From Melioribacteraceae bacterium (GTDB taxonomy: Bacteria; Bacteroidota; Ignavibacteria; Ignavibacteriales; Melioribacteraceae), in contig JAKIUC010000005.1 in assembly GCA_021647785.1 (NCBI GenBank), forward strand, positions 1 through 64,000: a stretch of 64,000 nucleotides of DNA, written 5' to 3'. Below the pieces are notes generated by a model, which saw only the letters and a program-made list of their open reading frames with translations, was not told the origin of the DNA and did no database searches. Positions within the stretch are counted from its first letter, which is position 1; each line of letters starts with the position of its first letter. The position numbers and the translations under genes are program-made. This document shows, in pieces, positions 1 through 64,000 of the stretch.

Positions 1-121
1 TTTAATTTTTGAGAATTAAGGACATTTTTTAGAAAAACCATCTCAATACATCGTGTCGTATTTTGGGCTTTCCCTAAATTATAGGAGAATATCTTGATTG
101 GAGACTTTACGACCTGGCACT

Positions 122-176
122 ATATACCGATAACATTCACTTATAATTTCTGAAAACCAAATCATTATCGGTATAT
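122..176. repeat. inverted repeat, copy A of a dispersed intergenic palindrome
   Basis: Arms ATATACCGATAA and TTATCGGTATAT are perfect reverse complements flanking a 31-nt spacer that contains TGAAAACC. It resembles elements at 8245-8314 and 25269-25341, which have TACCGACAAT-type arms and a CCGAAAACC core. It lies just upstream of the LysE-family gene. It could act as a hairpin in RNA or be a non-autonomous mobile repeat; the sequence alone does not decide. Confidence 0.6.
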
Positions 177-210
177 TTACACTATTACATTTTCCAAATA
201 GCAATATAAT

Positions 211-1026
211 ATGTTTGAAAGTATAATTACAGTTTTATTCATTGGCTTTACTGCCGGGTTTGTTTTTGCAATGCCAATTGCTGGTCCAATAAGTATATTA
301 ATTACATCCAATGCACTTAAAGGAAAGTTACGGTTCTGTGTGCGTACTGCCTTTGGAGCTTCACTTGTTGAATTTATCTTCGTACTTGTTGCTGTTTATG
401 GTATGACTCTTTTCTTTTCAGCATATAGCTATATAATTCCATATCTATTAATAGTTGGCTCCATCTTTCTCTTTTTTGTTGGTGTAAAAATATTTGCAAG
501 CAAACTTGAGTTACAGAACATTGAGGAATCTGGAGATAAAATCAATAAAAGTTTAGTGGAAAATAAAGGTGGTTTAAGAGCCGGTCTAATTATAAACTTA
601 ACAAATCCATCCCTCTTTTTTGGAGTTTTAACATCATCATTTATTGTTCTATCCTTTGCTTCTTCTGTAGGATTAAATACTGGCGGATTGGAAATATTAG
701 TTCATGAAAATGTTGTATCAATCCAAGAACTTACTGGCGAAACTTTCGAGAGAATTGATTCAACATTTGCTGATACTCCAAGTATTATAGGGGGTGAAGA
801 CCACTCATCATATTCACTACTACTTAGTGTTATCTATGCTGCATCGTTAGCAACTGGTGGATTTTTATGGCTCTATATTTTAGCAATACTTTTAATTAAA
901 TATCGAACAAAAATAAAACTTGTGTACTTACAGTGGATTATTCGCGGATTAAGTTTTGCACTATTTGGTATAAGTTTCTTTCTCCTTTGGACATCAATTG
1001 ATATGCTCGTAGTTCAAATAAGTTAG
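211..1026 (+). CDS. LysE-family translocator-like membrane protein
   Basis: Predicted inner-membrane exporter of the LysE/RhtB superfamily, which moves amino acids or other small molecules out of the cell. The 271-residue protein begins with a hydrophobic segment carrying a family-like MPIAGPIS motif (about residues 21-28), then further transmembrane segments around 45-65, 72-93, 124-148, 205-228 and 240-265. An unusual hydrophilic stretch (about 150-200, rich in Glu, Thr and Ser) splits the membrane segments and is larger than in ordinary LysE proteins. A second family-like NLTNPSLFFG motif sits near 128-137. It is 82 bp upstream of a PLP enzyme, followed by CDP-alcohol phosphotransferase and cytidylyltransferase genes, so it may export an intermediate or belong to the same envelope pathway. 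Substrate unknown. Confidence 0.7.
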   Translation: MFESIITVLFIGFTAGFVFAMPIAGPISILITSNALKGKLRFCVRTAFGASLVEFIFVLVAVYGMTLFFSAYSYIIPYLLIVGSIFLFFVGVKIFASKLELQNIEESGDKINKSLVENKGGLRAGLIINLTNPSLFFGVLTSSFIVLSFASSVGLNTGGLEILVHENVVSIQELTGETFERIDSTFADTPSIIGGEDHSSYSLLLSVIYAASLATGGFLWLYILAILLIKYRTKIKLVYLQWIIRGLSFALFGISFFLLWTSIDMLVVQIS

Positions 1027-1108
1027 TGATATTAACATTCGTTGTAAGATTATAATTCATTATTTTTCCTATTGATAAAATGGAAGAGTTTAATTGAAAG
1101 GTTTAATT

Positions 1109-2140
1109 ATGGAAAAAATTTATCTGGATAGAAATGAAAATAATTATGGACCTTCAAAAAAGTGTTTTGAAGCAGTAAAACTAATAACACCTGATTTATT
1201 CAACACATATTCTACCACTTATAAATCTGGATATAAAAGCACTCTATCTAAAAGACTTTCGGACGAATTTAATATTACAGAAGATAGAGTTCTATTAGGG
1301 TATGGTGCAGAAGATTTATTGAAGCAAGTTGTACTGACATATCTTAAAGAAAAAACTGAAAAATTATTAGTACCAGACCACTCTTGGTGGTATTACAAAG
1401 AAATTGCAAATGAAACCAATAGTGTTAGTGTTGAGTATCCTATTGTTGAAGGAGAAGAATCATACGAATATGATATAGATAAACTGCTTGATATTTATAA
1501 TGCTGAAAAGCCAAAAGTTGTATTCATTGCTTCACCAAATAATCCAACGGGTAATTCTATTTCAGGTGACCAACTTACTTATGTCTTAGATAGAATGAGT
1601 GAATCGGTTGTGGTGCTTGATGAAGCATATTGGTTAAGTAGTGATAGTGAAAAAGCTACCGAACTTGTAAATAAATATTCAAACCTCATTATCATCAGAA
1701 CTTTCTCAAAACTGTATGCATTAGCTGGTATTAGAATAGGTTATGCAATTATTGGTGAACAATTAAATCAGATAAAAAAAACATCAAACCGTTACCTTGG
1801 CTATAATAGAATTTCAGAAAAAATTGCTCTTGCAGCATTGGACTCGGTTGATTATTATAATGGTATTGCAGAGAAAATGGCAAGTGATAGAGACCTTTAT
1901 TTTACTGAGCTAAATAAAATTAAAAATGTAAAAGTTTATAAATCGGAAGCAAATTTTGTTTTAGTAAAAATTGAAAAGGATTTAATGAATCCGTTAAAAG
2001 AATTTCTTGTTGAGAGAGGAATTATAATAAAATTTATGAATGAAGAAATTGTTAATTCGCATCTACGGATTACGCTTGGAACTAAAGAGGAGAATAGAAA
2101 AGTGATTAGTGCGATAACAGAATTTTATAAGTCGCTATAA
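1109..2140 (+). CDS. class I/II aminotransferase, HisC/CobD-like (histidinol-phosphate aminotransferase family)
   Basis: PLP-dependent fold-type I enzyme of 343 residues. Visible motifs are SPNNPTGN (cofactor/substrate loop), DEAYW (the Asp that pairs with PLP nitrogen), RTFSKLYALAGIRIGY (Lys that binds PLP) and LRITLGT near the C-terminus (substrate carboxylate Arg). I chose ATG 1109 because AAAGG lies 7 nt upstream; an in-frame TTG at 1094 is less likely. Nothing else of histidine biosynthesis is here. Instead it sits 3 bp upstream of a CDP-alcohol phosphotransferase and near a cytidylyltransferase. Family members such as CobD decarboxylate phospho-amino acids, so production of an amino-alcohol phosphate is a reasonable inference; plain transamination is equally possible. 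Confidence 0.8.
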   Translation: MEKIYLDRNENNYGPSKKCFEAVKLITPDLFNTYSTTYKSGYKSTLSKRLSDEFNITEDRVLLGYGAEDLLKQVVLTYLKEKTEKLLVPDHSWWYYKEIANETNSVSVEYPIVEGEESYEYDIDKLLDIYNAEKPKVVFIASPNNPTGNSISGDQLTYVLDRMSESVVVLDEAYWLSSDSEKATELVNKYSNLIIIRTFSKLYALAGIRIGYAIIGEQLNQIKKTSNRYLGYNRISEKIALAALDSVDYYNGIAEKMASDRDLYFTELNKIKNVKVYKSEANFVLVKIEKDLMNPLKEFLVERGIIIKFMNEEIVNSHLRITLGTKEENRKVISAITEFYKSL

Positions 2141-2143
2141 CTA

Positions 2144-3028
2144 ATGAGTTGGTTTCAGGAATATAAATCTTCGCTAAAATTAATTGAGGTTGAAGAATTT
2201 TTGGATTTGGTTTTTTACCGTCCTATTGCATTTTTATTTGTAAAGGCAGTTTATAAAACTAATCTTACACCAAACCAAATTACATCCATTGCTCTAATTA
2301 TTGGAATGATTGGCGGAGTCTTCTATTTTTTTAACACACATTATGCAATATCAATTGGGGCAGTTTTACTAATAGTCTATGATGTATTAGATTGCAGCGA
2401 TGGAATGATTGCACGGCTTAAAAAAAACGGAACATTCTTTGGCAGAATTCTGGATGGCATTGCAGATTACTTTGTAACAGTAACAGTCTATTTGGGAATA
2501 GGATTTGGTTTTGCGAATAACTCCGATAACCCTCTGTTTTACTGGACTTTATTAGCCCTAACTGGTGCAAGCAATATAGTTCACGCTGCAACCGTAGATT
2601 TTTACAGAAATAAATTTATGGATTACGCGTTTAACCGTGATGCTACACTTGGTGAAAACTTAGAAGAGTTTGAAGAAGAATCTAAAAAGTTAAATAAGAG
2701 TAGCGGCAAATATTTTCAAAAATTTGTTGTTTGGATTTATCTAAAGTATTCTGCGGCACAATTAGCTGCATCTGCCGAAAAAGATTCAACTAATGTTAAG
2801 AAATATGATAGAGATGATTACTTAAAAAAGAACAGAATAATTTTACATCTCTGGACATACATTGGTCCAACTACAGAACTAACACTAATTATAGTTGCAT
2901 CATTTTTTAATAGATTAGATTTGTTTATGTGGGTTATGGTTATTGGTGCTAATTTATATGCACTTATTCTTTTTGTAATGCAAACACAGATTAATAAAAA
3001 AACCAAATTGGAAAGTTTCGTTTCATAG
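2144..3028 (+). CDS. CDP-alcohol phosphatidyltransferase family protein
   Basis: Integral-membrane enzyme of 294 residues that transfers a phospho-alcohol from a CDP-activated donor. The signature D-x2-D-G-x2-A-R-x8-G-x3-D-x3-D is complete at about residues 83-108 (DCSDGMIAR, then GRILDGIAD). Hydrophobic segments surround it, and a charged cytoplasmic stretch lies at about 165-225. The start is 3 bp after the upstream aminotransferase stop, so the two are probably translated together. The next gene encodes a cytidylyltransferase, which could make the CDP-alcohol used here. Head group and acceptor lipid cannot be read from the sequence; phosphatidylethanolamine/choline-like, inositol-phosphate-like or phosphonolipid products are all possible. 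Confidence 0.85.
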   Translation: MSWFQEYKSSLKLIEVEEFLDLVFYRPIAFLFVKAVYKTNLTPNQITSIALIIGMIGGVFYFFNTHYAISIGAVLLIVYDVLDCSDGMIARLKKNGTFFGRILDGIADYFVTVTVYLGIGFGFANNSDNPLFYWTLLALTGASNIVHAATVDFYRNKFMDYAFNRDATLGENLEEFEEESKKLNKSSGKYFQKFVVWIYLKYSAAQLAASAEKDSTNVKKYDRDDYLKKNRIILHLWTYIGPTTELTLIIVASFFNRLDLFMWVMVIGANLYALILFVMQTQINKKTKLESFVS

Positions 3029-3094
3029 TAGTGGAACTACCCTTCCTCCGTTGGTTGGTGAATATTGGGATTTAAAATTAATAGAAGAGATTTA

Positions 3095-3826
3095 ATGAAA
3101 GCTGTTATACTTGCTGCTGGCGTGGCTTCACGCTTAAGACCACTTACAAATAATACTCCAAAGTGCTTGCTTAAGGTTGGGGAAAAATCGATACTTGAAA
3201 GAACAATTGATAACTTAATAAAGAATAATATTTCAGAAGTAATTGTTGTTACTGGTTTTTTAAGGAAAATGATTGAAGATTTTTTAACTCAAAATTATCC
3301 AAACCTAAGTTTCACTTTTATTTATAACGAAAAATATGATTCAACAAATAATATCTATTCGTTATGGTTGGCAAAAAGTGAAGTGCGGGGTTACGAAATA
3401 TTACTTATGGATAGTGATATTATTTTTGATAGTAGAATAATTGGGCAATTGCTTTCATCAAAATATGATAACTGTTTAGCGTTACGTTCAACCGAGGCGT
3501 TGGGGAAAGAGGAGATTAAGTGTTTATTAAATGAGGATGGAAGTATTAAAGAAATTGGAAAAACTATGGAACCCCAAGAGGCTGTAGGGGAGTCTATTGG
3601 AATTGAAAAATTTTCGAAGGATTTAGTGTTGCGTCTTTCTACAATTTTGGATAGGAAAATATTAGATGAGAAAAATGTAAATGTATTTTATGAGGCAGCA
3701 TTCCAAGATGCTATAGATAGTGGCACAAAAATATATCCTGTGGACGTTGAAGATTATAAATGTATGGAGATAGATACAGCAGAGGATTTTGAAACGGCTG
3801 CCTCTGTTGTTAGTGAGTTGTTATAG
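3095..3826 (+). CDS. NTP transferase family protein, phosphocholine/aminoethylphosphonate cytidylyltransferase-like
   Basis: Cytosolic nucleotidyltransferase of 243 residues. The N-terminus has the sugar-nucleotidyltransferase signature LAAGVASRLRPLT followed by PKCLLKVG, and the middle has STNNIYSLWLAK and LMDSDIIFD, which resemble the LicC-type group that activates phosphocholine, aminoethylphosphonate or similar small phosphates with CTP. I start it at ATG 3095, where the family normally begins; an in-frame TTG lies 30 nt upstream. It follows a CDP-alcohol phosphotransferase by 66 bp, so the pair may form a CDP-activated head-group route. The exact substrate is inferred only from family resemblance and context. 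Confidence 0.8.
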   Translation: MKAVILAAGVASRLRPLTNNTPKCLLKVGEKSILERTIDNLIKNNISEVIVVTGFLRKMIEDFLTQNYPNLSFTFIYNEKYDSTNNIYSLWLAKSEVRGYEILLMDSDIIFDSRIIGQLLSSKYDNCLALRSTEALGKEEIKCLLNEDGSIKEIGKTMEPQEAVGESIGIEKFSKDLVLRLSTILDRKILDEKNVNVFYEAAFQDAIDSGTKIYPVDVEDYKCMEIDTAEDFETAASVVSELL

Positions 3827-3880
3827 CTGGAATATACTTGACACGACACTAGAATAAATTAATCTAATAAGTAAATCTCT

Positions 3881-4534
3881 CTATTTAAAAAAGATATTTA
3901 ATCCAGCAGAAATTGAAATAAAATTAATAGTTGAATAACTATACCCATACCCAGCATCTCCAAGATTATAAGTATCCTTATTTAATAGATAATGATAGCG
4001 TGCGTTAATATCTAAATTTATTAGCTCGTTTATTGGATACTCAATACCCAAACCTAAATTTAAACTTCCATCAAATGTTTTATCTGAGCGAGGTGTTACT
4101 TTATTTGAAACTCCATCTTCATTAATATATTTCCCATATACTTCACGTGTAATATTATAAACACCACCCTCTAACAAAAGGTATGGTGTAACACTCGTTT
4201 CTGTTTTTAGAAAAAACTTTACATTTATTAAAAATGGAATTGCATTAATAGGTGCTTCAATATTATAGCTTCCAGGATTTTCACTCTTTTTAACATCCTC
4301 ATTTAAAGCATCTAAGTCAAGAGACCAAGCATTGTACCCTATAGTCGCAGATACACGTCCGGTCTCGCTGAAATTATAAAAGATACCACCCGAACCTCCA
4401 AAAGAAGCATTGTAGTAATCATCAAAATCACCACCCGGAAAATTTAAGCTGCCATTAATTGTAAAACCATATTCACCTTCTTGAGCAGAGAGTGCGGCAG
4501 CAGATAACAAAAGTATTAAAATTGTTTTTTTCAT
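3881..4534 (-). CDS. outer-membrane beta-barrel protein
   Basis: 217-residue protein with a signal peptide (MKKTILILLLSAAALSAQ, cleavage probably after SAQ). The rest alternates short amphipathic strands with aromatic belts and Gly-rich turns, as in small OmpA/OmpW-like barrels; the last strand is ISAGLNIFFK, with an aromatic near the end. It is the last gene of a minus-strand run after another barrel protein (82 bp gap), the AI-2E permease and a cyclic-nucleotide-binding protein. It shares a general plan with the neighbouring barrel (TKWDFD versus AWSLDL strands, then API-P-like strands), so the two are probably distant duplicates. No specific function can be named. Confidence 0.7.
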   Translation of the reverse strand: MKKTILILLLSAAALSAQEGEYGFTINGSLNFPGGDFDDYYNASFGGSGGIFYNFSETGRVSATIGYNAWSLDLDALNEDVKKSENPGSYNIEAPINAIPFLINVKFFLKTETSVTPYLLLEGGVYNITREVYGKYINEDGVSNKVTPRSDKTFDGSLNLGLGIEYPINELINLDINARYHYLLNKDTYNLGDAGYGYSYSTINFISISAGLNIFFK

Positions 4535-4616
4535 TTCTCTTTAAGTTAATTGTTAAAAACACTCTTGTAGTAATGCATTAGTAAATTTAGCCAATAATTG
4601 TTTTATAAAAAGTAAT

Positions 4617-5297
4617 TTACTCTGCACCAAAATAATAATTAATTCCGCCAGCAATTGAAAGGAAATAGTGAGTAGCTGAATTCCCTTCAATACTACCGCT
4701 ATTATGGGTACCACCAACTGATTGGGCATTTACCAGTGCATTCATTTTAATTTGAAAATCTAAAATCCAAATGTTGTTTAATGGGGCTACCACACCAGCA
4801 CCAGCGTTTACCATTGTTCTAAATCCGGAATCATTTAGTTCTGCAAGAGTAAAAGTATCTTCCGGATCTCCGGGTTTTGCAATCCAAGTATAAGTTCCTG
4901 TAGCAGTTTGTGTATAGTAGAAAAACCCAAATTCTACTGAAAAATATGGACGTACCTTTGAATTGGTAGCAAAATATTTAACTCCAAAAGTAATAGGAAT
5001 CATATTTAGCGGAGCTTTAATATCAAAACTAGTATAATTAGCATTTGTGTTTTTTAAGTTATATGCTGCATTATCAAAGTCCCATTTAGTATATCCAGTA
5101 TTAAGAGAGAATTGGAGGTTGTCATAAAAAGGATAAAGTATGCCGATGTTAATTCCCATACCACCCTTATAAACATTATTAAAATTAAAAACTGGGGAAT
5201 TATATACAACTTTAATGTCAATTCCTCTTTTCGCAACTTGTCCATTTATAGTATTTACTGATAAAAAAAACAGAAACATGAAAAATATTTTTTTCAT
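4617..5297 (-). CDS. outer-membrane beta-barrel protein
   Basis: 226-residue protein with a signal peptide (MKKIFFMFLFFLSVNTINGQ). The mature part is rich in Tyr, Phe, Asn and Gly and shows repeated beta-strand patterns, such as NIGILYPFYDNLQFSLNTGYT and PITFGVKYFAT, ending SIAGGINYYFGAE. Gene order and spacing (8 nt after the AI-2E permease stop) place it in the same operon. It resembles the next gene downstream in size and in strand pattern. The function is unknown; a structural or pore role in the outer membrane is the safest reading. Confidence 0.7.
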   Translation of the reverse strand: MKKIFFMFLFFLSVNTINGQVAKRGIDIKVVYNSPVFNFNNVYKGGMGINIGILYPFYDNLQFSLNTGYTKWDFDNAAYNLKNTNANYTSFDIKAPLNMIPITFGVKYFATNSKVRPYFSVEFGFFYYTQTATGTYTWIAKPGDPEDTFTLAELNDSGFRTMVNAGAGVVAPLNNIWILDFQIKMNALVNAQSVGGTHNSGSIEGNSATHYFLSIAGGINYYFGAE

Positions 5298-5305
5298 ACA
5301 AAACC

Positions 5306-6568
5306 TTAATAAATTATGTAATACTCTTTAGCCTGTTTATAAAGAGTTGAAATAACAACTTTGAAAATAACTATTGTAGGAATTGCGAGAAGCATTCCCC
5401 AAAATCCGGCAACAATAGAACCGCCTGTAACACCAATAACCACAACAAGTGGATGAAGATTTACAACCTTTCCTAAAACTAATGGTTGAAAAACTGCATT
5501 ATCTAAAAACTGTGCTGTTAGTACAACAATCAAAACCCCAATGAGAGGGTTATCTGGCATAAATGGAAGTATGGGGTCAATCCCTTCAACAATCATTGCA
5601 TAAAGTACTCCGGTGCCAAGCCCAATAACGGGACCAAGAAAAGGGATTGCATTTGAGATGCCTGCAATTATTCCAATTAAGATAGCCGCTTGAATTTCAA
5701 AACCAATAAAAAGTAGCCCAAGGAATATGGTTATTCCCACTAAGGATGATTGCAGCAATGTGCCCCGTAAGTAGTTACCAATTGCCTTATCAACATTGGC
5801 AAAAGTTGCAAATGTCATTTCAAAATATCTGTTTGGAACAATACTTAAAAAGAAATTTTTAATTTCACCTTCATCAATAAGTATAAAGATAAAAACAAAT
5901 GGGAGTATTATCCAAGAAGAGATGGCACTTAAAAAAAGTGCAATTTTAGAATTGGATTTTACGATATTAACTAAAGGGAGTATTCCATCATTGTTTTTTT
6001 CCTTACTTATACCATCTGATTCAAACGTATAGGGGTGTTTGGAATTTTCAATATAGAAAAATATAACTCTTTCCGATACTAATGAGCTATCAATATAATT
6101 TTGAAATTCAATTTGCTCCTCTTTATCAAGTGCCAGAAATGAATTTACACTTTCAAAAATTGGAGTTAACTCGTTTCCAACTAAGTCATCTATTAAATTT
6201 CCATCATCTGTAATATTTTCTTTCCCCAAAAATGCCAGAAAATTTTCATTCAGTTTATATTGAAGTTGAATTCTAAGTTCAAGTGCTTCTTTATCGGAGG
6301 GGATAGCCGATACAATTTTTTGCCCAAGTACAAAAATTAAAAAGGAGAAGGCACCCAATAAAATTACAATTGCAACTCCTTTAGGAATACCTTTTCGCCG
6401 TAAATAATTAATTCCGGGAAGGGAAATGTATGCAGCAAGTGTTCCCAAGAGAACCGGAAGAACTAAATCTTGCAGTACCACAAATAAATAACCAAAAACT
6501 ATGAAGAAGAAAGTCAACAATGAAAAGTAGAAAATCCGAGACCTATTTAGGCGTTCGTTATTTTTCAT
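5306..6568 (-). CDS. AI-2E family transporter (PerM/YhhT-like permease)
   Basis: 420-residue polytopic inner-membrane protein. It has an N-terminal pair of transmembrane segments (about residues 12-50), a third at 63-85, a long extracytoplasmic loop (about 85-205) and a C-terminal cluster of six or more helices with the family-like stretch AISNAIPFLGPVIG and a terminal GGSIVAGFWGMLLAIP. Family members are linked to export of autoinducer-2-like molecules or to Na+/H+ exchange; which applies here is unknown. Its ATG overlaps the 3' end of the upstream cyclic-nucleotide-binding gene by 11 nt (ATGAAAAATAA), so translation is probably coupled. The loop has several Asn-Asp-rich stretches and is longer than in enteric homologues. 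Confidence 0.85.
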   Translation of the reverse strand: MKNNERLNRSRIFYFSLLTFFFIVFGYLFVVLQDLVLPVLLGTLAAYISLPGINYLRRKGIPKGVAIVILLGAFSFLIFVLGQKIVSAIPSDKEALELRIQLQYKLNENFLAFLGKENITDDGNLIDDLVGNELTPIFESVNSFLALDKEEQIEFQNYIDSSLVSERVIFFYIENSKHPYTFESDGISKEKNNDGILPLVNIVKSNSKIALFLSAISSWIILPFVFIFILIDEGEIKNFFLSIVPNRYFEMTFATFANVDKAIGNYLRGTLLQSSLVGITIFLGLLFIGFEIQAAILIGIIAGISNAIPFLGPVIGLGTGVLYAMIVEGIDPILPFMPDNPLIGVLIVVLTAQFLDNAVFQPLVLGKVVNLHPLVVVIGVTGGSIVAGFWGMLLAIPTIVIFKVVISTLYKQAKEYYIIY

Positions 6569-7112
6569 CTAATTTTTTCCTTAACAGATTCATTTCATTT
6601 TCCATTTGTATTAATTGGTTGGTTGTCTCTTTAAGTCGCTTACCGGTAATAACGGCAAGGTGCATCATAATTTTTCCGCCAATATCCGGATGTGTTTCAA
6701 GCAATTTGTTTAAGTCTTCTCTAAAAATTGCAATTGCTTTTGTAGGCTTCGAGACCAATGCTCCAGCGGAGCGGGGCGAACTATCTAATAATGCTAACTC
6801 CCCAAAAATATCGCCAGCCGAGAGTTTGGTGATCTCAATATATTCTTCATCAGAATTTTCCTTTACTATTTTAACTTCACCTTCTTTAATGATAAACATT
6901 GCAGCACCAGGCTGCCCAGTCTGGAATACAAATTCGTTTGTTTCAAAAGTTCTTTCGTATGCAAATTTTGAGATAGTTTTTAATTCACGTTTGCCAAGTG
7001 TACTTAAGAGAGGAATTTTTTTTAATATTTCAACAAGACTTTTATCTTTGTTTGATGTTAATTCTCTACTGTAATCTTTCCAGAGAGCTTTTGTTTTTAT
7101 TTCTTCTTCCAT
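6558..7112 (-). CDS. cyclic-nucleotide-binding domain protein without a DNA-binding domain
   Basis: 184-residue soluble protein. A cNMP-binding (Crp-like) jelly roll spans about residues 30-150. It contains the phosphate-binding cassette GELALLDSSPRSAGA, with the Glu and Arg expected to contact ribose and phosphate. After it comes only a helical, charged tail (about 155-184), which looks like a short coiled coil; there is no helix-turn-helix, so it is not a Crp/Fnr transcription factor. The coupled downstream gene is an AI-2E permease, so it may regulate that transporter by protein contact. That link is inferred from gene order only. Confidence 0.85.
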   Translation of the reverse strand: MEEEIKTKALWKDYSRELTSNKDKSLVEILKKIPLLSTLGKRELKTISKFAYERTFETNEFVFQTGQPGAAMFIIKEGEVKIVKENSDEEYIEITKLSAGDIFGELALLDSSPRSAGALVSKPTKAIAIFREDLNKLLETHPDIGGKIMMHLAVITGKRLKETTNQLIQMENEMNLLRKKLDEK

Positions 7113-7199
7113 AATATTTCTTAATTATTGTCAGATGTTTTTTCTTGGTGCTGTAATCTAATAGAAAACAAGTAAAAATATTCAATTTAAATCTCTCTT

Positions 7200-8123
7200 T
7201 TACAAAACAGAAACAACCCACCATCTAAAAAATGCAATAAGTAAAATTATTACTCCTTCGGTTTTGGTAATTCGCCAGCCTATTCTCATAAAAATGAAAA
7301 GAAATATTAGATAAGCAGCTAATATCAATAAGCTATAGTAGTCACTTTGGGATATTGTTAATGGGCGAATAATAGAAGCTGTACCAAGAACACCAAGCAT
7401 ATTAAATAAATCGCTTCCAATTAAATTGCCGATTGAGAGACCATACCTACCTTTAAAGAGTGCTACAAGTGAAGTTGCTAATTCTGGAATTGATGTACCA
7501 GCAGCAACAATTGTAATTCCAATCATCCATTCGGAGATACCAAATTCACGAGCAATTTCGGATGCAGAAGTAACAAGAAAATGTGCACTTCCAATAATTA
7601 GTACTACTCCAAAAACCAAAAGGAATGAGTGATACCACCTAAAATCGCCTTCTGGAATTTCTTCATCAATTTCTATTTTTGAACGGATAAGATATATTAC
7701 ATAAGCCAATAAAATTAGAACCATTATTATTCCTTCAACTACGGATAGGCTTAAATCGTAAAAGAAAAGTGCAAGTATTAAGCCAGTTCCCACCAAAAGG
7801 GAACCATCTCTATAGAGAAGAACTTTGTTGGTTTTTACAACTCCAAAAATTGCAACGAGTCCGAGGATAATTCCAAGATTAAAAATATTTGAGCCAACAA
7901 CATTGCCAACAGAGATTCCCATTTTCCCCTCCATTGCTGCGGATATTGTAACCGCAAACTCCGGAGCAGATGTAGCAAAGGCAACAACTGTAAGACCAAT
8001 AATTAGTTCAGACATTCCAAGTTTTTTTGCAATTTTGGATGCAGATTCTACCACCCAATGTGCACCGCCCCAAAGCCCAAACATAGTAGCTGCAATTATT
8101 AATAAGTTTATAGTTGTTGACAT
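7200..8123 (-). CDS. calcium/sodium antiporter (CaCA family, YrbG-like)
   Basis: 307-residue membrane protein with about ten transmembrane segments and two inverted alpha repeats typical of cation/Ca2+ exchangers. The first repeat has FATSAPEFAVTISAA and GNVVGSNIFNLG; the second has AAGTSIPELATSLVA and GNLIGSDLFNMLG. The paired acidic residues in the PE motifs are those that bind cations in the family. It lies 87 bp upstream of the cyclic-nucleotide-binding gene on the same strand and could share its transcript, but the gap also leaves room for a separate promoter. Ion selectivity (Ca2+, Na+ or another divalent) cannot be read from sequence. Confidence 0.9.
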   Translation of the reverse strand: MSTTINLLIIAATMFGLWGGAHWVVESASKIAKKLGMSELIIGLTVVAFATSAPEFAVTISAAMEGKMGISVGNVVGSNIFNLGIILGLVAIFGVVKTNKVLLYRDGSLLVGTGLILALFFYDLSLSVVEGIIMVLILLAYVIYLIRSKIEIDEEIPEGDFRWYHSFLLVFGVVLIIGSAHFLVTSASEIAREFGISEWMIGITIVAAGTSIPELATSLVALFKGRYGLSIGNLIGSDLFNMLGVLGTASIIRPLTISQSDYYSLLILAAYLIFLFIFMRIGWRITKTEGVIILLIAFFRWWVVSVL

Positions 8124-8244
8124 ATTTATGATAGTTTATAAAATAATATGGAGTGCAAGTAACGTAAATAATGTTACTAATTCAAGTAAGAAGAAGGAGG
8201 GAGAACAAAAAAGGGAATGATGGAAGAAATCTTATATACACAAC

Positions 8245-8314
8245 TACCGACAATATTCGCTTTTGGAATTCCGAAAACCTCCGTAAGAGTCTCACAGACA
8301 ATTCATTGTCGGTA
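8245..8314. repeat. inverted repeat, copy B of a dispersed intergenic palindrome
   Basis: Arms TACCGACAAT and ATTGTCGGTA enclose a 50-nt core with CCGAAAACCTCCGTAAGAG and TCTCACAGA. The core is the reverse complement of that in copy C at 25269-25341, so the element occurs in both orientations. It lies in the 275-bp gap between two minus-strand genes; a tandem 23-bp repeat follows at 8356-8401. Otherwise I see nothing in that gap. Confidence 0.7.
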
Positions 8315-8355
8315 TAACATTTATTCCATCATTCCATTAAAAATGGAAGAAGGGT

Positions 8356-8401
8356 TACTGAGCTTCGTCGAAGTATGGTTGCTGAGCTTGCCGAAGTATT
8401 A
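8356..8401. repeat. tandem 23-bp repeat, two copies
   Basis: Two adjacent units, TACTGAGCTTCGTCGAAGT-ATGG and TTGCTGAGCTTGCCGAAGT-ATTA, share CTGAGCTT and CGAAGTAT. CTGAGCTTGNCGAAG-like repeats are scattered through many bacterial genomes. The second unit overlaps the stop codon of the small gene at 8399-8617. Confidence 0.6.
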
Positions 8402-8617
8402 ATCTTCAGGGTTGTAGGAAAGTTCAATCTTTATATGGAAATCAGCACCGCTAAACATTGTATATTTAACATCACCAATTGTACATTTGTAATCTTCACC
8501 AACGAGTTCACTAACAGTTTTAGCAATACCAGCCTCAATATCTGCAACGCTAACTGCTTTAAGTTTATTTTGCAGTAATTTATTTACATCAATTGCTTTC
8601 TCATTTTTATCAGCCAT
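8399..8617 (-). CDS. small hypothetical protein (72 aa)
   Basis: Unrecognised small protein, acidic and soluble, with no signal peptide or membrane segment. An N-terminal helical half (KNEKAIDVNKLLQNKLKAV, then ADIEAGIAKTVSELVG) is followed by a strand-rich half (YKCTIGDVKYTMFSG, HIKIELSY). I chose ATG 8617 because GGAG lies 9 nt upstream; an in-frame TTG at 8632 overlaps that ribosome site and is unlikely. It stands alone, more than 200 bp from both neighbours. Coding looks real because of the good ribosome-binding site and ordinary codon use, but the function is unknown. Confidence 0.65.
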   Translation of the reverse strand: MADKNEKAIDVNKLLQNKLKAVSVADIEAGIAKTVSELVGEDYKCTIGDVKYTMFSGADFHIKIELSYNPED

Positions 8618-8833
8618 TTTTATATTCTCCAAGTTTATTTGTCGTTATTAGACGATAAATTTATGTATTAGTTCTAAATAAAACAAAAAGAATTAAGTCT
8701 AACCTTCTCCCTAGGAGTCTATGGACAAGGTTAATAACGGTCAGAAATTATTACTAGTATTTTCTTATTATAGATTAATAAAAATATGTTTTCCCAACCT
8801 TGAAGGTTTTATTTACTCTCCATAAATTATAAA

Positions 8834-10180
8834 CTAACTTCTAATTAGCTGTAATAATTCTTCTGTTTTCAATTTCAATAATTCCACATCGCCTTTCGAT
8901 TCAACGTTCAAACGCAGCAAAGGCTCTGTGTTGCTCATTCGTACATTAAATCTCCAAGTATCATATTCCACACTTATGCCGTCAAGTTCATCCAATTTAC
9001 CATCGGTATATTTTGCTTTTATCTCTTCAATTTTTGCTTTCGGATTTTCAAGCGTTGTGTTAATTTCACCAGAGCATGGATATTTAGCAATCATACTGCC
9101 AACCAATTGAGAGAGTGGTCTCCCTTCTTCTGCAATTAATTGTATCACTAAAAGGAACGGAATCATTCCACTATCCGAATAAGCATTTTCCCTGAAGTAA
9201 TGATGGGCTGACATTTCTCCACCATAAATTGAATTTACTTCACGCATTTTTTCTTTTATAAACGCATGTCCACTAACAGAAACAACCGCTTCGCCACCAG
9301 ATTCTTCAACAATATCAAGGGTATTCCAGATTAATCTTGGGTCGTGTACAATCTTTCCGCCCGGATTATTTTTGAGAATTGATTTTGCAAGAAGCCCCAC
9401 AATGTAATATCCCTCAATAAATTCGCCGGTTTCATCAAAGAAGAAACAACGGTCGTAATCGCCATCCCAAGCAACGCCAAGATCTGCACCATGTTTTTTA
9501 ATTGCATCAATAGTTGGTTGCCTGTTTTCCGGAAGCAACGGATTTGGAACACCATTCGGAAAAGCTGAATCTGGTTCATGAAATACTTTAATCATTTCAA
9601 TAGGAAGTCTATCTTCAATAGCATCGAGAGCAGGACCAACGCAGCCATTGCCAGCATTTACAACTACTTTGAAAGGTTTCATTTTCTCTACATCGTAAAA
9701 CTGATTAAGACTTTCAATAAACTCACTCATTATATCACGTTTTTCTACTTTCCCTTTCTTCGCAGCAAGTTCTCCCAAATCATTATTAAGTATCATCTGC
9801 TCAACTTCTTGCAGCCCCGAAGCGTAGCCCATTGGAACTGAACCTTTTTTTACAAATTTTAATCCATTATATTCCGGGGGGTTGTGGCTCGCAGTAATCA
9901 TTACTCCACCATCTGCATCCAAGTATGGAGTCGAAAAATAAATCATTTCTGTTCCGCACATTCCTAAATCAACAACATCACAGCCAGCATCAGTAATACC
10001 ATTAGCCAATGCTTCAGAGAGTTCCGGGGATGAAGTTCTAATATCCATACCAATTATAACTTTTTTTGCATTGTTAAGTTTTACAAATGCACGTCCAACT
10101 TTATATGCAATTTCTACATTCAATTCTGATGGAACTTTTCCTCTTATATCGTAGGCTTTAAATCCTGGAATATTTGTCAT
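8834..10180 (-). CDS. phosphomannomutase/phosphoglucomutase family protein
   Basis: 448-residue cytosolic enzyme of the alpha-D-phosphohexomutase superfamily, which interconverts hexose 1- and 6-phosphates for sugar-nucleotide and polysaccharide synthesis. The phosphoserine loop is TASHNPPEYNG (Ser near residue 98), the metal-binding loop is DGDYDRCFF (about 240), the sugar-binding loop contains GGEMSAHHYF, and the phosphate-binding loop near the C-terminus has RMSNTEPLLRL. The GEMSAHHYF form matches the ManB/AlgC group. I chose ATG 10180, with AAGGA 8 nt upstream; a GTG directly before it is also in frame. It is monocistronic as far as the flanks show. Confidence 0.9.
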   Translation of the reverse strand: MTNIPGFKAYDIRGKVPSELNVEIAYKVGRAFVKLNNAKKVIIGMDIRTSSPELSEALANGITDAGCDVVDLGMCGTEMIYFSTPYLDADGGVMITASHNPPEYNGLKFVKKGSVPMGYASGLQEVEQMILNNDLGELAAKKGKVEKRDIMSEFIESLNQFYDVEKMKPFKVVVNAGNGCVGPALDAIEDRLPIEMIKVFHEPDSAFPNGVPNPLLPENRQPTIDAIKKHGADLGVAWDGDYDRCFFFDETGEFIEGYYIVGLLAKSILKNNPGGKIVHDPRLIWNTLDIVEESGGEAVVSVSGHAFIKEKMREVNSIYGGEMSAHHYFRENAYSDSGMIPFLLVIQLIAEEGRPLSQLVGSMIAKYPCSGEINTTLENPKAKIEEIKAKYTDGKLDELDGISVEYDTWRFNVRMSNTEPLLRLNVESKGDVELLKLKTEELLQLIRS

Positions 10181-10394
10181 CACGTTTTCCTTTTAATTTT
10201 ATTTTTACTTACGTGAAAATATTGGTAATTGAAATGAATTACAAGAAAGCAAATTCGAGTTACGCTTTTAATTAAATGCAAAAAATACATTTTTATTATT
10301 TTAAGAATTACTTTGTAATATTGTACTAATTATTCATGAGATTTTAAATACAATGTGTTGCCATAATGCACACATTACAGTATATTTAGAACTA

Positions 10395-10676
10395 ATGAAA
10401 CTGATAAATTGGAACAGAGATAAAAACGAATGGTTAAGAGAAAATAGAAATATCTGTTTTGATGATATCCTTTTCTATATAGAAAAAAAATTAATACTTG
10501 ATGATATAGCTCATCCTAATCAGGATAAATATTTGGGACAAAGGATGATGGTTTTTAATATTAAAGAATATATTTATTTAGTTCCATATATTGAAACAGA
10601 AGATGAGATATTTTTAAAAACAATTATTCCATGTAGAAAAGCAACAAAAAAATATTTGAGGAAAAAAGATGAATAA
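10395..10676 (+). CDS. BrnT-like toxin of a type II toxin-antitoxin pair
   Basis: 93-residue protein resembling the BrnT/DUF497 ribonuclease family. It starts with an INWNRDKNEWLRENR helix, similar to the W-D/N-x-x-K-x-x-x-N pattern of BrnT, followed by CFDDILFYIE, a strand region with YLGQRMMVF and YIYLVPYIE, and a terminal IIPCRKATKKYLRK, matching the usual I-S-A-R-x-A-T/K-x-x-E ending. The next gene, overlapping by 8 nt, encodes an RHH-type antitoxin, giving the toxin-first order known for brnTA. An in-frame ATG at 10353 would add 14 residues; I prefer 10395 because family members begin near the INW motif, but no clear ribosome site decides it. Confidence 0.6.
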   Translation: MKLINWNRDKNEWLRENRNICFDDILFYIEKKLILDDIAHPNQDKYLGQRMMVFNIKEYIYLVPYIETEDEIFLKTIIPCRKATKKYLRKKDE

Positions 10677-10935
10677 ATTAGACAAATATGAAAAGGAGTT
10701 GTTAAATTCCTTTGAAAATGATGAATGGAAATCGGTTCCAGATTTTTCCAAACGAAAAATAGAGTTACAAGAATCTGCTCGGGCAACTATTCGCAAAAAT
10801 AAAAGAGTAAATATTCGTATTTCGGAACGTGATTTACAAGAATTGCAACGGATGGCTTTTAGGGAAGGTTTGCCATATCAGACTTTCATCGCAAGTATTC
10901 TTCATAAATATGTTAACGGAGTTTCTATTCATTGA
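10669..10935 (+). CDS. CopG/BrnA-type ribbon-helix-helix antitoxin
   Basis: 88-residue protein. The N-terminal half is charged and probably flexible, for toxin binding (KYEKELLNSFENDEWKSVP). The C-terminal half is a ribbon-helix-helix: strand RVNIRISE, helix RDLQELQRMAFREG, then LPYQTFIASILHKYVNG. This strand pattern binds operator DNA in CopG-type antitoxins, which usually repress their own operon together with the toxin. It overlaps the toxin gene by 8 nt (ATGAATAA), so the pair is translationally coupled. The upstream 170 bp would be the place for an autoregulated promoter, but I did not find a clear operator. Confidence 0.75.
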   Translation: MNKLDKYEKELLNSFENDEWKSVPDFSKRKIELQESARATIRKNKRVNIRISERDLQELQRMAFREGLPYQTFIASILHKYVNGVSIH

Positions 10936-11058
10936 AGAAACTATATTTATGTATAAAACTTCCAAAACTTTAGTGCAAATATAAATCCGGATAAGTTTTT
11001 ACGTAGTATTAATAGCTGTAAAAGGATATGTTTTGTTGTTGAAAAATTAGAGAAAGAT

Positions 11059-11379
11059 ATGAATATACTTTTACAAACCAATAAGTTAAAATTTTTTAAG
11101 TGTAGTAATTCTGCTTGCAACAAATTATTTTTAATTAGCCCAAAAGAAGTAGAGCATGGAAGCGGTATTCATTTCTGCCCAACATGTTTCTCTAATCCCA
11201 AAACACACCATACAATTCAATGCTCAAATTGTCTATCAATAATTGACTTTCTTAAAGTTGAAGAGAATGAAAAAGTTACAACTTATTATGCTCGGAAATG
11301 TATGTGCTGCAACGGTACAGTGGAAGATGAAATACACCTAAGTAAAAACGATTATGCAGAAGTATTTGCCAAGAGTTGA
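11059..11379 (+). CDS. hypothetical zinc-ribbon protein
   Basis: 106-residue soluble protein with four cysteine pairs: CSNSAC (about residues 14-19), CPTC (near 40), CSNC (near 54) and CMCC (near 75), plus several His residues. The spacing suggests two zinc ribbons in a row. No enzymatic motif is seen, and no family name comes to mind. It stands alone between the toxin-antitoxin pair and the S46 peptidases, with GAGAAAGAT before the ATG as a weak ribosome site. A role in nucleic-acid or protein binding is possible but not shown. Confidence 0.55.
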   Translation: MNILLQTNKLKFFKCSNSACNKLFLISPKEVEHGSGIHFCPTCFSNPKTHHTIQCSNCLSIIDFLKVEENEKVTTYYARKCMCCNGTVEDEIHLSKNDYAEVFAKS

Positions 11380-11458
11380 ATTTTATTTCTAATTGATAAT
11401 TGAATCCTTCCTTCTTAACTTTCAAGCTAAATTTTAATCTAAATAATTTGGAAGCATA

Positions 11459-13690
11459 ATGAAAAAACTTGGCTCTGTTTTTGTAATTTCAATTTTACTA
11501 TTTTTTGCTGGATGCTCTGCAACTCAGGATATATCAAAAAATAAATCCTTTCAATATTTCAATCCGGATACAGTTAAGTCGCATCAATTTGATACTGGAA
11601 AAATGTGGACTTTTGAAGATGCACCGCTCGATTACTTTGACGAAACTTATTCATTTAAACCTGATGCAGAATGGTTAGAGCATGTGCAGAAGTCATCCCT
11701 AAAATTTGCAAAATGGTGCTCAGCTTCTTTTGTTTCGGGCGATGGTCTAATAATGACTAATCACCATTGTGTCGATTTTATTACAAGCAGATATGAAGAG
11801 GAGGGAGAAGATATTCACGAAGCGGGCTTCTACGCTCCAACCTTAGGAGATGAACGTAAAGTGCCAATGCTATATGTTGATCAATTAGTTTTTACTAAAA
11901 ATGTTACTGCTGAAATTTTTGCAGCAATTGATAGTGGAAAAACTGAAACTGAGAAAGCAAAACTCCGTATAGAAAAAACAAAAGAATTGGAGCAAAAATA
12001 CTCTGATGAAAAAGATTTAATCTGTAAAGTTACTTCTCTTTATCACGGGGGTAAGTACTCTATTTATGGCTACAAACGTTATAACGATGTTAGAGCAGTT
12101 TATGTGAACGAATCGCAAATGGGATTGTATGGCGGCGACCCTGATAACTTTACATACCCTCGTTATAATCCCGACTTTGCTTTTATGCGTGTTTACGATG
12201 ATGATGGAAACCCACTAAAAACAAAAAATTATTTTAAGTGGAGTAAAAATGGTGCGGAAATGAATGAACCAATTTTTGTTGTAGGGAATCCTGGTTCAAC
12301 ATCAAGACTTAAAACTATGTCGCAGTTAGAGTTTATGCGCGATTATACTTACCGCAATCTAAACTTTATAACTAATAGAAAAGTTAAATATTATAATGAG
12401 CTAATTAAGGAAGACACAGCAAATGCACGCAAGTATGAGACTAATTTATTTAGAGTGGCTAACGGGGCAAAGGTCTTTAAGTATAGCTATCAATTTTTAA
12501 CTGATGAATACTCGATGGCACGCAAACGTGATTTTGAAAATAAATTTAAATCCGCTGTACAAGGTGACGAAAACCTAAACAAATTATACGGACATCTTTG
12601 GGATGGAATTGAAGTGGTGAATAATGAATATAGAGAATATGCTGCCGAGAAAAGTGCATACACAATTTCAAAACGGAGCAGTTCCGATTATTTTTTGATT
12701 GCTAAAGATTTAATTGAGTTTGCAAGAGAGCTTAAAAAACCTGAGGAGGATAGAGGCGAAGAATACAAAGGGACAAAACTTGATACAACAATTCAAGAAA
12801 TATTTCCATCAGACTTTAATATGATAGAGAGTGATAAAGAGCTACGTTTACAAGCTGATTTTATGATGCTGAATCTTGGCAGTGATAATCCACTGATGCA
12901 AAAAATGTATGGCGGCAGAAGTGGAGATGATGCTATGTTATTCGTAAAGAATAATTCTAAAATTACTTCTGCTAAAGATGTTGAAACCCTTGCGAGAACT
13001 GGAGCAGATGCAATCCTTAATTCAGATGATCCATTTATCAATTTTATACTTACTACCGAAGATAGGTTATCAGAAATTATTGATAAGCAAGAAGAGGCAA
13101 AAGTAACCGAGAAAGTTTTTGAAAATGAACTTGGACGTGCCCTCTTTGAAGTTTACGGAACAACAATTCCACCAGATGCAACATTCACTTCACGTATTAG
13201 TGATGGTGAGTTAAAAAGTTACGAATACAATGGCACAATTGCACCGGTTGAAACAACATTCTACGGAATGTATGATAGGTATTACTCGAACTATAAAAAG
13301 TATCCTTGGGGATTGCCCGACCGTTGGTTAAATCCGAAAGAGGGGTTTGATATGAGTACTCAGTATAATTTTATTTCTACCAATGATATAACAGGCGGTA
13401 GCTCCGGAAGTCCAGTGATAAATAAGGAAGCGGAAATAATTGGTGTAGCATTTGATGGTAATATAGAATCAATTCCGGGCAACTTCCTTTACAACCAATT
13501 AGATAACAGAATGATTACAGTTTCATCTAAAGCTATGATTCAGATATTAAGATATATTGGTGATGCTGAAAGAATAGCTGATGAACTTGAGACAGGTAGT
13601 ATTCCGGAAAAATATAGAGTTGCTGAAAATCCTGAAGCGACTAATGAAACCGAAGAAACTATTGAAGCAGAAGAAGTTTCTGAAAAGTAA
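11459..13690 (+). CDS. S46 family dipeptidyl-peptidase, lipoprotein form
   Basis: 743-residue serine peptidase of the DPP7/DPP11 family, which removes dipeptides from oligopeptide N-termini in the periplasm or at the surface. It begins with a lipoprotein signal (LLFFAGC, Cys19). The chymotrypsin-like catalytic half is split by a helical domain, as in the family. The His is in TNHHC (residues 100-104) and the nucleophile is Ser649 in GGSSGSP. Eighteen residues after the Ser is a Gly (FDGN, residue 667), where DPP11 has Arg; by that rule the enzyme should prefer hydrophobic, not acidic, P1 residues. A C-terminal acidic tail (NETEETIEAEEVSE) is unusual. It is followed 43 bp later by a paralogue. 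Confidence 0.92.
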   Translation: MKKLGSVFVISILLFFAGCSATQDISKNKSFQYFNPDTVKSHQFDTGKMWTFEDAPLDYFDETYSFKPDAEWLEHVQKSSLKFAKWCSASFVSGDGLIMTNHHCVDFITSRYEEEGEDIHEAGFYAPTLGDERKVPMLYVDQLVFTKNVTAEIFAAIDSGKTETEKAKLRIEKTKELEQKYSDEKDLICKVTSLYHGGKYSIYGYKRYNDVRAVYVNESQMGLYGGDPDNFTYPRYNPDFAFMRVYDDDGNPLKTKNYFKWSKNGAEMNEPIFVVGNPGSTSRLKTMSQLEFMRDYTYRNLNFITNRKVKYYNELIKEDTANARKYETNLFRVANGAKVFKYSYQFLTDEYSMARKRDFENKFKSAVQGDENLNKLYGHLWDGIEVVNNEYREYAAEKSAYTISKRSSSDYFLIAKDLIEFARELKKPEEDRGEEYKGTKLDTTIQEIFPSDFNMIESDKELRLQADFMMLNLGSDNPLMQKMYGGRSGDDAMLFVKNNSKITSAKDVETLARTGADAILNSDDPFINFILTTEDRLSEIIDKQEEAKVTEKVFENELGRALFEVYGTTIPPDATFTSRISDGELKSYEYNGTIAPVETTFYGMYDRYYSNYKKYPWGLPDRWLNPKEGFDMSTQYNFISTNDITGGSSGSPVINKEAEIIGVAFDGNIESIPGNFLYNQLDNRMITVSSKAMIQILRYIGDAERIADELETGSIPEKYRVAENPEATNETEETIEAEEVSEK

Positions 13691-13733
13691 TTTAAAACAT
13701 TAGAACACAGATTTTATCATAAAAGGAAAAACT

Positions 13734-15881
13734 ATGAAACAAATATTATTACTACTATTTTTATCTACTACAATACTTGTGCTGAGTTCAATCGAAGCAT
13801 TTGCACAAGCTGGGCTTTACAAGCCAATTGATATAGACACAGTAAAATACTCATTAAAAGATTTTGGAAAAATGTGGACTTTTGATGAAGTGCCAGTTGA
13901 TAATTTTGAAAAGCAATATGGATTTAAGCCAAGTATAGCTTGGTTAGAGAGTGTTCAGAAATCAGCACTCCAATTTGGCGGGGGCTGTTCTGCTGCATTT
14001 GTTTCGGAGGATGGTTTGATAATGACAAACCATCACTGCGGGCGAAGACAATTAACTTCACTCCAGAATGAGGGTGAAAATATGCTGCGTGATGGTTTTT
14101 ATGCTGAGACTCTTGAGGATGAAAGACTTGTGCCAAATCTTTTTGTTGATCAACTAATTAGAATAGAGGATGCAACTGATGAAATACAAAATGAAATGTT
14201 AAAAGGAAAAAACGATTCAGAAATAATTGCACTACGTGATTCTGCTAAGGCAAAATTAATTAGAGATAGTGAAGCCGAAAGTGGATTGGTTTGTAAAGTC
14301 GTTACTCTCTATAATGGCGGTAAGTACTCGCTCTACTTTTACAAACGCTATTCTGATATTAGACTTGTAATGGCTCCCGATTTCCAGATTGCGGCAACTG
14401 GTTGGGATTGGGATAATTTTACTTATCCAAGATATGAATTGGACTTTATGTTTTATAGGGCTTATGATGAAAGCGGGAAACCAGTTAAAACTGAAAATCA
14501 TTTTACTTGGAGCAAAAAAGGAGCAACAGAAGATGAAGTACTTTTTGTTGTAGGAAGACCAGGGAGTACTGATAGACAACTTTCCGTAGTGCAGCTCGAA
14601 TATTTACGTGATGTTGTTTACACAAATAGACTATTAATGTTTGAAGAACTTTATCAAGTTTACTTTGAATTGTTTAATAAACATCCGGAGCGTGAATCGG
14701 AATTGCTCAATAAAGTTATGGGTTATGGTAATGGAAGAAAATCTTATGCCGGACGATTATACGGTTTAAGCAAGCCAGTACTGATGGCAAAGAAAATAAG
14801 TTTTGAGAAGGAGCTGCGTACAAGGGTAAATGAATCCAAAGAGTTAACCGAAAAGTATGGAAATCTTTGGGATGAAATAGAGAGTGTAATTTTGGAGTTG
14901 CGAAAATCTGCATCCGAGTATTATGGCTATGCTCCACTTCGGCGCAGTGTACCAGTCTATTTTAAAACTGCCAATAGCCTTATAGAGTATGCGAATGAGA
15001 TGAAAAAAGAAGAAACCGAAAGAAGTGCACTTTATAAAAATGAAAATATTGAAAATACAATTTCTAATATTTATCCCGATTCCATTGATGTTGAATTTAA
15101 TAATTTATTATTTCGAGCACATGTTAATACAGTTACAAATATTTTAGGAAGTGAAGACAAACTTTTACAAAATCTTTATGGCGGCAAGACTGGAGCGGAG
15201 GCTGTTGAGTTTGCATTGAATAATTCCGTACTAAACTCTAAAGAAAAAACTCTTGAAATAATAGAATTATCTCCAGATGAAATTCTAAATTATGATGATT
15301 CAATTATTAAGTTTATGCGTGAATCGCAAGTAGTGTACGATAGCCTATCTACCGAGAGAGATTCTTTACAGAATCGACTTTTACTTCTAAATCAAAAATT
15401 AGGTGAAGCTATATTTGAAGTCTTTGGTGATAGGATACCTCCAGATGCTACTCGTACTCTGCGGATTTCCGATGGAGTTATAAAAGGTTATGAATACAAC
15501 GGCACTATAGCACCAGGTAAAACAACCTATTACGGTTTGTGGGATAGATACATTTCATTCGGTAAAAAAACCTACCCTTGGGGTTTGCATCCAAGATGGC
15601 AAACACCGCCGCCCGAACTTGATTTATCAATACCCAATGGGTTTGCCTCTACAAATGATATTGTTGGAGGTAACTCTGGAAGTTCTGTTATTAATCAAAA
15701 GATGGAAGTTGTTGGATTAGTGCATGATGGAAATCTTGAGTCACTCGCTGGTCATTTCATTTTTGATGAAACAAATAACCGAACAGTTGCTACAGATTCT
15801 TGGGGACTTATTGAAGCTCTAAAGTATGTTTATAAAACTGATAGACTTGTTGATGAGTTGTTAAATAGTAAGTTGAAATAG
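13734..15881 (+). CDS. S46 family dipeptidyl-peptidase
   Basis: 715-residue paralogue of the preceding gene. It has a normal signal peptide (cleavage likely after AFAQA) in place of a lipobox, so it should be soluble in the periplasm. The active-site His lies in TNHHC (residues 98-102) and Ser648 in GGNSGSS; the last position is Ser where most members have Pro. Residue 666 is Gly (HDGN), again DPP7-like and not DPP11-like. AAAGGAAAAACT precedes the ATG. The tandem arrangement suggests duplication and separate location (membrane-anchored versus soluble) with similar specificity. Amino-acid-based growth on peptides is the usual role of these enzymes. Confidence 0.92.
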   Translation: MKQILLLLFLSTTILVLSSIEAFAQAGLYKPIDIDTVKYSLKDFGKMWTFDEVPVDNFEKQYGFKPSIAWLESVQKSALQFGGGCSAAFVSEDGLIMTNHHCGRRQLTSLQNEGENMLRDGFYAETLEDERLVPNLFVDQLIRIEDATDEIQNEMLKGKNDSEIIALRDSAKAKLIRDSEAESGLVCKVVTLYNGGKYSLYFYKRYSDIRLVMAPDFQIAATGWDWDNFTYPRYELDFMFYRAYDESGKPVKTENHFTWSKKGATEDEVLFVVGRPGSTDRQLSVVQLEYLRDVVYTNRLLMFEELYQVYFELFNKHPERESELLNKVMGYGNGRKSYAGRLYGLSKPVLMAKKISFEKELRTRVNESKELTEKYGNLWDEIESVILELRKSASEYYGYAPLRRSVPVYFKTANSLIEYANEMKKEETERSALYKNENIENTISNIYPDSIDVEFNNLLFRAHVNTVTNILGSEDKLLQNLYGGKTGAEAVEFALNNSVLNSKEKTLEIIELSPDEILNYDDSIIKFMRESQVVYDSLSTERDSLQNRLLLLNQKLGEAIFEVFGDRIPPDATRTLRISDGVIKGYEYNGTIAPGKTTYYGLWDRYISFGKKTYPWGLHPRWQTPPPELDLSIPNGFASTNDIVGGNSGSSVINQKMEVVGLVHDGNLESLAGHFIFDETNNRTVATDSWGLIEALKYVYKTDRLVDELLNSKLK

Positions 15882-15890
15882 AAAATTATT

Positions 15891-17624
15891 ATGAGTTGGT
15901 TGTTTGGAGAAATAGTAAAAGGGAATAATTCACCAACTGATTTAAGTAAAATTATTGATGAAGAAGTAGAATACTCTTTTTCAAAAGTGAATACCAATAT
16001 TGCAGCTGGTGGGAATTCAAGAAATCTTTTCTGTTCCAAAAATCAAAATAGAAGTTGTTTTGTTTCTGGAATTGGTATTAGTAGTGCCGATGGTTTTAGC
16101 AAAATAATGAATGATGATGATTGGGCATCTACTTTAAAATTAAGAGATAACGTAATCCTCAATATTGACGGGCATTTTGTAATTATTATTGTTGAAGAAA
16201 AAACTCTAAAAATCTATACAGACAAGCTGGGGCTTAGGGATATCTACATTCAAGAACTTGATGATAGAATAATATTTTCGACAAGTATAAAGTTTCTCTC
16301 ATATTTCGGCAAACTTGAAATCGATTATTCTGAGTTCAGCAGCCGCTGGTTGTTGTTTAATCAAATATCACAAAATAGTATTTTCAAAAATGTTAAAAGA
16401 ATTGTTTCTGGTAAAATAGTTACAATAAATTTGGAAGATGATTTTGCAGTTAATATTAGCGAGCAAAAAAAATATGAGTTTGATGAAACTCCAATAGAGA
16501 GTGGGGAGTTTGAAAGTAAATTAGCTTCACTTGTAAATTTAAGAGTTTCTCAAAATCAAAAACTTGCACTCTCCCTCTCTGGTGGAATGGATTCAAGGGT
16601 GATGTTATCAATTCTATTGAACAATAGAAAAGAGAATTTTGAAACGCACTCATTCGGTGATGCGAAGCATCCTGATAGTGAAATAGCAAAGCAGATAGTT
16701 AACGATTTTAATATTGAGCATTATCAATTCAATTGTTCAAACCATAATTTTGATGATTTAATTAAAGAGATAAAAAACTACACTACTGAAACGCTTGTAA
16801 ATAATGCTGCTTCTGCAATAATGCAATTGGAAAATTATAAATATCTTTCCAAAAGAAATCTCATTGTAATTGATGGTGGGTTTGGAGAAATATGGAGGAG
16901 AGAGTTTTTTTATAAATTACTATTTAAAGGGAAAAGTGATTTACTGAAACAGAATGTGGATGGAGTAATTCCCTATTTAAGTTTATCTCGTGCGGATATA
17001 TTTTCGCAGGATGTTAAAGTTGAAATGAGTGAAGGAATTCATTCACAGTTATTAGATGTTTTTAATCTTCTGCCCAAAGCAAATAAAAATAACGCTGAAA
17101 ATTGGATTGACTTATTTGCGTTAACAACTCGATTACCTAATTACTATTCACACGAGCAGACTCGGTTGGATGGTATGGTTACAGCAGTGATGCCTTTTGC
17201 ACAGCAAAGTTTAATCTCCAATTTGTTTGGTGTAAGTAGAGAAAAGAAAAAAAATGGTCGTTTGTTTAGAAAAATAATTAATCAAAATTATCCAAAGTTG
17301 GCTTCGTATCCATTAGTTAAAGGAGTTATTAGACATCCCTATATTTTAAATTCTTTGCAGTCAAGAATTTGGGCAATGGTTAGTAAACGAATTGGCAACA
17401 GTTATAAGGGGAAAAGTAATACCGACATTCTGTTAGATTTATCGAAGACCTATATTTTTGATATCATTAATTCCAAAGATGTTAAGGAATCTGGAATTTA
17501 TGACAACGCTAAAATTCAGAAGATGGTTGGGGATTATTATACTAACGGAAGTATGAATAGTGGATATTCTGTGGATTGGCTCCTATCATTTCTTCTTTTT
17601 AAGGAATCAATTTCGAAATATTAG
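15891..17624 (+). CDS. asparagine-synthetase-like protein with an inactive glutaminase domain
   Basis: 577-residue protein. Residues about 30-180 look like a class II glutamine-amidotransferase fold (DGHFVIIIVE, DKLGLRDIYI), but the protein starts MSW, with no Cys2, so it cannot hydrolyse glutamine in the normal way. Residues about 205-560 are a PP-loop ATP-pyrophosphatase with LSLSGGMDSR (230-235 is SGGMDS), the AMP-forming motif of asparagine synthetases, beta-lactam synthetases and lasso-peptide cyclases. It starts 9 bp after the second S46 peptidase gene and has no clear ribosome site. A role in amide or peptide bond formation with ammonia or an amine is a family-level inference; no RiPP precursor was found next to it. 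Confidence 0.8.
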   Translation: MSWLFGEIVKGNNSPTDLSKIIDEEVEYSFSKVNTNIAAGGNSRNLFCSKNQNRSCFVSGIGISSADGFSKIMNDDDWASTLKLRDNVILNIDGHFVIIIVEEKTLKIYTDKLGLRDIYIQELDDRIIFSTSIKFLSYFGKLEIDYSEFSSRWLLFNQISQNSIFKNVKRIVSGKIVTINLEDDFAVNISEQKKYEFDETPIESGEFESKLASLVNLRVSQNQKLALSLSGGMDSRVMLSILLNNRKENFETHSFGDAKHPDSEIAKQIVNDFNIEHYQFNCSNHNFDDLIKEIKNYTTETLVNNAASAIMQLENYKYLSKRNLIVIDGGFGEIWRREFFYKLLFKGKSDLLKQNVDGVIPYLSLSRADIFSQDVKVEMSEGIHSQLLDVFNLLPKANKNNAENWIDLFALTTRLPNYYSHEQTRLDGMVTAVMPFAQQSLISNLFGVSREKKKNGRLFRKIINQNYPKLASYPLVKGVIRHPYILNSLQSRIWAMVSKRIGNSYKGKSNTDILLDLSKTYIFDIINSKDVKESGIYDNAKIQKMVGDYYTNGSMNSGYSVDWLLSFLLFKESISKY

Positions 17625-17741
17625 TATTGCGGTAATATCAATTCAATATCAGATAAGATTGACTTTATTAAAACAATAAATTAAATTTATAATTTCAGCC
17701 AGTAAAACAGATGTTAATCATTCCATATAGTGGAGAAATTG

Positions 17742-18860
17742 ATGTATAACAAGAAGTTATTTATACTGTTGGTTACGATAGTTCTCTCTTCGCCCTCCTT
17801 GTTTAATAATTTAAAAGCACAAGTATTCCAATCAGAGAATGAGAATTGGAGTGTTGAGGTTAAGTATATTGAGCCAGGTACAATTAATATATATTCATCC
17901 GCTTCTGAAGAATCGAAAGTAATTGGGCATTATTATTATCTCGATAAAGTATTAGTAATTTCAAGTGATGATGAGTATGTAAAATTTGGATGGGCAAAAG
18001 TTATCTATCCGAATGAGGGGTTTCTATTAGAAAAAGATTTGTTGAGCGGGGAAGAAAAGATTGCATTGGATAAAAGATTTAAGAATAAACCTGACGAATT
18101 TAGTTCAACTCAAAATTGGACACCACACATTATTCAATGTGATAAAGAGTACTCCTTTATTAAAAGTGGTAATGACTTTAATAAAAAAAATGTGGGTATT
18201 ATCAAAGAGGGTGATGAAGTACTTGCTATCACTAACGATGGTGTACAAAACAAGGAATGGATTAAAATTTACTATCCGCAAAAAGGTTTCGTCTTTTCAA
18301 ATGAACTTGCACTAATTCAAAGTAATCATTTACTCGGTATTGGTATCTCGTATGGTTTTATAAATATACCTTACGAAAAAAACTTGGAGAATTATAAAAA
18401 TCCAATGGGTTTCTTTATTGAATATTCAAAAACCAATTGGGATTTTAATTTTAGATTAGGCTACAACAAATCTCAATCGAACTTAAAAGAATATATTTTG
18501 AAAACGGATATTTTTTATCTCCACATTCAATATTCATTCTTGCGTCTGTTCAATAACCACTTGAGGTTTTACGCTCTTACTGGTGGCGGTTATTGGAACT
18601 CCAAATTTCAGTTTACAAAATATCCGGCACTAACAGATTATTTCCCTGAAGAAAAAGATAACGGTTTTGGATATTATCTTGGCGGTGGAATTGAATATTC
18701 ACTATCCGGATTTTTTATAGGTGTGCAATACTCCTTCTTCGGAACAGAAGAAGCAGTATTCGGACCCGATGCTGAACCTGGCGAATTTACAAATCAGTAT
18801 AAATTATTCATTGGCTCAAATCAAGTTGAATTTGATTTAGGTTATAGATTTGAATTTTAG
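17742..18860 (+). CDS. exported protein with two SH3-like domains and a C-terminal outer-membrane barrel
   Basis: 372-residue protein with a signal peptide ending near LKAQ. Two bacterial SH3-like repeats follow (about residues 35-105 and 120-195); each has an INIYSSASEESKVIG or YSFIKSGNDFNKKNVG segment, a central strand, and a final W-x-K-V/I-Y-P/Q-x-x-G-F/V pattern. From about 200 to the end come amphipathic strands (GIGISYGF, WDFNFRLGY, FYLHIQYSFL) and a terminal YRFEF with C-terminal Phe, as in outer-membrane barrels. I chose ATG 17742, with GGAG 7 nt upstream, over an in-frame GTG at 17730. The layout suggests binding of peptidoglycan or another ligand by a barrel-anchored domain; the function is unknown. 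Confidence 0.65.
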   Translation: MYNKKLFILLVTIVLSSPSLFNNLKAQVFQSENENWSVEVKYIEPGTINIYSSASEESKVIGHYYYLDKVLVISSDDEYVKFGWAKVIYPNEGFLLEKDLLSGEEKIALDKRFKNKPDEFSSTQNWTPHIIQCDKEYSFIKSGNDFNKKNVGIIKEGDEVLAITNDGVQNKEWIKIYYPQKGFVFSNELALIQSNHLLGIGISYGFINIPYEKNLENYKNPMGFFIEYSKTNWDFNFRLGYNKSQSNLKEYILKTDIFYLHIQYSFLRLFNNHLRFYALTGGGYWNSKFQFTKYPALTDYFPEEKDNGFGYYLGGGIEYSLSGFFIGVQYSFFGTEEAVFGPDAEPGEFTNQYKLFIGSNQVEFDLGYRFEF

Positions 18861-18883
18861 AATATAATATTAGGATGACTCTT

Positions 18884-20551
18884 ATGTCAACTCGAATAAA
18901 ATATTTACTCAATGTTTTCTCGTTATTAACAATATCATTAGTTCTGGTTCAATGTACAAAAGAAAATTTTGTAGAACCTATAGACCCATTTGAAGTTCAA
19001 AAACTAGAACCGAACCCGGAAGTATTTCAGTTAGGTGAAGGTGCTAATGCTTTAATTTTGAAAGCTAACAAAGGTAGCGTTATAGAGACAGCAAATGGAA
19101 AAAAAATAAAGGGAAGCCTTTATGTTGAGAATGAAAAGTACGGCGATATTCGTTTATCGAATGGAGATTTTGAATTAATTGAAGATAGCTCTACAGGGCT
19201 TTATTTTACTGGGTTTAAAGGAGAAGCAGTTATTACTTTACCTCAAGAAGGGTTGTTGCAGAATATTGAAATACCTGGATTAACGGCTGCTCCCATTGGG
19301 TATAAAAAGGGGAGTGAGTTTGATACAGGTAACTATGCTTGGCCAGTAAATGAAGATAGATATTATTTTTATTATGAAAACTTAAATCCATTCCCAATGA
19401 ACATTACAAGTTCTGCTTTTGAGAATATTAAAAAAATTGCAATTGATCCTACAGACCCGTTCTTTTTTATTTCGTGCGATTTAACCGGCACTCCACTCGG
19501 AGATATAAGCGATGCGGGAATAGCCATATCAGCACAGGGTTTTATTCCATTTATACCAAAAGTAGATATCCCAGAATTTAGAATGAATACGTTTTTTGGA
19601 AATTTCTATATTTCCGGAAATGTTCCGCTAGGGAAATATCCCTTTTCCTTTACTGGCGAATCTGTTCTCTCGTTCAATTCAGATAATAACGAAGATAGTG
19701 ATCTGTTTTTTGCTGGTAAATCTGCCGATTTTGTTCTTGGGCTTAATGGAACAGTCTTTTTTGATCACGCTGCACTTGATTGGATGGGCATTGATGTTGA
19801 GCTTGGGAATGCAACGCTTAAATTTTCTATGCACAGATCTGGCGATACTAAATTGCGCTTTGTCGGAGAAAGAAACAATCCTCCAATGGAGGTTAGCGAT
19901 TTTATTAATCAGATTATTGGTAAGGATTACGACTTCCTCGATTACCTTGCACCATACAAGCAGCGTGAAATATTCTATGGTCAAATAGGAACAGAATTAT
20001 CTGAATGGGAGATGGGTTTCCAAATGAAAACGTGGCTGGAACTCCCTGGTGGTTTTAATATTGATATGGGGCATTCCTCACTTGAGGTTTCACCACAGCG
20101 AATGTCTTTTGATGGAGATGCGGTTCTTGCTGGCTTCGTTCACGTTGGAGTTGTGGGAGATATCAATCTTGAAAATGGAAATTTTAAACTAACTGGCTAT
20201 GTGAAAAGTGGTTTTCATGCTAGTGTTAGCAAGCTAAGTATCAGTTATAGTCTATCAATGGATGTTACACTTGAACATAACAATGGCAATGTTTCTTTTT
20301 CAGCAAAAGTAGTATTAAAAGGAAAAGCTTGTTTCGGAAAATTGTGTGCGAGTATCACTATTAGAGCTTCGGTTAATATATCCTCCAATGGAAGTTTTAG
20401 AGTTTGCTTCTCAGTAGGTATTGGTGCATTTGGTTTTGATGTTTGTATCAAGAAAAATGCTCTTGCAAATGGTCAATATCAAGAAGTAATGACTTACGAG
20501 GAAATTCCGTTAGAGAATGTTCCTATTGAGAATAGGTTTGAAGCAGAGTAG
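18884..20551 (+). CDS. large lipoprotein of unknown function
   Basis: About 555 residues with a lipoprotein signal ending LVLVQC. The body is strand-rich with many aromatic and Asn-Gly turns, for example LYFTGFKGEAVITLPQEG and FYISGNVPLGKYPFS, and towards the end a stretch of long repeated strands (LSISYSLSMDVTLEHNNG, CFGKLCASITIRASV, FRVCFSVGIGAFGFDVCI). Four cysteines cluster in that last part. AGGA before ATG 18884 favours it over ATG 18875. It does not match a family I recognise. It follows the SH3/barrel gene by about 20 bp, so both may form an envelope operon. Confidence 0.6.
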   Translation: MSTRIKYLLNVFSLLTISLVLVQCTKENFVEPIDPFEVQKLEPNPEVFQLGEGANALILKANKGSVIETANGKKIKGSLYVENEKYGDIRLSNGDFELIEDSSTGLYFTGFKGEAVITLPQEGLLQNIEIPGLTAAPIGYKKGSEFDTGNYAWPVNEDRYYFYYENLNPFPMNITSSAFENIKKIAIDPTDPFFFISCDLTGTPLGDISDAGIAISAQGFIPFIPKVDIPEFRMNTFFGNFYISGNVPLGKYPFSFTGESVLSFNSDNNEDSDLFFAGKSADFVLGLNGTVFFDHAALDWMGIDVELGNATLKFSMHRSGDTKLRFVGERNNPPMEVSDFINQIIGKDYDFLDYLAPYKQREIFYGQIGTELSEWEMGFQMKTWLELPGGFNIDMGHSSLEVSPQRMSFDGDAVLAGFVHVGVVGDINLENGNFKLTGYVKSGFHASVSKLSISYSLSMDVTLEHNNGNVSFSAKVVLKGKACFGKLCASITIRASVNISSNGSFRVCFSVGIGAFGFDVCIKKNALANGQYQEVMTYEEIPLENVPIENRFEAE

Positions 20552-20562
20552 TTTTAGGAAAG

Positions 20563-20704
20563 AAAGTGCCTTGCTGTAAGTCTGTGAGACTCTTACAGAG
20601 CATCCTTACAGGAAAAGTTGTAAAGTTAAAAAGTGCCTTGCTGAAAGCATCCCTTTGGGAAAAGTTAAAAGAGCTTTACCTTAGGCATCTCTTTAGGAAA
20701 AGTT
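20563..20704. repeat. imperfect tandem hairpin repeats in a 340-bp gap
   Basis: AAAGTGCCTTGCTG occurs at 20563 and 20630. GCATCC-type hairpins followed by GGAAAAGTT occur three times, at 20600, 20648 and 20685 (stems CCTTACAGG, CCCTTTGGG, CTCTTTAGG). In the first unit a 19-nt near-palindrome, TCTGTGAGACTCTTACAGA, interrupts the TTGCTG...GCATCC link seen uninterrupted in the second. The rest of the gap, 20705-20891, shows nothing I can name except a likely ribosome site, AAGAAAAGG, before the gene at 20892. Confidence 0.55.
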
Positions 20705-20891
20705 AGAAAGTTGAAAGAGTTTAAGTTCTATGCGGAAATAGGATAACTATAACCAAAAAGAAGAGTAAGACAGAAGTCTTTATTGTTTCACATAATTATT
20801 TTAATGACTTTATACTAAATAACAACCAAATGGAAAAAATAACTTTAGCTCACTTTTAACTTTAGGCACTTAAGAAAAGGAATAAAAACTT

Positions 20892-22163
20892 ATGAAAAAC
20901 TTTATTATCCTACTATCATTATTGGGGATTGTTGTTAGTATGCTCTCTTGCAATACTGTTGAAGAAGAACCTAATTATACATATAAAATTGATAGCGTTT
21001 GGTGGTCAGATGTAATTGATGGTAATTCTGATGGCTATTCTCAATTTGAACGGCTCAATTTTATTGTTCATTTAAAAGAGAATACTTCACAGAATATTAG
21101 TGGTCGTGTTTATTATAAATTGAGGGAAGCATCAAATTTTTCTTTTTATGCTTTCTCTAAAGATAAAAGAGTTATTGGAGAGAATGAGGATAATTATCTT
21201 TTCGTTTCAATTGGTTCACCTAATAAGGAATTACAAAGAGGAGTGTACGATTTTTCGATTGAGGTTTTTCAAACCAATCAATCAGATATTAAAGCAGAGC
21301 CAGATTCATTACAGCTTATAACACTTAGCAGCAAAAAATTTGAAAAATCTGAAAATGATAATACCTTTACACTTAATATTAGTTGGGTTGATAAATATGA
21401 CAGAACCGGAAATGGGTATTTCCGCAGTGCATCTTTGGTTATTGATGCTAACAACAATGAAAGTGTTACAAGAAATCTGGATGCAAAAATATATTATAAA
21501 AGAAGTGAAGATAGTGACTTTCAGCTCTACACAGAGCGTTTAAACTTTGAGATATATGGCAATTCAGATAATGATACAATTATTATCCCAGTGGGGTCGC
21601 CAAATACTATGCTTGAATATGGAGAGTACGATTTTAGAGTCGATTTATTTGAAGCGGGGAAAGATAACCTTCTTGCGTTTGAAGATATGGAAAACCCATT
21701 ACTTAGTAAACAGAAGTTTGAATCGGAAGATGAGGATAGTTACTACTACACAATCTCAAATGTTTGGTGGTCCGATTCAACAGATATGGATAGCGATTCA
21801 TTTACATCATTGAGGAAACTCCATTATGACGTTGATGTTGATAAGAATGAAACGCGTACTCTTTTTGCAAAAGTATATATGCGGCTTTATGAGGAAAGCC
21901 CAACAGATTCGTCTGATTACGATATCCTTTATGACTCAACTTCCAATTTTACAATTACAGGAAGTAATGTAAATGATTCTTACTTTTCTTGGATTGGAAA
22001 TAATACTACCGCTTTGGATAGCAGCAAATATGATATACTAATTTCAGTTTTTGATGCAGATGTTGTTGATACAACTCAATCTGCCGTAGCATCACTAAGC
22101 GGATTTACTGAAACAATATTAAATGAGCAGAGTTTTGAAACGGCTTCGCAGGATTCTCTTTAG
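20892..22163 (+). CDS. lipoprotein with three internal repeats
   Basis: 423-residue lipoprotein (lipobox SMLSC, Cys20). The mature part holds three repeats of about 125 residues. Each starts with a W-x-S/D-x-x-D-x-D/G pattern (VWWSDVIDGNSDGY, SWVDKYDRTGNGY, VWWSDSTDMDSDSF), continues with R-L-x-x-x-V-D/H, then Y-x-K/R-L/R and ends with a P-N-x-x-L-x-x-G-x-Y-D-F-x-V/I strand. Asp-rich loops (DGNSDGY) resemble calcium-binding turns. Repeats like this suggest an adhesive or structural surface protein. I know no name for the family. Confidence 0.6.
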   Translation: MKNFIILLSLLGIVVSMLSCNTVEEEPNYTYKIDSVWWSDVIDGNSDGYSQFERLNFIVHLKENTSQNISGRVYYKLREASNFSFYAFSKDKRVIGENEDNYLFVSIGSPNKELQRGVYDFSIEVFQTNQSDIKAEPDSLQLITLSSKKFEKSENDNTFTLNISWVDKYDRTGNGYFRSASLVIDANNNESVTRNLDAKIYYKRSEDSDFQLYTERLNFEIYGNSDNDTIIIPVGSPNTMLEYGEYDFRVDLFEAGKDNLLAFEDMENPLLSKQKFESEDEDSYYYTISNVWWSDSTDMDSDSFTSLRKLHYDVDVDKNETRTLFAKVYMRLYEESPTDSSDYDILYDSTSNFTITGSNVNDSYFSWIGNNTTALDSSKYDILISVFDADVVDTTQSAVASLSGFTETILNEQSFETASQDSL

Positions 22164-22199
22164 ATATTAGTTATAACGCATAAATTAGTGAGTATAAAA

Positions 22200-22730
22200 A
22201 TGAAAACATTAATAATACTATTAGTTTTATTAATAGGCTGCTCAACTGAACCTGAACCACAATATCCAGATGGTATAGAGCAACCAACACAATTGGTTGA
22301 AAGCAAAGGGTGTGGAAGTGTATTTGTTTATCAATTTATTGATTCTACAACATCAATAGTTTTAACAATGAACACATCAAAAGTGAAATTTACACAAAAG
22401 CGTCAAACAGTCGAAATACAAAAAGATAACGATCAAATTATGGTTAGAATGGAAAAGGCTGGTAATTCACCTGATAGCGTTTATTTTAATTATTGTGATG
22501 ATGCAATACCAAGTAATACTGGGAAACTTATCAGTTATAAGGCTAGAGCGGGACGAGTAACATTTTCAACATCGGAGGATAATCCAATTCAAACACCTGC
22601 ATATAGATCAAACTACAGAATAACAATAGAGGTTCTCGATTTACATATTTATGATGAAAAAGATAATCTAGTAAAGAGGATAGAAAAAATAGTTTTTTGG
22701 GATGTTAGAGTTGGTTGGCTACCTGGCTAG
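22200..22730 (+). CDS. small lipoprotein of unknown function
   Basis: 176-residue protein with a short lipoprotein signal (LLVLLIGCS). The mature part has two cysteines beyond the lipid one (KGCGSVFVY and YCDDA), which could form a disulfide, and about eight predicted strands, such as SIVLTMNTSKVKFTQK and RVTFSTS. I start it at ATG 22200; an in-frame GTG at 22188 is weaker. It is 36 bp after the three-repeat lipoprotein, in the same orientation, so co-transcription is plausible. No function can be named. Confidence 0.6.
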   Translation: MKTLIILLVLLIGCSTEPEPQYPDGIEQPTQLVESKGCGSVFVYQFIDSTTSIVLTMNTSKVKFTQKRQTVEIQKDNDQIMVRMEKAGNSPDSVYFNYCDDAIPSNTGKLISYKARAGRVTFSTSEDNPIQTPAYRSNYRITIEVLDLHIYDEKDNLVKRIEKIVFWDVRVGWLPG

Positions 22731-22779
22731 TCAACAATCAAAACTGCGAATTTGAAAATATTTGCGTTATAACGAATAA

Positions 22780-22979
22780 GATGAATATGTTAATCTTACT
22801 TTGGAAGAGAGTAAAATTTTCATTGAACCTATTGAAGAAAAGAGTTATTTTTTAAAAGAATTAGTTTCTGGAATAAATAAATCGAATCTTCACAGTGAGG
22901 TTGATTTTGGTAAATCAGAAGGTAACGAACAATGGTAAAACCACAGCATTATATTCCTGATAGTGGAGTAATTTATTAA
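22780..22979 (+). pseudogene. mazEF toxin-antitoxin relic
   Basis: In-frame from 22780 to the stop at 22936-22938 reads a MazE-like C-terminus: EESKIFIEPIEEKS, LKELVSGINKSNLHSEVDF and ending GNEQW, the usual G-x-E-x-W antitoxin tail. The AbrB-type N-terminal half is absent and a stop at 22777 precedes it. ATG 22932 overlaps that end in the typical mazE/mazF manner and encodes MVKPQHYIPDSGVIY, the start of a MazF-like toxin, before a premature TAA at 22977. Both genes are therefore broken. Confidence 0.55.
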
Positions 22980-23011
22980 ACAATGGAAACCAAACTTATA
23001 ATGGAGATGCT

Positions 23012-23458
23012 ATGAATAGTAACAAAATAGAAATTACAGAGAAGCAAATTGAATCTATAGCTGGAGAGTTAGAATGTGGAATGAATATTTATCTTCATAA
23101 AAAAACACTGGAGATAATATCAATTCTTAATTTTGATACACATTATGACGCAGATACCGAACTTTGGGAAGAAGATATCAAAAAGGTTGAGGAAAACTAT
23201 GACATGTATATTAAGTTTGAGAATATGGATTCCAAAGATTCCTTTCAAATAATGGAAGATTTTACTAAAAATGTTGAAGATGTGGAACTGAAAAAGAGAT
23301 TAGAATTAGGTTTAAGTCTTTCAAAACCGTTCAGAAATTTCAAAGATATTATTGATTGTGAGGATGAATATAGAAACAAATGGTTTAAATTTAAAAATGA
23401 AAAATACATTGAGTTTGTGAAAAATGAACTATCATACTTTAATAATGCAGACGAATAA
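23012..23458 (+). CDS. UPF0158 family protein
   Basis: 148-residue acidic protein that resembles UPF0158: an N-terminal ELECGMNIYLHKKTLEI pair of strands, a middle helix, then SKPFRNFKDIIDC and RNKWFKFKNEKYIEF near the end, matching the family's RNKW/F-x-F-K pattern. Function is unknown in the family. It follows the mazEF relic by about 30 bp and may have entered with it as part of the same accessory block. ATGGAGATGCT precedes the start, GGAG being 6 nt upstream. Confidence 0.75.
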   Translation: MNSNKIEITEKQIESIAGELECGMNIYLHKKTLEIISILNFDTHYDADTELWEEDIKKVEENYDMYIKFENMDSKDSFQIMEDFTKNVEDVELKKRLELGLSLSKPFRNFKDIIDCEDEYRNKWFKFKNEKYIEFVKNELSYFNNADE

Positions 23459-23589
23459 CCCTTTCGTTATCGGAATAACATTAAAAAATGTGAGACGTGA
23501 ATCTTAAAAAAGAATCGCAATCGAATTTTCACTTTTCACCTTTGTTTATTACGTGTGCCTTGTTGCGTTATACTAATAGGAATATAAAA

Positions 23590-25233
23590 ATGATAAAACT
23601 AATTTTAATTATTCATCTTCTTTTTTCAGTTCTAACATTAGCTCAGTCAGAGCGTGATGAACTTTTCTCAGAAGTTGAAACGATTCTTAACCAGGCAAAG
23701 TTGGATAACGCAGATGTACTATGTGCAGATGCATATTCCAATGCTGTGGAAGAATACGTACTTGCCAAAGGGATGTTAACAGAGGGAAAATCGCCAGTTG
23801 ATATTAGAGAAAAACTGGAAGCATCAATTTCGTACCTAACCAAAATGAATAATGATATTGAGGGTAAGCAGGAACTTTTTGCTTCAACAATTGCGAAGAG
23901 AAATAGTGCATTGGATAGTGGTGCAGATAAAAATGCGATTTATTTTTGGGAACTTGGTGAAAGAAAATTTCAAGAGATAATAGAAGATTTTGAGGATAAT
24001 GATACTAAATCAATTTCGAAAAATATAAAAGTAACAGAGGAGTATTACTCAACAGCAAAGCTATACAGCAACAAAGCTAACTCTTTGATTAATGATTCTG
24101 AATCACTCAAAGAAGCAACCAATAAACAAGCAAATCTTCTCGCTCCAAATTCTTATGAAAAAGCTGAAGATAAAATGTTTGAAACGTTAAATTTAATATC
24201 TTCCGGAAAAAGGATTAGCGATATAAATAATTCAATTACAAGTACAGAATTATTGTTTGATATGGCATCTGTAAATTCTTCAAAATATTTAAGTGAATAT
24301 CCGGAAATAATTGCAGTAAGAGAGGATGCAAAAATTGTTGGTGCAGATAGATACACAAAGGAACTTTGGAACGAAGCTGAGGAAGGACTTCGGGAATCTG
24401 CCGAAGCATTTGAGGAAGATGATTTTGAGAAAGCTGATGATTTGGCGAAAGAAGCTGCAACCAATTATACTATTTCTAAACAGACATCTTTAAAAGATTA
24501 CTTTTTAAAAGATACCAGAAATGAAATAAATTTAGCTATTGAAGAAGGGGCTGAGGAGTTTGCACCAAAAACATTAAAGCAGAGTAATGATTATCTTAAT
24601 GAAGTTACATCACTCATTGAAAGTGATTCATATTCACTTCCTCAAATTCAACGACTAACAAAAAAATCATATACATCAGCTAATAATGCCAGACGGATTA
24701 CTGAAATTGCAAAACGAATGGAACCGGGTGATGAATCTTGGGAAGATATTATTATAGCAAAAGAAGGATATTTATTAGATAGTAATAATGAAGAATTAGT
24801 AAATATTCCTAATAAAGGTGAAAATGATTATTCTGATTTAATAGAAAAACTTGAAGATAACATTAATGATGAGGTTGATATAACTGAAGAAGATGGGAAA
24901 GTAATTTTACTCTTAAAAAATATTAAGTTTTCTATAATGTCTTCAAGATTAAATAAGGATAGCAAAGCAAGTCTCGATAAAGTAATTGCAGAAATAAAAG
25001 ATGAATCATTTTTAGAAGCTACAATTGTTTGTTACACAGATAATATTGGAACAAAATCTGCAAACATTGCTATATCCCAAAAACGAGCAGAAGCAATATT
25101 AAAATATATTTTAGAGAAAGATAACAGTAACAAATACTATATTGAAGGGAAAGGGGAAGAAAACCCAATTGCCTCAAACTCTACATCAGAAGGAAGAATA
25201 AAGAACAGAAGGGTAGAAATTGAGATAAAATAA
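23590..25233 (+). CDS. OmpA-family outer-membrane lipoprotein-like protein with long helical repeats
   Basis: 547-residue exported protein with a signal peptide (MIKLILIIHLLFSVLTLAQS). Residues about 20-400 form a long, mostly helical, acidic region with repeated patterns of Ala, Glu, Tyr and Lys (KAEDKMFETLNLI, KELWNEAEEGLRE), probably helical hairpins. The last about 120 residues are an OmpA-type peptidoglycan-binding domain (YTDNIGTKSANIAISQKRAEAI, EGRIKNRRVEIEI). The start is ATG 23590, with AGGA upstream; translating from 23497 would put a non-signal peptide in front. It could tether the outer membrane to peptidoglycan; that is a family inference. Confidence 0.8.
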   Translation: MIKLILIIHLLFSVLTLAQSERDELFSEVETILNQAKLDNADVLCADAYSNAVEEYVLAKGMLTEGKSPVDIREKLEASISYLTKMNNDIEGKQELFASTIAKRNSALDSGADKNAIYFWELGERKFQEIIEDFEDNDTKSISKNIKVTEEYYSTAKLYSNKANSLINDSESLKEATNKQANLLAPNSYEKAEDKMFETLNLISSGKRISDINNSITSTELLFDMASVNSSKYLSEYPEIIAVREDAKIVGADRYTKELWNEAEEGLRESAEAFEEDDFEKADDLAKEAATNYTISKQTSLKDYFLKDTRNEINLAIEEGAEEFAPKTLKQSNDYLNEVTSLIESDSYSLPQIQRLTKKSYTSANNARRITEIAKRMEPGDESWEDIIIAKEGYLLDSNNEELVNIPNKGENDYSDLIEKLEDNINDEVDITEEDGKVILLLKNIKFSIMSSRLNKDSKASLDKVIAEIKDESFLEATIVCYTDNIGTKSANIAISQKRAEAILKYILEKDNSNKYYIEGKGEENPIASNSTSEGRIKNRRVEIEIK

Positions 25234-25268
25234 ATAGATGTGAGATTAATGACAAAGATTTTACAAAC

Positions 25269-25341
25269 TATACCGACAATGAAATGTCTGTGAGACTCTT
25301 ACAGAGGTTTTCGGATTTTGAAAGTAAACGTTGTCGGTATA
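25269..25341. repeat. inverted repeat, copy C of a dispersed intergenic palindrome
   Basis: Arms TATACCGACAA and TTGTCGGTATA are perfect reverse complements. The core contains ATGTCTGTGAGACTC and TTACAGAGGTTTTCGG, the reverse complement of copy B. It lies between the OmpA-family gene and the bidirectional terminator before cysK, next to copy D. Confidence 0.75.
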
Positions 25342-25343
25342 TA

Positions 25344-25403
25344 ACAACAAAATTGTCTATGAGACTCTTACAGGTTTCCCTTCCGAAAACCAATTTGTGT
25401 TGT
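25344..25403. repeat. related inverted repeat, copy D
   Basis: Arms ACAACAAAATTG and CAATTTGTGTTGT match imperfectly. The core TCTATGAGACTCTTACAG and CCGAAAACC is shared with copies B and C, but the outer arms differ. It begins 2 bp after copy C, giving a close direct pair. Confidence 0.6.
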
Positions 25404-25410
25404 GTATATA

Positions 25411-25445
25411 AAAAACCCAACCAAGTTTAGCATGGTTGGGTTTTT
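25411..25445. terminator. bidirectional terminator between the OmpA-family gene and cysK
   Basis: Stem AAAACCCAACCA with TGGTTGGGTTTT around a 9-nt loop, with A tracts on the left and T tracts on the right, so it can stop transcription on both strands. It sits between convergent genes. Confidence 0.85.
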
Positions 25446-25481
25446 CAAATTACAATTTTTTTAAAACTGCAGAAAAGAATA

Positions 25482-26396
25482 TTAAAACAAACCATCAACA
25501 GTTAAGTATCTTTCACCAGTATCGTAATTAAAACCGAGTACTGTTTTATCACTTCCAATTTCTGTAATCTTTTTTGAAATTGCTGCAAGCGTTGCACCGG
25601 TTGAAACACCAGCAAAAATTCCTTCTTCACGTGCAAGACGTTTTGTAAAATTAAAAGCTTCATCTTTACTCACAGAAATTACACCATCCAAAATAGATTC
25701 GTTTAGGTTTTTCGGAATAAAGCCGGCTCCAATCCCCTGTAACGGGTGGGGCCCTGGGTCTCCGCCACTAATAACTGGCGAATCTTCCGGCTCAACAGCA
25801 ATTACTTTTATCTGTGGAAATTTATCCTTCAATATTTCAGCCACTCCTGAAATATGTCCGCCAGTACCAACACCAGTAATTAAGTAATCAATTCCATTTG
25901 GGAAATCTTTAAGTATCTCAAGGGCAGTAGTTTTACGATGTATCTCCGGATTTGCTTCATTATCAAATTGTCGGGGCATCCAGTAATCCGGATTGTTTTT
26001 CAGTAACTCTTCAGAGCGTTCAATTGCACCTTTCATTCCTAATTCACGTTTGGTTAGTTCAAAATTTGCTCCGTATGCGGTCATAATTTTCCGTCGTTCA
26101 ATAGACATCGATTCTGGCATTACCAATAATAGCTTGTATCCCTTAACAGCAGCCAGCATTGCCAAACCAATGCCAGTATTGCCCGATGTTGGTTCCACTA
26201 TTGTCATTCCGGCTTTTAAAATTCCTTTACTCTCTGCATCTTCAATCATAGAGAGTGCAATTCTATCTTTTATGCTACCGCCAGGATTTTGTTTCTCCAG
26301 CTTTAACCAAACATCATTGTTTGATGAAGCAAATAGTTTATTAATTCTTACGTGAGGAGTATTTCCTACAGACTCCAAAATATTTTCTAGTCTCAT
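25482..26396 (-). CDS. cysK: cysteine synthase (O-acetylserine sulfhydrylase)
   Basis: 304-residue PLP enzyme that makes cysteine from O-acetylserine and sulfide. Visible motifs are [12 protein letters not shown] (Lys43 binds PLP), [11 protein letters not shown] (acetylserine-binding loop), [11 protein letters not shown] (phosphate-binding glycine loop) and, near the C-terminus, [10 protein letters not shown]. This is the CysK form. It is 80 bp downstream of cysE on the same strand, and the substrate of one enzyme is the product of the other. No sulfide-sensing regulator or SAM/T-box leader was recognised in the short upstream region. Confidence 0.95.
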
Positions 26397-26476
26397 TTTT
26401 AATCCTTTTTATTTTGTGATTTATAAAGTAAAATTCAATTTATTTATTGAACCATTTTTTGTTAACTATTTATTAT

Positions 26477-27328
26477 TTAAATAATAAAATTTGAAACATC
26501 TGTTTCAAAATTTTCTTTGAAATTTATTTCACTACGATGAAAAACTACAGAGTTTGAAGGCACAGAACGAGTAAGCCAAACATTGCCGCCAATTGTAGCA
26601 CCTTTACCAATTATGGTTTTACCACCAAGAATAACAGCATTGGAATAAATTATTACATCATCCTCAATTGTTGGATGCCGCTTTTTTTCAGCCAAATCCT
26701 TATCAACACTTAATGCTCCAAGAGTTACTCCTTGATATATTTTTACATTATTACCAATTACAGCGGTTTCACCAACAACAATACCAGTACCGTGATCGAT
26801 AAAAAAAGATTCCCCAATTGTTGCACCGGGATGAATATCAACTCCGCTAATTTGATGTGCGTATTCAGTAAATATTCTTGGAAGTAGAGGTACATCTATC
26901 TTGTACAACTCATGTGCTAATCTATAAACTGCAATTGCAAAAAAGCCTGGATAGGCAAGTATCACCTCGTCAATACTCTTTGCGGCAGGGTCTCCCTTGT
27001 AAATTGCTTCTGCATCTTCAAGTAACAGAGAATGAATTCTCGGAATACCATTAAAAAATTTGTTTGAATATTCTTCAGCATTCTTCTCAATTCCATTGTT
27101 GAGGGAAATTAAAATCTCCTGCAAATTTCTTCTAAGCAAATATATTTTACTCTTAATTTCCTCCGAGTTGAAATATCTTTTAACAGAATAATGTGCAAAA
27201 AGAAGTTCAAGCAAGTCATTTAAAAAACTCTGCGAGCTTAATTTTATTGGGTTTCGTGCCTTGTACTCTTTTCGTTTCTCTAATAATTTATCCGCAAATA
27301 TGGATAAACTATGATTAGTATTAATCAT
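26477..27328 (-). CDS. cysE: serine O-acetyltransferase
   Basis: 283-residue enzyme that acetylates serine with acetyl-CoA, the first step of cysteine synthesis. An N-terminal helical domain (about 1-130) precedes the left-handed beta-helix of hexapeptide repeats, with ISGVDIHPGATIG and FIDHGTGIVVGETAVIG, then GVTLGALS. The His and Asp of DHGTG are the catalytic pair in the family. The C-terminal tail (ENFETDVSNFII) ends in Ile, as in CysE tails that insert into CysK. Upstream, AAAGGAAATC precedes ATG. Its partner cysK follows directly downstream. Confidence 0.95.
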   Translation of the reverse strand: MINTNHSLSIFADKLLEKRKEYKARNPIKLSSQSFLNDLLELLFAHYSVKRYFNSEEIKSKIYLLRRNLQEILISLNNGIEKNAEEYSNKFFNGIPRIHSLLLEDAEAIYKGDPAAKSIDEVILAYPGFFAIAVYRLAHELYKIDVPLLPRIFTEYAHQISGVDIHPGATIGESFFIDHGTGIVVGETAVIGNNVKIYQGVTLGALSVDKDLAEKKRHPTIEDDVIIYSNAVILGGKTIIGKGATIGGNVWLTRSVPSNSVVFHRSEINFKENFETDVSNFII

Positions 27329-27526
27329 TATGATTTCCTTTTAAAAAATAATCTATTTAAAATTTTGGGGGCGTTAATTGGACGTTAACAAATGCAGGTA
27401 GTAAAGTATCCCGATTTGTGGAATTGAAATGTGAAACTTGAAGTAATATTAACTTTTGAAATTTGCATGTGCTAAAATAGCAAAATATTATGTAATTGTA
27501 AAATAGTCTGTTCTGTAACTAATATA

Positions 27527-27563
27527 AACCCCAACATTCGCGTGAATACTGGGGCTTATAGAA
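27527..27563 (-). terminator. possible hairpin upstream of cysE and after the small membrane gene
   Basis: CCCCAACATTC and GAATACTGGGG form an imperfect stem around GCGT, followed on the minus strand by TTTATATTAG. It would fit a terminator for the small membrane gene at 27693-28142 read leftward. Stem mismatches lower confidence. Confidence 0.4.
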
Positions 27564-27692
27564 GTATTGACGACTAAATCCTTGTTTTTTTTGTAAAGAA
27601 ATTGTAAGGGTAAAAAACATTATATTTTTCTTTTCTTCGCCTTTGCCTCAGCCTTGCGGTTTACCGCCATATGAATACTTCTCCATTATTTA

Positions 27693-28142
27693 TTAATTCT
27701 GTAAATTTTCAGTTGGTTTATTGATGAATCCAACAATTAAGCCAAAAAATAAATGTACCATTAAACTTGCTGATGCCATAAGAAGCGAGCCTGAAAAGAA
27801 TCCATCAAAGTAACTCATTCCATTCATAATAGACATCATTGGCATTACCATCACTTGTGCAACAATCCATGGAAGTATTCCATAAACTGCTCCTCGGAAA
27901 AAGGGATTATTTATTTTTATAACATTTACAAAATAATAGACATAACTAAGTGCAAGTATTATTCCCACCATAAAGTGCATTCCCCAACCAACTATTAAAT
28001 TGCCTCCAAACATTGAAGCTAACATTTTTGGAACATTCATTTCAATTCCCATAAGGTTTCCCATCATCATAAATAGAGTCATTCCTATTGTTCCAATAAT
28101 TCCAGCTAATATTGCTTTCGATAAGTGTGCATTCTTGTTCAT
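27693..28142 (-). CDS. small four-helix membrane protein (DUF6789-like)
   Basis: 149-residue, Met- and Gly-rich integral membrane protein with four predicted segments: about residues 9-28, 49-70, 86-106 and 120-141. It has no charged catalytic residues in the membrane. The pattern (GIIGTIGMTLFMMMGNLMG, FFRGAVYGILPWIVA, LMVHLFFGLIVG) resembles DUF6789, found in many Bacteroidota and marine bacteria near metal or stress genes. Its function is not known. It is alone, with a good gap on both sides. Confidence 0.6.
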   Translation of the reverse strand: MNKNAHLSKAILAGIIGTIGMTLFMMMGNLMGIEMNVPKMLASMFGGNLIVGWGMHFMVGIILALSYVYYFVNVIKINNPFFRGAVYGILPWIVAQVMVMPMMSIMNGMSYFDGFFSGSLLMASASLMVHLFFGLIVGFINKPTENLQN

Positions 28143-28476
28143 TTTATTTCTCCGTTTTTTATTAAAAAGTTATTATAAACTTAGAGAGTAGTTCTAAAGA
28201 AAACTGACAAGTAGCCGATAGTTGCTACTTCGGTTACTAATTTGTTCTAAAAAGATTTTGATTCTGAATCACTGAACAGCAGCAATCTCACCAACGGAAT
28301 TATAAAAAAATGAGTAACTTTCATATATCAAACATGTATGCAGAGAACAGTATTCTGTGCAAATAGTTTTTGAAAAAAAAGTGTTTCGCACCAAAAATTT
28401 AAACCCAGATTTCTACAAAAAAACCAGATTACTAATCTGGGCTACAAAATCAAATTTTTAATTCATAAATTTAGAT
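28143..28476. other. 334-bp intergenic region upstream of recQ
   Basis: Divergent spacer between the small membrane gene and recQ. I see two hairpins: AAGTAGC with GCTACTT near 28209-28231, and CCCAGATT with AATCTGGG at about 28405-28441, the latter just before recQ. No start-proximal open frame or known riboswitch was recognised. Confidence 0.4.
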
Positions 28477-30648
28477 ATGATAAAAAAAGCAGAAGAGATA
28501 CTTAAAAAAGTATTCGGGTATAATTCATTTCGTCCACTTCAAAAAGAAGTAATTGAAAATGTGATTTCCCAAAAAGACACATTGGTTATTATGCCAACTG
28601 GTGGAGGTAAATCGCTCACCTATCAAATACCTGCATTAATGTTTGATGGAATTACAATTGTAGTTTCACCCCTAATTTCATTGATGAAAGACCAAGTTGA
28701 GCAACTTAAAGAACTTGGAGTTGAAGCAATATTTTTAAATAGTTCATTAAGTCAGTGGGATTATCAATACAATGTTGAGCAAATAAAAAAAGGCGAAGTA
28801 AAATTACTTTATGTTGCCCCTGAAACATTACTACTTGATAGAACATTAGATTTACTTGAAAACTTAAATGTGGATTGTATAACAATTGATGAAGCCCACT
28901 GTATCTCTGAATGGGGGCACGACTTCCGTCCGGTTTATAGAGAGATTGCAAGTTTACAACCTAAATTTCCAAAAGCAGTATTTATGGCTCTTACTGCTAC
29001 AGCAACTCCTCAAGTTCAAAACGATATTGCTAACAATCTAAAATTGAAAGCAGCAAATCGCTTTATCGCCAGTTTTAATAGGGGTAATCTCTATCTGCAA
29101 GTTATTGAAAAAACTTTTCCTCTAAAGCAGATACTAAATTTTCTTGATAAACATAAAAACCAATCTGGAATAGTTTATTGCTTTTCGCGCAATCAAGTGG
29201 ATGAACTAACTGAAGAATTAGATGAACGAGGATTCTCTGTAAAGCCATACCATGCAGGGCTACCCGACAAAGTACGGATGAAGAACCAAGAGAAATTCAT
29301 TAAGGATGATATCCAAATTATTGTTGCTACAATTGCTTTCGGAATGGGTATCAACAAACCGAATGTTCGTTTTGTAATTCATTACGATTTACCAAAAAAC
29401 ATTGAGTCGTACTATCAAGAGATTGGGCGTGCCGGACGCGATGGCTTACGTGCCGAATGCTTACTCCTATTTGGTTATGGTGATATCAGAAAGATAAATT
29501 ATTTTATTGATATGAAAGAAGGGCGTGAAAAACTGGTTGCAAAACAACATTTAGATAAATTAGTTCGCTATGCAGAATCGTACGAGTGTAGAAGAATTCC
29601 GTTACTAACATATTTTGGTGAAGATTATACCCAAGCCAATTGCGGAATTTGTGATAACTGTACACGTGAGGTGAAAGACTTAGTTGATATCACTATTGAA
29701 GCACAGAAGTTTATGAGCTGTGTAAAACGTACTGGTGAAATATTTGGAGCAATGCATATTGTTGATGTTCTACTCGGTTCGAGAAATCAAAAAGTTCTTG
29801 ATAGAAAACATAACGAACTCTCTACATACGGAATTGGGAAGGAACACCCACGTGAAACTTGGCTCTCAATTTCTAATCAATTAATTGTTAAAAATATTTT
29901 AAGAAAAGATATAGAGTATGGTAGTATAAAAATAACAGAAGCAGGATATGCAGTACTGAAAGGGGAAGCAGAGGTTAAAGGTAAATTAGAAGTTGAAACA
30001 AAGTTTACAAGTAAGAGCATAACTACATTAGATTATGACAAAAAACTCTTCAGTATTCTCCGTACTGCACGGAAAAACATTGCTGATAAAAGTGGTTTGC
30101 CTCCCTATGCAATATTCCCCGATAAAACTTTAATTGAGATGGCTGCTTACTATCCGCAAACAGAAAAAGATTTAATGAACATACACGGAGTGGGGGAGGC
30201 AAAGTTCAAAAAGTATGGTGCAAAATTTATTCTTTTTATTTCAAACTATTGCAAGAAATTTAATATTCAATCTGTTACCCCTATTGGTTTTGATAAACGA
30301 AGAAAAACAGAAAGGGGAACTAAGAAATTAAGACACGAGATTATTGGCAACGAAATTAATTCTGGTAAATCTATCAGTTCAATTTTAAACGAGTATAATA
30401 TTAAGATTGATACTTTGGTTGAACATGTAACAAAATATAGTAATTTGGTTGCCCCTATAAATCCGCACGTACTGTTTGAGTATGTTAAGTGTAATGCTCA
30501 GGTACAGGGCGAAGTTTACAAGCACTTTGAAAAATTAGGTGATGAATTTCTTCGTCCAATTTATGATGCAATGAATGAAGAAGTGAGTTACCTTGAGTTA
30601 CGAATTCTTAAACTTGCTTATTTATTTCAAAGAAGAGATTCAAATTAA
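28477..30648 (+). CDS. recQ: ATP-dependent DNA helicase RecQ
   Basis: 723-residue superfamily 2 helicase for DNA repair and recombination. Walker A TGGGKS (41-46), DEAH box in TIDEAHCISEW (about 136), motif VI in YYQEIGRAGRDG. The RecQ zinc domain has C-x-x-R and C-x-x-C-x-x-C ending CGICDNC (about residues 385-400). After the winged-helix part come an HRDC domain (about 520-600) and a C-terminal extra helix-turn-helix region (KSISSILNEYNIK, about 630-700). Its stop overlaps the end of the convergent YwiC-like gene by 9 bp. Confidence 0.97.
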   Translation: MIKKAEEILKKVFGYNSFRPLQKEVIENVISQKDTLVIMPTGGGKSLTYQIPALMFDGITIVVSPLISLMKDQVEQLKELGVEAIFLNSSLSQWDYQYNVEQIKKGEVKLLYVAPETLLLDRTLDLLENLNVDCITIDEAHCISEWGHDFRPVYREIASLQPKFPKAVFMALTATATPQVQNDIANNLKLKAANRFIASFNRGNLYLQVIEKTFPLKQILNFLDKHKNQSGIVYCFSRNQVDELTEELDERGFSVKPYHAGLPDKVRMKNQEKFIKDDIQIIVATIAFGMGINKPNVRFVIHYDLPKNIESYYQEIGRAGRDGLRAECLLLFGYGDIRKINYFIDMKEGREKLVAKQHLDKLVRYAESYECRRIPLLTYFGEDYTQANCGICDNCTREVKDLVDITIEAQKFMSCVKRTGEIFGAMHIVDVLLGSRNQKVLDRKHNELSTYGIGKEHPRETWLSISNQLIVKNILRKDIEYGSIKITEAGYAVLKGEAEVKGKLEVETKFTSKSITTLDYDKKLFSILRTARKNIADKSGLPPYAIFPDKTLIEMAAYYPQTEKDLMNIHGVGEAKFKKYGAKFILFISNYCKKFNIQSVTPIGFDKRRKTERGTKKLRHEIIGNEINSGKSISSILNEYNIKIDTLVEHVTKYSNLVAPINPHVLFEYVKCNAQVQGEVYKHFEKLGDEFLRPIYDAMNEEVSYLELRILKLAYLFQRRDSN

Positions 30649-31404
30649 GAAAGCAATTCCATTTATCACAACAAAGAGAGAGCCGTAAATAAACTCTGCC
30701 ACACCAATTTGCTTTACTGTTTTACAGAAGTTAAAACGTGAAAACCCAATAGCAGAGCGGAGTGTAAGTATAAAGGCTCCTAAAATAGAGAGCATCGGAA
30801 GTAGATTATTAAAACTTGCGTAAATAATAAACAGGAAAAATGCACTATTCAAAATATGTGTTGGAATAATAGAAAACTCAAATCCCTTTATCCATTTCAC
30901 TTTCGCATTAATATAAATTACCGTTGGTACAGCTCTGCTTAGTAATAGTATTCCGAAAACAATTGGATTAATAGTGAATGAATTATCTATCATAACAATT
31001 GAGGTTGCTATTAAAGTCATAGAAAATATTGGAAGCAATTCAATAAAAAGATTTCGTGAAAAATTATAAAACTCGAAATATTTATATACAAGCAATATTA
31101 TTACTGCAGTATAAAACGGAAGTAACAGATAGAACTCTGTGTTAAGTAATGGAAAGACTAAAAGAAGAATTGCAATTGAAAGATAAAAGATTAAAAGAGC
31201 TATTGCAGTTGTTCTAAATTTCTTATTAACAGATTTCGTAGTTAAAATTTTGAAAGGCTGGTTCAATAAAAACATGAAAAAAGTTGCAAGGGCAAGTAGT
31301 AATCCATCCAGAGTAAAAGCAACAATTAGCGAAAGTAAAAGTGGTTCAAGTACAAAGCCCCAAGCACCATGTTCTTTGGGTAATGCAATTTTAGAGAGTA
31401 TCAA
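30640..31404 (-). CDS. YwiC-like membrane protein
   Basis: 254-residue membrane protein with seven or eight transmembrane segments. The N-terminus has the family-like KEHGAWGFVLEPLLL motif and a following RSAI/RAVPTVIYINAKV stretch, as in YwiC-type proteins of nitrate-respiring bacteria. Start TTG 31404 overlaps the stop of the upstream 55-codon ORF (TTGA) and has AGGA six nt upstream, so I keep TTG. Function unknown; the operon with a TauE-like permease suggests anion or respiration-linked transport. Confidence 0.75.
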   Translation of the reverse strand: MILSKIALPKEHGAWGFVLEPLLLSLIVAFTLDGLLLALATFFMFLLNQPFKILTTKSVNKKFRTTAIALLIFYLSIAILLLVFPLLNTEFYLLLPFYTAVIILLVYKYFEFYNFSRNLFIELLPIFSMTLIATSIVMIDNSFTINPIVFGILLLSRAVPTVIYINAKVKWIKGFEFSIIPTHILNSAFFLFIIYASFNNLLPMLSILGAFILTLRSAIGFSRFNFCKTVKQIGVAEFIYGSLFVVINGIAFLI

Positions 31405-31568
31405 TGTACATCCTTTCTAACATAATATATTGCTGGAGAATTTGAATTTGTGGCTGTGCGTACTTTCCCAAAAGAACCATCTTGATTTGTTGTAATAGCT
31501 TTATTATAAAAAGGTTTGGCGTGCAAAATATTTTTATACTGGAAATCTGTGTTGAATATTATATTCAT
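31401..31568 (-). CDS. 55-codon ORF coupled between a TauE-like permease and a YwiC-like gene
   Basis: Small protein beginning MNIIFNTDFQYK and ending AIYYVRKDVH. Its ATG directly follows the TauE-like gene's stop (TAAATG) and its TGA overlaps the TTG start of the YwiC-like gene, so all three are arranged for coupled translation. It has no membrane segment or known motif; it has a Gly/Asn/Thr-rich middle. Because it is bounded so tightly on both sides I treat it as real, but I cannot name it. Confidence 0.55.
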   Translation of the reverse strand: MNIIFNTDFQYKNILHAKPFYNKAITTNQDGSFGKVRTATNSNSPAIYYVRKDVH

Positions 31569-32318
31569 TTAAAACAATCCAAATAATTTTAAGGACATCA
31601 AACTTACTGCAATTATTAATATTATTTTAATATATTTTTCTCCCCCTTTAATCGAAAACTTAGCACCCCACCAAGCTCCAATCATATTTCCACTTGCCAA
31701 AGTTAAACCAAAACCCCAATCAACATTATCTGAATAAATAAAAATTAAGAGTGCAGGTATTGTATATATAAGCACTATAAATACTTTGTGCATATTTACA
31801 TAAACTAAAGATTGCTTCATTAAGTAGTGAAGTGAAGCCATTAATAAAAAGCCAACTCCAACCTGAATGAAACCTCCGTAAAAACCAATGCCAAACATTG
31901 CCAAATAAACGAAAAAATTTTGCTTGCGGGTAGGATTAGCAACTGCTGTTATACTCTTTCTCGGTAATACCAGTGTAATAATTACGCCAATCATAACTAT
32001 TGCAAGAATTTTTTCAAACATCTGATTGCTAATATTGGCTGCAAAATATGCACCAATTATTGCTCCGGGCAGGGTGAACAAAGCAAGTTTAAAACTTAAT
32101 TTAAATTGCGAGTGTTTCTGATTTTTAAAAGAAAATATTGCAGATAAGTTTTGAAAAAATATTCCAATTCTATTTGTTCCATTTGCAACAGCACCATCTA
32201 ATCCTAAAAAAATGAGCATCGGCAATGTTAACGTAGAACCACCTCCTGCATTAACATTTATGAACCCTGCAAGCATTCCGAAAAAGAATAAAAGAAATAG
32301 TTGAGAATAATCTGCCAT
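31569..32318 (-). CDS. TSUP-family permease (TauE/SafE-like)
   Basis: 249-residue integral membrane protein of the sulfite exporter/anion permease family, with seven or eight hydrophobic segments. The N-terminal LAGFINVNAGGGSTLTLPML and the repeat GFYGGFIQVGVGFLL match the two-repeat TSUP pattern. Members export sulfite, sulfoacetate or other small anions. It starts 80 bp from the divergent PAS kinase gene, so both may share the control region. The downstream 55-codon ORF and YwiC-like gene are coupled to it. Confidence 0.85.
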   Translation of the reverse strand: MADYSQLFLLFFFGMLAGFINVNAGGGSTLTLPMLIFLGLDGAVANGTNRIGIFFQNLSAIFSFKNQKHSQFKLSFKLALFTLPGAIIGAYFAANISNQMFEKILAIVMIGVIITLVLPRKSITAVANPTRKQNFFVYLAMFGIGFYGGFIQVGVGFLLMASLHYLMKQSLVYVNMHKVFIVLIYTIPALLIFIYSDNVDWGFGLTLASGNMIGAWWGAKFSIKGGEKYIKIILIIAVSLMSLKLFGLF

Positions 32319-32398
32319 AATAATTTAAAATAATTTTTAGGATATAATAATGTATATTACTCTCAAATTTACCAATAATTTATGTAATAGGTTTCGTA

Positions 32399-33625
32399 AT
32401 GGAAACAGATGCAAGAGAGCTTAAAGAACTTAAAGATGAAAATGAAAAACTAAAAGAATTACTTAAAAACAAAAAGAGTGATTCGTTAATTGGTGCTGAA
32501 GAAAAATATAGAACACTTTTTAGAGAGCTAAAAGATGTTGTTTACGAGAGTACACCAGAGGGGAAATTAATTGATATCAATCCAGCGGGTCTTGAACTAT
32601 TTGGATATAGCTCTTTGGAAGAACTTCGTAAAGTTAATATTGGTGAAGATTTGTATGTTAATCCGAATGAAAGATTAAAATTAATTGAACAATTTGAAAA
32701 AGATGGATTTGTAAAAAACTATGAAATAAAAATTAAAAGTAAAACGGGTAAAGAAATAGTAGCTCTTGAAACCTCTTTTTTAATTAAAGATGATGGAAAA
32801 ATTACTGGATATCGTGGAATAATAAGGGATATAACTGCAACTAAGAAGCATGAAGAATTATTAGTTAAGTATAACAATAAACTTGCAGAAGTTAATAGTC
32901 AGTTAAAAGAATCTGAAGAGAAGTTTAAAAAATTGAATGAAGAGAAAGATAAGTTTTTCTCCATTATTGCGCACGATTTAAAGAGTCCATTTAATGCTCT
33001 CCTCAATTTATCAGAATTTTTAGTAGAAGATTTATCCGAACTTTCAATTGAGGAGATTAAAACTTTTTCAATGGAAATTAATAAATCTGCACACAGTGTT
33101 TACAACTTACTTTTAAACCTTTTGCAATGGGCACAAATTAAAACTGGAAGATTGAAAGTAACTTCAGAAAAGATTGCTTTATCAAGTCTCTTAAATAACA
33201 CAATTGTATTATTAAATAGTGTAGCCAAGAAAAAAAGCATTCAACTTATTAACGAAATAGATAGCTCTCATTTTTTTAAGGGGGATAGAACAATGATTAG
33301 TTCCGTTCTTCAAAATTTAATTTCAAATTCAATTAAATTTTCTAAACGAAATGGAAAAATTGTAATTCAATCTTATATTGATAATGATAAAATAGTAGTA
33401 AACGTTATGGATAATGGGGTTGGTATTAGTAGTGAAAATATTGAAAAGCTATTCAAATTAAATGAACATCTTTCAACATGCGGTACAGCTAACGAATCTG
33501 GCACTGGACTTGGATTGATTTTAAGTAAAGAATTAGTTGAACAGAATGGTGGGAAAATCTGGGCTGAAAGTGAAGAACGCATTGGGTCAACATTTAGTTT
33601 TACACTTAATAAGAGTGATGTTTAA
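32399..33625 (+). CDS. cytoplasmic PAS-domain histidine kinase
   Basis: 408-residue sensor kinase without a membrane segment or signal peptide. A short coiled coil (1-28) leads into a PAS domain (about 34-146; ESTPEGKLIDINPAGLELFGY, ITGYRGIIRDIT), then a second coiled coil and a HisKA domain with His192 in IIAHDLKSPFN. HATPase motifs are NLISNSIKFSKRNG, DNGVGIS and GTGLGLILSK. No response regulator gene is next to it; the nearby regulator at 34372 has its own kinase. It probably senses a soluble cytoplasmic signal or redox state, but no cofactor-binding residues are evident. Confidence 0.9.
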   Translation: METDARELKELKDENEKLKELLKNKKSDSLIGAEEKYRTLFRELKDVVYESTPEGKLIDINPAGLELFGYSSLEELRKVNIGEDLYVNPNERLKLIEQFEKDGFVKNYEIKIKSKTGKEIVALETSFLIKDDGKITGYRGIIRDITATKKHEELLVKYNNKLAEVNSQLKESEEKFKKLNEEKDKFFSIIAHDLKSPFNALLNLSEFLVEDLSELSIEEIKTFSMEINKSAHSVYNLLLNLLQWAQIKTGRLKVTSEKIALSSLLNNTIVLLNSVAKKKSIQLINEIDSSHFFKGDRTMISSVLQNLISNSIKFSKRNGKIVIQSYIDNDKIVVNVMDNGVGISSENIEKLFKLNEHLSTCGTANESGTGLGLILSKELVEQNGGKIWAESEERIGSTFSFTLNKSDV

Positions 33626-33879
33626 GAATAACTTAAGAGAATTAGATATTAATCAATTCTCTTAAGTTATATTAATATTCACTAAGTGTGTACTTGGTTT
33701 CCTAAATAAATTATTTTTCTAATTGAATCAAATTGCAAGTATGGATAGTCTGAACGAATTGCTTCAATAGCCTCTGTAGAACTAAATAAGTTATTTCTAA
33801 GTTCTCTAAATCGCCTTTTAATTCTATAATCTCGCAGATTTTTTCATTAATCAGATTTCTATTAACCGGAATAATAGAA

Positions 33880-34385
33880 CTGCTTAATCGATACTATCTG
33901 GATTGGCTTTTCATGGGCTTAGTAAGAAAATTACATCCAATGCTTCACATGCAAACCACCGGCTGCATTATGAACTTAATGTTATTGATGAGCTTGGATT
34001 TAGTAACTATTTTCTTATTGTATGGGATATTATAATGGAGGCAAAGTGGCGTAGAATTATTACAATTGGGCGAGGCTCTGTAGCAGATAGTTTGGTAGCT
34101 TATGCTCTCGATTTTACACAAGTAGATACAATTAAACATAATTTGTACTTTGAAAGATTTTTGAATCGCGGAAGAAAAAGTCCGCCAGATATTGACATTG
34201 ATTTTTCTTGGAGGGAGCGGGACGAAATGATTAGGTATGTGTTCGATAAATATGGCTACGAAAAAGTTGCCATGATTATAACTCAATTAGATATGTACTC
34301 AATTGAAGATATAGGATTAATGAAGATTGATTTACTAAGCCAGAGAGCGTTAGGGGTCTTGCGAGATACTATTAGAGACATTTAA
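33880..34385 (+). pseudogene. dnaE2-type DNA polymerase III alpha fragment
   Basis: The ORF from 33903 to the stop at 34383-34385 reads pieces of a bacterial replicative/error-prone polymerase: RLHYELNVIDELGFSNYFLIVWDI, GRGSVADSLVAY, NLYFERFLNR, DIDIDF, RDEMIRYVFDKYG. From VAMI it jumps straight to DMYSIEDIGLMKIDLL, which in DnaE proteins lies well downstream, so an internal deletion has occurred. The N-terminal PHP and C-terminal parts are missing. No ribosome site or start fits. The stop falls inside the downstream sigma-54 regulator gene, overlapping it by 14 nt. A decayed copy, not an active gene. Confidence 0.75.
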
Positions 34386-35769
34386 TTTGGGAAGTGTTAT
34401 TAAAGCCCTCTCTTATTTTTCCCATTTTTTCTATTTTACTTCTTAAAGTACTTCTTGGTAAATCTAGTAACTCAGCTGCTAAAGATATATTGTTTTTAGC
34501 CTTTTTTATTGCCCACTCAATAATCTCCTTATCCTTCTCTAAAATATACTCACTATAGGAAGGGTAATTCACTTCAGAATTTTTAACTACTACTTGGTCT
34601 TCATTGTTTTTCTGGGCAATAGTTAATGAACTAAACATTTCTTCTTCCCATCCGTCCACGCTGGAAAGTGCAATCATTCTTTGAACAAAATTTTCTAATT
34701 CACGAACATTACCTGGCCAATTGTAATTAATAAGTTTTATCATAATTCTATTATCTAATTTAGAAATTCTGTTGCTAGAATTATATTTAAGAAAGAAGTG
34801 TTCAACCAAAGGAATTATATCCTCTTTTCTAACTCTTAGTGCTGGAATTTTTAGTGGAATAATATTTAATCGATAGAATAAATCGTTTCTAAATTTCTTT
34901 TCGTCAACTAATTCCTTAAGATTTACTTTTGTTGCAGCAACTATTCGTACATCAACTTTAACTATATCAGAACCGCCAACTCTAACTATTTCGCGCTCTT
35001 GTAATACTCTTAAAAGTTTAACTTGAACTTGAGTTGGCAAATCATCAATATCATCAATAAATAGAGTACCACCATTTGCACGCTCAAAATATCCAATATG
35101 TTTTTTGTCAGCACCAGTAAAAGAGCCTTTTTCATGACCAAATAATTCACTTTCTAAAAGTGACTCTGGTATTGCAGAGGCGTTAATTGCAATAAACGGT
35201 TTATTAATTCTTTCGCTATAAAAATGGAGTGAGTTAGCAACTATCTCTTTCCCAGTACCACTCTCACCTTCAATTAGAACAGAGTAATCATTTTTTGCAA
35301 CAATTTTAACTGTATCCATTACCTTTTTCATAGCTCCCGATTCAGCTATAATTTCTTTGCTTTCAAATAGTTTTAACCTCTTTTTTAATCCAATATTTTC
35401 TGTTTTAACTTTTGCAAGTTGGTTAATATTACTTAGTATTTGCAATAGCTTATCAGGAGAAAAAGGTTTGGTGATATAGTCATATGCCCCAAGTTTCAAG
35501 GCATCAATAGCAGTTTCAACAGTTGCGTAGGCAGTCATAACAACAAGAATTGTATTCGGAGATTTTTCCTTTACCTTTTTAAGTATTTCAATACCATTCA
35601 TTTTAGGAAGACGGAGGTCTGTAATTACAACATCAAAATTATTTTTGTAAAATATCTCTAATCCTCCAATTCCAGTACTGCTACTAGTTACATCATACCC
35701 TTCACTTTTTAAAGTATTAGTTAAACTAATTCTGGCTATTTTTTCATCTTCTATTAAAAGTATTGTCAT
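34372..35769 (-). CDS. sigma-54-dependent response regulator (NtrC family)
   Basis: 465-residue transcription activator. Receiver domain with acidic E7, D8 and phospho-acceptor D51 (VVITDLRLPK). AAA+ domain with Walker A GESGTGKE, GSFTGAD (the sigma-54 contact loop, Ser in place of Ala) and Walker B-type FIDDID. A C-terminal Fis-type helix-turn-helix (NNISLAAELLDLPRSTLRSKI). It activates sigma-54 promoters from enhancer sites. The kinase gene lies 25 bp upstream and a PhnD-like binding protein precedes that, so the three form one sensory operon. A perfect sigma-54 promoter lies about 2.7 kb away, next to the divergent transport genes. Confidence 0.95.
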   Translation of the reverse strand: MTILLIEDEKIARISLTNTLKSEGYDVTSSSTGIGGLEIFYKNNFDVVITDLRLPKMNGIEILKKVKEKSPNTILVVMTAYATVETAIDALKLGAYDYITKPFSPDKLLQILSNINQLAKVKTENIGLKKRLKLFESKEIIAESGAMKKVMDTVKIVAKNDYSVLIEGESGTGKEIVANSLHFYSERINKPFIAINASAIPESLLESELFGHEKGSFTGADKKHIGYFERANGGTLFIDDIDDLPTQVQVKLLRVLQEREIVRVGGSDIVKVDVRIVAATKVNLKELVDEKKFRNDLFYRLNIIPLKIPALRVRKEDIIPLVEHFFLKYNSSNRISKLDNRIMIKLINYNWPGNVRELENFVQRMIALSSVDGWEEEMFSSLTIAQKNNEDQVVVKNSEVNYPSYSEYILEKDKEIIEWAIKKAKNNISLAAELLDLPRSTLRSKIEKMGKIREGFNNTSQIKCL

Positions 35770-35794
35770 AATATAATTTGCATAGATTTTAAAT

Positions 35795-37276
35795 TCAGGT
35801 TCTTATCTTATTTTTATTTGCAATAGGTAAAACTATTTTAAAAATTGTTTTTTTGTTTGGAGTACTATCAACTACAATACTTCCTCCGTGTAATTCAATG
35901 ATCCCGAGACTTACTGATAACCCCAAGCCTGTGCCTTGTCCTTCTTCTTTTGAAGTATAAAATGGGTCGAATATTATTTGTAAATTCTCTTTTTTAATGC
36001 CTTCACCATCATCTTCAATATTTAGAAATATATTTTTATCATCTTTTTTACCCATATCAATTTTAATTGTCCCGTTATTATCAATAGCATCAATTGAATT
36101 TAGTAACAGATTCATAATAACTTCCTGAATAAGATTTGCATCGGCATGAATTGTTGGTAATTCACTATCAATATTTGTAATAAGATTTGTCATTTTTCTG
36201 TTCAACTGAAAGTTGAGGAGTTTTACTACTTTTGAAATTGCTTCCGAGATATCTACATTTGCTACTATTTGAGATTGCTGATGAGCAAAGCCTAACAGCT
36301 TTTGTACTACCATTTCGATGTGGTTTAATCCTTCGCTAATTAAACCAAAATATTCTCGATTTTGACCAATATTTTCTGGATTTTTATTTATAGCATAAAC
36401 ACAACTCTTAATACCATTTAAAGGATTATTAATTTCGTGAGCAACTCCAGATGCTAATCTACCAATTGAAGCAAGTTTTTCTGCATGGTAAATTTGTTTT
36501 TGTGCATTCAATAATTGTTCGCGAGAATTTACTAATCTTTTCTGAAGTGCATTAACATTACGTATTAAAAATCCTATTTCATCATTATTAATAGGAATTT
36601 CTTTTAACTCATCTAATTCAAAATCGATATTATCCAATAAATTAGTTAATTCAGAAAATGATGAAGTAATTTTATTTATTGATAAATAAGCAATTGAAAG
36701 TATTATTATTGTAAATAAAATTGTAGAGATTGTAAGCACAAAAAAGAGTGATTTAATTTCATTCAGCAAAGGTTTAGCATCTATACCAATTTGTAGAACA
36801 CCCCATCGTTTCCCAGCAATTTGAAGTGGCAAAACAGTGGCAATTATCCATTCATATTTAGGATGTTCACAAATTGCACTAACTATCTTTTTAGTTTTGT
36901 TACTTGAGATATCAAGACTACCCTTATTTGTACTATATGCAGATAAATCACTATGAGCCATTATTTTATTATCATTATCAACAACAGCAATAAATTTAAT
37001 ATCATTAACTTTTTTGCTAAAATCTCTTACTAGATATTCTAACTGATCTTCTATATTAGTTTTATTACTTTCTGAAAGTATTAGAGCATCAAGAATGTTG
37101 ATGGAGAATGCTTTTGTAATATCTTCAGCACGTTCTATATTACTTTCAATCATTAAATTACGCCATTGTACTAACATAAAAAACGATACACCTATCATTA
37201 AAAAAGTAAAAAGAACTCCTATGAAAAGTATAATTTTCGATTTAAGTTTAAGACTTCTAATTTTAATACTACTCAT
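35795..37276 (-). CDS. membrane histidine kinase of a three-component system
   Basis: 493-residue sensor kinase. First transmembrane segment about residues 14-33, periplasmic region about 34-178, second segment about 180-203, then a HAMP-like linker. The HisKA domain has SGVAHEINNPLNG; HATPase motifs are NLLLNSIDAIDNN, DDGEGIKKENLQ and GTGLGLSVSLGI, as in NtrB-like kinases. Its start overlaps the end of the PhnD-like gene by 8 nt, and its end is 25 bp from the sigma-54 regulator. Such triads (PhnD-like receptor, kinase, sigma-54 regulator) are known from arsenite-sensing AioXSR; the ligand here is unknown. Confidence 0.93.
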   Translation of the reverse strand: MSSIKIRSLKLKSKIILFIGVLFTFLMIGVSFFMLVQWRNLMIESNIERAEDITKAFSINILDALILSESNKTNIEDQLEYLVRDFSKKVNDIKFIAVVDNDNKIMAHSDLSAYSTNKGSLDISSNKTKKIVSAICEHPKYEWIIATVLPLQIAGKRWGVLQIGIDAKPLLNEIKSLFFVLTISTILFTIIILSIAYLSINKITSSFSELTNLLDNIDFELDELKEIPINNDEIGFLIRNVNALQKRLVNSREQLLNAQKQIYHAEKLASIGRLASGVAHEINNPLNGIKSCVYAINKNPENIGQNREYFGLISEGLNHIEMVVQKLLGFAHQQSQIVANVDISEAISKVVKLLNFQLNRKMTNLITNIDSELPTIHADANLIQEVIMNLLLNSIDAIDNNGTIKIDMGKKDDKNIFLNIEDDGEGIKKENLQIIFDPFYTSKEEGQGTGLGLSVSLGIIELHGGSIVVDSTPNKKTIFKIVLPIANKNKIRT

Positions 37277-38225
37277 TGGCTTTTCCTACTTCCACCAAAA
37301 TTTCTTCTATCTTATCGTAATCACTTTCCGATGCTCTAACAAAACCGTAGGAAAATTCTTTGTCCCAATTTTTAATTAGTTCTCTGTTTTTCTCTTTTTT
37401 TATGTTAACATTTAGTAAAGTTTTTATAATGGCTTCTGCAATTTCCTTTTCTGTATTTGCCGAAATCACTATAGGCGAGCCCGGTATTGGCATTGAATAA
37501 TCTAAAATTCTAATACCATTATTTTTGTATTCTCTTGCAACTCTATCTTTTACAACACCAACATCAAAGTTATTTCTTAATATTTGATGAATAACAGTAT
37601 GATGATGAGCAAAATGATGAACAGAATCGAGATCTTCAATATTAAAATTGAGTGTACTCATTTTATAAAGAGGTAACCAGTTGCCTGAAAATGATTGTTT
37701 AGAAGGCAAAGCAAGTTTTTTGTTTTTTAAATCCGATAGAGAATTAATTAGACTATTATTCTTAGTAATTAAAACAGAATGAAAATATGGTTTCCCATTT
37801 TCGTTAAGCGGTTTTAGAATTGGGAATATTTTATATTTTTCTCTAGATTGCAAATAAATAAATGACCCCAAAAATGCCACGCTTACTTCATTGTTTACTA
37901 ATTGTTTAACCGTTTCCCTATAAGAATTACTCAACTTTAATTCAAATCTATAAGGTGTGTTCTCTGTTAAATAATCCATTAACGGCTGATAGCCATTATA
38001 AATAATGTTGGCTGAAAACCTTGAAACTACACCGAAGTAAACTATTGGTTTGTAATCATTATTTTGGGAAACATTATTATTCTGTTTTGTTTCAGGAAAT
38101 GGGCGTTCTATATCAATTGCATATCTATATAAAAACATGCTTGAAATTATTACTCCAGCAATTAGAAATAATGTAGCAAATAGTATCTTTGATTTCAATT
38201 CAATATTCAAAATCTTATTTATCAT
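37269..38225 (-). CDS. PhnD-like substrate-binding receptor, membrane-anchored
   Basis: 318-residue protein with an N-terminal transmembrane anchor (about residues 10-36) and a periplasmic binding domain of the phosphate/phosphite/phosphonate type: YFGVVSRFSANIIYNGYQPL near the start, VAFLGSFIYLQSRE, LALPSKQSFSGNWLP, and DVGVVKDRVAREY. It is anchored and no ABC permease or ATPase gene is nearby, so it probably serves as a receptor for the kinase it overlaps by 8 nt. I chose ATG 38225; an in-frame TTG 30 nt further up is possible. A His cluster (HHFAHHHTVIH) could take part in ligand binding. Confidence 0.85.
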   Translation of the reverse strand: MINKILNIELKSKILFATLFLIAGVIISSMFLYRYAIDIERPFPETKQNNNVSQNNDYKPIVYFGVVSRFSANIIYNGYQPLMDYLTENTPYRFELKLSNSYRETVKQLVNNEVSVAFLGSFIYLQSREKYKIFPILKPLNENGKPYFHSVLITKNNSLINSLSDLKNKKLALPSKQSFSGNWLPLYKMSTLNFNIEDLDSVHHFAHHHTVIHQILRNNFDVGVVKDRVAREYKNNGIRILDYSMPIPGSPIVISANTEKEIAEAIIKTLLNVNIKKEKNRELIKNWDKEFSYGFVRASESDYDKIEEILVEVGKANE

Positions 38226-38353
38226 TCTTGTTAATATGAAAACTGTATAATTCAATTATTGTACCGCATTTTTTAATTACAAATCTATCCTACTTTAAAC
38301 TCTAAAAATAATTGCTGGCGAACTACCGTCTTTGAGTAGTGTAATATAGCCAT

Positions 38354-38373
38354 ATTGGTGATATATCGCCAAT
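38354..38373. promoter_or_regulatory. near-palindromic candidate enhancer site for the sigma-54 regulator
   Basis: ATTGGTGATATATCGCCAAT reads almost the same on both strands (one mismatched pair). It lies 146 bp upstream of the -24/-12 promoter at 38520 and between the divergent PhnD-like gene and the transport genes, the position expected for an NtrC-type activator. A second short inverted repeat (ACTAC...GTAGT, 38322-38340) lies just upstream. Binding is inferred. Confidence 0.45.
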
Positions 38374-38519
38374 GATATTTTCTTAAGCCTTTTTTATGAA
38401 ATAGAAAATGCTTTATAAGTTTATTCTTTTTCAGAGAAAAAGTAACAAAAACAAATAATTTGGTACAATACTAAAACCATTTAATTTGAGAGATAATTAA
38501 TTTTATTATTCCATTATTG

Positions 38520-38534
38520 TGGCACATATGTTGC
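38520..38534 (+). promoter_or_regulatory. sigma-54 (-24/-12) promoter
   Basis: TGGCAC-N5-TTGC, with GG at 38521-38522 and GC at 38533-38534, 12 nt apart, as in canonical sigma-54 promoters. Transcription should start near 38546 and enter the CYTH-like gene at 38583. The sigma-54 response regulator encoded at 34372 and divergent to it is the obvious activator. The rest of the 327-bp region 38256-38582 holds the palindrome noted above and no ORF. Confidence 0.85.
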
Positions 38535-38582
38535 GTAAAAAAAATTAGTTTAAATATTTTAGAACAGAAATAAGGTGAAGCA

Positions 38583-39227
38583 ATGGCAAAAATGGAAATA
38601 GGCAAAGAGTCGAAACCAAGATTTGAATTTAGAACTTTCGGACAGGATTTTGATGAAATTCATTATTTACTATCTCGTCTTTCAGCACCAGTTCCAGAAA
38701 AAGTATGGGAGAGAACCTCGAAAGAAATTTATATTTTGTCTAAAACAAACGATATAAATAATACCAAAATTAGAGATGGCAAAATGGATATTAAAACCTT
38801 TGTAACAGAACAAGATGGTTTAGAACAATGGAATCCTCTGATGAAAGGTGAATTCCCTATTTCTAAAGAAACTTTAGTAAATGAAGTATTTCCAGCTTTC
38901 AAAGTTGATATGCCAGAACTTACAAAAGAAGCCTACACTACTGAAGAATTCATAGAAATGGTAAAAGCAAATAAAGATTTAGTAGCAGTTCGAGTTGTGA
39001 AATTACGTTATGGATATATGGTAAACGAAACTATTTGTGAATTTGCCGAAGTATTAATTAACGGTGCAAGAGTATATTCTGTAAATTCTGAATCTACAGA
39101 GACTGACGATATTCTTAAAACAATGAAAGATACTGGAATGGATCAACACAAAAATCTAAACTATCTCCAAGCTATTAAAAGAGTTATTGGCTGGATTGAT
39201 GAACCACTTTCTAACGAAGATATTTAG
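38583..39227 (+). CDS. CYTH-like protein
   Basis: 214-residue cytosolic protein. It begins near FEFRTFGQDF, continues with IYILSKTNDINNTKIRDGKMDIKTF, then EQWNPLMKGEFPI and VAVRVVKLRYGYMVNE-x-CEFAEVLI. The alternation of charged strands matches the CYTH (triphosphate tunnel) fold of the next gene, with E-F-R in place of E-I-E-K, but this is weaker than a standard match. It is the first gene behind the sigma-54 promoter, with AAGGTGAAG before the start. It may bind or hydrolyse a phosphate chain; catalytic residues are not certain. Confidence 0.5.
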   Translation: MAKMEIGKESKPRFEFRTFGQDFDEIHYLLSRLSAPVPEKVWERTSKEIYILSKTNDINNTKIRDGKMDIKTFVTEQDGLEQWNPLMKGEFPISKETLVNEVFPAFKVDMPELTKEAYTTEEFIEMVKANKDLVAVRVVKLRYGYMVNETICEFAEVLINGARVYSVNSESTETDDILKTMKDTGMDQHKNLNYLQAIKRVIGWIDEPLSNEDI

Positions 39228-39261
39228 AACAGAATACTTAACAAAAATTTAAGGAAATAAA

Positions 39262-39732
39262 ATGGCTCAAGAAATTGAAAAAAAATTCTTAGTTATTGGT
39301 GATTATAAAGCCAATTCCAAAAAAGAAACTAGAATAACTCAAGGTTATCTTTCCTCTATCCCAGAGCGAACAGTGCGTGTAAGAGTTAAAGGGGATAAAG
39401 GATTTATTACTATTAAAGGAATTGGGAACGAAAGTGGTGCTTCTCGTTACGAGTGGGAAAAAGAAATTCCAGTAGATGAAGTAAAAGAACTTTTAGCAAT
39501 CTGCGAACCTGGTATTATAGATAAAACAAGATTTCTTGTTGATTCTGGAAAACACACATTTGAAGTTGATGAGTTTTATGGTGATAACAACGGTTTAATT
39601 GTTGCTGAAGTTGAATTGACAGATGAGAATGAAGAGTTTGTAAAACCAGGATGGCTTGGCAAAGAAGTAACCGGAGATATTAAATACTTTAACTCAATGT
39701 TAATGAAAAACCCTTATAAAGATTGGAAATAA
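39262..39732 (+). CDS. CYTH domain protein (triphosphate-tunnel family)
   Basis: 156-residue protein with the CYTH signature EIEKKFLV at residues 3-10, then R-x-R-V-x-x-D-x-G-F-I-T-I-K (about 45-58), KTRFLV and FEVDEFYG, with an EVEL strand near the end (about 130). Family members are inorganic or thiamine triphosphatases, or class IV adenylate cyclases; short ones like this are usually phosphatases. It lies 34 bp behind the CYTH-like gene and ahead of an anion permease. No CHAD domain is fused or nearby. Polyphosphate-related activity fits the phosphate-themed neighbours, but this is context, not proof. Confidence 0.85.
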   Translation: MAQEIEKKFLVIGDYKANSKKETRITQGYLSSIPERTVRVRVKGDKGFITIKGIGNESGASRYEWEKEIPVDEVKELLAICEPGIIDKTRFLVDSGKHTFEVDEFYGDNNGLIVAEVELTDENEEFVKPGWLGKEVTGDIKYFNSMLMKNPYKDWK

Positions 39733-39830
39733 GCTTTAAGTAAATGGCTTTCTCAATGAAAGCCTTTTATAATTTGTTCCATTCTTAGATGTAATTGTAA
39801 ATTTTAATTAAAAGATTTTTATTGCAAAAT

Positions 39831-41612
39831 ATGATAGAAAAAAACATCAAAATTGATAAGAAAGAATTTGATCCGTTAGATTTAAATAATTATAAAATTG
39901 AAAAACTACCAACTCGTGAAAAATCTAAGTTTGAAAAAGGAATGGCTTTAGTTGGTGGTCCACTTGCAGTTTTTGTTTTTATTCTATTTGCATTTCTGTT
40001 AGAATTACCATTTTTGCAAAATATTTCACCAGAACAACTAAGTAGTTCTGCAAAAGATGAATACAATAATAGTAAAAGTGTTGTAAAGCTAAATAGTATA
40101 GAAGATTTCTCCGATTCGCAAAAAGAGGCTTACACAAATATTACAAATCAATTAGGAAATAGAAACGGGAAAAAGAAGGAGATTGATGAAAATACTCTTT
40201 CAGAAAATGAGCAGCAAGTTTGGAGAAAAATGAAAGACAATGCATTATCGAAAAGAAATGCATTTATGCTCGCAATTTTTCTTGCTGCTTTAGTTCTTTG
40301 GATTTCAGAAGCAATTCCGGCATATCTAACTTCTTTAATACTTATTGCAGCTCTAGTTTTAACAAATGTACTGCGTGAAACTGATGCATACCATCAACTT
40401 GGTCATAAAGTTATGTGGTTAAATATTCTTTCATTTGTACTAGCCAGTATGCTTGTTAAAACCAGAGTTGCCAAACGATTTGCACTTTGGCTAATTCTAA
40501 AATTTGGTAAAAATGCGTCAATGGTTTTAATTAGCTTTATTCTAATAAATGTTGTTTTATCTGCATTTATTTCGGCAACTACAGCAAAAGCTGCAATATT
40601 ATTACCAATAATGATGGTTATTGCTGCTACTTACGGAGCTACCGGAGGAAGTAACAGAAATAATTTTGGAAGAAATCTTATTCTTCAAAATCTATTTCAA
40701 ATAAATATTTCTGCTGGTGGTTTTATTACAGGCTCTGGAGCAAATCTTTTAGCTGGGGCTTTAATTGCTGGTGCAATAGGAATTGACGACTTTTTATACT
40801 CCGATTGGTTATTTGCTGCATTTCCATTGGCTATGATAACTATTGCAATCGGTTATTTTGTTGGAACAAAGATAATGTTCCGAATTCCAAAAGAAGATCG
40901 TAAGCCACAAATTTTAGGTGGTATGGAACGTTTAAGAGAAGAACTTGATAAAATGGGCAAAATAGGATGGGATGAAATTAGAGCAATTATCATTTTTGTT
41001 GCTGTTCTTTTAATGTGGTCAACTGATAGATATCACGGAATCAGTAAAACAGCAATTGTTTTAGTTGGAGCTATAGTAGCACTTTTACCAGGTATTGGAA
41101 TAATGAAATGGAATAATGTAGATATACCTTGGCATTTACTTTTGTTCTCGGCTGGGGCTTATACTCTTGGTGCAGGATTAAAAGCTACCGATTTAGCATC
41201 CATAAGTGTTGATGCGTTGTTTGATAATTTAGGACTTGGTGCTGGAACACCATTTTGGCTAATGTACTTACTTCTTACTGGTACAATGGTTTTTAGTGCT
41301 CTCTTTTTTCAATCAAAAACTATGCGAACTCTTATCTTTATTCCTATTGCAATTGGTGTTGCTCAAAGGTTTGGTTTTAGTATTTTAAGTCTCGCATTTC
41401 CTGTAGCATTACTAATTGAACACGTCTATGCTTTGCCTTTTAATAGTAAACCCGCAGCTTTATTATATGTTACCGACCATTATAGCTGGACAGATACTTT
41501 TAGGTTTGGCGTTACAATGCTAGTAATTGGTTGGGTTTTAATTATAATTTGGGGTGAAACATGGTTAAGATTTTTAGGATATACACCTAATGGTGTTTTC
41601 GGATTATTCTAA
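39831..41612 (+). CDS. SLC13/DASS-type anion permease
   Basis: 593-residue membrane transporter with ten or more transmembrane segments. The ISEAIPAYLTSLI stretch and the C-terminal half resemble Na+/dicarboxylate, sulfate or phosphate symporters (GVAQRFGFSILSLAFPVALL). Between the first and second segments (about residues 60-140) it has a long hydrophilic insert (SSSAKDEYNNSKSVVKLNS, EIDENTLSENEQQVWRKMKD), longer than in ordinary members. I take ATG 39831 over an in-frame TTG 9 nt upstream. It sits in the sigma-54-controlled cluster, so the substrate may be phosphate, sulfate or another oxyanion. Confidence 0.8.
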   Translation: MIEKNIKIDKKEFDPLDLNNYKIEKLPTREKSKFEKGMALVGGPLAVFVFILFAFLLELPFLQNISPEQLSSSAKDEYNNSKSVVKLNSIEDFSDSQKEAYTNITNQLGNRNGKKKEIDENTLSENEQQVWRKMKDNALSKRNAFMLAIFLAALVLWISEAIPAYLTSLILIAALVLTNVLRETDAYHQLGHKVMWLNILSFVLASMLVKTRVAKRFALWLILKFGKNASMVLISFILINVVLSAFISATTAKAAILLPIMMVIAATYGATGGSNRNNFGRNLILQNLFQINISAGGFITGSGANLLAGALIAGAIGIDDFLYSDWLFAAFPLAMITIAIGYFVGTKIMFRIPKEDRKPQILGGMERLREELDKMGKIGWDEIRAIIIFVAVLLMWSTDRYHGISKTAIVLVGAIVALLPGIGIMKWNNVDIPWHLLLFSAGAYTLGAGLKATDLASISVDALFDNLGLGAGTPFWLMYLLLTGTMVFSALFFQSKTMRTLIFIPIAIGVAQRFGFSILSLAFPVALLIEHVYALPFNSKPAALLYVTDHYSWTDTFRFGVTMLVIGWVLIIIWGETWLRFLGYTPNGVFGLF

Positions 41613-41626
41613 TTTAGGATTTTATT

Positions 41627-41867
41627 ATGGGTACATTATTAAAAAAAACGAAAGATCTTGAAGAAAAAATAGATTTGTTTCTCGATTTAGTTGTAAATGG
41701 TGGATTTCTATTAAAGCAAGGAATTAAGCATTATATTAAACGATGATACTGAAGAATTCACAAAACATTTAGAGAGTATCAGTAAAACCGAAAGTGATGC
41801 TGATGATTTAAAAAGAAATTGAGCAAGAAAATAGTTATACCCTGAAAAGAAGTAATTACCATCAATA
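41627..41867 (+). pseudogene. DUF47/PhoU-like regulator relic, frameshifted
   Basis: ATG 41627 opens MGTLLKKTKDLEEKIDLFLD and on to GGFLLKQGIKHYIKR, then stops at 41744-41746. A shifted frame continues EEFTKHLESISKTESDADDL and a third frame gives KREIEQENSYTLKRS up to a stop near 41860. Together they match the N-terminal half of DUF47 proteins (partners of phosphate permeases), with at least two frameshifts and no C-terminal half. It lies directly before the Na/Pi cotransporter gene, where an intact copy would be expected. Confidence 0.7.
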
Positions 41868-41880
41868 ATTTTGGGTTTTT

Positions 41881-44154
41881 ATGAAAATATTAGTTAGTAG
41901 TAATACGTTACACAAATTATCAATAATTGCATTTGTAATAATTCTAACAACTATAAATTTTGGACAGATTAATAACTCCATTGAGAAAGTATCTCTTGAT
42001 ACAACAAAAGTTAGTATTGTAATTGCAAATCAACCAAATGGAAACGGACCAGTAATAGAAATAATTCATCAAACTGCTGAAGAATTGTTAAAAAAACCAT
42101 TCAGAGTAAGAGTTTTGTTTAATGGTAATAAACCAATTAAAAATTGGCCAGTCTATTTTTCAATTATTGCTATACCAGCAAAATCAAAAGGGACTTTAAT
42201 TTCCCAGGACATGGTTCTTACCGACGAAGATGGATATGCAGAAACATATGCAAGACTTGGTACAAAAAAAGGCAACTACGAATTTTCAGCTAAGATTAAT
42301 AATCTTTCGGCTGAGAACAATATTGTATTTTTTAAAGCCTATGCCCGTAGCTCAAGTTGGATATTTTACTTAATTAGTGGTCTTATTGGTGGTTTGGGTC
42401 TCTTCCTTTTCGGAATGGAAATGATGAGCGAAGGTATGAAGAGAACTGCAGGTAGTAAAATGCGTTCCATTTTGGGTACAATTACGAACAACAGATTTGT
42501 TGCCGTTGGGGTTGGTACATTCGTAACAATGGTAATCCAAAGTAGTAGTGCTACAACAGTTATGCTGGTTAGTTTTGTTCAAGCAAAATTAATGACCTTT
42601 GCACAGTCACTTGGAATAATTCTTGGGGCTGATATAGGTACCACAATTACTGCACAGCTAATTGCATTTAAATTAACTGATTATGCATTACTAGTTATTG
42701 GCGTTGGTTTTGGTTTAATGTTTTTATCTAAAACTAAAAAACTTAAAAATATTGGTGAAGTTATTCTTGGATTTGGTTTGCTCTTTTTTGGCATGTGGGT
42801 TATGTCAAACGCAATGTACCCCTTAAGAACTTACGAACCATTTATTCAACTATTGTTACATCTCGAAAATCCAATACTTGGGATTCTAATTGGAGCTATT
42901 TTTACAGCTTTAATTCAAAGTAGTAGTGCATTTACTGGTATTATTATAGTTCTTGGTTCGCAAGGACTAATTACTCTTGAAGCTGCTATTCCACTCCTTT
43001 TAGGTGCAAATATTGGAACAAGTGTTACTGCAGCATTAGCAAGCATAAATGTTGGACGTGAGGCAAAGCGTGTTGCATTAGCTCACGCACTTTTCAAGGT
43101 ATTGGGGGTTGCTCTTTTTGCATGGTGGATTCCTTATTATTCCGATTTGATAAGAATGATTTCACCATCAGGTTCTGTTGATTTATCAGGTACTGCTCTT
43201 TTAGCAGAAGTTGTACCACGTCAAATTGCAAATGCCCATACTGTGTTTAATGTAGCTCTAACATTAATTGTTCTTCCCTTTACAACACAGGCAGCAACTT
43301 GGATTATTAAAATTCTTCCTGATATTAAAGAAGTAGAGGAAGAGAGTCAATTTCAAACGAAATATTTAGAAGAAAATTTAATCAATACTCCAGTATTAGC
43401 TCTTAGTTTAACAAAAGCTGAAATTATTAGAATGGCAACTAAAGTGCAAAAAATGGTGTCAAACATTTTATCACCATTTTTTACAAATGACTCTGATAAA
43501 TTGGATGTGATAAGGGAACAAGAGAGTGAAATAAATTACCTAAACCTCCAGATTAGTCGATACTTGATGAAAATTAGTCAAGAATCAATTGGTGAAGAAC
43601 GAACTGATGAGATATTTCAAATGATGCATAGTGTAACAGAGGTTGAACAAATAGGTGATATTGTCTCTAAAAGGTTAATTCCACTTGCTGAAAAGAAAAT
43701 GAAATTGAATGTATATTTTTCAAAAGCTGGACAAGAAGAAATTAAAGATTTTCATCTCCGATCGATGAAGCAAATTAGTAGAGCAATTGAAGTTTTTAAA
43801 GATGTTAATTTGAAAGATGCAAAAAAGATGGAAAAGAAATATAAAAAGTATCGTTTAATGGAAATGGGTCTTCGTAGAACACACTTCGATCGCCTTCGCG
43901 AAGATATTCCAGAGAGTGTTGCAACAAGCGAAATTCATCTTGAACTTATTGAAATGCTGAAACGCATTAGTAGTCATGCTACAAATATTGCAAGAGTTCT
44001 TTTAGAGCAAAGAAAAGAGAAAGAAGAAGAAGCAACTCTTAAAGCACAACTTTCCAAAATTGAGAAAAGAAAGAAAAAGAATTCGAGTGAAATTACGGAA
44101 GAAAAAGAGACAGATAACAATAACTTAACATCAGATGAAAAAGAAATAACATAA
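41881..44154 (+). CDS. Na/Pi cotransporter family protein with N-terminal Ig-like domain
   Basis: 757-residue fusion. A signal-like N-terminus and an Ig-like (beta-sandwich) domain (about residues 35-155) precede the NptA/Pho-type membrane part with two QSSSA motifs (VIQSSSATTVML and ALIQSSSAFTGII), the hallmark of Na+/phosphate cotransporters. After the membrane part (about 160-480) comes a cytoplasmic PhoU-like helical domain (about 500-740), ending in a Lys/Glu-rich tail. The extra extracytoplasmic domain is not usual for the family. It follows the DUF47 relic and precedes a porin gene, in the sigma-54-controlled block. Confidence 0.88.
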   Translation: MKILVSSNTLHKLSIIAFVIILTTINFGQINNSIEKVSLDTTKVSIVIANQPNGNGPVIEIIHQTAEELLKKPFRVRVLFNGNKPIKNWPVYFSIIAIPAKSKGTLISQDMVLTDEDGYAETYARLGTKKGNYEFSAKINNLSAENNIVFFKAYARSSSWIFYLISGLIGGLGLFLFGMEMMSEGMKRTAGSKMRSILGTITNNRFVAVGVGTFVTMVIQSSSATTVMLVSFVQAKLMTFAQSLGIILGADIGTTITAQLIAFKLTDYALLVIGVGFGLMFLSKTKKLKNIGEVILGFGLLFFGMWVMSNAMYPLRTYEPFIQLLLHLENPILGILIGAIFTALIQSSSAFTGIIIVLGSQGLITLEAAIPLLLGANIGTSVTAALASINVGREAKRVALAHALFKVLGVALFAWWIPYYSDLIRMISPSGSVDLSGTALLAEVVPRQIANAHTVFNVALTLIVLPFTTQAATWIIKILPDIKEVEEESQFQTKYLEENLINTPVLALSLTKAEIIRMATKVQKMVSNILSPFFTNDSDKLDVIREQESEINYLNLQISRYLMKISQESIGEERTDEIFQMMHSVTEVEQIGDIVSKRLIPLAEKKMKLNVYFSKAGQEEIKDFHLRSMKQISRAIEVFKDVNLKDAKKMEKKYKKYRLMEMGLRRTHFDRLREDIPESVATSEIHLELIEMLKRISSHATNIARVLLEQRKEKEEEATLKAQLSKIEKRKKKNSSEITEEKETDNNNLTSDEKEIT

Positions 44155-44200
44155 ATTTCTAATAACTATATAACTACTTAACAAAATAAGGAGACCCACA

Positions 44201-45424
44201 ATGGGAAAACTAATTAACAAATTATTACTTCTTGGAGCAGTTCTATTTATTTTTATAGGAACTACTTTTGCACAAGAAACTGTAAGTGAAGGGAAAACAG
44301 AATGGGACCACGGTATTGTTTTCTGGAAATCGAACGATGGTAATTTTTCAGGTCGTTTTGATGGTAGAGCTTTTTTAAATGGTGCATATTTCTTTGAAGG
44401 AGAAAATGAACTAAGTAATGGAACTCACTTAAGAAAAGCTCGTTTAGCAATTAAAATGGAACTTTGGGGTACTTGGAAAACAGAGTGGGATATGGATATT
44501 GCTGAAGGAATTGTTGAAATAAAAGATATGTGGCTGGGATATTACGGATTCAATAACTCACATATTAAATTTGGTCATTTCAAAGTTCCTTTCGGACTCG
44601 AAATACTAACTTCTTCACGTTATATTGTTTTTGTTGAACGTTCTTATAACGCATTAGCATTCAAAATGGGAAGAAGAATGGCTGCTGAATACTCTAAATG
44701 GGGTTCAAATTGGAATGCAAGAATTGCTCTTTTCGGACAAACATTTGATACTAATAAAAACAAGACTATTGACGAAACAGGTGGTGGCGTTGCTACAAGA
44801 ATTGCTTTTGCTCCAATAAATAATAATGATATGATTGCTCATATTGGTGCAGCTGGTGTCTGGGAAAGACCTGATGACAACAATTGGATAGTTGACTATA
44901 CAGCAGAGCCTGAAACAAAAATTGGTGATGTTGAAATTTTAGATACGGATCTTATTAAAAACACAAGCTATACATACAGAGTAGGTGTTGAAGCCTCTTT
45001 TGCATGGAAAGGTTTCCATATTCAGGGTGAATACCAAATATTAAATGCATACAGGTTTAATGATTTACCTACTGCTTCTTTTAATGGTAGCTATGTTTAT
45101 GTAACTTATGCATTAACTGGAGAATCTCGCTCTTGGGATCCAACACAAGGTGAGTTTGGACAACTAAGACCTAAGAATAATAGGTTAGGAGCTTGGGAGA
45201 TAGCATTTAGATATAGTAATTTAACTCTTTCAGACACAGAAGCACTAGTACTAGGTGGTAATGCAAATAATATTACACTAGGACTAAACTGGTATCCTAA
45301 TGCAAACATGGTTGCACAACTTAATTATACAATGGTAAATAACTCTGATAATGCAACTGGTGATGGATTTACTGGTGGAGATCAATTTAGCTATATACAG
45401 TTTATGACTAAATTTTTCTTCTAA
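44201..45424 (+). CDS. outer-membrane porin of the OprP/phosphate-selective type
   Basis: 407-residue beta-barrel with a signal peptide (cleavage after TTFAQ). The middle matches the phosphate-selective porin family: RFDGRAFLNGAYFFE, LRKARLAIKMELWGTW, IKFGHFKVPFGLEILTSS, ending FSYIQFMTKFFF with terminal Phe. AAGGAG before the ATG gives a strong ribosome site. It is the last gene of the block behind the sigma-54 promoter, 46 bp after the Na/Pi cotransporter, so the two would give outer- and inner-membrane uptake of phosphate or a similar anion. Selectivity is a family-level inference. Confidence 0.85.
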   Translation: MGKLINKLLLLGAVLFIFIGTTFAQETVSEGKTEWDHGIVFWKSNDGNFSGRFDGRAFLNGAYFFEGENELSNGTHLRKARLAIKMELWGTWKTEWDMDIAEGIVEIKDMWLGYYGFNNSHIKFGHFKVPFGLEILTSSRYIVFVERSYNALAFKMGRRMAAEYSKWGSNWNARIALFGQTFDTNKNKTIDETGGGVATRIAFAPINNNDMIAHIGAAGVWERPDDNNWIVDYTAEPETKIGDVEILDTDLIKNTSYTYRVGVEASFAWKGFHIQGEYQILNAYRFNDLPTASFNGSYVYVTYALTGESRSWDPTQGEFGQLRPKNNRLGAWEIAFRYSNLTLSDTEALVLGGNANNITLGLNWYPNANMVAQLNYTMVNNSDNATGDGFTGGDQFSYIQFMTKFFF

Positions 45425-45527
45425 TGAAGAAGATAGTTTTCATTATTGGCTTGGCATAGTGAAGCCTAATTTGAACAATATTGAATTTAAGTAATAGAAA
45501 TAAAAATAAATATTTTGGAGAAAAAAA

Positions 45528-46811
45528 ATGAAAATACTAAAATGGCTCAGTTCTATACTGGCTCTTGCTTTAATTTTGGTTGCATGTAATATTGATGATA
45601 CTGTTGATAGTGAAGGTGAAGGAAATGGCAGTGAATACAAATTAATTATTAACGAATATCTTGCTAGTAACGATTTTTGTTGTTACTCAGAATTTGATTA
45701 TCCTGATTGGTTTGAAATCTATAATTATGGGACAGAAGCTGTTGATATTGGTGGTATGTATGTCTCCGATTCAAAAAATGATTATACACAACACCAAATT
45801 CCTACAACAGACCCTTTAACTACAACAATTGAACCTGGCGGTTTTCTTGTAATCTTTTGTGATAAAAACATAAATGCTGGTCCACTTCATGTCGCTTTTG
45901 CTCTTGGAAGTGGCGGAGATGACATTACATTAGTAGAATCTGACGGTAGAACAATAATTGATGAGTTAACTTTTGGCCCACAAGATACAGATTACTCGAT
46001 GGGGTTAAACCCTGATGGTGGTACTATATGGCAACAATACTCTACACCTACACCAGGTAAATCAAATACTGGAGAAGTTCCATCATTCCCGCCATCTATT
46101 TCTGATATTAATGTTACACCAGCAACAATTCAACCAAGTGATAATGTTAGAATCTCTGCAACAGTAACTGACCCAGATGGAGACCTTGCATCTGTAACTC
46201 TTACTTACGGTACTGATGAAGTAGCTATGACAGCTAATGGAGATACATATTACTCTGATTTAGGTACTTTTGATGATGGTACTGTTATGAGCTTCTTTAT
46301 TACAGCTATAGATGCTGAGGAACAAACTACTATTTCTGATACTTTGTCTTTCCAAGTTGGATATGTTCCTCCAGTACTTTTTATTAATGAGTTTTTAGCT
46401 AGTAACGACAATATAGATGTTGACGGAACTGGAACTTTCCCAGATTGGATTGAAATATACAATCCTGGTTCAGAAGCTGTTGATATTGGTGGTTACTTTG
46501 TTACTGACGGATTAGATGAACTAACTGCTTGGCAAATACCTGAAACAGCTTCAGATACAACAACAATTCCAGCTGGTGGATTTATAGTTTTAATTGCTAA
46601 TAAGACTCCTGAACTCGGTGTTTTGCATGTTAATTTAAAATTGAGTGGTGGTGGAGAACAAATTGGTTTAACAGCTCCAAACGGTACTACTGTAATTGAT
46701 TCTTTAACCTATTTGGACCAAACTACTGATGTTTCGGAAGGTAGAAAACCAGATGGAAGTGATAACTGGGAAAACTTCACAACTCCAACTCCAGGAATAT
46801 CTAATAACTAA
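45528..46811 (+). CDS. lipoprotein with two lamin-tail domains
   Basis: 427-residue lipoprotein (lipobox LILVACN). Two lamin-tail (LTD) domains, about residues 35-185 and 280-427, flank a short Ig-like region (about 190-275, with DPDGDLASVTLTYGTD). Each LTD has the INEYLASND or INEFLASND start, PDWFEIYN or PDWIEIYN, and VDIGG motifs. The second LTD is nearly identical to those in the gene at 47581. LTD domains occur in exported surface and nuclease proteins and bind DNA or protein. TTGGAGAAAA upstream of ATG gives a ribosome site. The 3' end overlaps the next gene by one base. Confidence 0.85.
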   Translation: MKILKWLSSILALALILVACNIDDTVDSEGEGNGSEYKLIINEYLASNDFCCYSEFDYPDWFEIYNYGTEAVDIGGMYVSDSKNDYTQHQIPTTDPLTTTIEPGGFLVIFCDKNINAGPLHVAFALGSGGDDITLVESDGRTIIDELTFGPQDTDYSMGLNPDGGTIWQQYSTPTPGKSNTGEVPSFPPSISDINVTPATIQPSDNVRISATVTDPDGDLASVTLTYGTDEVAMTANGDTYYSDLGTFDDGTVMSFFITAIDAEEQTTISDTLSFQVGYVPPVLFINEFLASNDNIDVDGTGTFPDWIEIYNPGSEAVDIGGYFVTDGLDELTAWQIPETASDTTTIPAGGFIVLIANKTPELGVLHVNLKLSGGGEQIGLTAPNGTTVIDSLTYLDQTTDVSEGRKPDGSDNWENFTTPTPGISNN

Positions 46812-47566
46812 TGATTATAAAAGACAGTACATATATATTGCTTTATAGCACTCTATTTTTGATAAATAGTTGTTCAATTGAGGACTCTACTGTTCGGCAG
46901 GAGGGTCCTTTCTTAAAGCTAATTAAGGAAATAACTATTGATGTACCTGAACCATCAGGACTATCGCTTAATAGTGATTATTCAGAATTATGGACAGTGA
47001 GTGATGGAACAAATCATATTTACAAACTCTCTTTGGAAGGAAGAGTGTTAGACGAGCTTACTTACGAAGGTACCGATCTTGAAGGAATTGTTTATGATTC
47101 ACGCGATAATTCCCTTTGGGTTGTAGAAGAGCGCGAGCGAGTAATTGTTCATGTTGATATTTCTGGAAATGAACTGAGCCGACATCCAATCACCTTACTT
47201 GGCTCTGGTAATAGTGGATTAGAGGGTATCTGTCTTGATACAACATTTTCTCATTTTGTTCTTAATGAAAAAGAACCTAATCTTTGGGCAAAATTGAAAA
47301 ACGATTTTACTACCGAATTGCAAAAAGAAATAAATGAAGTAAATGATTTATCTGGTATTACTTTCGATAAATCTTCAAATACATTTTGGATTGTAAGTGA
47401 TCAATCAAGTCTTCTTTTTCAATGGAATATTGAAAATGGAATTATTAGACAATACAATATTAAAATTGATAAAGCTGAAGGTGTAGCTATTAATCCAATA
47501 AAGCAAATAATTTATATAGTGAGCGATAGTGAACAAAAATTATATGAATTTCAATTAATTAATTAA
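46811..47566 (+). CDS. SdiA-regulated-type beta-propeller lipoprotein
   Basis: 251-residue lipoprotein (LINSCS lipobox). The body has repeated strand patterns typical of a beta-propeller, PEPSGLSLNSDYSELWTVSDG, GTDLEGIVYDSRDNSLWVVEE, GLEGICLDTTFSHFVLNEK and DLSGITFDKSSNTFWIVSD, as in SdiA-regulated (YjiK-like) proteins. It lies between two LTD proteins and its ATG overlaps the stop of the first by one base. A scaffold or binding role at the surface is likely; no catalytic residues are evident. Confidence 0.75.
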   Translation: MIIKDSTYILLYSTLFLINSCSIEDSTVRQEGPFLKLIKEITIDVPEPSGLSLNSDYSELWTVSDGTNHIYKLSLEGRVLDELTYEGTDLEGIVYDSRDNSLWVVEERERVIVHVDISGNELSRHPITLLGSGNSGLEGICLDTTFSHFVLNEKEPNLWAKLKNDFTTELQKEINEVNDLSGITFDKSSNTFWIVSDQSSLLFQWNIENGIIRQYNIKIDKAEGVAINPIKQIIYIVSDSEQKLYEFQLIN

Positions 47567-47580
47567 TTTAAGGAGTAACT

Positions 47581-48825
47581 ATGAAAAAATACTTGTTGGT
47601 TTTTTCAGTATTATTTTTGTTTAGTACAATAAATGCACAAACATTGTACATAAACGAATTTATCGCTAGTAACGATACTAGTTACTATGATGTAACAACA
47701 GATGATTATCCTGATTGGATAGAGATTTATAACGCTGGCATAGAAGCAGTAGATATTGGTGGAATGTATATTACTGATGATTTGTCCGAATTAACAGCTT
47801 GGCAAATACCTACAACAGCACCAGATAGCACTACAATTCCTGCTGGTGGTTTTTTAGTACTTATGGCTGATAAAAAGCCTGAAGCTGGTGTTTTGCATGT
47901 AAACTTAAAATTAGGAAGTGGTGGAGAGCAAATTGGTTTAACTCTTTCTGATGGCTTAACAATTGTTGATTCTTTAACCTATTTAGATCAAACTACAGAT
48001 ATTTCTGAAGGTAGAAATCCTGATGGATCAGATACTTGGGAAAACTTTACAACTCCCACTCCTGGAAGGTCAAATAGTCTTATTCCAACTTTATTTATCA
48101 ATGAGTTTTTAGCAAGCAACGATAATATTGATGTTGATGGAACAGGAACATTTCCTGATTGGATTGAAATTTACAACGCAGGTGTAGAAGCAGTAGATAT
48201 TGGCGGAATGTATATTACTGATGATTTGGCCGAATTAACAGCTTGGCAAATACCCACAAGTGCACCAGACACAACAACAATTCAACCAGGCGGATTTTTG
48301 GTTCTAATAGCCAATAAAACTCCTGAACTTGGAGTATTACATATTAATTTGAAATTGAGTGGTGGTGGAGAGCAAATTGGATTATCTCTTTCTGATGGCT
48401 TAACAATTGTTGATTCTTTAACCTATTTGGATCAAACTACAGATGTTTCATTTGGACGACATCCGGATGGTAGTGATTCTTGGGGTTCCTTTCTTAACCC
48501 AACACCTGGGTATACAAATAATAATGCTGTTGATGTTGAAGAAAACTCTGACATTACAGCTACTGAATATAAACTTAGACAAAACTATCCAAATCCATTT
48601 AACCCAAGTACAGTAATTAACTTCTCAATTCCAAAGAGTGGATTAGTAACCTTAAAAGTATTTAATGTACTAGGCCAAGAGATAGCAGAATTGGTAAATG
48701 ATGTAAAATCAGCTGGTAATTATGAAGTATCCTTTGATGCCTCACACTTAACAACTGGAATGTATATTTACAAAATCCAGTCAGGTAATTACTCAGCAAC
48801 AAAGAAAATGCTGCTGATAAAATAA
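47581..48825 (+). CDS. lamin-tail protein with type IX secretion sorting domain
   Basis: 414-residue secreted protein with a signal peptide (MKKYLLVFSVLFLFSTINAQ). Two LTD domains (about residues 20-165 and 170-315) are followed by a C-terminal T9SS type A sorting domain (about 330-414) with the NYPNPFNPST motif and FNVLGQEIAELV, so it should be exported and anchored by the type IX system. The two LTDs are about as alike to each other as to the second LTD of the gene at 45528. It ends a three-gene run of surface proteins; AAGGAGTAAC precedes the ATG. Substrate and function unknown. Confidence 0.88.
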   Translation: MKKYLLVFSVLFLFSTINAQTLYINEFIASNDTSYYDVTTDDYPDWIEIYNAGIEAVDIGGMYITDDLSELTAWQIPTTAPDSTTIPAGGFLVLMADKKPEAGVLHVNLKLGSGGEQIGLTLSDGLTIVDSLTYLDQTTDISEGRNPDGSDTWENFTTPTPGRSNSLIPTLFINEFLASNDNIDVDGTGTFPDWIEIYNAGVEAVDIGGMYITDDLAELTAWQIPTSAPDTTTIQPGGFLVLIANKTPELGVLHINLKLSGGGEQIGLSLSDGLTIVDSLTYLDQTTDVSFGRHPDGSDSWGSFLNPTPGYTNNNAVDVEENSDITATEYKLRQNYPNPFNPSTVINFSIPKSGLVTLKVFNVLGQEIAELVNDVKSAGNYEVSFDASHLTTGMYIYKIQSGNYSATKKMLLIK

Positions 48826-48937
48826 TCAAGCGAAGCGAAGTATTATTTTATCACAGTCCCGCAAAGCGGGGCTGCTGATAAAATAATCGACACTTCAACT
48901 AACTCAGTACAAAACGAAGCGAAGTCTTATTTTATCA
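48815..48937. repeat. repeated inverted repeats downstream of the T9SS protein
   Basis: TGATAAAATAAT pairs with ATTATTTTATCA at 48815-48853; TGATAAAATAA pairs with TTATTTTATCA at 48876-48937. CGAAGCGAAGT is in both loops. CCCGCAAAGCGGG at 48858-48870 forms another hairpin. The left arm of the first overlaps the stop of the T9SS gene. Possibly tandem terminators; no T-tract follows the first. Confidence 0.6.
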
Positions 48938-49092
48938 CTGTTCCGGTTACGGGAATACTAGTTAAGTAAAATAGTGCAATTTGTTTTTTACTGGATATTA
49001 GTAAAACACCTTAAAGGGAAGAGAAAATATCTTCCCTTTAATAAATGAAATATTTTTATTCTAGGAAGCAACTTTTAAAAAATAGTTCAATT

Positions 49093-49737
49093 ATGCAAAT
49101 AATAATATTTGGTGCTCCCGGCGTTGGCAAAGGAACCCAAGCAAAAATCATCTCTTTAAAATATGGGATACCCCACATTTCTACAGGTGATATTTTACGT
49201 GAAGCTGTTGCAAAAAAAACAGAACTTGGTTTATTGGCTAAAGAGGCAATAGATTGTGGTGATTTAGTATCTGACGATTTAATGGGTGGATTATTAAAAG
49301 AATCTTTCGAAAACATTGATTCTAAAAAAGGATTCATTTTAGATGGATTTCCAAGAACTATTGCTCAAGCAGAAATATTAATTGTTGTTTTTGAAAACCT
49401 TGGAATAAAAAAACCTCATTTTATAATTTTAACAACAAAAGCAAATATTTTGGTCGAACGGTTAACTTCACGTCGTTTATGCACAAAGTGCAATACTATA
49501 AGTAATCTAAGTGATATTTTTGATGAAAATAGATGTCCGAGTTGTGGTACTGAAAACACTCTAATTAAACGCAAAGATGACCAAAAGGATGTTATTTTGA
49601 ACAGATTAAATGTTTATAGAGAAACTACAAAACCAATAATTGAACATTGCAAAGCGAGTATAGATATGATCTTTATTGATGCAACAGCTAATATTGACGT
49701 TGTTCAAAAGGAAATATCTATTGCTTTAAATAATTGA
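49093..49737 (+). CDS. adk: adenylate kinase
   Basis: 214-residue enzyme that converts AMP and ATP to two ADP. It begins QIIIFGAPGVGKGTQ (Walker A, residues 7-16), has GFPRT and a lid domain with four Cys (CTKC near 126-130 and CPSC near 145-148), giving a zinc-binding lid. I choose ATG 49093 because family members start just before the Walker A; an in-frame ATG at 49045 would add 16 residues and has no ribosome site. The stretch before it holds the repeats noted above. Confidence 0.93.
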   Translation: MQIIIFGAPGVGKGTQAKIISLKYGIPHISTGDILREAVAKKTELGLLAKEAIDCGDLVSDDLMGGLLKESFENIDSKKGFILDGFPRTIAQAEILIVVFENLGIKKPHFIILTTKANILVERLTSRRLCTKCNTISNLSDIFDENRCPSCGTENTLIKRKDDQKDVILNRLNVYRETTKPIIEHCKASIDMIFIDATANIDVVQKEISIALNN

Positions 49738-49974
49738 AATTTCTTTCTAAAATATTCTAATTGTTGTTTTTTCTTAAACGGTAGTGTTTCTCTTATTAAA
49801 TGATAGATGCATTTTACTTCTCCTAATAGCTCTATTTACCTAACCCAGATATGGGTTAAGTGCTAAGTTTATATTGGAATCTGTATCTTGTAAACAGATG
49901 CAATAAATATATATCTATATATTGATGTAATAATTTATCCTTAAAAATTTTACTACAAAGATTCCATTTAAAAT
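49738..49974. other. intergenic region downstream of adk
   Basis: AT-rich spacer with a small AACCC/GGGTT hairpin near 49843-49858 and no start-proximal open frame. I see nothing else in it. Confidence 0.4.
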
Positions 49975-49975
49975 G

Positions 49976-50010
49976 ACAAAGCCTTACAACTAATAGTTAT
50001 AAGGCTTTGT
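49976..50010 (-). terminator. terminator of tRNA-Lys
   Basis: ACAAAGCCTTA pairs with TAAGGCTTTGT around a 13-nt loop, followed on the minus strand by a T-rich stretch (CATTTTAAATGG). It lies directly downstream of tRNA-Lys. Confidence 0.8.
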
Positions 50011-50014
50011 GTTG

Positions 50015-50086
50015 TGAGCGCACCTGGTCTCGAACCAGGGACCCTCTCCTTAAAAGGGAGATGCTCTACCACTGAGCTATGCGCCC
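50015..50086 (-). tRNA. tRNA-Lys (anticodon TTT)
   Basis: Acceptor stem GGGCGCA with TGCGCTC, discriminator A. D-arm GCTC...GAGC, anticodon arm TCTCC-CTTTTAA-GGAGA, T-arm CCTGG-TTCGAGA-CCAGG. Anticodon TTT in the loop reads Lys codons. No encoded CCA. The promoter lies at 50123-50153. Confidence 0.95.
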
Positions 50087-50122
50087 AACATTCATTCAAT
50101 CATTTCTAATAAAATGAGATTA

Positions 50123-50153
50123 CAAAATTAGGAATATATTTTTTGAAGGTCAA
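50123..50153 (-). promoter_or_regulatory. tRNA-Lys promoter (FCB-type)
   Basis: On the minus strand, TTGAC (50153-50149) is followed by an 18-nt spacer and TAATTTTG (50130-50123), which matches the Bacteroidota TAnnTTTG element. The start of tRNA-Lys is about 36 nt downstream. Confidence 0.65.
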
Positions 50154-50226
50154 GTTTAGCGGAATAAATTTTTGAAAAGTTGAACGATATATGTAAGTTT
50201 ACTCTTTATAACTTTTTAGTACTGTC

Positions 50227-51219
50227 TTGAATCTAAAAAAAGCAGAACGAATTTTAATAATACGCTTTAGCTCGCTTGGCGATATACTCTTAACAACTCC
50301 ACTATTAAGAGTACTCAAAAAAAAATATCCAAAATTGAAAATAGATTATTTAATAAAATCCAATTTCACGGATGCTATTAAATTTAATCCAAATTTAAAC
50401 CAAGTTTTTTCTTGGAATGGAGAAAAAGAATTTTCTGAAGTTATTAATAAATTAAAGCAGAACAATTATGATTCTGTAATTGATTTGCAGAATAATTTTA
50501 AATCTAGGAAAGTTGTTCGAAAAATAAAAGTAAGTAGTGCAAGTTATAGAAAGCCAAATATTAAAAAATTTTTATTGGTAAAAACAAAATTAAATTTATT
50601 AAAAGAGAAAAGGTCAATTCCACAAAGATATATTGATGTTGTTCCTAATTTAGAGCTTGATGGTAAAGGATTAGAATTGTTTTTACCTAATGGAATAGAA
50701 TCAAAAATTAATTCTGAAAAAGAGATAATTGGTTTTGCTCCTGGGGCATTTCATTTTACAAAGAGATGGTCGTTAGAATATTATGAAGAACTTGGAAATC
50801 AATTAACATCAGAAGGATTTCAGATTGTGATATTTGGTGGAAAATCAGATAGAGAAATTTGTAATAAACTACAAAACAAAATTTCTAATTCTATTAATTT
50901 ATCCAACGACAATTTGCTATTTAAAACAGCAATGGATATGCAGAAGTGTAAACTAATAGTTTGCAACGACTCGGGATTAATGCATACTGCTACCGCTGTT
51001 GGAGTTCCCGTTGTATCTATATTTGGTTCAACAGTAAGAGAGTTCGGGTTTGCACCATTTGGAGTTAATAACTTAGTAATTGAAAATATTGGATTATCGT
51101 GCAGACCTTGCAGCCATATTGGAAAAGCAAATTGCAAGAAAAAACATTTTAATTGTATGATGGAATTAACTCCGCAGAGAGTCTATAAAGAAATCAAAGA
51201 TTTAATGAGTGAAATATGA
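50227..51219 (+). CDS. glycosyltransferase family 9 (heptosyltransferase-like)
   Basis: 330-residue enzyme of the ADP-heptose:LPS heptosyltransferase family. It opens ILIIRFSSLGDILLTTPLLR, has GFAPGAFHFTKRW in the middle and VVSIFGSTV in the nucleotide-sugar domain, with a cysteine-rich CRPCSHIGKANCKKKHFNCM end that is common in the family. The TTG at 50227 is the start by default: the preceding in-frame codons reach a TAA after four codons and no nearer ATG fits. No ribosome site is seen. It overlaps waaA by 4 nt (ATGA), so LPS inner-core synthesis is the likely role. Confidence 0.85.
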   Translation: MNLKKAERILIIRFSSLGDILLTTPLLRVLKKKYPKLKIDYLIKSNFTDAIKFNPNLNQVFSWNGEKEFSEVINKLKQNNYDSVIDLQNNFKSRKVVRKIKVSSASYRKPNIKKFLLVKTKLNLLKEKRSIPQRYIDVVPNLELDGKGLELFLPNGIESKINSEKEIIGFAPGAFHFTKRWSLEYYEELGNQLTSEGFQIVIFGGKSDREICNKLQNKISNSINLSNDNLLFKTAMDMQKCKLIVCNDSGLMHTATAVGVPVVSIFGSTVREFGFAPFGVNNLVIENIGLSCRPCSHIGKANCKKKHFNCMMELTPQRVYKEIKDLMSEI

Positions 51220-52493
51220 AAAGAGTTTGGCGGTTAAGTTATAATATTGTTGCGATTCCATTGTTGTATCTGTTTTTCTGGATTGCAAAATTTTTTAATA
51301 AAAAAATTAGAAGCGGTTTTGTTGAAAGAAGATTGCAGAACCAAAGACTAAAAGAAAAAGTTGGTACTCTTAACAAATCAAAAAAAATGATTTGGTTTCA
51401 TTCTGCCTCGCTTGGCGAATTTGAACAAGCCAAACCAATAATTAAAAAATTACGAGAGGAAAAAGATGTAAATATTTTAATTACCTTTTTTTCTCCTTCG
51501 GGTTACGACAACTCGCAAAAATATCCTTATGCTGATTTAATAGCTTACCTTCCTTTTGATTTCTCCTCTGATGTTAAAAAATTTCTTGATATCATAAATC
51601 CGGATGCTGTAATTTTTATGCGTTACGATATTTGGCCTAATCTTCTGTGGCAGCTTGGAAATAGAAATATTGCATCACTGATTGTTGATGCGACTATGCA
51701 GAAAAAATCGAGTAGAAAACTCCCACTTATTCGAGAATTTCATGTTACACTCTACAAATGCTTTAGTGACATTTTAACTGTGTCGGAAGATGATGCTAAA
51801 AACTTTCTTGATTTTGAAATTCCTGCACAAAAAATTAAAGCTGTTGGCGACACACGTTTTGATAGGGTTTATCAAAAAAGTTTGCAGGCTAAAAGCAAAA
51901 AGTTATTCCGTGATGGTCTTTTTGATGGAAAAAAAATATTTGTTTTTGGAAGTTCGTGGGAAGAGGATGAAAATGTAATATTTCCTGCATTTGAGAAATT
52001 GACAAACAATAATCTAAATGTTGTTATGATTATTGCTCCTCATGAACCGACCTTAATTCATTTAGAAAAGATTGAAAACTATTTTGCCGGAAAGGAAAAG
52101 ACTATTCGATTTTCATCGAAGAACAATTATAATGGAGAAAGTGTTGTAATTATTGATTCGATTGGAATTTTACTTACACTCTACTATTATGCTGATGTAG
52201 CCTATGTTGGAGGGAGTTTTAAGCAGGGTATTCATAATGTACTTGAACCAGCAGTTTATGGAATTCCAGTTATCTTTGGTCCTAAAAATAGGAATAGTCA
52301 GGAGGCACAAGAACTATTAAAAAGGGATGCGAGTAAGGAGGTTACAAATATGGAAGAGGCTTTTGCAACACTCCAAAAATTATTTGAAAATGAAAATTAC
52401 AGAGATGAGCTTGGTGGTATTGCATCGAAATATGTAAATGAAAATATTGGGGCAACCGAAAGAATTCTGAATAAAATTGAAAAGTATTTGTAA
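51216..52493 (+). CDS. waaA: 3-deoxy-D-manno-octulosonate (Kdo) transferase
   Basis: 425-residue inner-membrane-associated glycosyltransferase that adds Kdo to lipid A precursor. An N-terminal anchor (about residues 5-30) precedes IWFHSASLGEFEQAKP and ILITFFSPSGYDNSQK; the C-terminal domain has FGSSWEEDE, IIAPHEPTL and VAYVGGSFKQGIHNVLEPAVYG (nucleotide-sugar side). It begins in a 4-nt overlap with the GT9 gene, consistent with a small LPS core operon. The following 87 nt lead into tRNA-Tyr with its own promoter. Confidence 0.92.
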   Translation: MKRVWRLSYNIVAIPLLYLFFWIAKFFNKKIRSGFVERRLQNQRLKEKVGTLNKSKKMIWFHSASLGEFEQAKPIIKKLREEKDVNILITFFSPSGYDNSQKYPYADLIAYLPFDFSSDVKKFLDIINPDAVIFMRYDIWPNLLWQLGNRNIASLIVDATMQKKSSRKLPLIREFHVTLYKCFSDILTVSEDDAKNFLDFEIPAQKIKAVGDTRFDRVYQKSLQAKSKKLFRDGLFDGKKIFVFGSSWEEDENVIFPAFEKLTNNNLNVVMIIAPHEPTLIHLEKIENYFAGKEKTIRFSSKNNYNGESVVIIDSIGILLTLYYYADVAYVGGSFKQGIHNVLEPAVYGIPVIFGPKNRNSQEAQELLKRDASKEVTNMEEAFATLQKLFENENYRDELGGIASKYVNENIGATERILNKIEKYL

Positions 52494-52518
52494 AAGAAAA
52501 ATAATTAAGTAAGATTTA

Positions 52519-52550
52519 TTTGCATTATTAAAAAATAACGTCTATTTTTG
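52519..52550 (+). promoter_or_regulatory. tRNA-Tyr cluster promoter (FCB-type)
   Basis: TTTG (52519-52522), a 20-nt spacer, then TATTTTTG (52543-52550), matching the TTTG/TAnnTTTG consensus of Bacteroidota sigma factors. tRNA-Tyr begins 30 nt later. It would serve tRNA-Tyr and possibly the downstream tRNA genes. Confidence 0.6.
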
Positions 52551-52580
52551 TAGCTCGTTTCTTTTAAAATTGATAGAGAT

Positions 52581-52663
52581 GGGCAGGCGCCAAAGTAGGA
52601 GAGTTGGGGCGGACTGTAAATCCGTTGGCTAAGCCTGAGGGGGTTCGATTCCCTCCCTGCCCA
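52581..52663 (+). tRNA. tRNA-Tyr (anticodon GTA)
   Basis: Acceptor GGGCAGG with CCTGCCC, discriminator A. Long variable arm (class II), anticodon arm CGGA-CTGTAAA-TCCG, T-arm GAGGG-GTTCGATT-CCCTC. Anticodon GTA reads Tyr codons. First gene of the tRNA/translation cluster. Confidence 0.95.
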
Positions 52664-52824
52664 CAAACGAACGATATTTTTGAAGGAGAATAAGAAACCT
52701 ATTTTTATTCGTACTTCGATAGATATCTAATAAAATGATTGAATGAGAGAATAATATAAATGGAGTTCAACCTATAGAGCCATTTAATTGTGGTTGTATT
52801 GTATAGATTGAGAATATTCCAATT
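52664..52824. other. spacer between tRNA-Tyr and the tRNA-like array
   Basis: AT-rich, no ORF of note. Near its right end TGAGAATATTCCAATTACA already matches the left flank of the following repeat units (TGAGAACTC...ACATTTTGG). Confidence 0.4.
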
Positions 52825-53075
52825 ACATTTTGAAAGACGCTTAGATATTTTATAAGCGGGGGTAACTTAAGTTTGTAGAGTCATCCCGCCCTTGCGGGAT
52901 TGGTTGCTATTTAAGTGAGAACTCATCACTACATTTTGGAAAGACGCTTGTAAAGTTAAATATAAGCGGGGGTAACTCAATTGGTAGAGTCATCCCGCCA
53001 CTGCGGGATTGGTTTCATTGTTATGTTGAGAACTCTGGAATAACATTTTGGAAAGGCGCTTAAGGTTTTAATTAA
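52825..53075 (+). repeat. tandem tRNA-Gly-like array, two decoy units
   Basis: Two units precede tRNA-Gly, with GCGGGGGTAACT at 52856, 52966 and 53076, exactly 110 nt apart. Each unit copies the tRNA 5' acceptor and D-arm (GCGGGGGTAACT-x-A...GTAGAGTC), then has ATCCCGC...GCGGGAT in place of the anticodon arm, keeps the TGGTT variable-loop sequence, but lacks the T-arm and 3' acceptor. Instead come TGAGAA...ACATTTTG(G)AAAG(A/G)CGCTT and a 12-nt spacer to the next AAGCG, with CGCTT/AAGCG able to pair. Neither unit can be a normal tRNA. Confidence 0.85.
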
Positions 53076-53148
53076 GCGGGGGTAACTCAATTGGTAGAGT
53101 CACAGCCTTCCAAGCTGTTGGTTGCGAGTTCGAGTCTCGTCTCCCGCT
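53076..53148 (+). tRNA. tRNA-Gly (anticodon TCC)
   Basis: Acceptor GCGGGGG with CTCCCGC (one G-T pair), discriminator T. D-arm ACTC...GAGT, anticodon arm ACAGC-CTTCCAA-GCTGT, T-arm GCGAG-TTCGAGT-CTCGT. Anticodon TCC reads GGA and GGG. It is the third and only complete unit of the 110-nt-period array. The GIY-YIG start codon overlaps the two bases after the discriminator. Confidence 0.95.
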
Positions 53149-53149
53149 C

Positions 53150-53404
53150 ATGAAATTTTCAGTTTACATACTGAAAAGTTTAGTTGCCGATAGGTATTAT
53201 ATTGGTTCAACTGAAAATGTTCTAAAAAGAATTGAAGTTCACAATAGTTCTCGAGCCAAATGGACGAAAAGATATCAGCCATGGGTTTTAGAATATTTTG
53301 AAGAGTATGAGACACGAGGTGAAGCTGTAAAGCGAGAGAAATTCTTAAAATCACTGAAAGGTATAAGAACGAAACTTGAGTTGGTCAAAACTGACAAAAT
53401 TTGA
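53150..53404 (+). CDS. GIY-YIG nuclease family protein
   Basis: 84-residue single-domain nuclease. It has VYILKSL (the GIY position) and YYIGST (YIG) at about residues 5-21, LKRIEVHN with the catalytic Arg, and a Glu further on in EAVKREKFLKSLKG. It resembles the short UvrC-like stand-alone GIY-YIG proteins. The ATG begins 1 nt after tRNA-Gly's discriminator, so there is no room for a ribosome site; expression may rely on tRNA read-through or leaderless translation. It lies inside a tRNA cluster where no gene is normally found, so it looks inserted. Function unknown. Confidence 0.8.
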   Translation: MKFSVYILKSLVADRYYIGSTENVLKRIEVHNSSRAKWTKRYQPWVLEYFEEYETRGEAVKREKFLKSLKGIRTKLELVKTDKI

Positions 53405-53466
53405 TGAAAGTTGGAATTATTTTTATCAAAAAGAAGAGATATTTGTTTTTAATGTATTGAAATATT

Positions 53467-53539
53467 GCTGACGTAGCTCAGTTGGTAGAGCACATCCTTG
53501 GTAAGGATGAGGTCGTCGGTTCAAGTCCGATCGTCAGCT
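53467..53539 (+). tRNA. tRNA-Thr (anticodon GGT)
   Basis: Acceptor GCTGACG with CGTCAGC, discriminator T. D-arm GCTC...GAGC, anticodon arm CATCC-TTGGTAA-GGATG, T-arm TCGG-TTCAAGT-CCGA. Anticodon GGT reads Thr. In most genomes tuf follows; here only 53 bp separate it from rpmG. Confidence 0.95.
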
Positions 53540-53592
53540 CAAAACTTTAAGCTAAAAAAGTAATTGAAAAAGTTTTAACGAGGAAAAATAAA

Positions 53593-53760
53593 ATGGCAAA
53601 AGCAAAAAATGCTAGACAAACGATAATATTAGAAAGTACTGCAAAAACTGGTTATCGTTATACTACAAAAAAAAATAAAAGAGAACATCCGGCAAGAGTT
53701 GAGTTCAAAAAGTACGACCCCGTAGTTCGTAAACATGTAGTTTTTAAAGAGACAAAATAA
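53593..53760 (+). CDS. rpmG: 50S ribosomal protein L33
   Basis: 55-residue ribosomal protein: [20 protein letters not shown] followed by [18 protein letters not shown] and [14 protein letters not shown]. No cysteines, so it is the zinc-free form of L33. Ribosome site GAGG in AACGAGGAAAAATAAA before the ATG. It sits between tRNA-Thr and tRNA-Trp, as in many bacteria. Confidence 0.93.
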
Positions 53761-53767
53761 TTTTGCT

Positions 53768-53841
53768 GCGAGAGTAGTTCAATTGGCTAGAGCAGCGGTC
53801 TCCAAAACCGCAAGTTGGGGGTTCGAATCCCTCCTCTCGTG
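53768..53841 (+). tRNA. tRNA-Trp (anticodon CCA)
   Basis: Acceptor GCGAGAG with CTCTCGT (a G-T pair at the first position), discriminator G as usual for tRNA-Trp. Anticodon arm GCGGT-CTCCAAA-ACCGC, T-arm GGG-TTCGAAT-CCC. Anticodon CCA reads the Trp codon. It directly precedes secE. Confidence 0.93.
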
Positions 53842-53858
53842 CTACTAAAAATTGGTAA

Positions 53859-54047
53859 ATGGTGATGAAAGAAAAAATAATTAATTTTTTTACAGATGTT
53901 GTCAAGGAAATGAAAAAAGTTACTTGGCCAACAAAAGAAGAGTTGAAAGAATCTACAGTAATAGTAATAGTTACTTGTTTGATACTTGCAGCATTTACAT
54001 ATCTTATTGATATGAGTATAACACAAATATTTAAAGGAATTTTCTAG
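53859..54047 (+). CDS. secE: preprotein translocase subunit SecE
   Basis: 62-residue single-span subunit of the SecYEG channel. The amphipathic VVKEMKKVTWPTKEEL segment (about residues 15-30) is the family signature, and one transmembrane segment (about 34-57) follows. This is the short, one-helix form. Two ATGs (53859 and 53865) fit; I take the first. It is 2 bp before nusG, as is usual. Confidence 0.95.
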   Translation: MVMKEKIINFFTDVVKEMKKVTWPTKEELKESTVIVIVTCLILAAFTYLIDMSITQIFKGIF

Positions 54048-54049
54048 TA

Positions 54050-54598
54050 GTGGAAGAAAACACACAAGCAAAATGGTATGTGGTGAGAACCTTTTCCGGA
54101 CATGAGAGTAAGGTTAAGAATATCATTGATTTAGAATTAAACGATGATGAAGCACTACGAGCCCGTATTGTTGAAGTATTGGTTCCGACTGAAAAAGTAT
54201 TTGAAATAAAGGATGGGAAGAAAAAGACCAAAATAAGAAACTTTTTCCCCGGTTATATTTTATTAAATGCTGATTTAGATAATAAGGTAATAGATTTTAT
54301 TACTAATACACCTTCAATAATGGGATTTTTAGGGGAACAAAATAAACCTTCTCCGTTACTTCCTGCAGAAGTTAAAAGGATTATTGGAAGAATCACTCAA
54401 GATAAAGATACTGAGAAAACAGATACTATCTTTAGATCAGGCGATTTAATTAAAATTATTGATGGTCCATTTAATAGCTTTTCTGGAGTTATTGAAGAAG
54501 TGAACGAAGAAAAAATGAAAATAAAAGTTATGGTCTCAATTTTTGGAAGAAAGACTCCTGTAGAAATTGATTTCACACAAGCAGAATTAGAAAAGTAA
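54050..54598 (+). CDS. nusG: transcription termination/antitermination factor NusG
   Basis: 182-residue factor that binds RNA polymerase. NGN domain with KWYVVRTFSGHE and FFPGYILLNADLD, then KOW domain (GDLIKIIDGPFNSFSG, VMVSIFGRKTPVEIDF). GTG start, with AAGGA about 11 nt upstream. It precedes the rplK-rplA ribosomal operon. Confidence 0.97.
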   Translation: MEENTQAKWYVVRTFSGHESKVKNIIDLELNDDEALRARIVEVLVPTEKVFEIKDGKKKTKIRNFFPGYILLNADLDNKVIDFITNTPSIMGFLGEQNKPSPLLPAEVKRIIGRITQDKDTEKTDTIFRSGDLIKIIDGPFNSFSGVIEEVNEEKMKIKVMVSIFGRKTPVEIDFTQAELEK

Positions 54599-54619
54599 AT
54601 TACAATTAAAGGTTAAGTT

Positions 54620-55045
54620 ATGGCTAAGAAGATTGATGGTTATATTAAATTGCAAATCCCAGCTGGGCAAGCAAATCCATCGCCACCGGTTGGTCCTGCA
54701 TTAGGTCAGAAAGGTGTTAATATTATGGAGTTTTGTAAGCAATTTAATGCAAAAACTTCAGGAGATGCTGGATTAATAATACCTGTTGTTATAACCGTTT
54801 TTGTTGATAAATCTTTTACATTTATCACTAAGACCCCTCCGGCAGCAGTTTTACTAAAGAAAAATTTGAATTTAGATAAAGGTTCATCTGAACCGAACAA
54901 AACAAAAGTTTCAAAAGTTACAAGAGCCCAATTGCAAGAAATTGCTGAAACAAAAATGGTAGATTTGAATGCTAATGATATTGATCACGCAATTAGTATG
55001 ATTGCTGGAACTGCACGTAGCATGGGTATTACAGTAGAAGGTTAA
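54620..55045 (+). CDS. rplK: 50S ribosomal protein L11
   Basis: 141-residue ribosomal protein: [20 protein letters not shown], the L11 proline-rich signature, and a C-terminal [14 protein letters not shown]. Part of the L7/L12 stalk base. AAAGGTTAAGTT before the ATG. Confidence 0.98.
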
Positions 55046-55073
55046 TTAAAGTTTATAAATTAGGTTGGAAAAA

Positions 55074-55760
55074 ATGAAAGAGTCAAAAAGAGTAAAATCC
55101 TTAAAAGAGAAACTTGACTTAAAAAAAGAGTACAGTATTGAAGAAGCAGTAAAACTTTTGCAAGATAACTCAAAAGTAAAGTTTGTTGAGTCTTTAGATT
55201 GTGCTATTAGATTAGGTGTTGATCCACGACATGCAGACCAAATGATTAGAGGTACTGTTAGCTTACCACACGGAACAGGTAAAGAAGTTAAAGTTCTTGT
55301 TGTTGCCAAAGGTGCTAAAGCAGATGAAGCTCTTTCTGCTGGTGCTGATTATGCCGGATTTGAGGAATACATTGCAAAAATTAAAGAAGGTTGGACAGAG
55401 GTAGATGTTGTTATTGCTGCTCCAGATACTATGGGAGAGCTTGGAAAACTTGGTCGTATTTTAGGACCAAAAGGTTTAATGCCAAACCCTAAGAGCGGAA
55501 CAGTAACAATGGATGTTGCAAACGCAGTTAAAGAAGTTAAAGCTGGTAAAATTGAATTCCGTGTTGAAAAAACTGGTATTGTACATACAACATTAGGAAA
55601 ATTGAATTTTGAGACAGAGCAATTGGTTGATAATACAAAAGCGTTTGTCGATAAAATTATGCGAATGAGACCTGCTTCTGCTAAAGGAACTTATGTGAAA
55701 AGTTTGTATGTAACCAGCACTATGGGTCCTGGAATTCATATTTCGAAAGATGAAATTTAA
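55074..55760 (+). CDS. rplA: 50S ribosomal protein L1
   Basis: 228-residue ribosomal protein with IRLGVDPRHADQMIRGTVSL and LGRILGPKGLMPNPKSGT signatures. It binds 23S rRNA and, in many bacteria, its own operon mRNA to repress rplK-rplA. ATG 55074 fits the family start; a TTG three codons up (55065) is less likely. Confidence 0.97.
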   Translation: MKESKRVKSLKEKLDLKKEYSIEEAVKLLQDNSKVKFVESLDCAIRLGVDPRHADQMIRGTVSLPHGTGKEVKVLVVAKGAKADEALSAGADYAGFEEYIAKIKEGWTEVDVVIAAPDTMGELGKLGRILGPKGLMPNPKSGTVTMDVANAVKEVKAGKIEFRVEKTGIVHTTLGKLNFETEQLVDNTKAFVDKIMRMRPASAKGTYVKSLYVTSTMGPGIHISKDEI

Positions 55761-55829
55761 ATAAAAAATACGCACTCATTATTATATATAATGCTTCTAT
55801 AAACAGTATTAAACTGAATTAGGAAAAAG

Positions 55830-56351
55830 ATGAATAAGACAGAAAAAAGCGAAATGGTTTCTCTTATTAAAGAGAAATTTGAGCAATCTACTGCAATGTA
55901 CTTAGTTGATTATTCTGGTGTAACTGTTGATGAAATCAATGGTTTACGTCGTGAATTCATTAAAGAAGATGTTAGCTATAAAGTATATAAAAATACTTTA
56001 GTTAAAAGAGCTATCGCCGATATTGGTGGATATGATGAACTTAGTGAAAAACTTGTTGGTATGATTGGAATTGCATTTGCGGATGAAAATTATGTTGCAC
56101 CTGCCAAAATCATCAAAAGCTTTAACGATAAGAATAAGAAATTCGATTTCAAAGGCTGCTACATAGAATCCTCATTCTATGATGAAGATCAACTAAAAAC
56201 CCTGGCTTCTATGCCTACAAAAGATGAAGTTATGGCTAGCATTGTTGGTAGTATTGCTTCACCGGCATCAGGTATTGTTGGTGCAATAAATGCAGTTATG
56301 AGAGATTTAGTTAGTGTAATTGATGAAGCGGGAAAAACAAAAGCCGCATAA
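55830..56351 (+). CDS. rplJ: 50S ribosomal protein L10
   Basis: 173-residue stalk protein: [33 protein letters not shown] at the start and [16 protein letters not shown] at the end, which binds L7/L12 dimers. The 69-bp leader before it is AT-rich with a short TTATATATAA palindrome; an L10 autoregulatory site could lie there, but I did not resolve it. Confidence 0.97.
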
Positions 56352-56388
56352 AATTAAAAAAAAGAATAATACATTAGGAGAAATAAAA

Positions 56389-56766
56389 ATGTCAGAAAAA
56401 ATATCAGAAATCGTTGAAAAAATCAAAGAACTTACTTTGGTTGAAGCTTCAGAATTGAAGACAGCTTTAGAAGAAGAGTTTGGTGTAACAGCAGCAGCTC
56501 CTGTTGTTATGGGTGCAGCTCCTGCAGGTGATGCAGCAGCGGCAGAAGAAGAACAAACTGAGTTCGATGTTATTCTATCTAGCTTTGGTGAGAAGAAAAT
56601 TAACGTAATTAAAGTTGTTAGAGCACACACAGGTTTAGGATTAAAAGAAGCTAAAGAATTAGTTGATAACTCTCCAAAAACTGTTAAAGAAGCTGTTAGC
56701 AAAGACGAAGCAGAAAAAGTTAAAGCAGAGCTTGAAGAAGCTGGTGCTACTGTAGAAATTAAGTAA
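56389..56766 (+). CDS. rplL: 50S ribosomal protein L7/L12
   Basis: 125-residue protein: [21 protein letters not shown]-terminus, an Ala-rich hinge, and C-terminal [20 protein letters not shown] with [30 protein letters not shown] before the ATG. It is followed by an attenuator-like hairpin before rpoB. Confidence 0.97.
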
Positions 56767-56807
56767 TTATTTTTAATTACAAGTATTTAGTTTCTAAAAA
56801 TTCCAAT

Positions 56808-56837
56808 GTGGTAAGACGGTGAATTGCGTCTTGCCAC
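56808..56837 (+). terminator. attenuator-like hairpin between rplL and rpoB
   Basis: GTGGTAAGACG pairs with CGTCTTGCCAC around a short loop, followed by TTTATATATTTT. In many bacteria the rplL-rpoB gap holds a partial terminator or RNase III site that sets the ratio of L7/L12 to RNA polymerase. The T run makes a leaky terminator likely. Confidence 0.65.
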
Positions 56838-56897
56838 TTTATATATTTTAAAAAGAATAAATTGTAACATAAATTTCCAATGATAGGGAGGTCTGGG

Positions 56898-59800
56898 TTG
56901 GATAAATATAAAAAGAACAAAACGACGAACCGTATTACTTTTGAGTCCATTACTCCTGCCATTAAGCAACCAAACTTGTTGAATATTCAGATTGAATCTT
57001 TTGAAGAGTTTGTGCAAAGAGATGTTCCAAGGAACAAAAGAGAAAATAGGGGATTGCAAGAAGTTTTTACTAACAATTTCCCCATTTCAGATAATAAAGA
57101 ATTTTATAGATTAGACTTTGTGGATTACCATATTGAAAAACCAAGATTTTCAATTCAGGAATGTCAAGAGAGAGGATTAACTTTTAACTCTCCACTTAAA
57201 GCTAAGCTAAGGTTATCTACAAGAGATGATGAAACTGAAGAATATGTAAATTCTATTGAGCAAGAAGTTTATCTTGGTAATCTTCCGTTTATGACTGAAA
57301 AAGGTACGTTTGTTATAAATGGTGCTGAAAGAGTTGTTGTTAGCCAGTTACACCGTTCGCCCGGTGTTGCTTTTGCCCAAACAAAACATCCAAATGGAAC
57401 TCCAATCTATTCTGCCAGAATTATTCCTTTTAGAGGTTCTTGGGTAGAATTTGCTACAGATATAAACCATGTAATGTATGTTTATATTGATAGAAGAAAA
57501 AAGTTCCCGGCAACTACTTTATTACGAGCTTTAAATTATACAACTGATGAGGAGATATTAAATCTTTTCAATTTGGTTGAAGAAATTGATGTTAAAAAGC
57601 TTGATCCGGAAAATCATCATGGTAGAATTTCTGCGGAAGATGTTATTGATATGGATACTGGTGAAATATTTGTTACAAAAGATGATGAAATAACTGAAGA
57701 AGTAATAGATAACATAAAGGCTTCTGATGTTAAAAAAATAAAGATTATTACTGCGGAAATTAATCCTGAACAAAATTTAATTTTAAGTACTTTACGAAAA
57801 GATACTTCAATCTCAAAGGAGGAAGCTCTTTTCGCAATTTATCGTCAATTACGTACTGGTGAAGCACCTGATGTTGAAACTGCAGAAGCATTAATTGAAA
57901 AATTATTCTTTAATTCGAAACGTTACGATCTTGGTGAAGTTGGTCGTTTTAGAATGAACGACAAATTAAGTCTTAATATTCCTAAAGATGTTCGAGTTTT
58001 AACAATTGAAGATATAGTTGCAATAATGAAGAACATTATTCATTTGAAAAATGGAAATGTTTCAGTTGATGATATTGATCACCTTGGCAATAGAAGAATT
58101 AGAACAGTGGGTGAACAATTACAGCAGCAATTTAATGTTGGTCTGGCACGTATGTCTCGTACTATTAAAGAACGAATGAACATGCGAGATAACGAAAATA
58201 TGCAGCCTCAAGATTTAGTAAATGCACGAACAATAAGTGCAGTAATTAATGCATTTTTCGGAACAAATCAATTGTCTCAATTTATGGATCAAACAAATCC
58301 GCTCTCAGAATTAACACATAAAAGAAGAATTTCTGCTTTAGGACCTGGCGGTCTTACAAGAGAAAGAGCTGGCTTTGAGGTACGTGATGTTCACCATTCA
58401 CATTATGGTCGTTTATGTCCAATTGAAACTCCCGAAGGTCCGAACATTGGTCTTATCTCATCATTAACACTCTATTCAAGAGTTAATGATTTTGGATTTT
58501 TAGAGACACCGTATAGAAGAGTGAAGGATGGAAAAGTCTCTAAAAGTGTTGATTATTTAAGTGCAGATCAAGAAGATGAATTTATTATTGCTCAGGCAAA
58601 TGCGCCACTTAATGAGCAAAGTAGATTTATTTTAGATAGAGTAAAGTGTCGTAAACGTGGAGAATTTCCTGTTGTGGCTCCTGGAGTAGTACATTATATG
58701 GATGTTGCACCTTCTCAGCTTGTGAGTGCAGGTGCGTCATTAATTCCTTTCTTAGAGCATGATGATGCTAACCGTGCTTTGATGGGTTCAAATATGCAGC
58801 GTCAAGCAGTTCCGCTATTAGTTCCTGAATCTCCTATTGTTGGAACTGGGATGGAATATAAAATTGCACACGATTCTAAATCAATTATTCTTGCTGAAGA
58901 TAAAGGAGTTGTTGAATCTGTTGATGCTGAAAGAATTATTGTTAAATATGAATCTGACCCAGATAGTTATGAAGCATTAGTTAACTTTGATGATGAACGA
59001 AGAATAGAATATACGTTAGTTAAGTTTAACGGAACAAACCAGGAAACTTGCTTTAACCAACGTGCATCTGTTGTTGTTGGTCAAAAAATTAAAAAAGATG
59101 ATGTTCTTGCTGATGGACCATCTATAGATAATGGTGAGTTAGCACTTGGAAAAAATATTCTTGTTGCTTTTATGCCTTGGCGAGGTTATAACTTTGAGGA
59201 TGCAATTGTTATAAGTGAAAGAATTGTTGCTGAAGATGAATTCACTTCATTACACATTGAGGAATTTGAACTTCAAGTTAGAGAAACAAAACGTGGTGAT
59301 GAAGAATTAACAAGAGATATACCTAACGTAAGTGAAGAAGCAACTAAAGATCTTGATGAACGTGGTATTATTCGCGAAGGTGCAGAGGTTCAAGAGGGTG
59401 ATATCCTTATTGGAAAGATTACCCCTAAAGGTGAAACAGACCCTACTCCTGAAGAAAAATTATTGAAAGCGATTTTTGGTGATAAAGCAGGTGATGTTAA
59501 AGATGCTTCGTTGAAAGCTCATCCAGGACTAAAAGGAACAGTTATTAAAACTAGATTATTTAGTCGTAAAAGAAGGGATGCTGATGCTAAAAAAGAAGAG
59601 AAAAAAGAGATTGAAGTATTTGAGCATAAACTGAGTGTAAAGAAATCATCTCACTATTTAAAATTAGTAACTAAACTTGAAAAAATTACTTATAAGAAAA
59701 AAACAGTTGGTATAAGTGATCTCGATGGCACATTACTCTTGAAAAAGAATAGTGTGATAAAAGAGGATACTTTTAGCGAATTTGAAGATGTTACTAAATT

Positions 59801-60677
59801 AGATTACACACAAGAGTGGTTTAGTGATGAAAAAACTAACGAAATGGTTAAAACTCTTTTTAGCAACTATTTTAAAATATTAGCCGATTATGAAGAGGAT
59901 TTTAAACGATTAAAATTGAATATTCAAAGTGGTGATGAGTTGTCTCCTGGTGTTGTGCAGTTGGCAAAAGTTTATGTTGCTAAAAAGCGTAAACTACAGG
60001 TAGGGGATAAAATGGCTGGGCGACACGGTAACAAAGGTGTTGTTGCTAAAATTGTTCCAAAAGAGGATATGCCATATCTTGATGACGGAACTCCAGTTGA
60101 TATAATTCTTAATCCGCTTGGTGTACCTTCCCGTATGAATCTTGGACAGCTATATGAAACTGCTCTTGGTTGGGTTGGTAAAGAATTAGGAGTTAAATTT
60201 GAAACTCCAATTTTTGATGGTGCAAAATTTGAGAATGTTGAAAATCTTATTGCTGAAGCTGGACTTCCCTTAGGTAGTAAAACTACTATGCATGATGGTC
60301 GAACTGGTGATGAATTTCATCAAAAAGTAACTTGTGGTTACATCTATATGCTAAAATTAGGGCATATGATTGATGATAAACTTCATGCTCGTTCAATAGG
60401 ACCTTATTCTCTAATTACTCAGCAGCCATTAGGTGGTAAAGCCCAATTTGGTGGTCAGCGTTTCGGAGAGATGGAAGTATGGGCATTAGAAGGTTACGGT
60501 GCTTCAAATGTATTACAAGAGGTTCTTACTGTGAAAAGTGATGATGTTGAAGGACGTGCTAAAACATACGAAGCAATTGTAAAAGGCGAAAATCTTCCTC
60601 GTCCATCTATTCCGGAAGCATTTAATGTATTAATTAAAGAGCTGCAAGGTTTAGGTTTAGAGATAAAGATTAACTAG
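56898..60677 (+). CDS. rpoB: DNA-directed RNA polymerase subunit beta
   Basis: 1259-residue catalytic subunit. Rif pocket motifs are present in rifampicin-sensitive form: FMDQTNPLSELTHKRR and SALGPGGLTRERAGFEV. Also DVHHSHYGRLCPIETPEGP, GDKMAGRHGNKGVV and the C-terminal GGQRFGEMEVWALEGYGA. The lineage-type insertion before GDKMAGRHG (about residues 890-1025) is helical and charged. I start it at TTG 56898, six nt behind a strong AGGGAGG site; ATG 56880 is in frame but has no site of its own. Confidence 0.95.
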   Translation: MDKYKKNKTTNRITFESITPAIKQPNLLNIQIESFEEFVQRDVPRNKRENRGLQEVFTNNFPISDNKEFYRLDFVDYHIEKPRFSIQECQERGLTFNSPLKAKLRLSTRDDETEEYVNSIEQEVYLGNLPFMTEKGTFVINGAERVVVSQLHRSPGVAFAQTKHPNGTPIYSARIIPFRGSWVEFATDINHVMYVYIDRRKKFPATTLLRALNYTTDEEILNLFNLVEEIDVKKLDPENHHGRISAEDVIDMDTGEIFVTKDDEITEEVIDNIKASDVKKIKIITAEINPEQNLILSTLRKDTSISKEEALFAIYRQLRTGEAPDVETAEALIEKLFFNSKRYDLGEVGRFRMNDKLSLNIPKDVRVLTIEDIVAIMKNIIHLKNGNVSVDDIDHLGNRRIRTVGEQLQQQFNVGLARMSRTIKERMNMRDNENMQPQDLVNARTISAVINAFFGTNQLSQFMDQTNPLSELTHKRRISALGPGGLTRERAGFEVRDVHHSHYGRLCPIETPEGPNIGLISSLTLYSRVNDFGFLETPYRRVKDGKVSKSVDYLSADQEDEFIIAQANAPLNEQSRFILDRVKCRKRGEFPVVAPGVVHYMDVAPSQLVSAGASLIPFLEHDDANRALMGSNMQRQAVPLLVPESPIVGTGMEYKIAHDSKSIILAEDKGVVESVDAERIIVKYESDPDSYEALVNFDDERRIEYTLVKFNGTNQETCFNQRASVVVGQKIKKDDVLADGPSIDNGELALGKNILVAFMPWRGYNFEDAIVISERIVAEDEFTSLHIEEFELQVRETKRGDEELTRDIPNVSEEATKDLDERGIIREGAEVQEGDILIGKITPKGETDPTPEEKLLKAIFGDKAGDVKDASLKAHPGLKGTVIKTRLFSRKRRDADAKKEEKKEIEVFEHKLSVKKSSHYLKLVTKLEKITYKKKTVGISDLDGTLLLKKNSVIKEDTFSEFEDVTKLDYTQEWFSDEKTNEMVKTLFSNYFKILADYEEDFKRLKLNIQSGDELSPGVVQLAKVYVAKKRKLQVGDKMAGRHGNKGVVAKIVPKEDMPYLDDGTPVDIILNPLGVPSRMNLGQLYETALGWVGKELGVKFETPIFDGAKFENVENLIAEAGLPLGSKTTMHDGRTGDEFHQKVTCGYIYMLKLGHMIDDKLHARSIGPYSLITQQPLGGKAQFGGQRFGEMEVWALEGYGASNVLQEVLTVKSDDVEGRAKTYEAIVKGENLPRPSIPEAFNVLIKELQGLGLEIKIN

Positions 60678-60685
60678 TGTTATAT

Positions 60686-60717
60686 GTTACAGATAGTTTC
60701 TGTTAACTATTTGTAAC
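60686..60717 (+). promoter_or_regulatory. hairpin between rpoB and rpoC
   Basis: GTTACAGATAGTT pairs with AACTATTTGTAAC around a short loop, in the 125-bp gap between rpoB and rpoC. There is no T-tract, so it is more likely a processing or stability hairpin than a terminator. Confidence 0.5.
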
Positions 60718-60802
60718 AAGTAAGTATTGCCGAGCAAGGCTAAGAGTATTACTCTACTTGCAGTGAAGCAAACTAAATCAACAAAGTTTAAGGAGTAAGT
60801 TT

Positions 60803-63800
60803 ATGAGATTCAAATCACAAGAATCAAAAATAAAAAATATTGAGAAACTAACTATTAGTTTATCTAGCCCTGATCATATTCTTTCAAGATCGCACGGAGA
60901 AGCTACAAAACCAGAGACTATTAATTATCGTTCTTTTAGACCTGAAAAAGATGGTTTATTTTGTGAAAAGATTTTTGGACCTGTAAAGGACTGGGAATGT
61001 GCATGTGGAAAATATAAAGGAATTAGATACAAAGGCATTGTATGCGATAGATGTGGTGTTGAAGTTACTCAGAAAAAAGTTCGTAGAGAGCGTATGGGAC
61101 ACATCACTCTTGCTGTTCCTGTTGTACATATTTGGTTCTTCAAAGCTCTACCTTCAAAAATTGGTAACATAATTGGAATGAAAACTAAAGAACTTGAAAG
61201 AGTTATTTATTACGAGTCATACGTTGTAATTAACCCAGGTACTACAGGATTACAATTCAAAGATTTAATTTCGGAAGATCAGTATTACGAAATAGTTTAC
61301 TCTCTTCCACACGATAACGATTCGTTAGAAGATGACGACCCAAATAAGTTTATTGCAAAAATTGGTGGCGATGGTGTTAAAGAATTGCTTAAATCAATTG
61401 ATGTTGAAGCAACATTTAGAGAATTAAAAGCTAACTTAAAAGAAGAGACTTCACAGCAAAAAAGAAATGATTTGTTAAAACGCCTTAGAGTTTTGGAAGC
61501 TTTTAGAGAAAACGATACTAAAGTTCCGAACAAACCAGAATGGATGATAATGAGTATTCTTCCAATTATTCCTCCAGAATTACGTCCATTAGTTCCCCTT
61601 GAAGGTGGAAGGTTTGCTACAAGTGATTTAAATGATCTATACAGAAGAGTAATAATTAGAAATAATAGATTAAAAAGATTAATAGATATTAAAGCCCCTG
61701 AAGTAATTCTTAGAAATGAAAAAAGAATGCTTCAAGAAGCTGTAGATGCATTGTTCGATAATTCACGAAGAGGAAGTGCTGTTCGTAGTGATGGTAACAG
61801 ACCACTAAAATCTTTAAGTGATATGCTAAAAGGTAAACAAGGTCGTTTCCGTCAAAACTTATTAGGAAAGCGTGTTGATTATTCCGGGCGTTCTGTAATT
61901 GTTGTTGGACCCGAGTTAAGATTACATCAATGTGGTCTTCCTAAAAATATGGCTATCGAATTATTTAAGCCATTTGTAATTAGAAAAATAATTGATCGCG
62001 GACATTACAAAACTGTAAAAAGTGCTAGAAAAGCTGTTGATAGAAAAGACCCAATTATTTGGGATATTCTTGAACGACTAATTGAAGGACATCCGGTTCT
62101 ACTAAACCGTGCTCCTACGCTTCACAGATTAGGTATTCAAGCTTTCCAGCCAATTTTAATTGATGGAAAAGCAATTCAACTCCATCCAATGGTTTGTACA
62201 GCTTTTAATGCCGATTTTGATGGCGATCAAATGGCTGTTCACGTTCCATTATCTTATGAAGCTCAGTTAGAAGCATCAATGTTAATGTTATCGAGCCATA
62301 ATATTCTTTCACCTCAAAATGGTAGTCCAATTGTTGTTCCTACTCAGGATATAGTTCTTGGATGTTACTATTTAACTAAGGTAAAACTTGGTGCTAGAGG
62401 AGAGGGGATGCTCTTTTCAGATACTCAAGAAGTACAAATTGCATATGATAATGATGCAATTGAACTTCATGCAAAAATAAAAGTTAAGATTGAAGGTGAA
62501 TTTGTTGAGACTACAGTTGGTAGAGTAATTTTCAATGAAATAGTTCCGAAGGAAATGGGATTCTGGAATGAACTGCTAATCAAAAAAGTATTTAGCGGAT
62601 TCATATATAAAATGTTCGTGAAACTTGGAAACCAAGTAACAGCTAATTTTCTTGATGATATAAAAGAATTAGGATTTAAATTTTCTACCCTTGCTGGAAT
62701 TTCAATTAGTTTTAGTGATATGATTGTGCCTGATGAAAAGAAAGATATGATTATAGAATCAAACAAAAAAGTTTCAGGAATTATGGATGAGCATGATCAA
62801 GGTTTTATTACCGATGCTGAAAGATATAATAAAATTATTGATGTTTGGACACACACAACAAGTGATGTTGCAATTAAGTTAATGGAAAAAATTAAAAGCG
62901 ATCAAAGCGGATTTAACTCACTTCATATGATGGTTGATTCAGGTGCAAGAGGTTCGCAAGAGCAGGTACGTCAGTTAGCTGGTATGCGTGGTTTAATGAT
63001 GAAACCACAGAAGTCACTTTCGGGTGCTTCTGGTGAAATTATTGAAAACCCTATTGTAGCTAATTTTAAAGAGGGTCTCTCAGTACTTGAGTACTTTATT
63101 TCTACTCACGGTGCACGTAAGGGTCTTGCTGATACTGCTCTTAAAACAGCAGATGCAGGTTACTTAACTCGTCGTTTAACAGATGTTGCCCAAGATGTTA
63201 TTGTTACTTCTGATGATTGCGGAACTATTAGAGGTATTGGTGTTTCTGCAATTAAAGATGTTGAACTTGAAAGAGAACCATTAGCAGAACGTATTACTGG
63301 GCGTGTTGCTCAAGAAGATATTTACGACCCCAGAACTGATGAATTAATTCTTGAAGCTGGTGATATGATTGATGAAGATAAAGCAGAAATGATTGATGAT
63401 TCTTCAATTGATTCAGTATATATTAGAACAGCTCTAACTTGTGAAGCCGAAAGAGGAATTTGTGCTAAATGTTATGGAAGAAACTTAACTACCGGACATA
63501 TAGTTGAAATAGGAGAAGCTGTTGGCATTATTGCAGCTCAATCAATTGGTGAGCCTGGCACACAGTTAACACTTAGAACATTCCACTTAGGTGGTACTTC
63601 ATCTCGTATTGCAAGTCAATCTCAAGTTGAAGCAAGTGTAGAAGGTAAAGTTATTTTCGAGAAAATTATGTTTGTTGAACGAGAAGATTTTCTTGGTAAA
63701 GTAAAAGTTGTTACTGGTCGTAGAGGTTCAATTGGTATATTTGATGACGATAATAGACAGATTAAAAAATATGAAATTCCCTATGGTGCTGAACTTCAAG

Positions 63801-64000
63801 TAGATGATGGGAATGTTATAAAGAAGGGTCAGCCTCTTTATAATCATGATCCATACAATGCTGTAATTTTAACTGATATCAAAGGTTTAGTTAGATTTGT
63901 TGATTTAGTTAACAATTCAACTATTCAGCAAATTGCTGATGATCAAACAGGTCACGTTCAAAAAGTTGTAATAGAATCGAAAGATAAAACATTAACTCCA
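60803..64000 (+). CDS. rpoC: DNA-directed RNA polymerase subunit beta' (partial, cut by window end)
   Basis: The first 1066 codons, open to the last base of the window. N-terminal zinc site uses C66, C68, C81 and C84. The catalytic NADFDGD (residues 469-475, three Asp holding Mg2+) is intact, and [13 protein letters not shown]-like and [18 protein letters not shown]-like motifs are present. About 350 codons should follow. AAGGAG seven nt before ATG. Confidence 0.97.

Follow-up and report, generated by a model that had tools for sequence, protein, structure and literature searches.

The 64,000-nt window analysed here, that is, the whole stretch of DNA presented above, contains tRNA-Tyr, tRNA-Gly, tRNA-Thr and tRNA-Trp genes followed by secE, nusG and genes for ribosomal proteins (names read from the translations). 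Across the window sequence, the heptamer GCGGGGG marks units spaced 110 nt apart, at 52856, 52966 and 53076, and TRF reported a period-110 array at 52820-53102 (score 343, 2.6 copies). Only the third unit was called as a tRNA, of glycine type with anticodon TCC, by ARAGORN (53076-53149) and by Rfam (RF00005, 53076-53148, 65.5 bits). Neither program called a tRNA in units 1 and 2, which lack the 3' half and do not make a complete cloverleaf. The features of the region are listed in Table 1.

An ORF with a GIY-YIG domain begins with its ATG directly after the 3' end of tRNA-Gly, without a gap. Its nearest solved chain is UPF0213 1ywl (E = 1.7e-4); it matched no NCBIfam family, and its matches to SLX1 were insignificant (E 0.07). 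Homologues occupy the same place in several relatives, and one lies past tRNA-Arg at another locus (L169). In the window the tRNA copies lie upstream, and none was seen past the GIY-YIG gene.

Table 1. Positions of features in and around the repeat array, numbered along the window
Feature	Position	Strand	Basis or remark
tRNA-Tyr	52581-52664		ARAGORN
Leader copy 1 (ACATTTTG(G)AAAGACGCTT...AA)	52824..52855	+	repeat D4, TRF array
Partial tRNA-Gly copy 1: acceptor 5' strand, degenerate D arm, swapped arm, variable loop	52856..52908	+	
Hairpin ATCCCGC-CCTT-GCGGGAT in the place of the anticodon arm (tRNA 27-43), unit 1	52883..52900	+	
Leader copy 2	52931..52965	+	repeats D2, D4
Partial tRNA-Gly copy 2	52966..53014	+	first 27 nt as in intact tRNA
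Hairpin ATCCCGC-CACT-GCGGGAT in the place of the anticodon arm, unit 2	52992..53009	+	
Leader copy 3, of the intact tRNA	53043..53075	+	repeat D4
Intact tRNA-Gly (TCC)	53076..53149	+	ARAGORN, Rfam RF00005
GIY-YIG ORF, 84 aa	53150..53404	+	Pfam PF01541, E = 2.3e-17
tRNA-Thr	53467-53540		ARAGORN
tRNA-Trp	53768-53842		ARAGORN

A hairpin in place of the anticodon arm

Each upstream unit consists of a leader and the tRNA as far as the variable loop. Positions 1-26 and 44-48 of the tRNA are kept, and the anticodon arm between them (positions 27-43) is replaced exactly by a hairpin of the form ATCCCGC-N4-GCGGGAT. Thus, ACAGCCTTCCAAGCTGT of the intact tRNA gives way to ATCCCGCCCTTGCGGGAT in unit 1 and to ATCCCGCCACTGCGGGAT in unit 2. 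The flanks of the swap, GTAGAGTC and TGGTT, equal the intact tRNA at 13 of 13 tested positions in both units, and a composite motif allowing up to three mismatches matched twice in the window and never in 100 shuffles. Unit 2 shares its first 27 nt with the intact tRNA without a difference; in unit 1, which is cut after approximately TGGTTGC, identity is 89% across 28 aligned positions. A sequence-only reading had already described the 110-nt spacing of the GCGGGGG starts, the retained 5' half and variable loop, the hairpin in the place of the anticodon arm and the missing T arm. All of these descriptions held, and the 3' strand of the acceptor stem proved to be missing from units 1 and 2 as well.

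The same reading had pointed to pairing between CGCTT before each start and AAGCG, which is present in all three leaders. The AAGCG partner overlaps the first tRNA bases (52838-52858 region, and likewise in units 2 and 3); the pairing forms in the folds predicted for units 1 and 2 and is absent from that of unit 3. Compared with shuffled sequences, units 1 and 2 alone folded with z-scores of 0.00 and -0.46, and with their leaders at -1.30 and -2.06, to which the leader stem contributes. This test has little power, since even the intact tRNA plus leader reaches no more than -1.44. Promoter-like sites in the array were no more frequent than expected by chance, and the one terminator-like match was the unit-2 hairpin itself.

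Hairpins elsewhere in the host genome

The replacing hairpin is dispersed in its own genome. We found ATCCCGC-N4-GCGGGAT at 18 exact 7-bp sites and a looser version of the pattern at 64 sites (including those 18), with no match to the control pattern in either case. Three of the exact sites lie in tRNA copies and 15 elsewhere, and the unit-2 hairpin with its CACT loop has an identical sequence at several non-tRNA sites. The hairpin is therefore of the dispersed mobile kind in that it occupies many unrelated sites, above control. Beneath 7 of the 15 non-tRNA hairpins there is an outer stem of at least 3 pairs, for which the chance expectation is ~0.02 per site, and this outer stem varies between sites. 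On another contig of the same genome, two similarly built copies lie upstream of tRNA-Arg(UCU/tct). They run from the 5' part of the tRNA through an ATCCCGC hairpin (degenerate in one copy), which stands where the anticodon arm would be, to the variable-loop sequence. The earlier argument against random decay is upheld by the exact replacement of the arm and by this recurrence beside tRNA-Arg.

At one further site in the genome (L236:727-744; G000 contig C61), the reading frame of a predicted protein (...YEIPVETRHPATAGSVQTPLLGGVGGGLVTLKVYDILG...) takes in an ATCCCGC hairpin and another palindrome close to its C-terminal end. We also scored the hairpins for the tag of REP elements, a GTAG or CGTC-type tetranucleotide at the hairpin base. 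None of the 15 non-tRNA sites carried it; only these were scored, because at the other sites the flank belongs to the tRNA. The genome encodes Y1 (RAYT-type) transposases, and the ATCCCG hairpin occurred in none of the five Y1 loci read. At one locus (L223:1138-1156; G000 contig C52) a palindrome that resembles it, ATAATCCCTCTGGGATTAT, lies ~350 nt from a Y1 (RAYT-type) gene. Given the missing tags and the Y1 loci without the hairpin, we judge an origin by REP/RAYT unlikely, though the similar palindrome at L223 leaves some room for a RAYT role.

A repeat family in the same genome, with ends like AGCGATTCGGGGTCAAAT, contains several internal palindromes. Among copies L258, L262, L263, L265, L271 and L272 (G000), these palindromes differ at fixed positions. 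The clearest of the 16 repeat pairs that we compared have different hairpins between flanks that are 89-94% identical. L272 and L271 agree at 54 of 61 flank positions on each side, while their tips, AATCCCGCAGTGGCGGGAT versus AACGACTTAAGTCGT, agree at only 8 of 19; for L258 and L263 the flanks agree at 30/32 and 27/30 positions and the tips at 7/16. In the other pairs one flank is 64-92% identical because a second palindrome nearby differs too. The base pattern AACCA..TGGTTAA was found 29 times forward and 22 times in reverse versus 44 and 37 for the control, a count that is uninformative, and the true palindromes among its matches have several different tips. In the repeat copies, hairpins vary between nearly identical flanks, as an exchange and without an empty site. 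The change is of the same kind as in the tRNA arms, in that the tip of the stem differs and its base stays. The case for exchange in this family comes from few copies, and independent insertion and deletion of palindromes may account for the differences instead.

Partial tRNA copies in relatives and other lineages

The sequence-only reading had proposed searching for such units near tRNA genes in relatives, and had named their absence there, or assembly duplication, as grounds for abandoning its claim. We found independent arrays in many genomes. As an unselected sample, we took the tRNA-Tyr/Gly/Thr/Trp region around the best tRNA-Gly match in each relative, one tRNA cluster per genome. This yielded 70 loci in 68 genomes, one of them the window's, with Gly and Thr in one locus in 62 cases; 9 of the 77 starting genomes gave no such region. 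By hand classification, 21 of the 68 genomes have partial tRNA copies at the tRNA-Gly cluster. A hairpin replaces the anticodon arm in 14 genomes or the T arm in 6 (one has both), which amounts to 19 of the 21 copy-bearing genomes. The copies were found by tRNA similarity alone in 19 of the 21; those of G019 and G028, both counted among the 19 genomes with a swap, are weak and were found only via the hairpin. One partial copy has no hairpin (L058, G029), and another has a hairpin in the D region only (L059, G010). Swap hairpins have the form TCCCGx..x'CGGGA in every swap genome except G052 and, by one base, G034. Five loci (L098, L105, L156, L179 and L191) show a second hairpin of other sequence (TCCGCC..GGCGGA, CCTGCC..GGCAGG, TCCCGATAGC..) in the D arm or loop.

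To locate the boundaries of the swap, we scanned the 70 unselected loci for replacement of tRNA positions 27-43 or 49-65 and sorted the output by hand. Among the 26 sites retained, all 13 flank positions match in 12 and at least 12 match in 16; 3 of the 26 score 10, which is chance level, and matches judged to be chance never exceeded 10. Excluded before this count were retained arms (L059, L111, L116, L122), an intact tRNA-Gly beside an N run (L083), a tRNA-Trp at a contig end (L081) and matches taken as chance with a score of 10 (L074, L076, L096, L116 twice, L117). Five swaps missed by the scan were seen by eye (L074, L083, L085 and the Gly copies of L111 and L116).

Among the examples read, upstream copies begin at the 5' end of the tRNA and for the most part reach the T arm, breaking off at GGTTC or close to it; the two copies in the window end earlier, past the variable loop. 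Downstream copies run mostly from the D arm or nearby to the tRNA 3' end. There is no tRNA part common to all copies, and hence no common functional remnant, because the halves kept and the arms lost differ. Arrays can be longer than that of the window: five 65-nt units and a degenerate sixth lie past tRNA-Thr in G026, five units at 96-nt spacing lie upstream of tRNA-Gly at L181, and L163 has four matching units, three of them 114 nt apart. Near-full-length copies (L163 in KSB1, and L237) have by reading a mismatched acceptor stem, and ARAGORN called three of the L163 copies as tRNA of unknown type. The ARAGORN call of tRNA-Leu(taa) at L237:649-725 (G123) is a hairpin-swapped tRNA-Gly copy. 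Swapped copies therefore account for some odd or false tRNA calls.

Pattern scans extended the distribution. The anticodon-swap pattern, in which the hairpin comes after a D stem, matched 17 sites, distributed over 14 of 164 genomes of the order, and none for the control. We read 11 of these sites, from 8 genomes, as tRNA copies and the other 6 (L128, L129, L131, L134, L139, L140) otherwise. For tRNA-Thr, an exact T-arm pattern matched 9 sites in 3 of 391 genomes of the class, all 3 from the window's order, and again none for the control. Scanning 84,980 species genomes returned 47 stretches. We read 43 of them as tRNA copies, including the doubtful L190, and 4 otherwise (L146, L150, L184, L186). 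The 47 overlap to some extent: two contigs are each represented twice (L155/L165 and L166/L175), L177 and L185 belong to a single genome, and several stretches, L159, L162, L167, L171, L180 and L182 among them, apparently derive from assemblies that the order scan also covered. One of these, L182, is a downstream copy in a metagenome-derived record titled Melioribacter roseus. Since the stretches were chosen by a pattern that fixes the flanks, they cannot serve as support for the exactness of the boundaries. Their titles name Ignavibacteria, Bacteroidales, Sphingobacteriales, other Bacteroidetes, Chlorobi, KSB1, Zixiibacteriota, Calditrichaceae (the doubtful L190), Absconditabacterales and Shapirobacteria, the last two of which belong to CPR. 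The swapped tRNAs are Gly(tcc), Arg(tct), Lys(ttt) and Lys(ctt), together with Thr(ggt) from the unselected sample. The anticodon-swap pattern had no match in viral contigs, and we rejected a phage origin on this account.

ATCCCG hairpins occur in 75 of 77 genomes of the order, with a mean of 9.4 per genome, and 12 of the 77 have one control match. Genomes with partial copies have only slightly more of them than genomes without (median 9 versus 6, p = 0.013, 21 versus 47 genomes), and both this and their general abundance tell against the exchange model presented below. Two genomes of one genus (G021 and G044, both genus g18) hold 102 and 40 ATCCCG..CGGGAT hairpins versus the mean of 9.4 over 77 genomes, and we recognised no partial tRNA copy in their surveyed tRNA regions. 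Within a genome, hairpins at different tRNAs are more alike than between genomes (mean smallest edit distance 3.2 versus 4.4 when permuted; permutation p = 0.014, 6 genomes), as expected if hairpins are drawn from a local pool.

Origin of the array and related systems

We consider it probable that the array represents scars of a hairpin-for-hairpin exchange, tolerated at tRNA genes only in partial tandem copies. The intact gene is preceded by two truncated tandem copies, each of the tRNA-Gly leader and the first two thirds of the tRNA, and in both copies the anticodon arm would have been exchanged as a unit for the dispersed ATCCCGC-N4-GCGGGAT. Four observations underlie this model: arms are replaced exactly, the hairpin is dispersed, it recurs beside other tRNAs and in further lineages, and a non-tRNA repeat of this genome has differing hairpins at fixed sites. 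Such an exchange would operate on DNA throughout the genome, for example by cleavage of an extruded hairpin at its base, followed by repair or by template switching onto another hairpin. At tRNA genes it would survive in partial copies alone, presumably because the sole intact gene is essential, and these copies would be scars without a function of their own. The cutting might be done by a structure-specific nuclease, possibly the small GIY-YIG protein beside some of these tRNAs, as we guess from the gene neighbourhood. We treat this protein as a hypothetical candidate for the hairpin-cutting enzyme because its closest solved relative is UPF0213 and the SLX1 matches are insignificant. Nearly all cases show the swap, even though many of the copies are fresh in other respects. 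Duplication and swap may therefore go together, and the exchange model leaves such a coupling unexplained. Among the three options offered by the sequence-only reading, scars of repeated insertion came closest, in that a dispersed hairpin took the place of an arm in partial tandem copies. The other two, processing decoys and tRNA-derived small RNAs, found no support.

An integration event could leave similar traces. A GIY-YIG homing element, or another element driven by an integrase, would have entered the tRNA gene, restored the tRNA on one side and left a displaced partial copy, with the hairpin marking the end of the element or destroying the target in the displaced copy. The GIY-YIG ORF directly past tRNA-Gly at 53150 fits this account, and displaced tRNA fragments are known from integration sites, according to the part of the source available to us (PMC9897764). 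A GIY-YIG gene lies in the region of 7 of the 68 unselected genomes, and a partial Gly copy lies downstream in 5 of these 7 versus 2 of the 61 others (Fisher p = 4e-5, from a hand-coded comparison that ignores kinship). Moreover, the order tRNA, GIY-YIG, swapped 3' copy recurs at six loci (L145, L156, L169 with Arg, L183, L185 and L237). However, a GIY-YIG match is missing from 14 of the 21 copy-bearing surveyed genomes and from 35 of the 47 stretches, some of which end near the array. Integration also leaves unaccounted for why the exact swap affects the T arm or the anticodon arm, depending on the copy, and why the same hairpins lie at non-tRNA sites. We therefore regard integration scars as unlikely. 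Two ordinary steps, a partial tandem duplication after which a REP-like hairpin inserts neutrally into the copy not under selection, seem less likely still. The dispersal of the hairpin and its abundance across the order, the Y1 transposases in the genome and the commonness of REP-like repeats in bacteria (the seen portion of PMC3733652) all speak for this sequence of events. Against it, the arm is replaced with exact boundaries and not interrupted, the GTAG or CGTC-type tag is missing at all 15 non-tRNA hairpins, and the swap is already present in 19 of 21 copy-bearing genomes, often in copies that otherwise match the tRNA exactly.

Functional decoys or tRNA-derived regulatory RNAs would explain why the arrays recur in many lineages with recognisable tRNA sequence in each copy, and the z-score of unit 2 with its leader (-2.06) could be read in their favour. 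We nevertheless find a function of either kind very improbable. Retention differs from copy to copy, with the 5' part kept upstream, the 3' part kept downstream and either the anticodon arm or the T arm lost, and the units alone gave no fold signal in what is a weak test. Copies are also lineage-specific and decaying: three of the four congeners read (G002, G003, G004) have no copy at the tRNA-Gly cluster, and G001 has one. These same observations tell against the decoys and the small RNAs of the sequence-only reading, since the relatives' copies keep different tRNA halves, lose different arms and share no functional remnant. An assembly artefact might be suspected given that the window comes from a 99-contig assembly. 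We give this explanation almost no credence, since arrays occur in independent assemblies of many taxa, including a record titled chromosome (CP070813.1), and the hairpin sequences vary between genomes.

Returning to the exchange model, it is possible, if doubtful, that the hairpins represent a class of mobile DNA whose spread relies on structure-guided exchange. Hairpins of any sequence would be traded for one another at the stem base, with repeats, coding genes and tRNA arms as sites and a structure-specific nuclease, such as the tRNA-linked GIY-YIG protein, as the driver. Mobile palindromes are common and their mode of spread is mostly obscure. Here, the exact replacement of an arm reveals what leaves and what enters, and because the replaced structure is a known tRNA arm, the exchange can be reconstructed base by base. 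The swap pattern also hints at what orphan GIY-YIG genes next to tRNAs might do.

Earlier work on related elements concerns the Rickettsia palindromic elements (RPE), the double-hairpin elements of Allomyces and the small dispersed repeats of Nostoc. Within the open-access literature, as represented by titles and the beginnings of abstracts and with most subscription journals outside its range, we found no description of the exact exchange of tRNA arms for a dispersed hairpin across several phyla, and there is a moderate chance that the exchange mechanism itself is new. Its components are already known, as far as the consulted portions of the sources go, namely partial tRNA copies at integration sites (PMC9897764) and dispersed mobile palindromes (PMC3733652, PMC2800124, PMC4478555). 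The closest likeness in form is to the REP elements of the GTAG and CGTC families, short dispersed palindromes that are moved by RAYTs. CGTC families have stems of 8-9 bp, with A-T pairs almost invariably at the first two positions, and loops of 4-5 nt (PMC3733652), a stem and loop like ATCCCGN..NCGGGAT. In contrast to REPs, the hairpins described here have no GTAG or CGTC tag at the 15 non-tRNA sites and replace an existing arm, and the five Y1 loci read are not flanked by the hairpin, one of them having a similar palindrome.

RPEs share with our hairpins the occurrence of palindromes within coding genes, here the single in-frame ATCCCGC hairpin at L236. They are inserted in reading frames, according to the part of the source available (PMC3733652), whereas the unit described here swaps with a structural arm. 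The GC clusters of yeast mitochondria and the RHE hairpins of sponge mitochondria are likewise dispersed hairpins, and GC-cluster units merge and shuffle; these are organelle elements, and the swapping of tRNA arms is unmentioned in the sections seen of either source (PMC4478555, PMC2800124). Finally, at phage and ICE integration sites an intact and a partial tRNA copy flank the inserted DNA, again from the portion of the source at hand (PMC9897764). The present loci differ in that 14 of the 21 surveyed genomes have no adjoining GIY-YIG gene, and in that they hold arrays of units of ~65-114 nt in which an arm is replaced by a dispersed hairpin.
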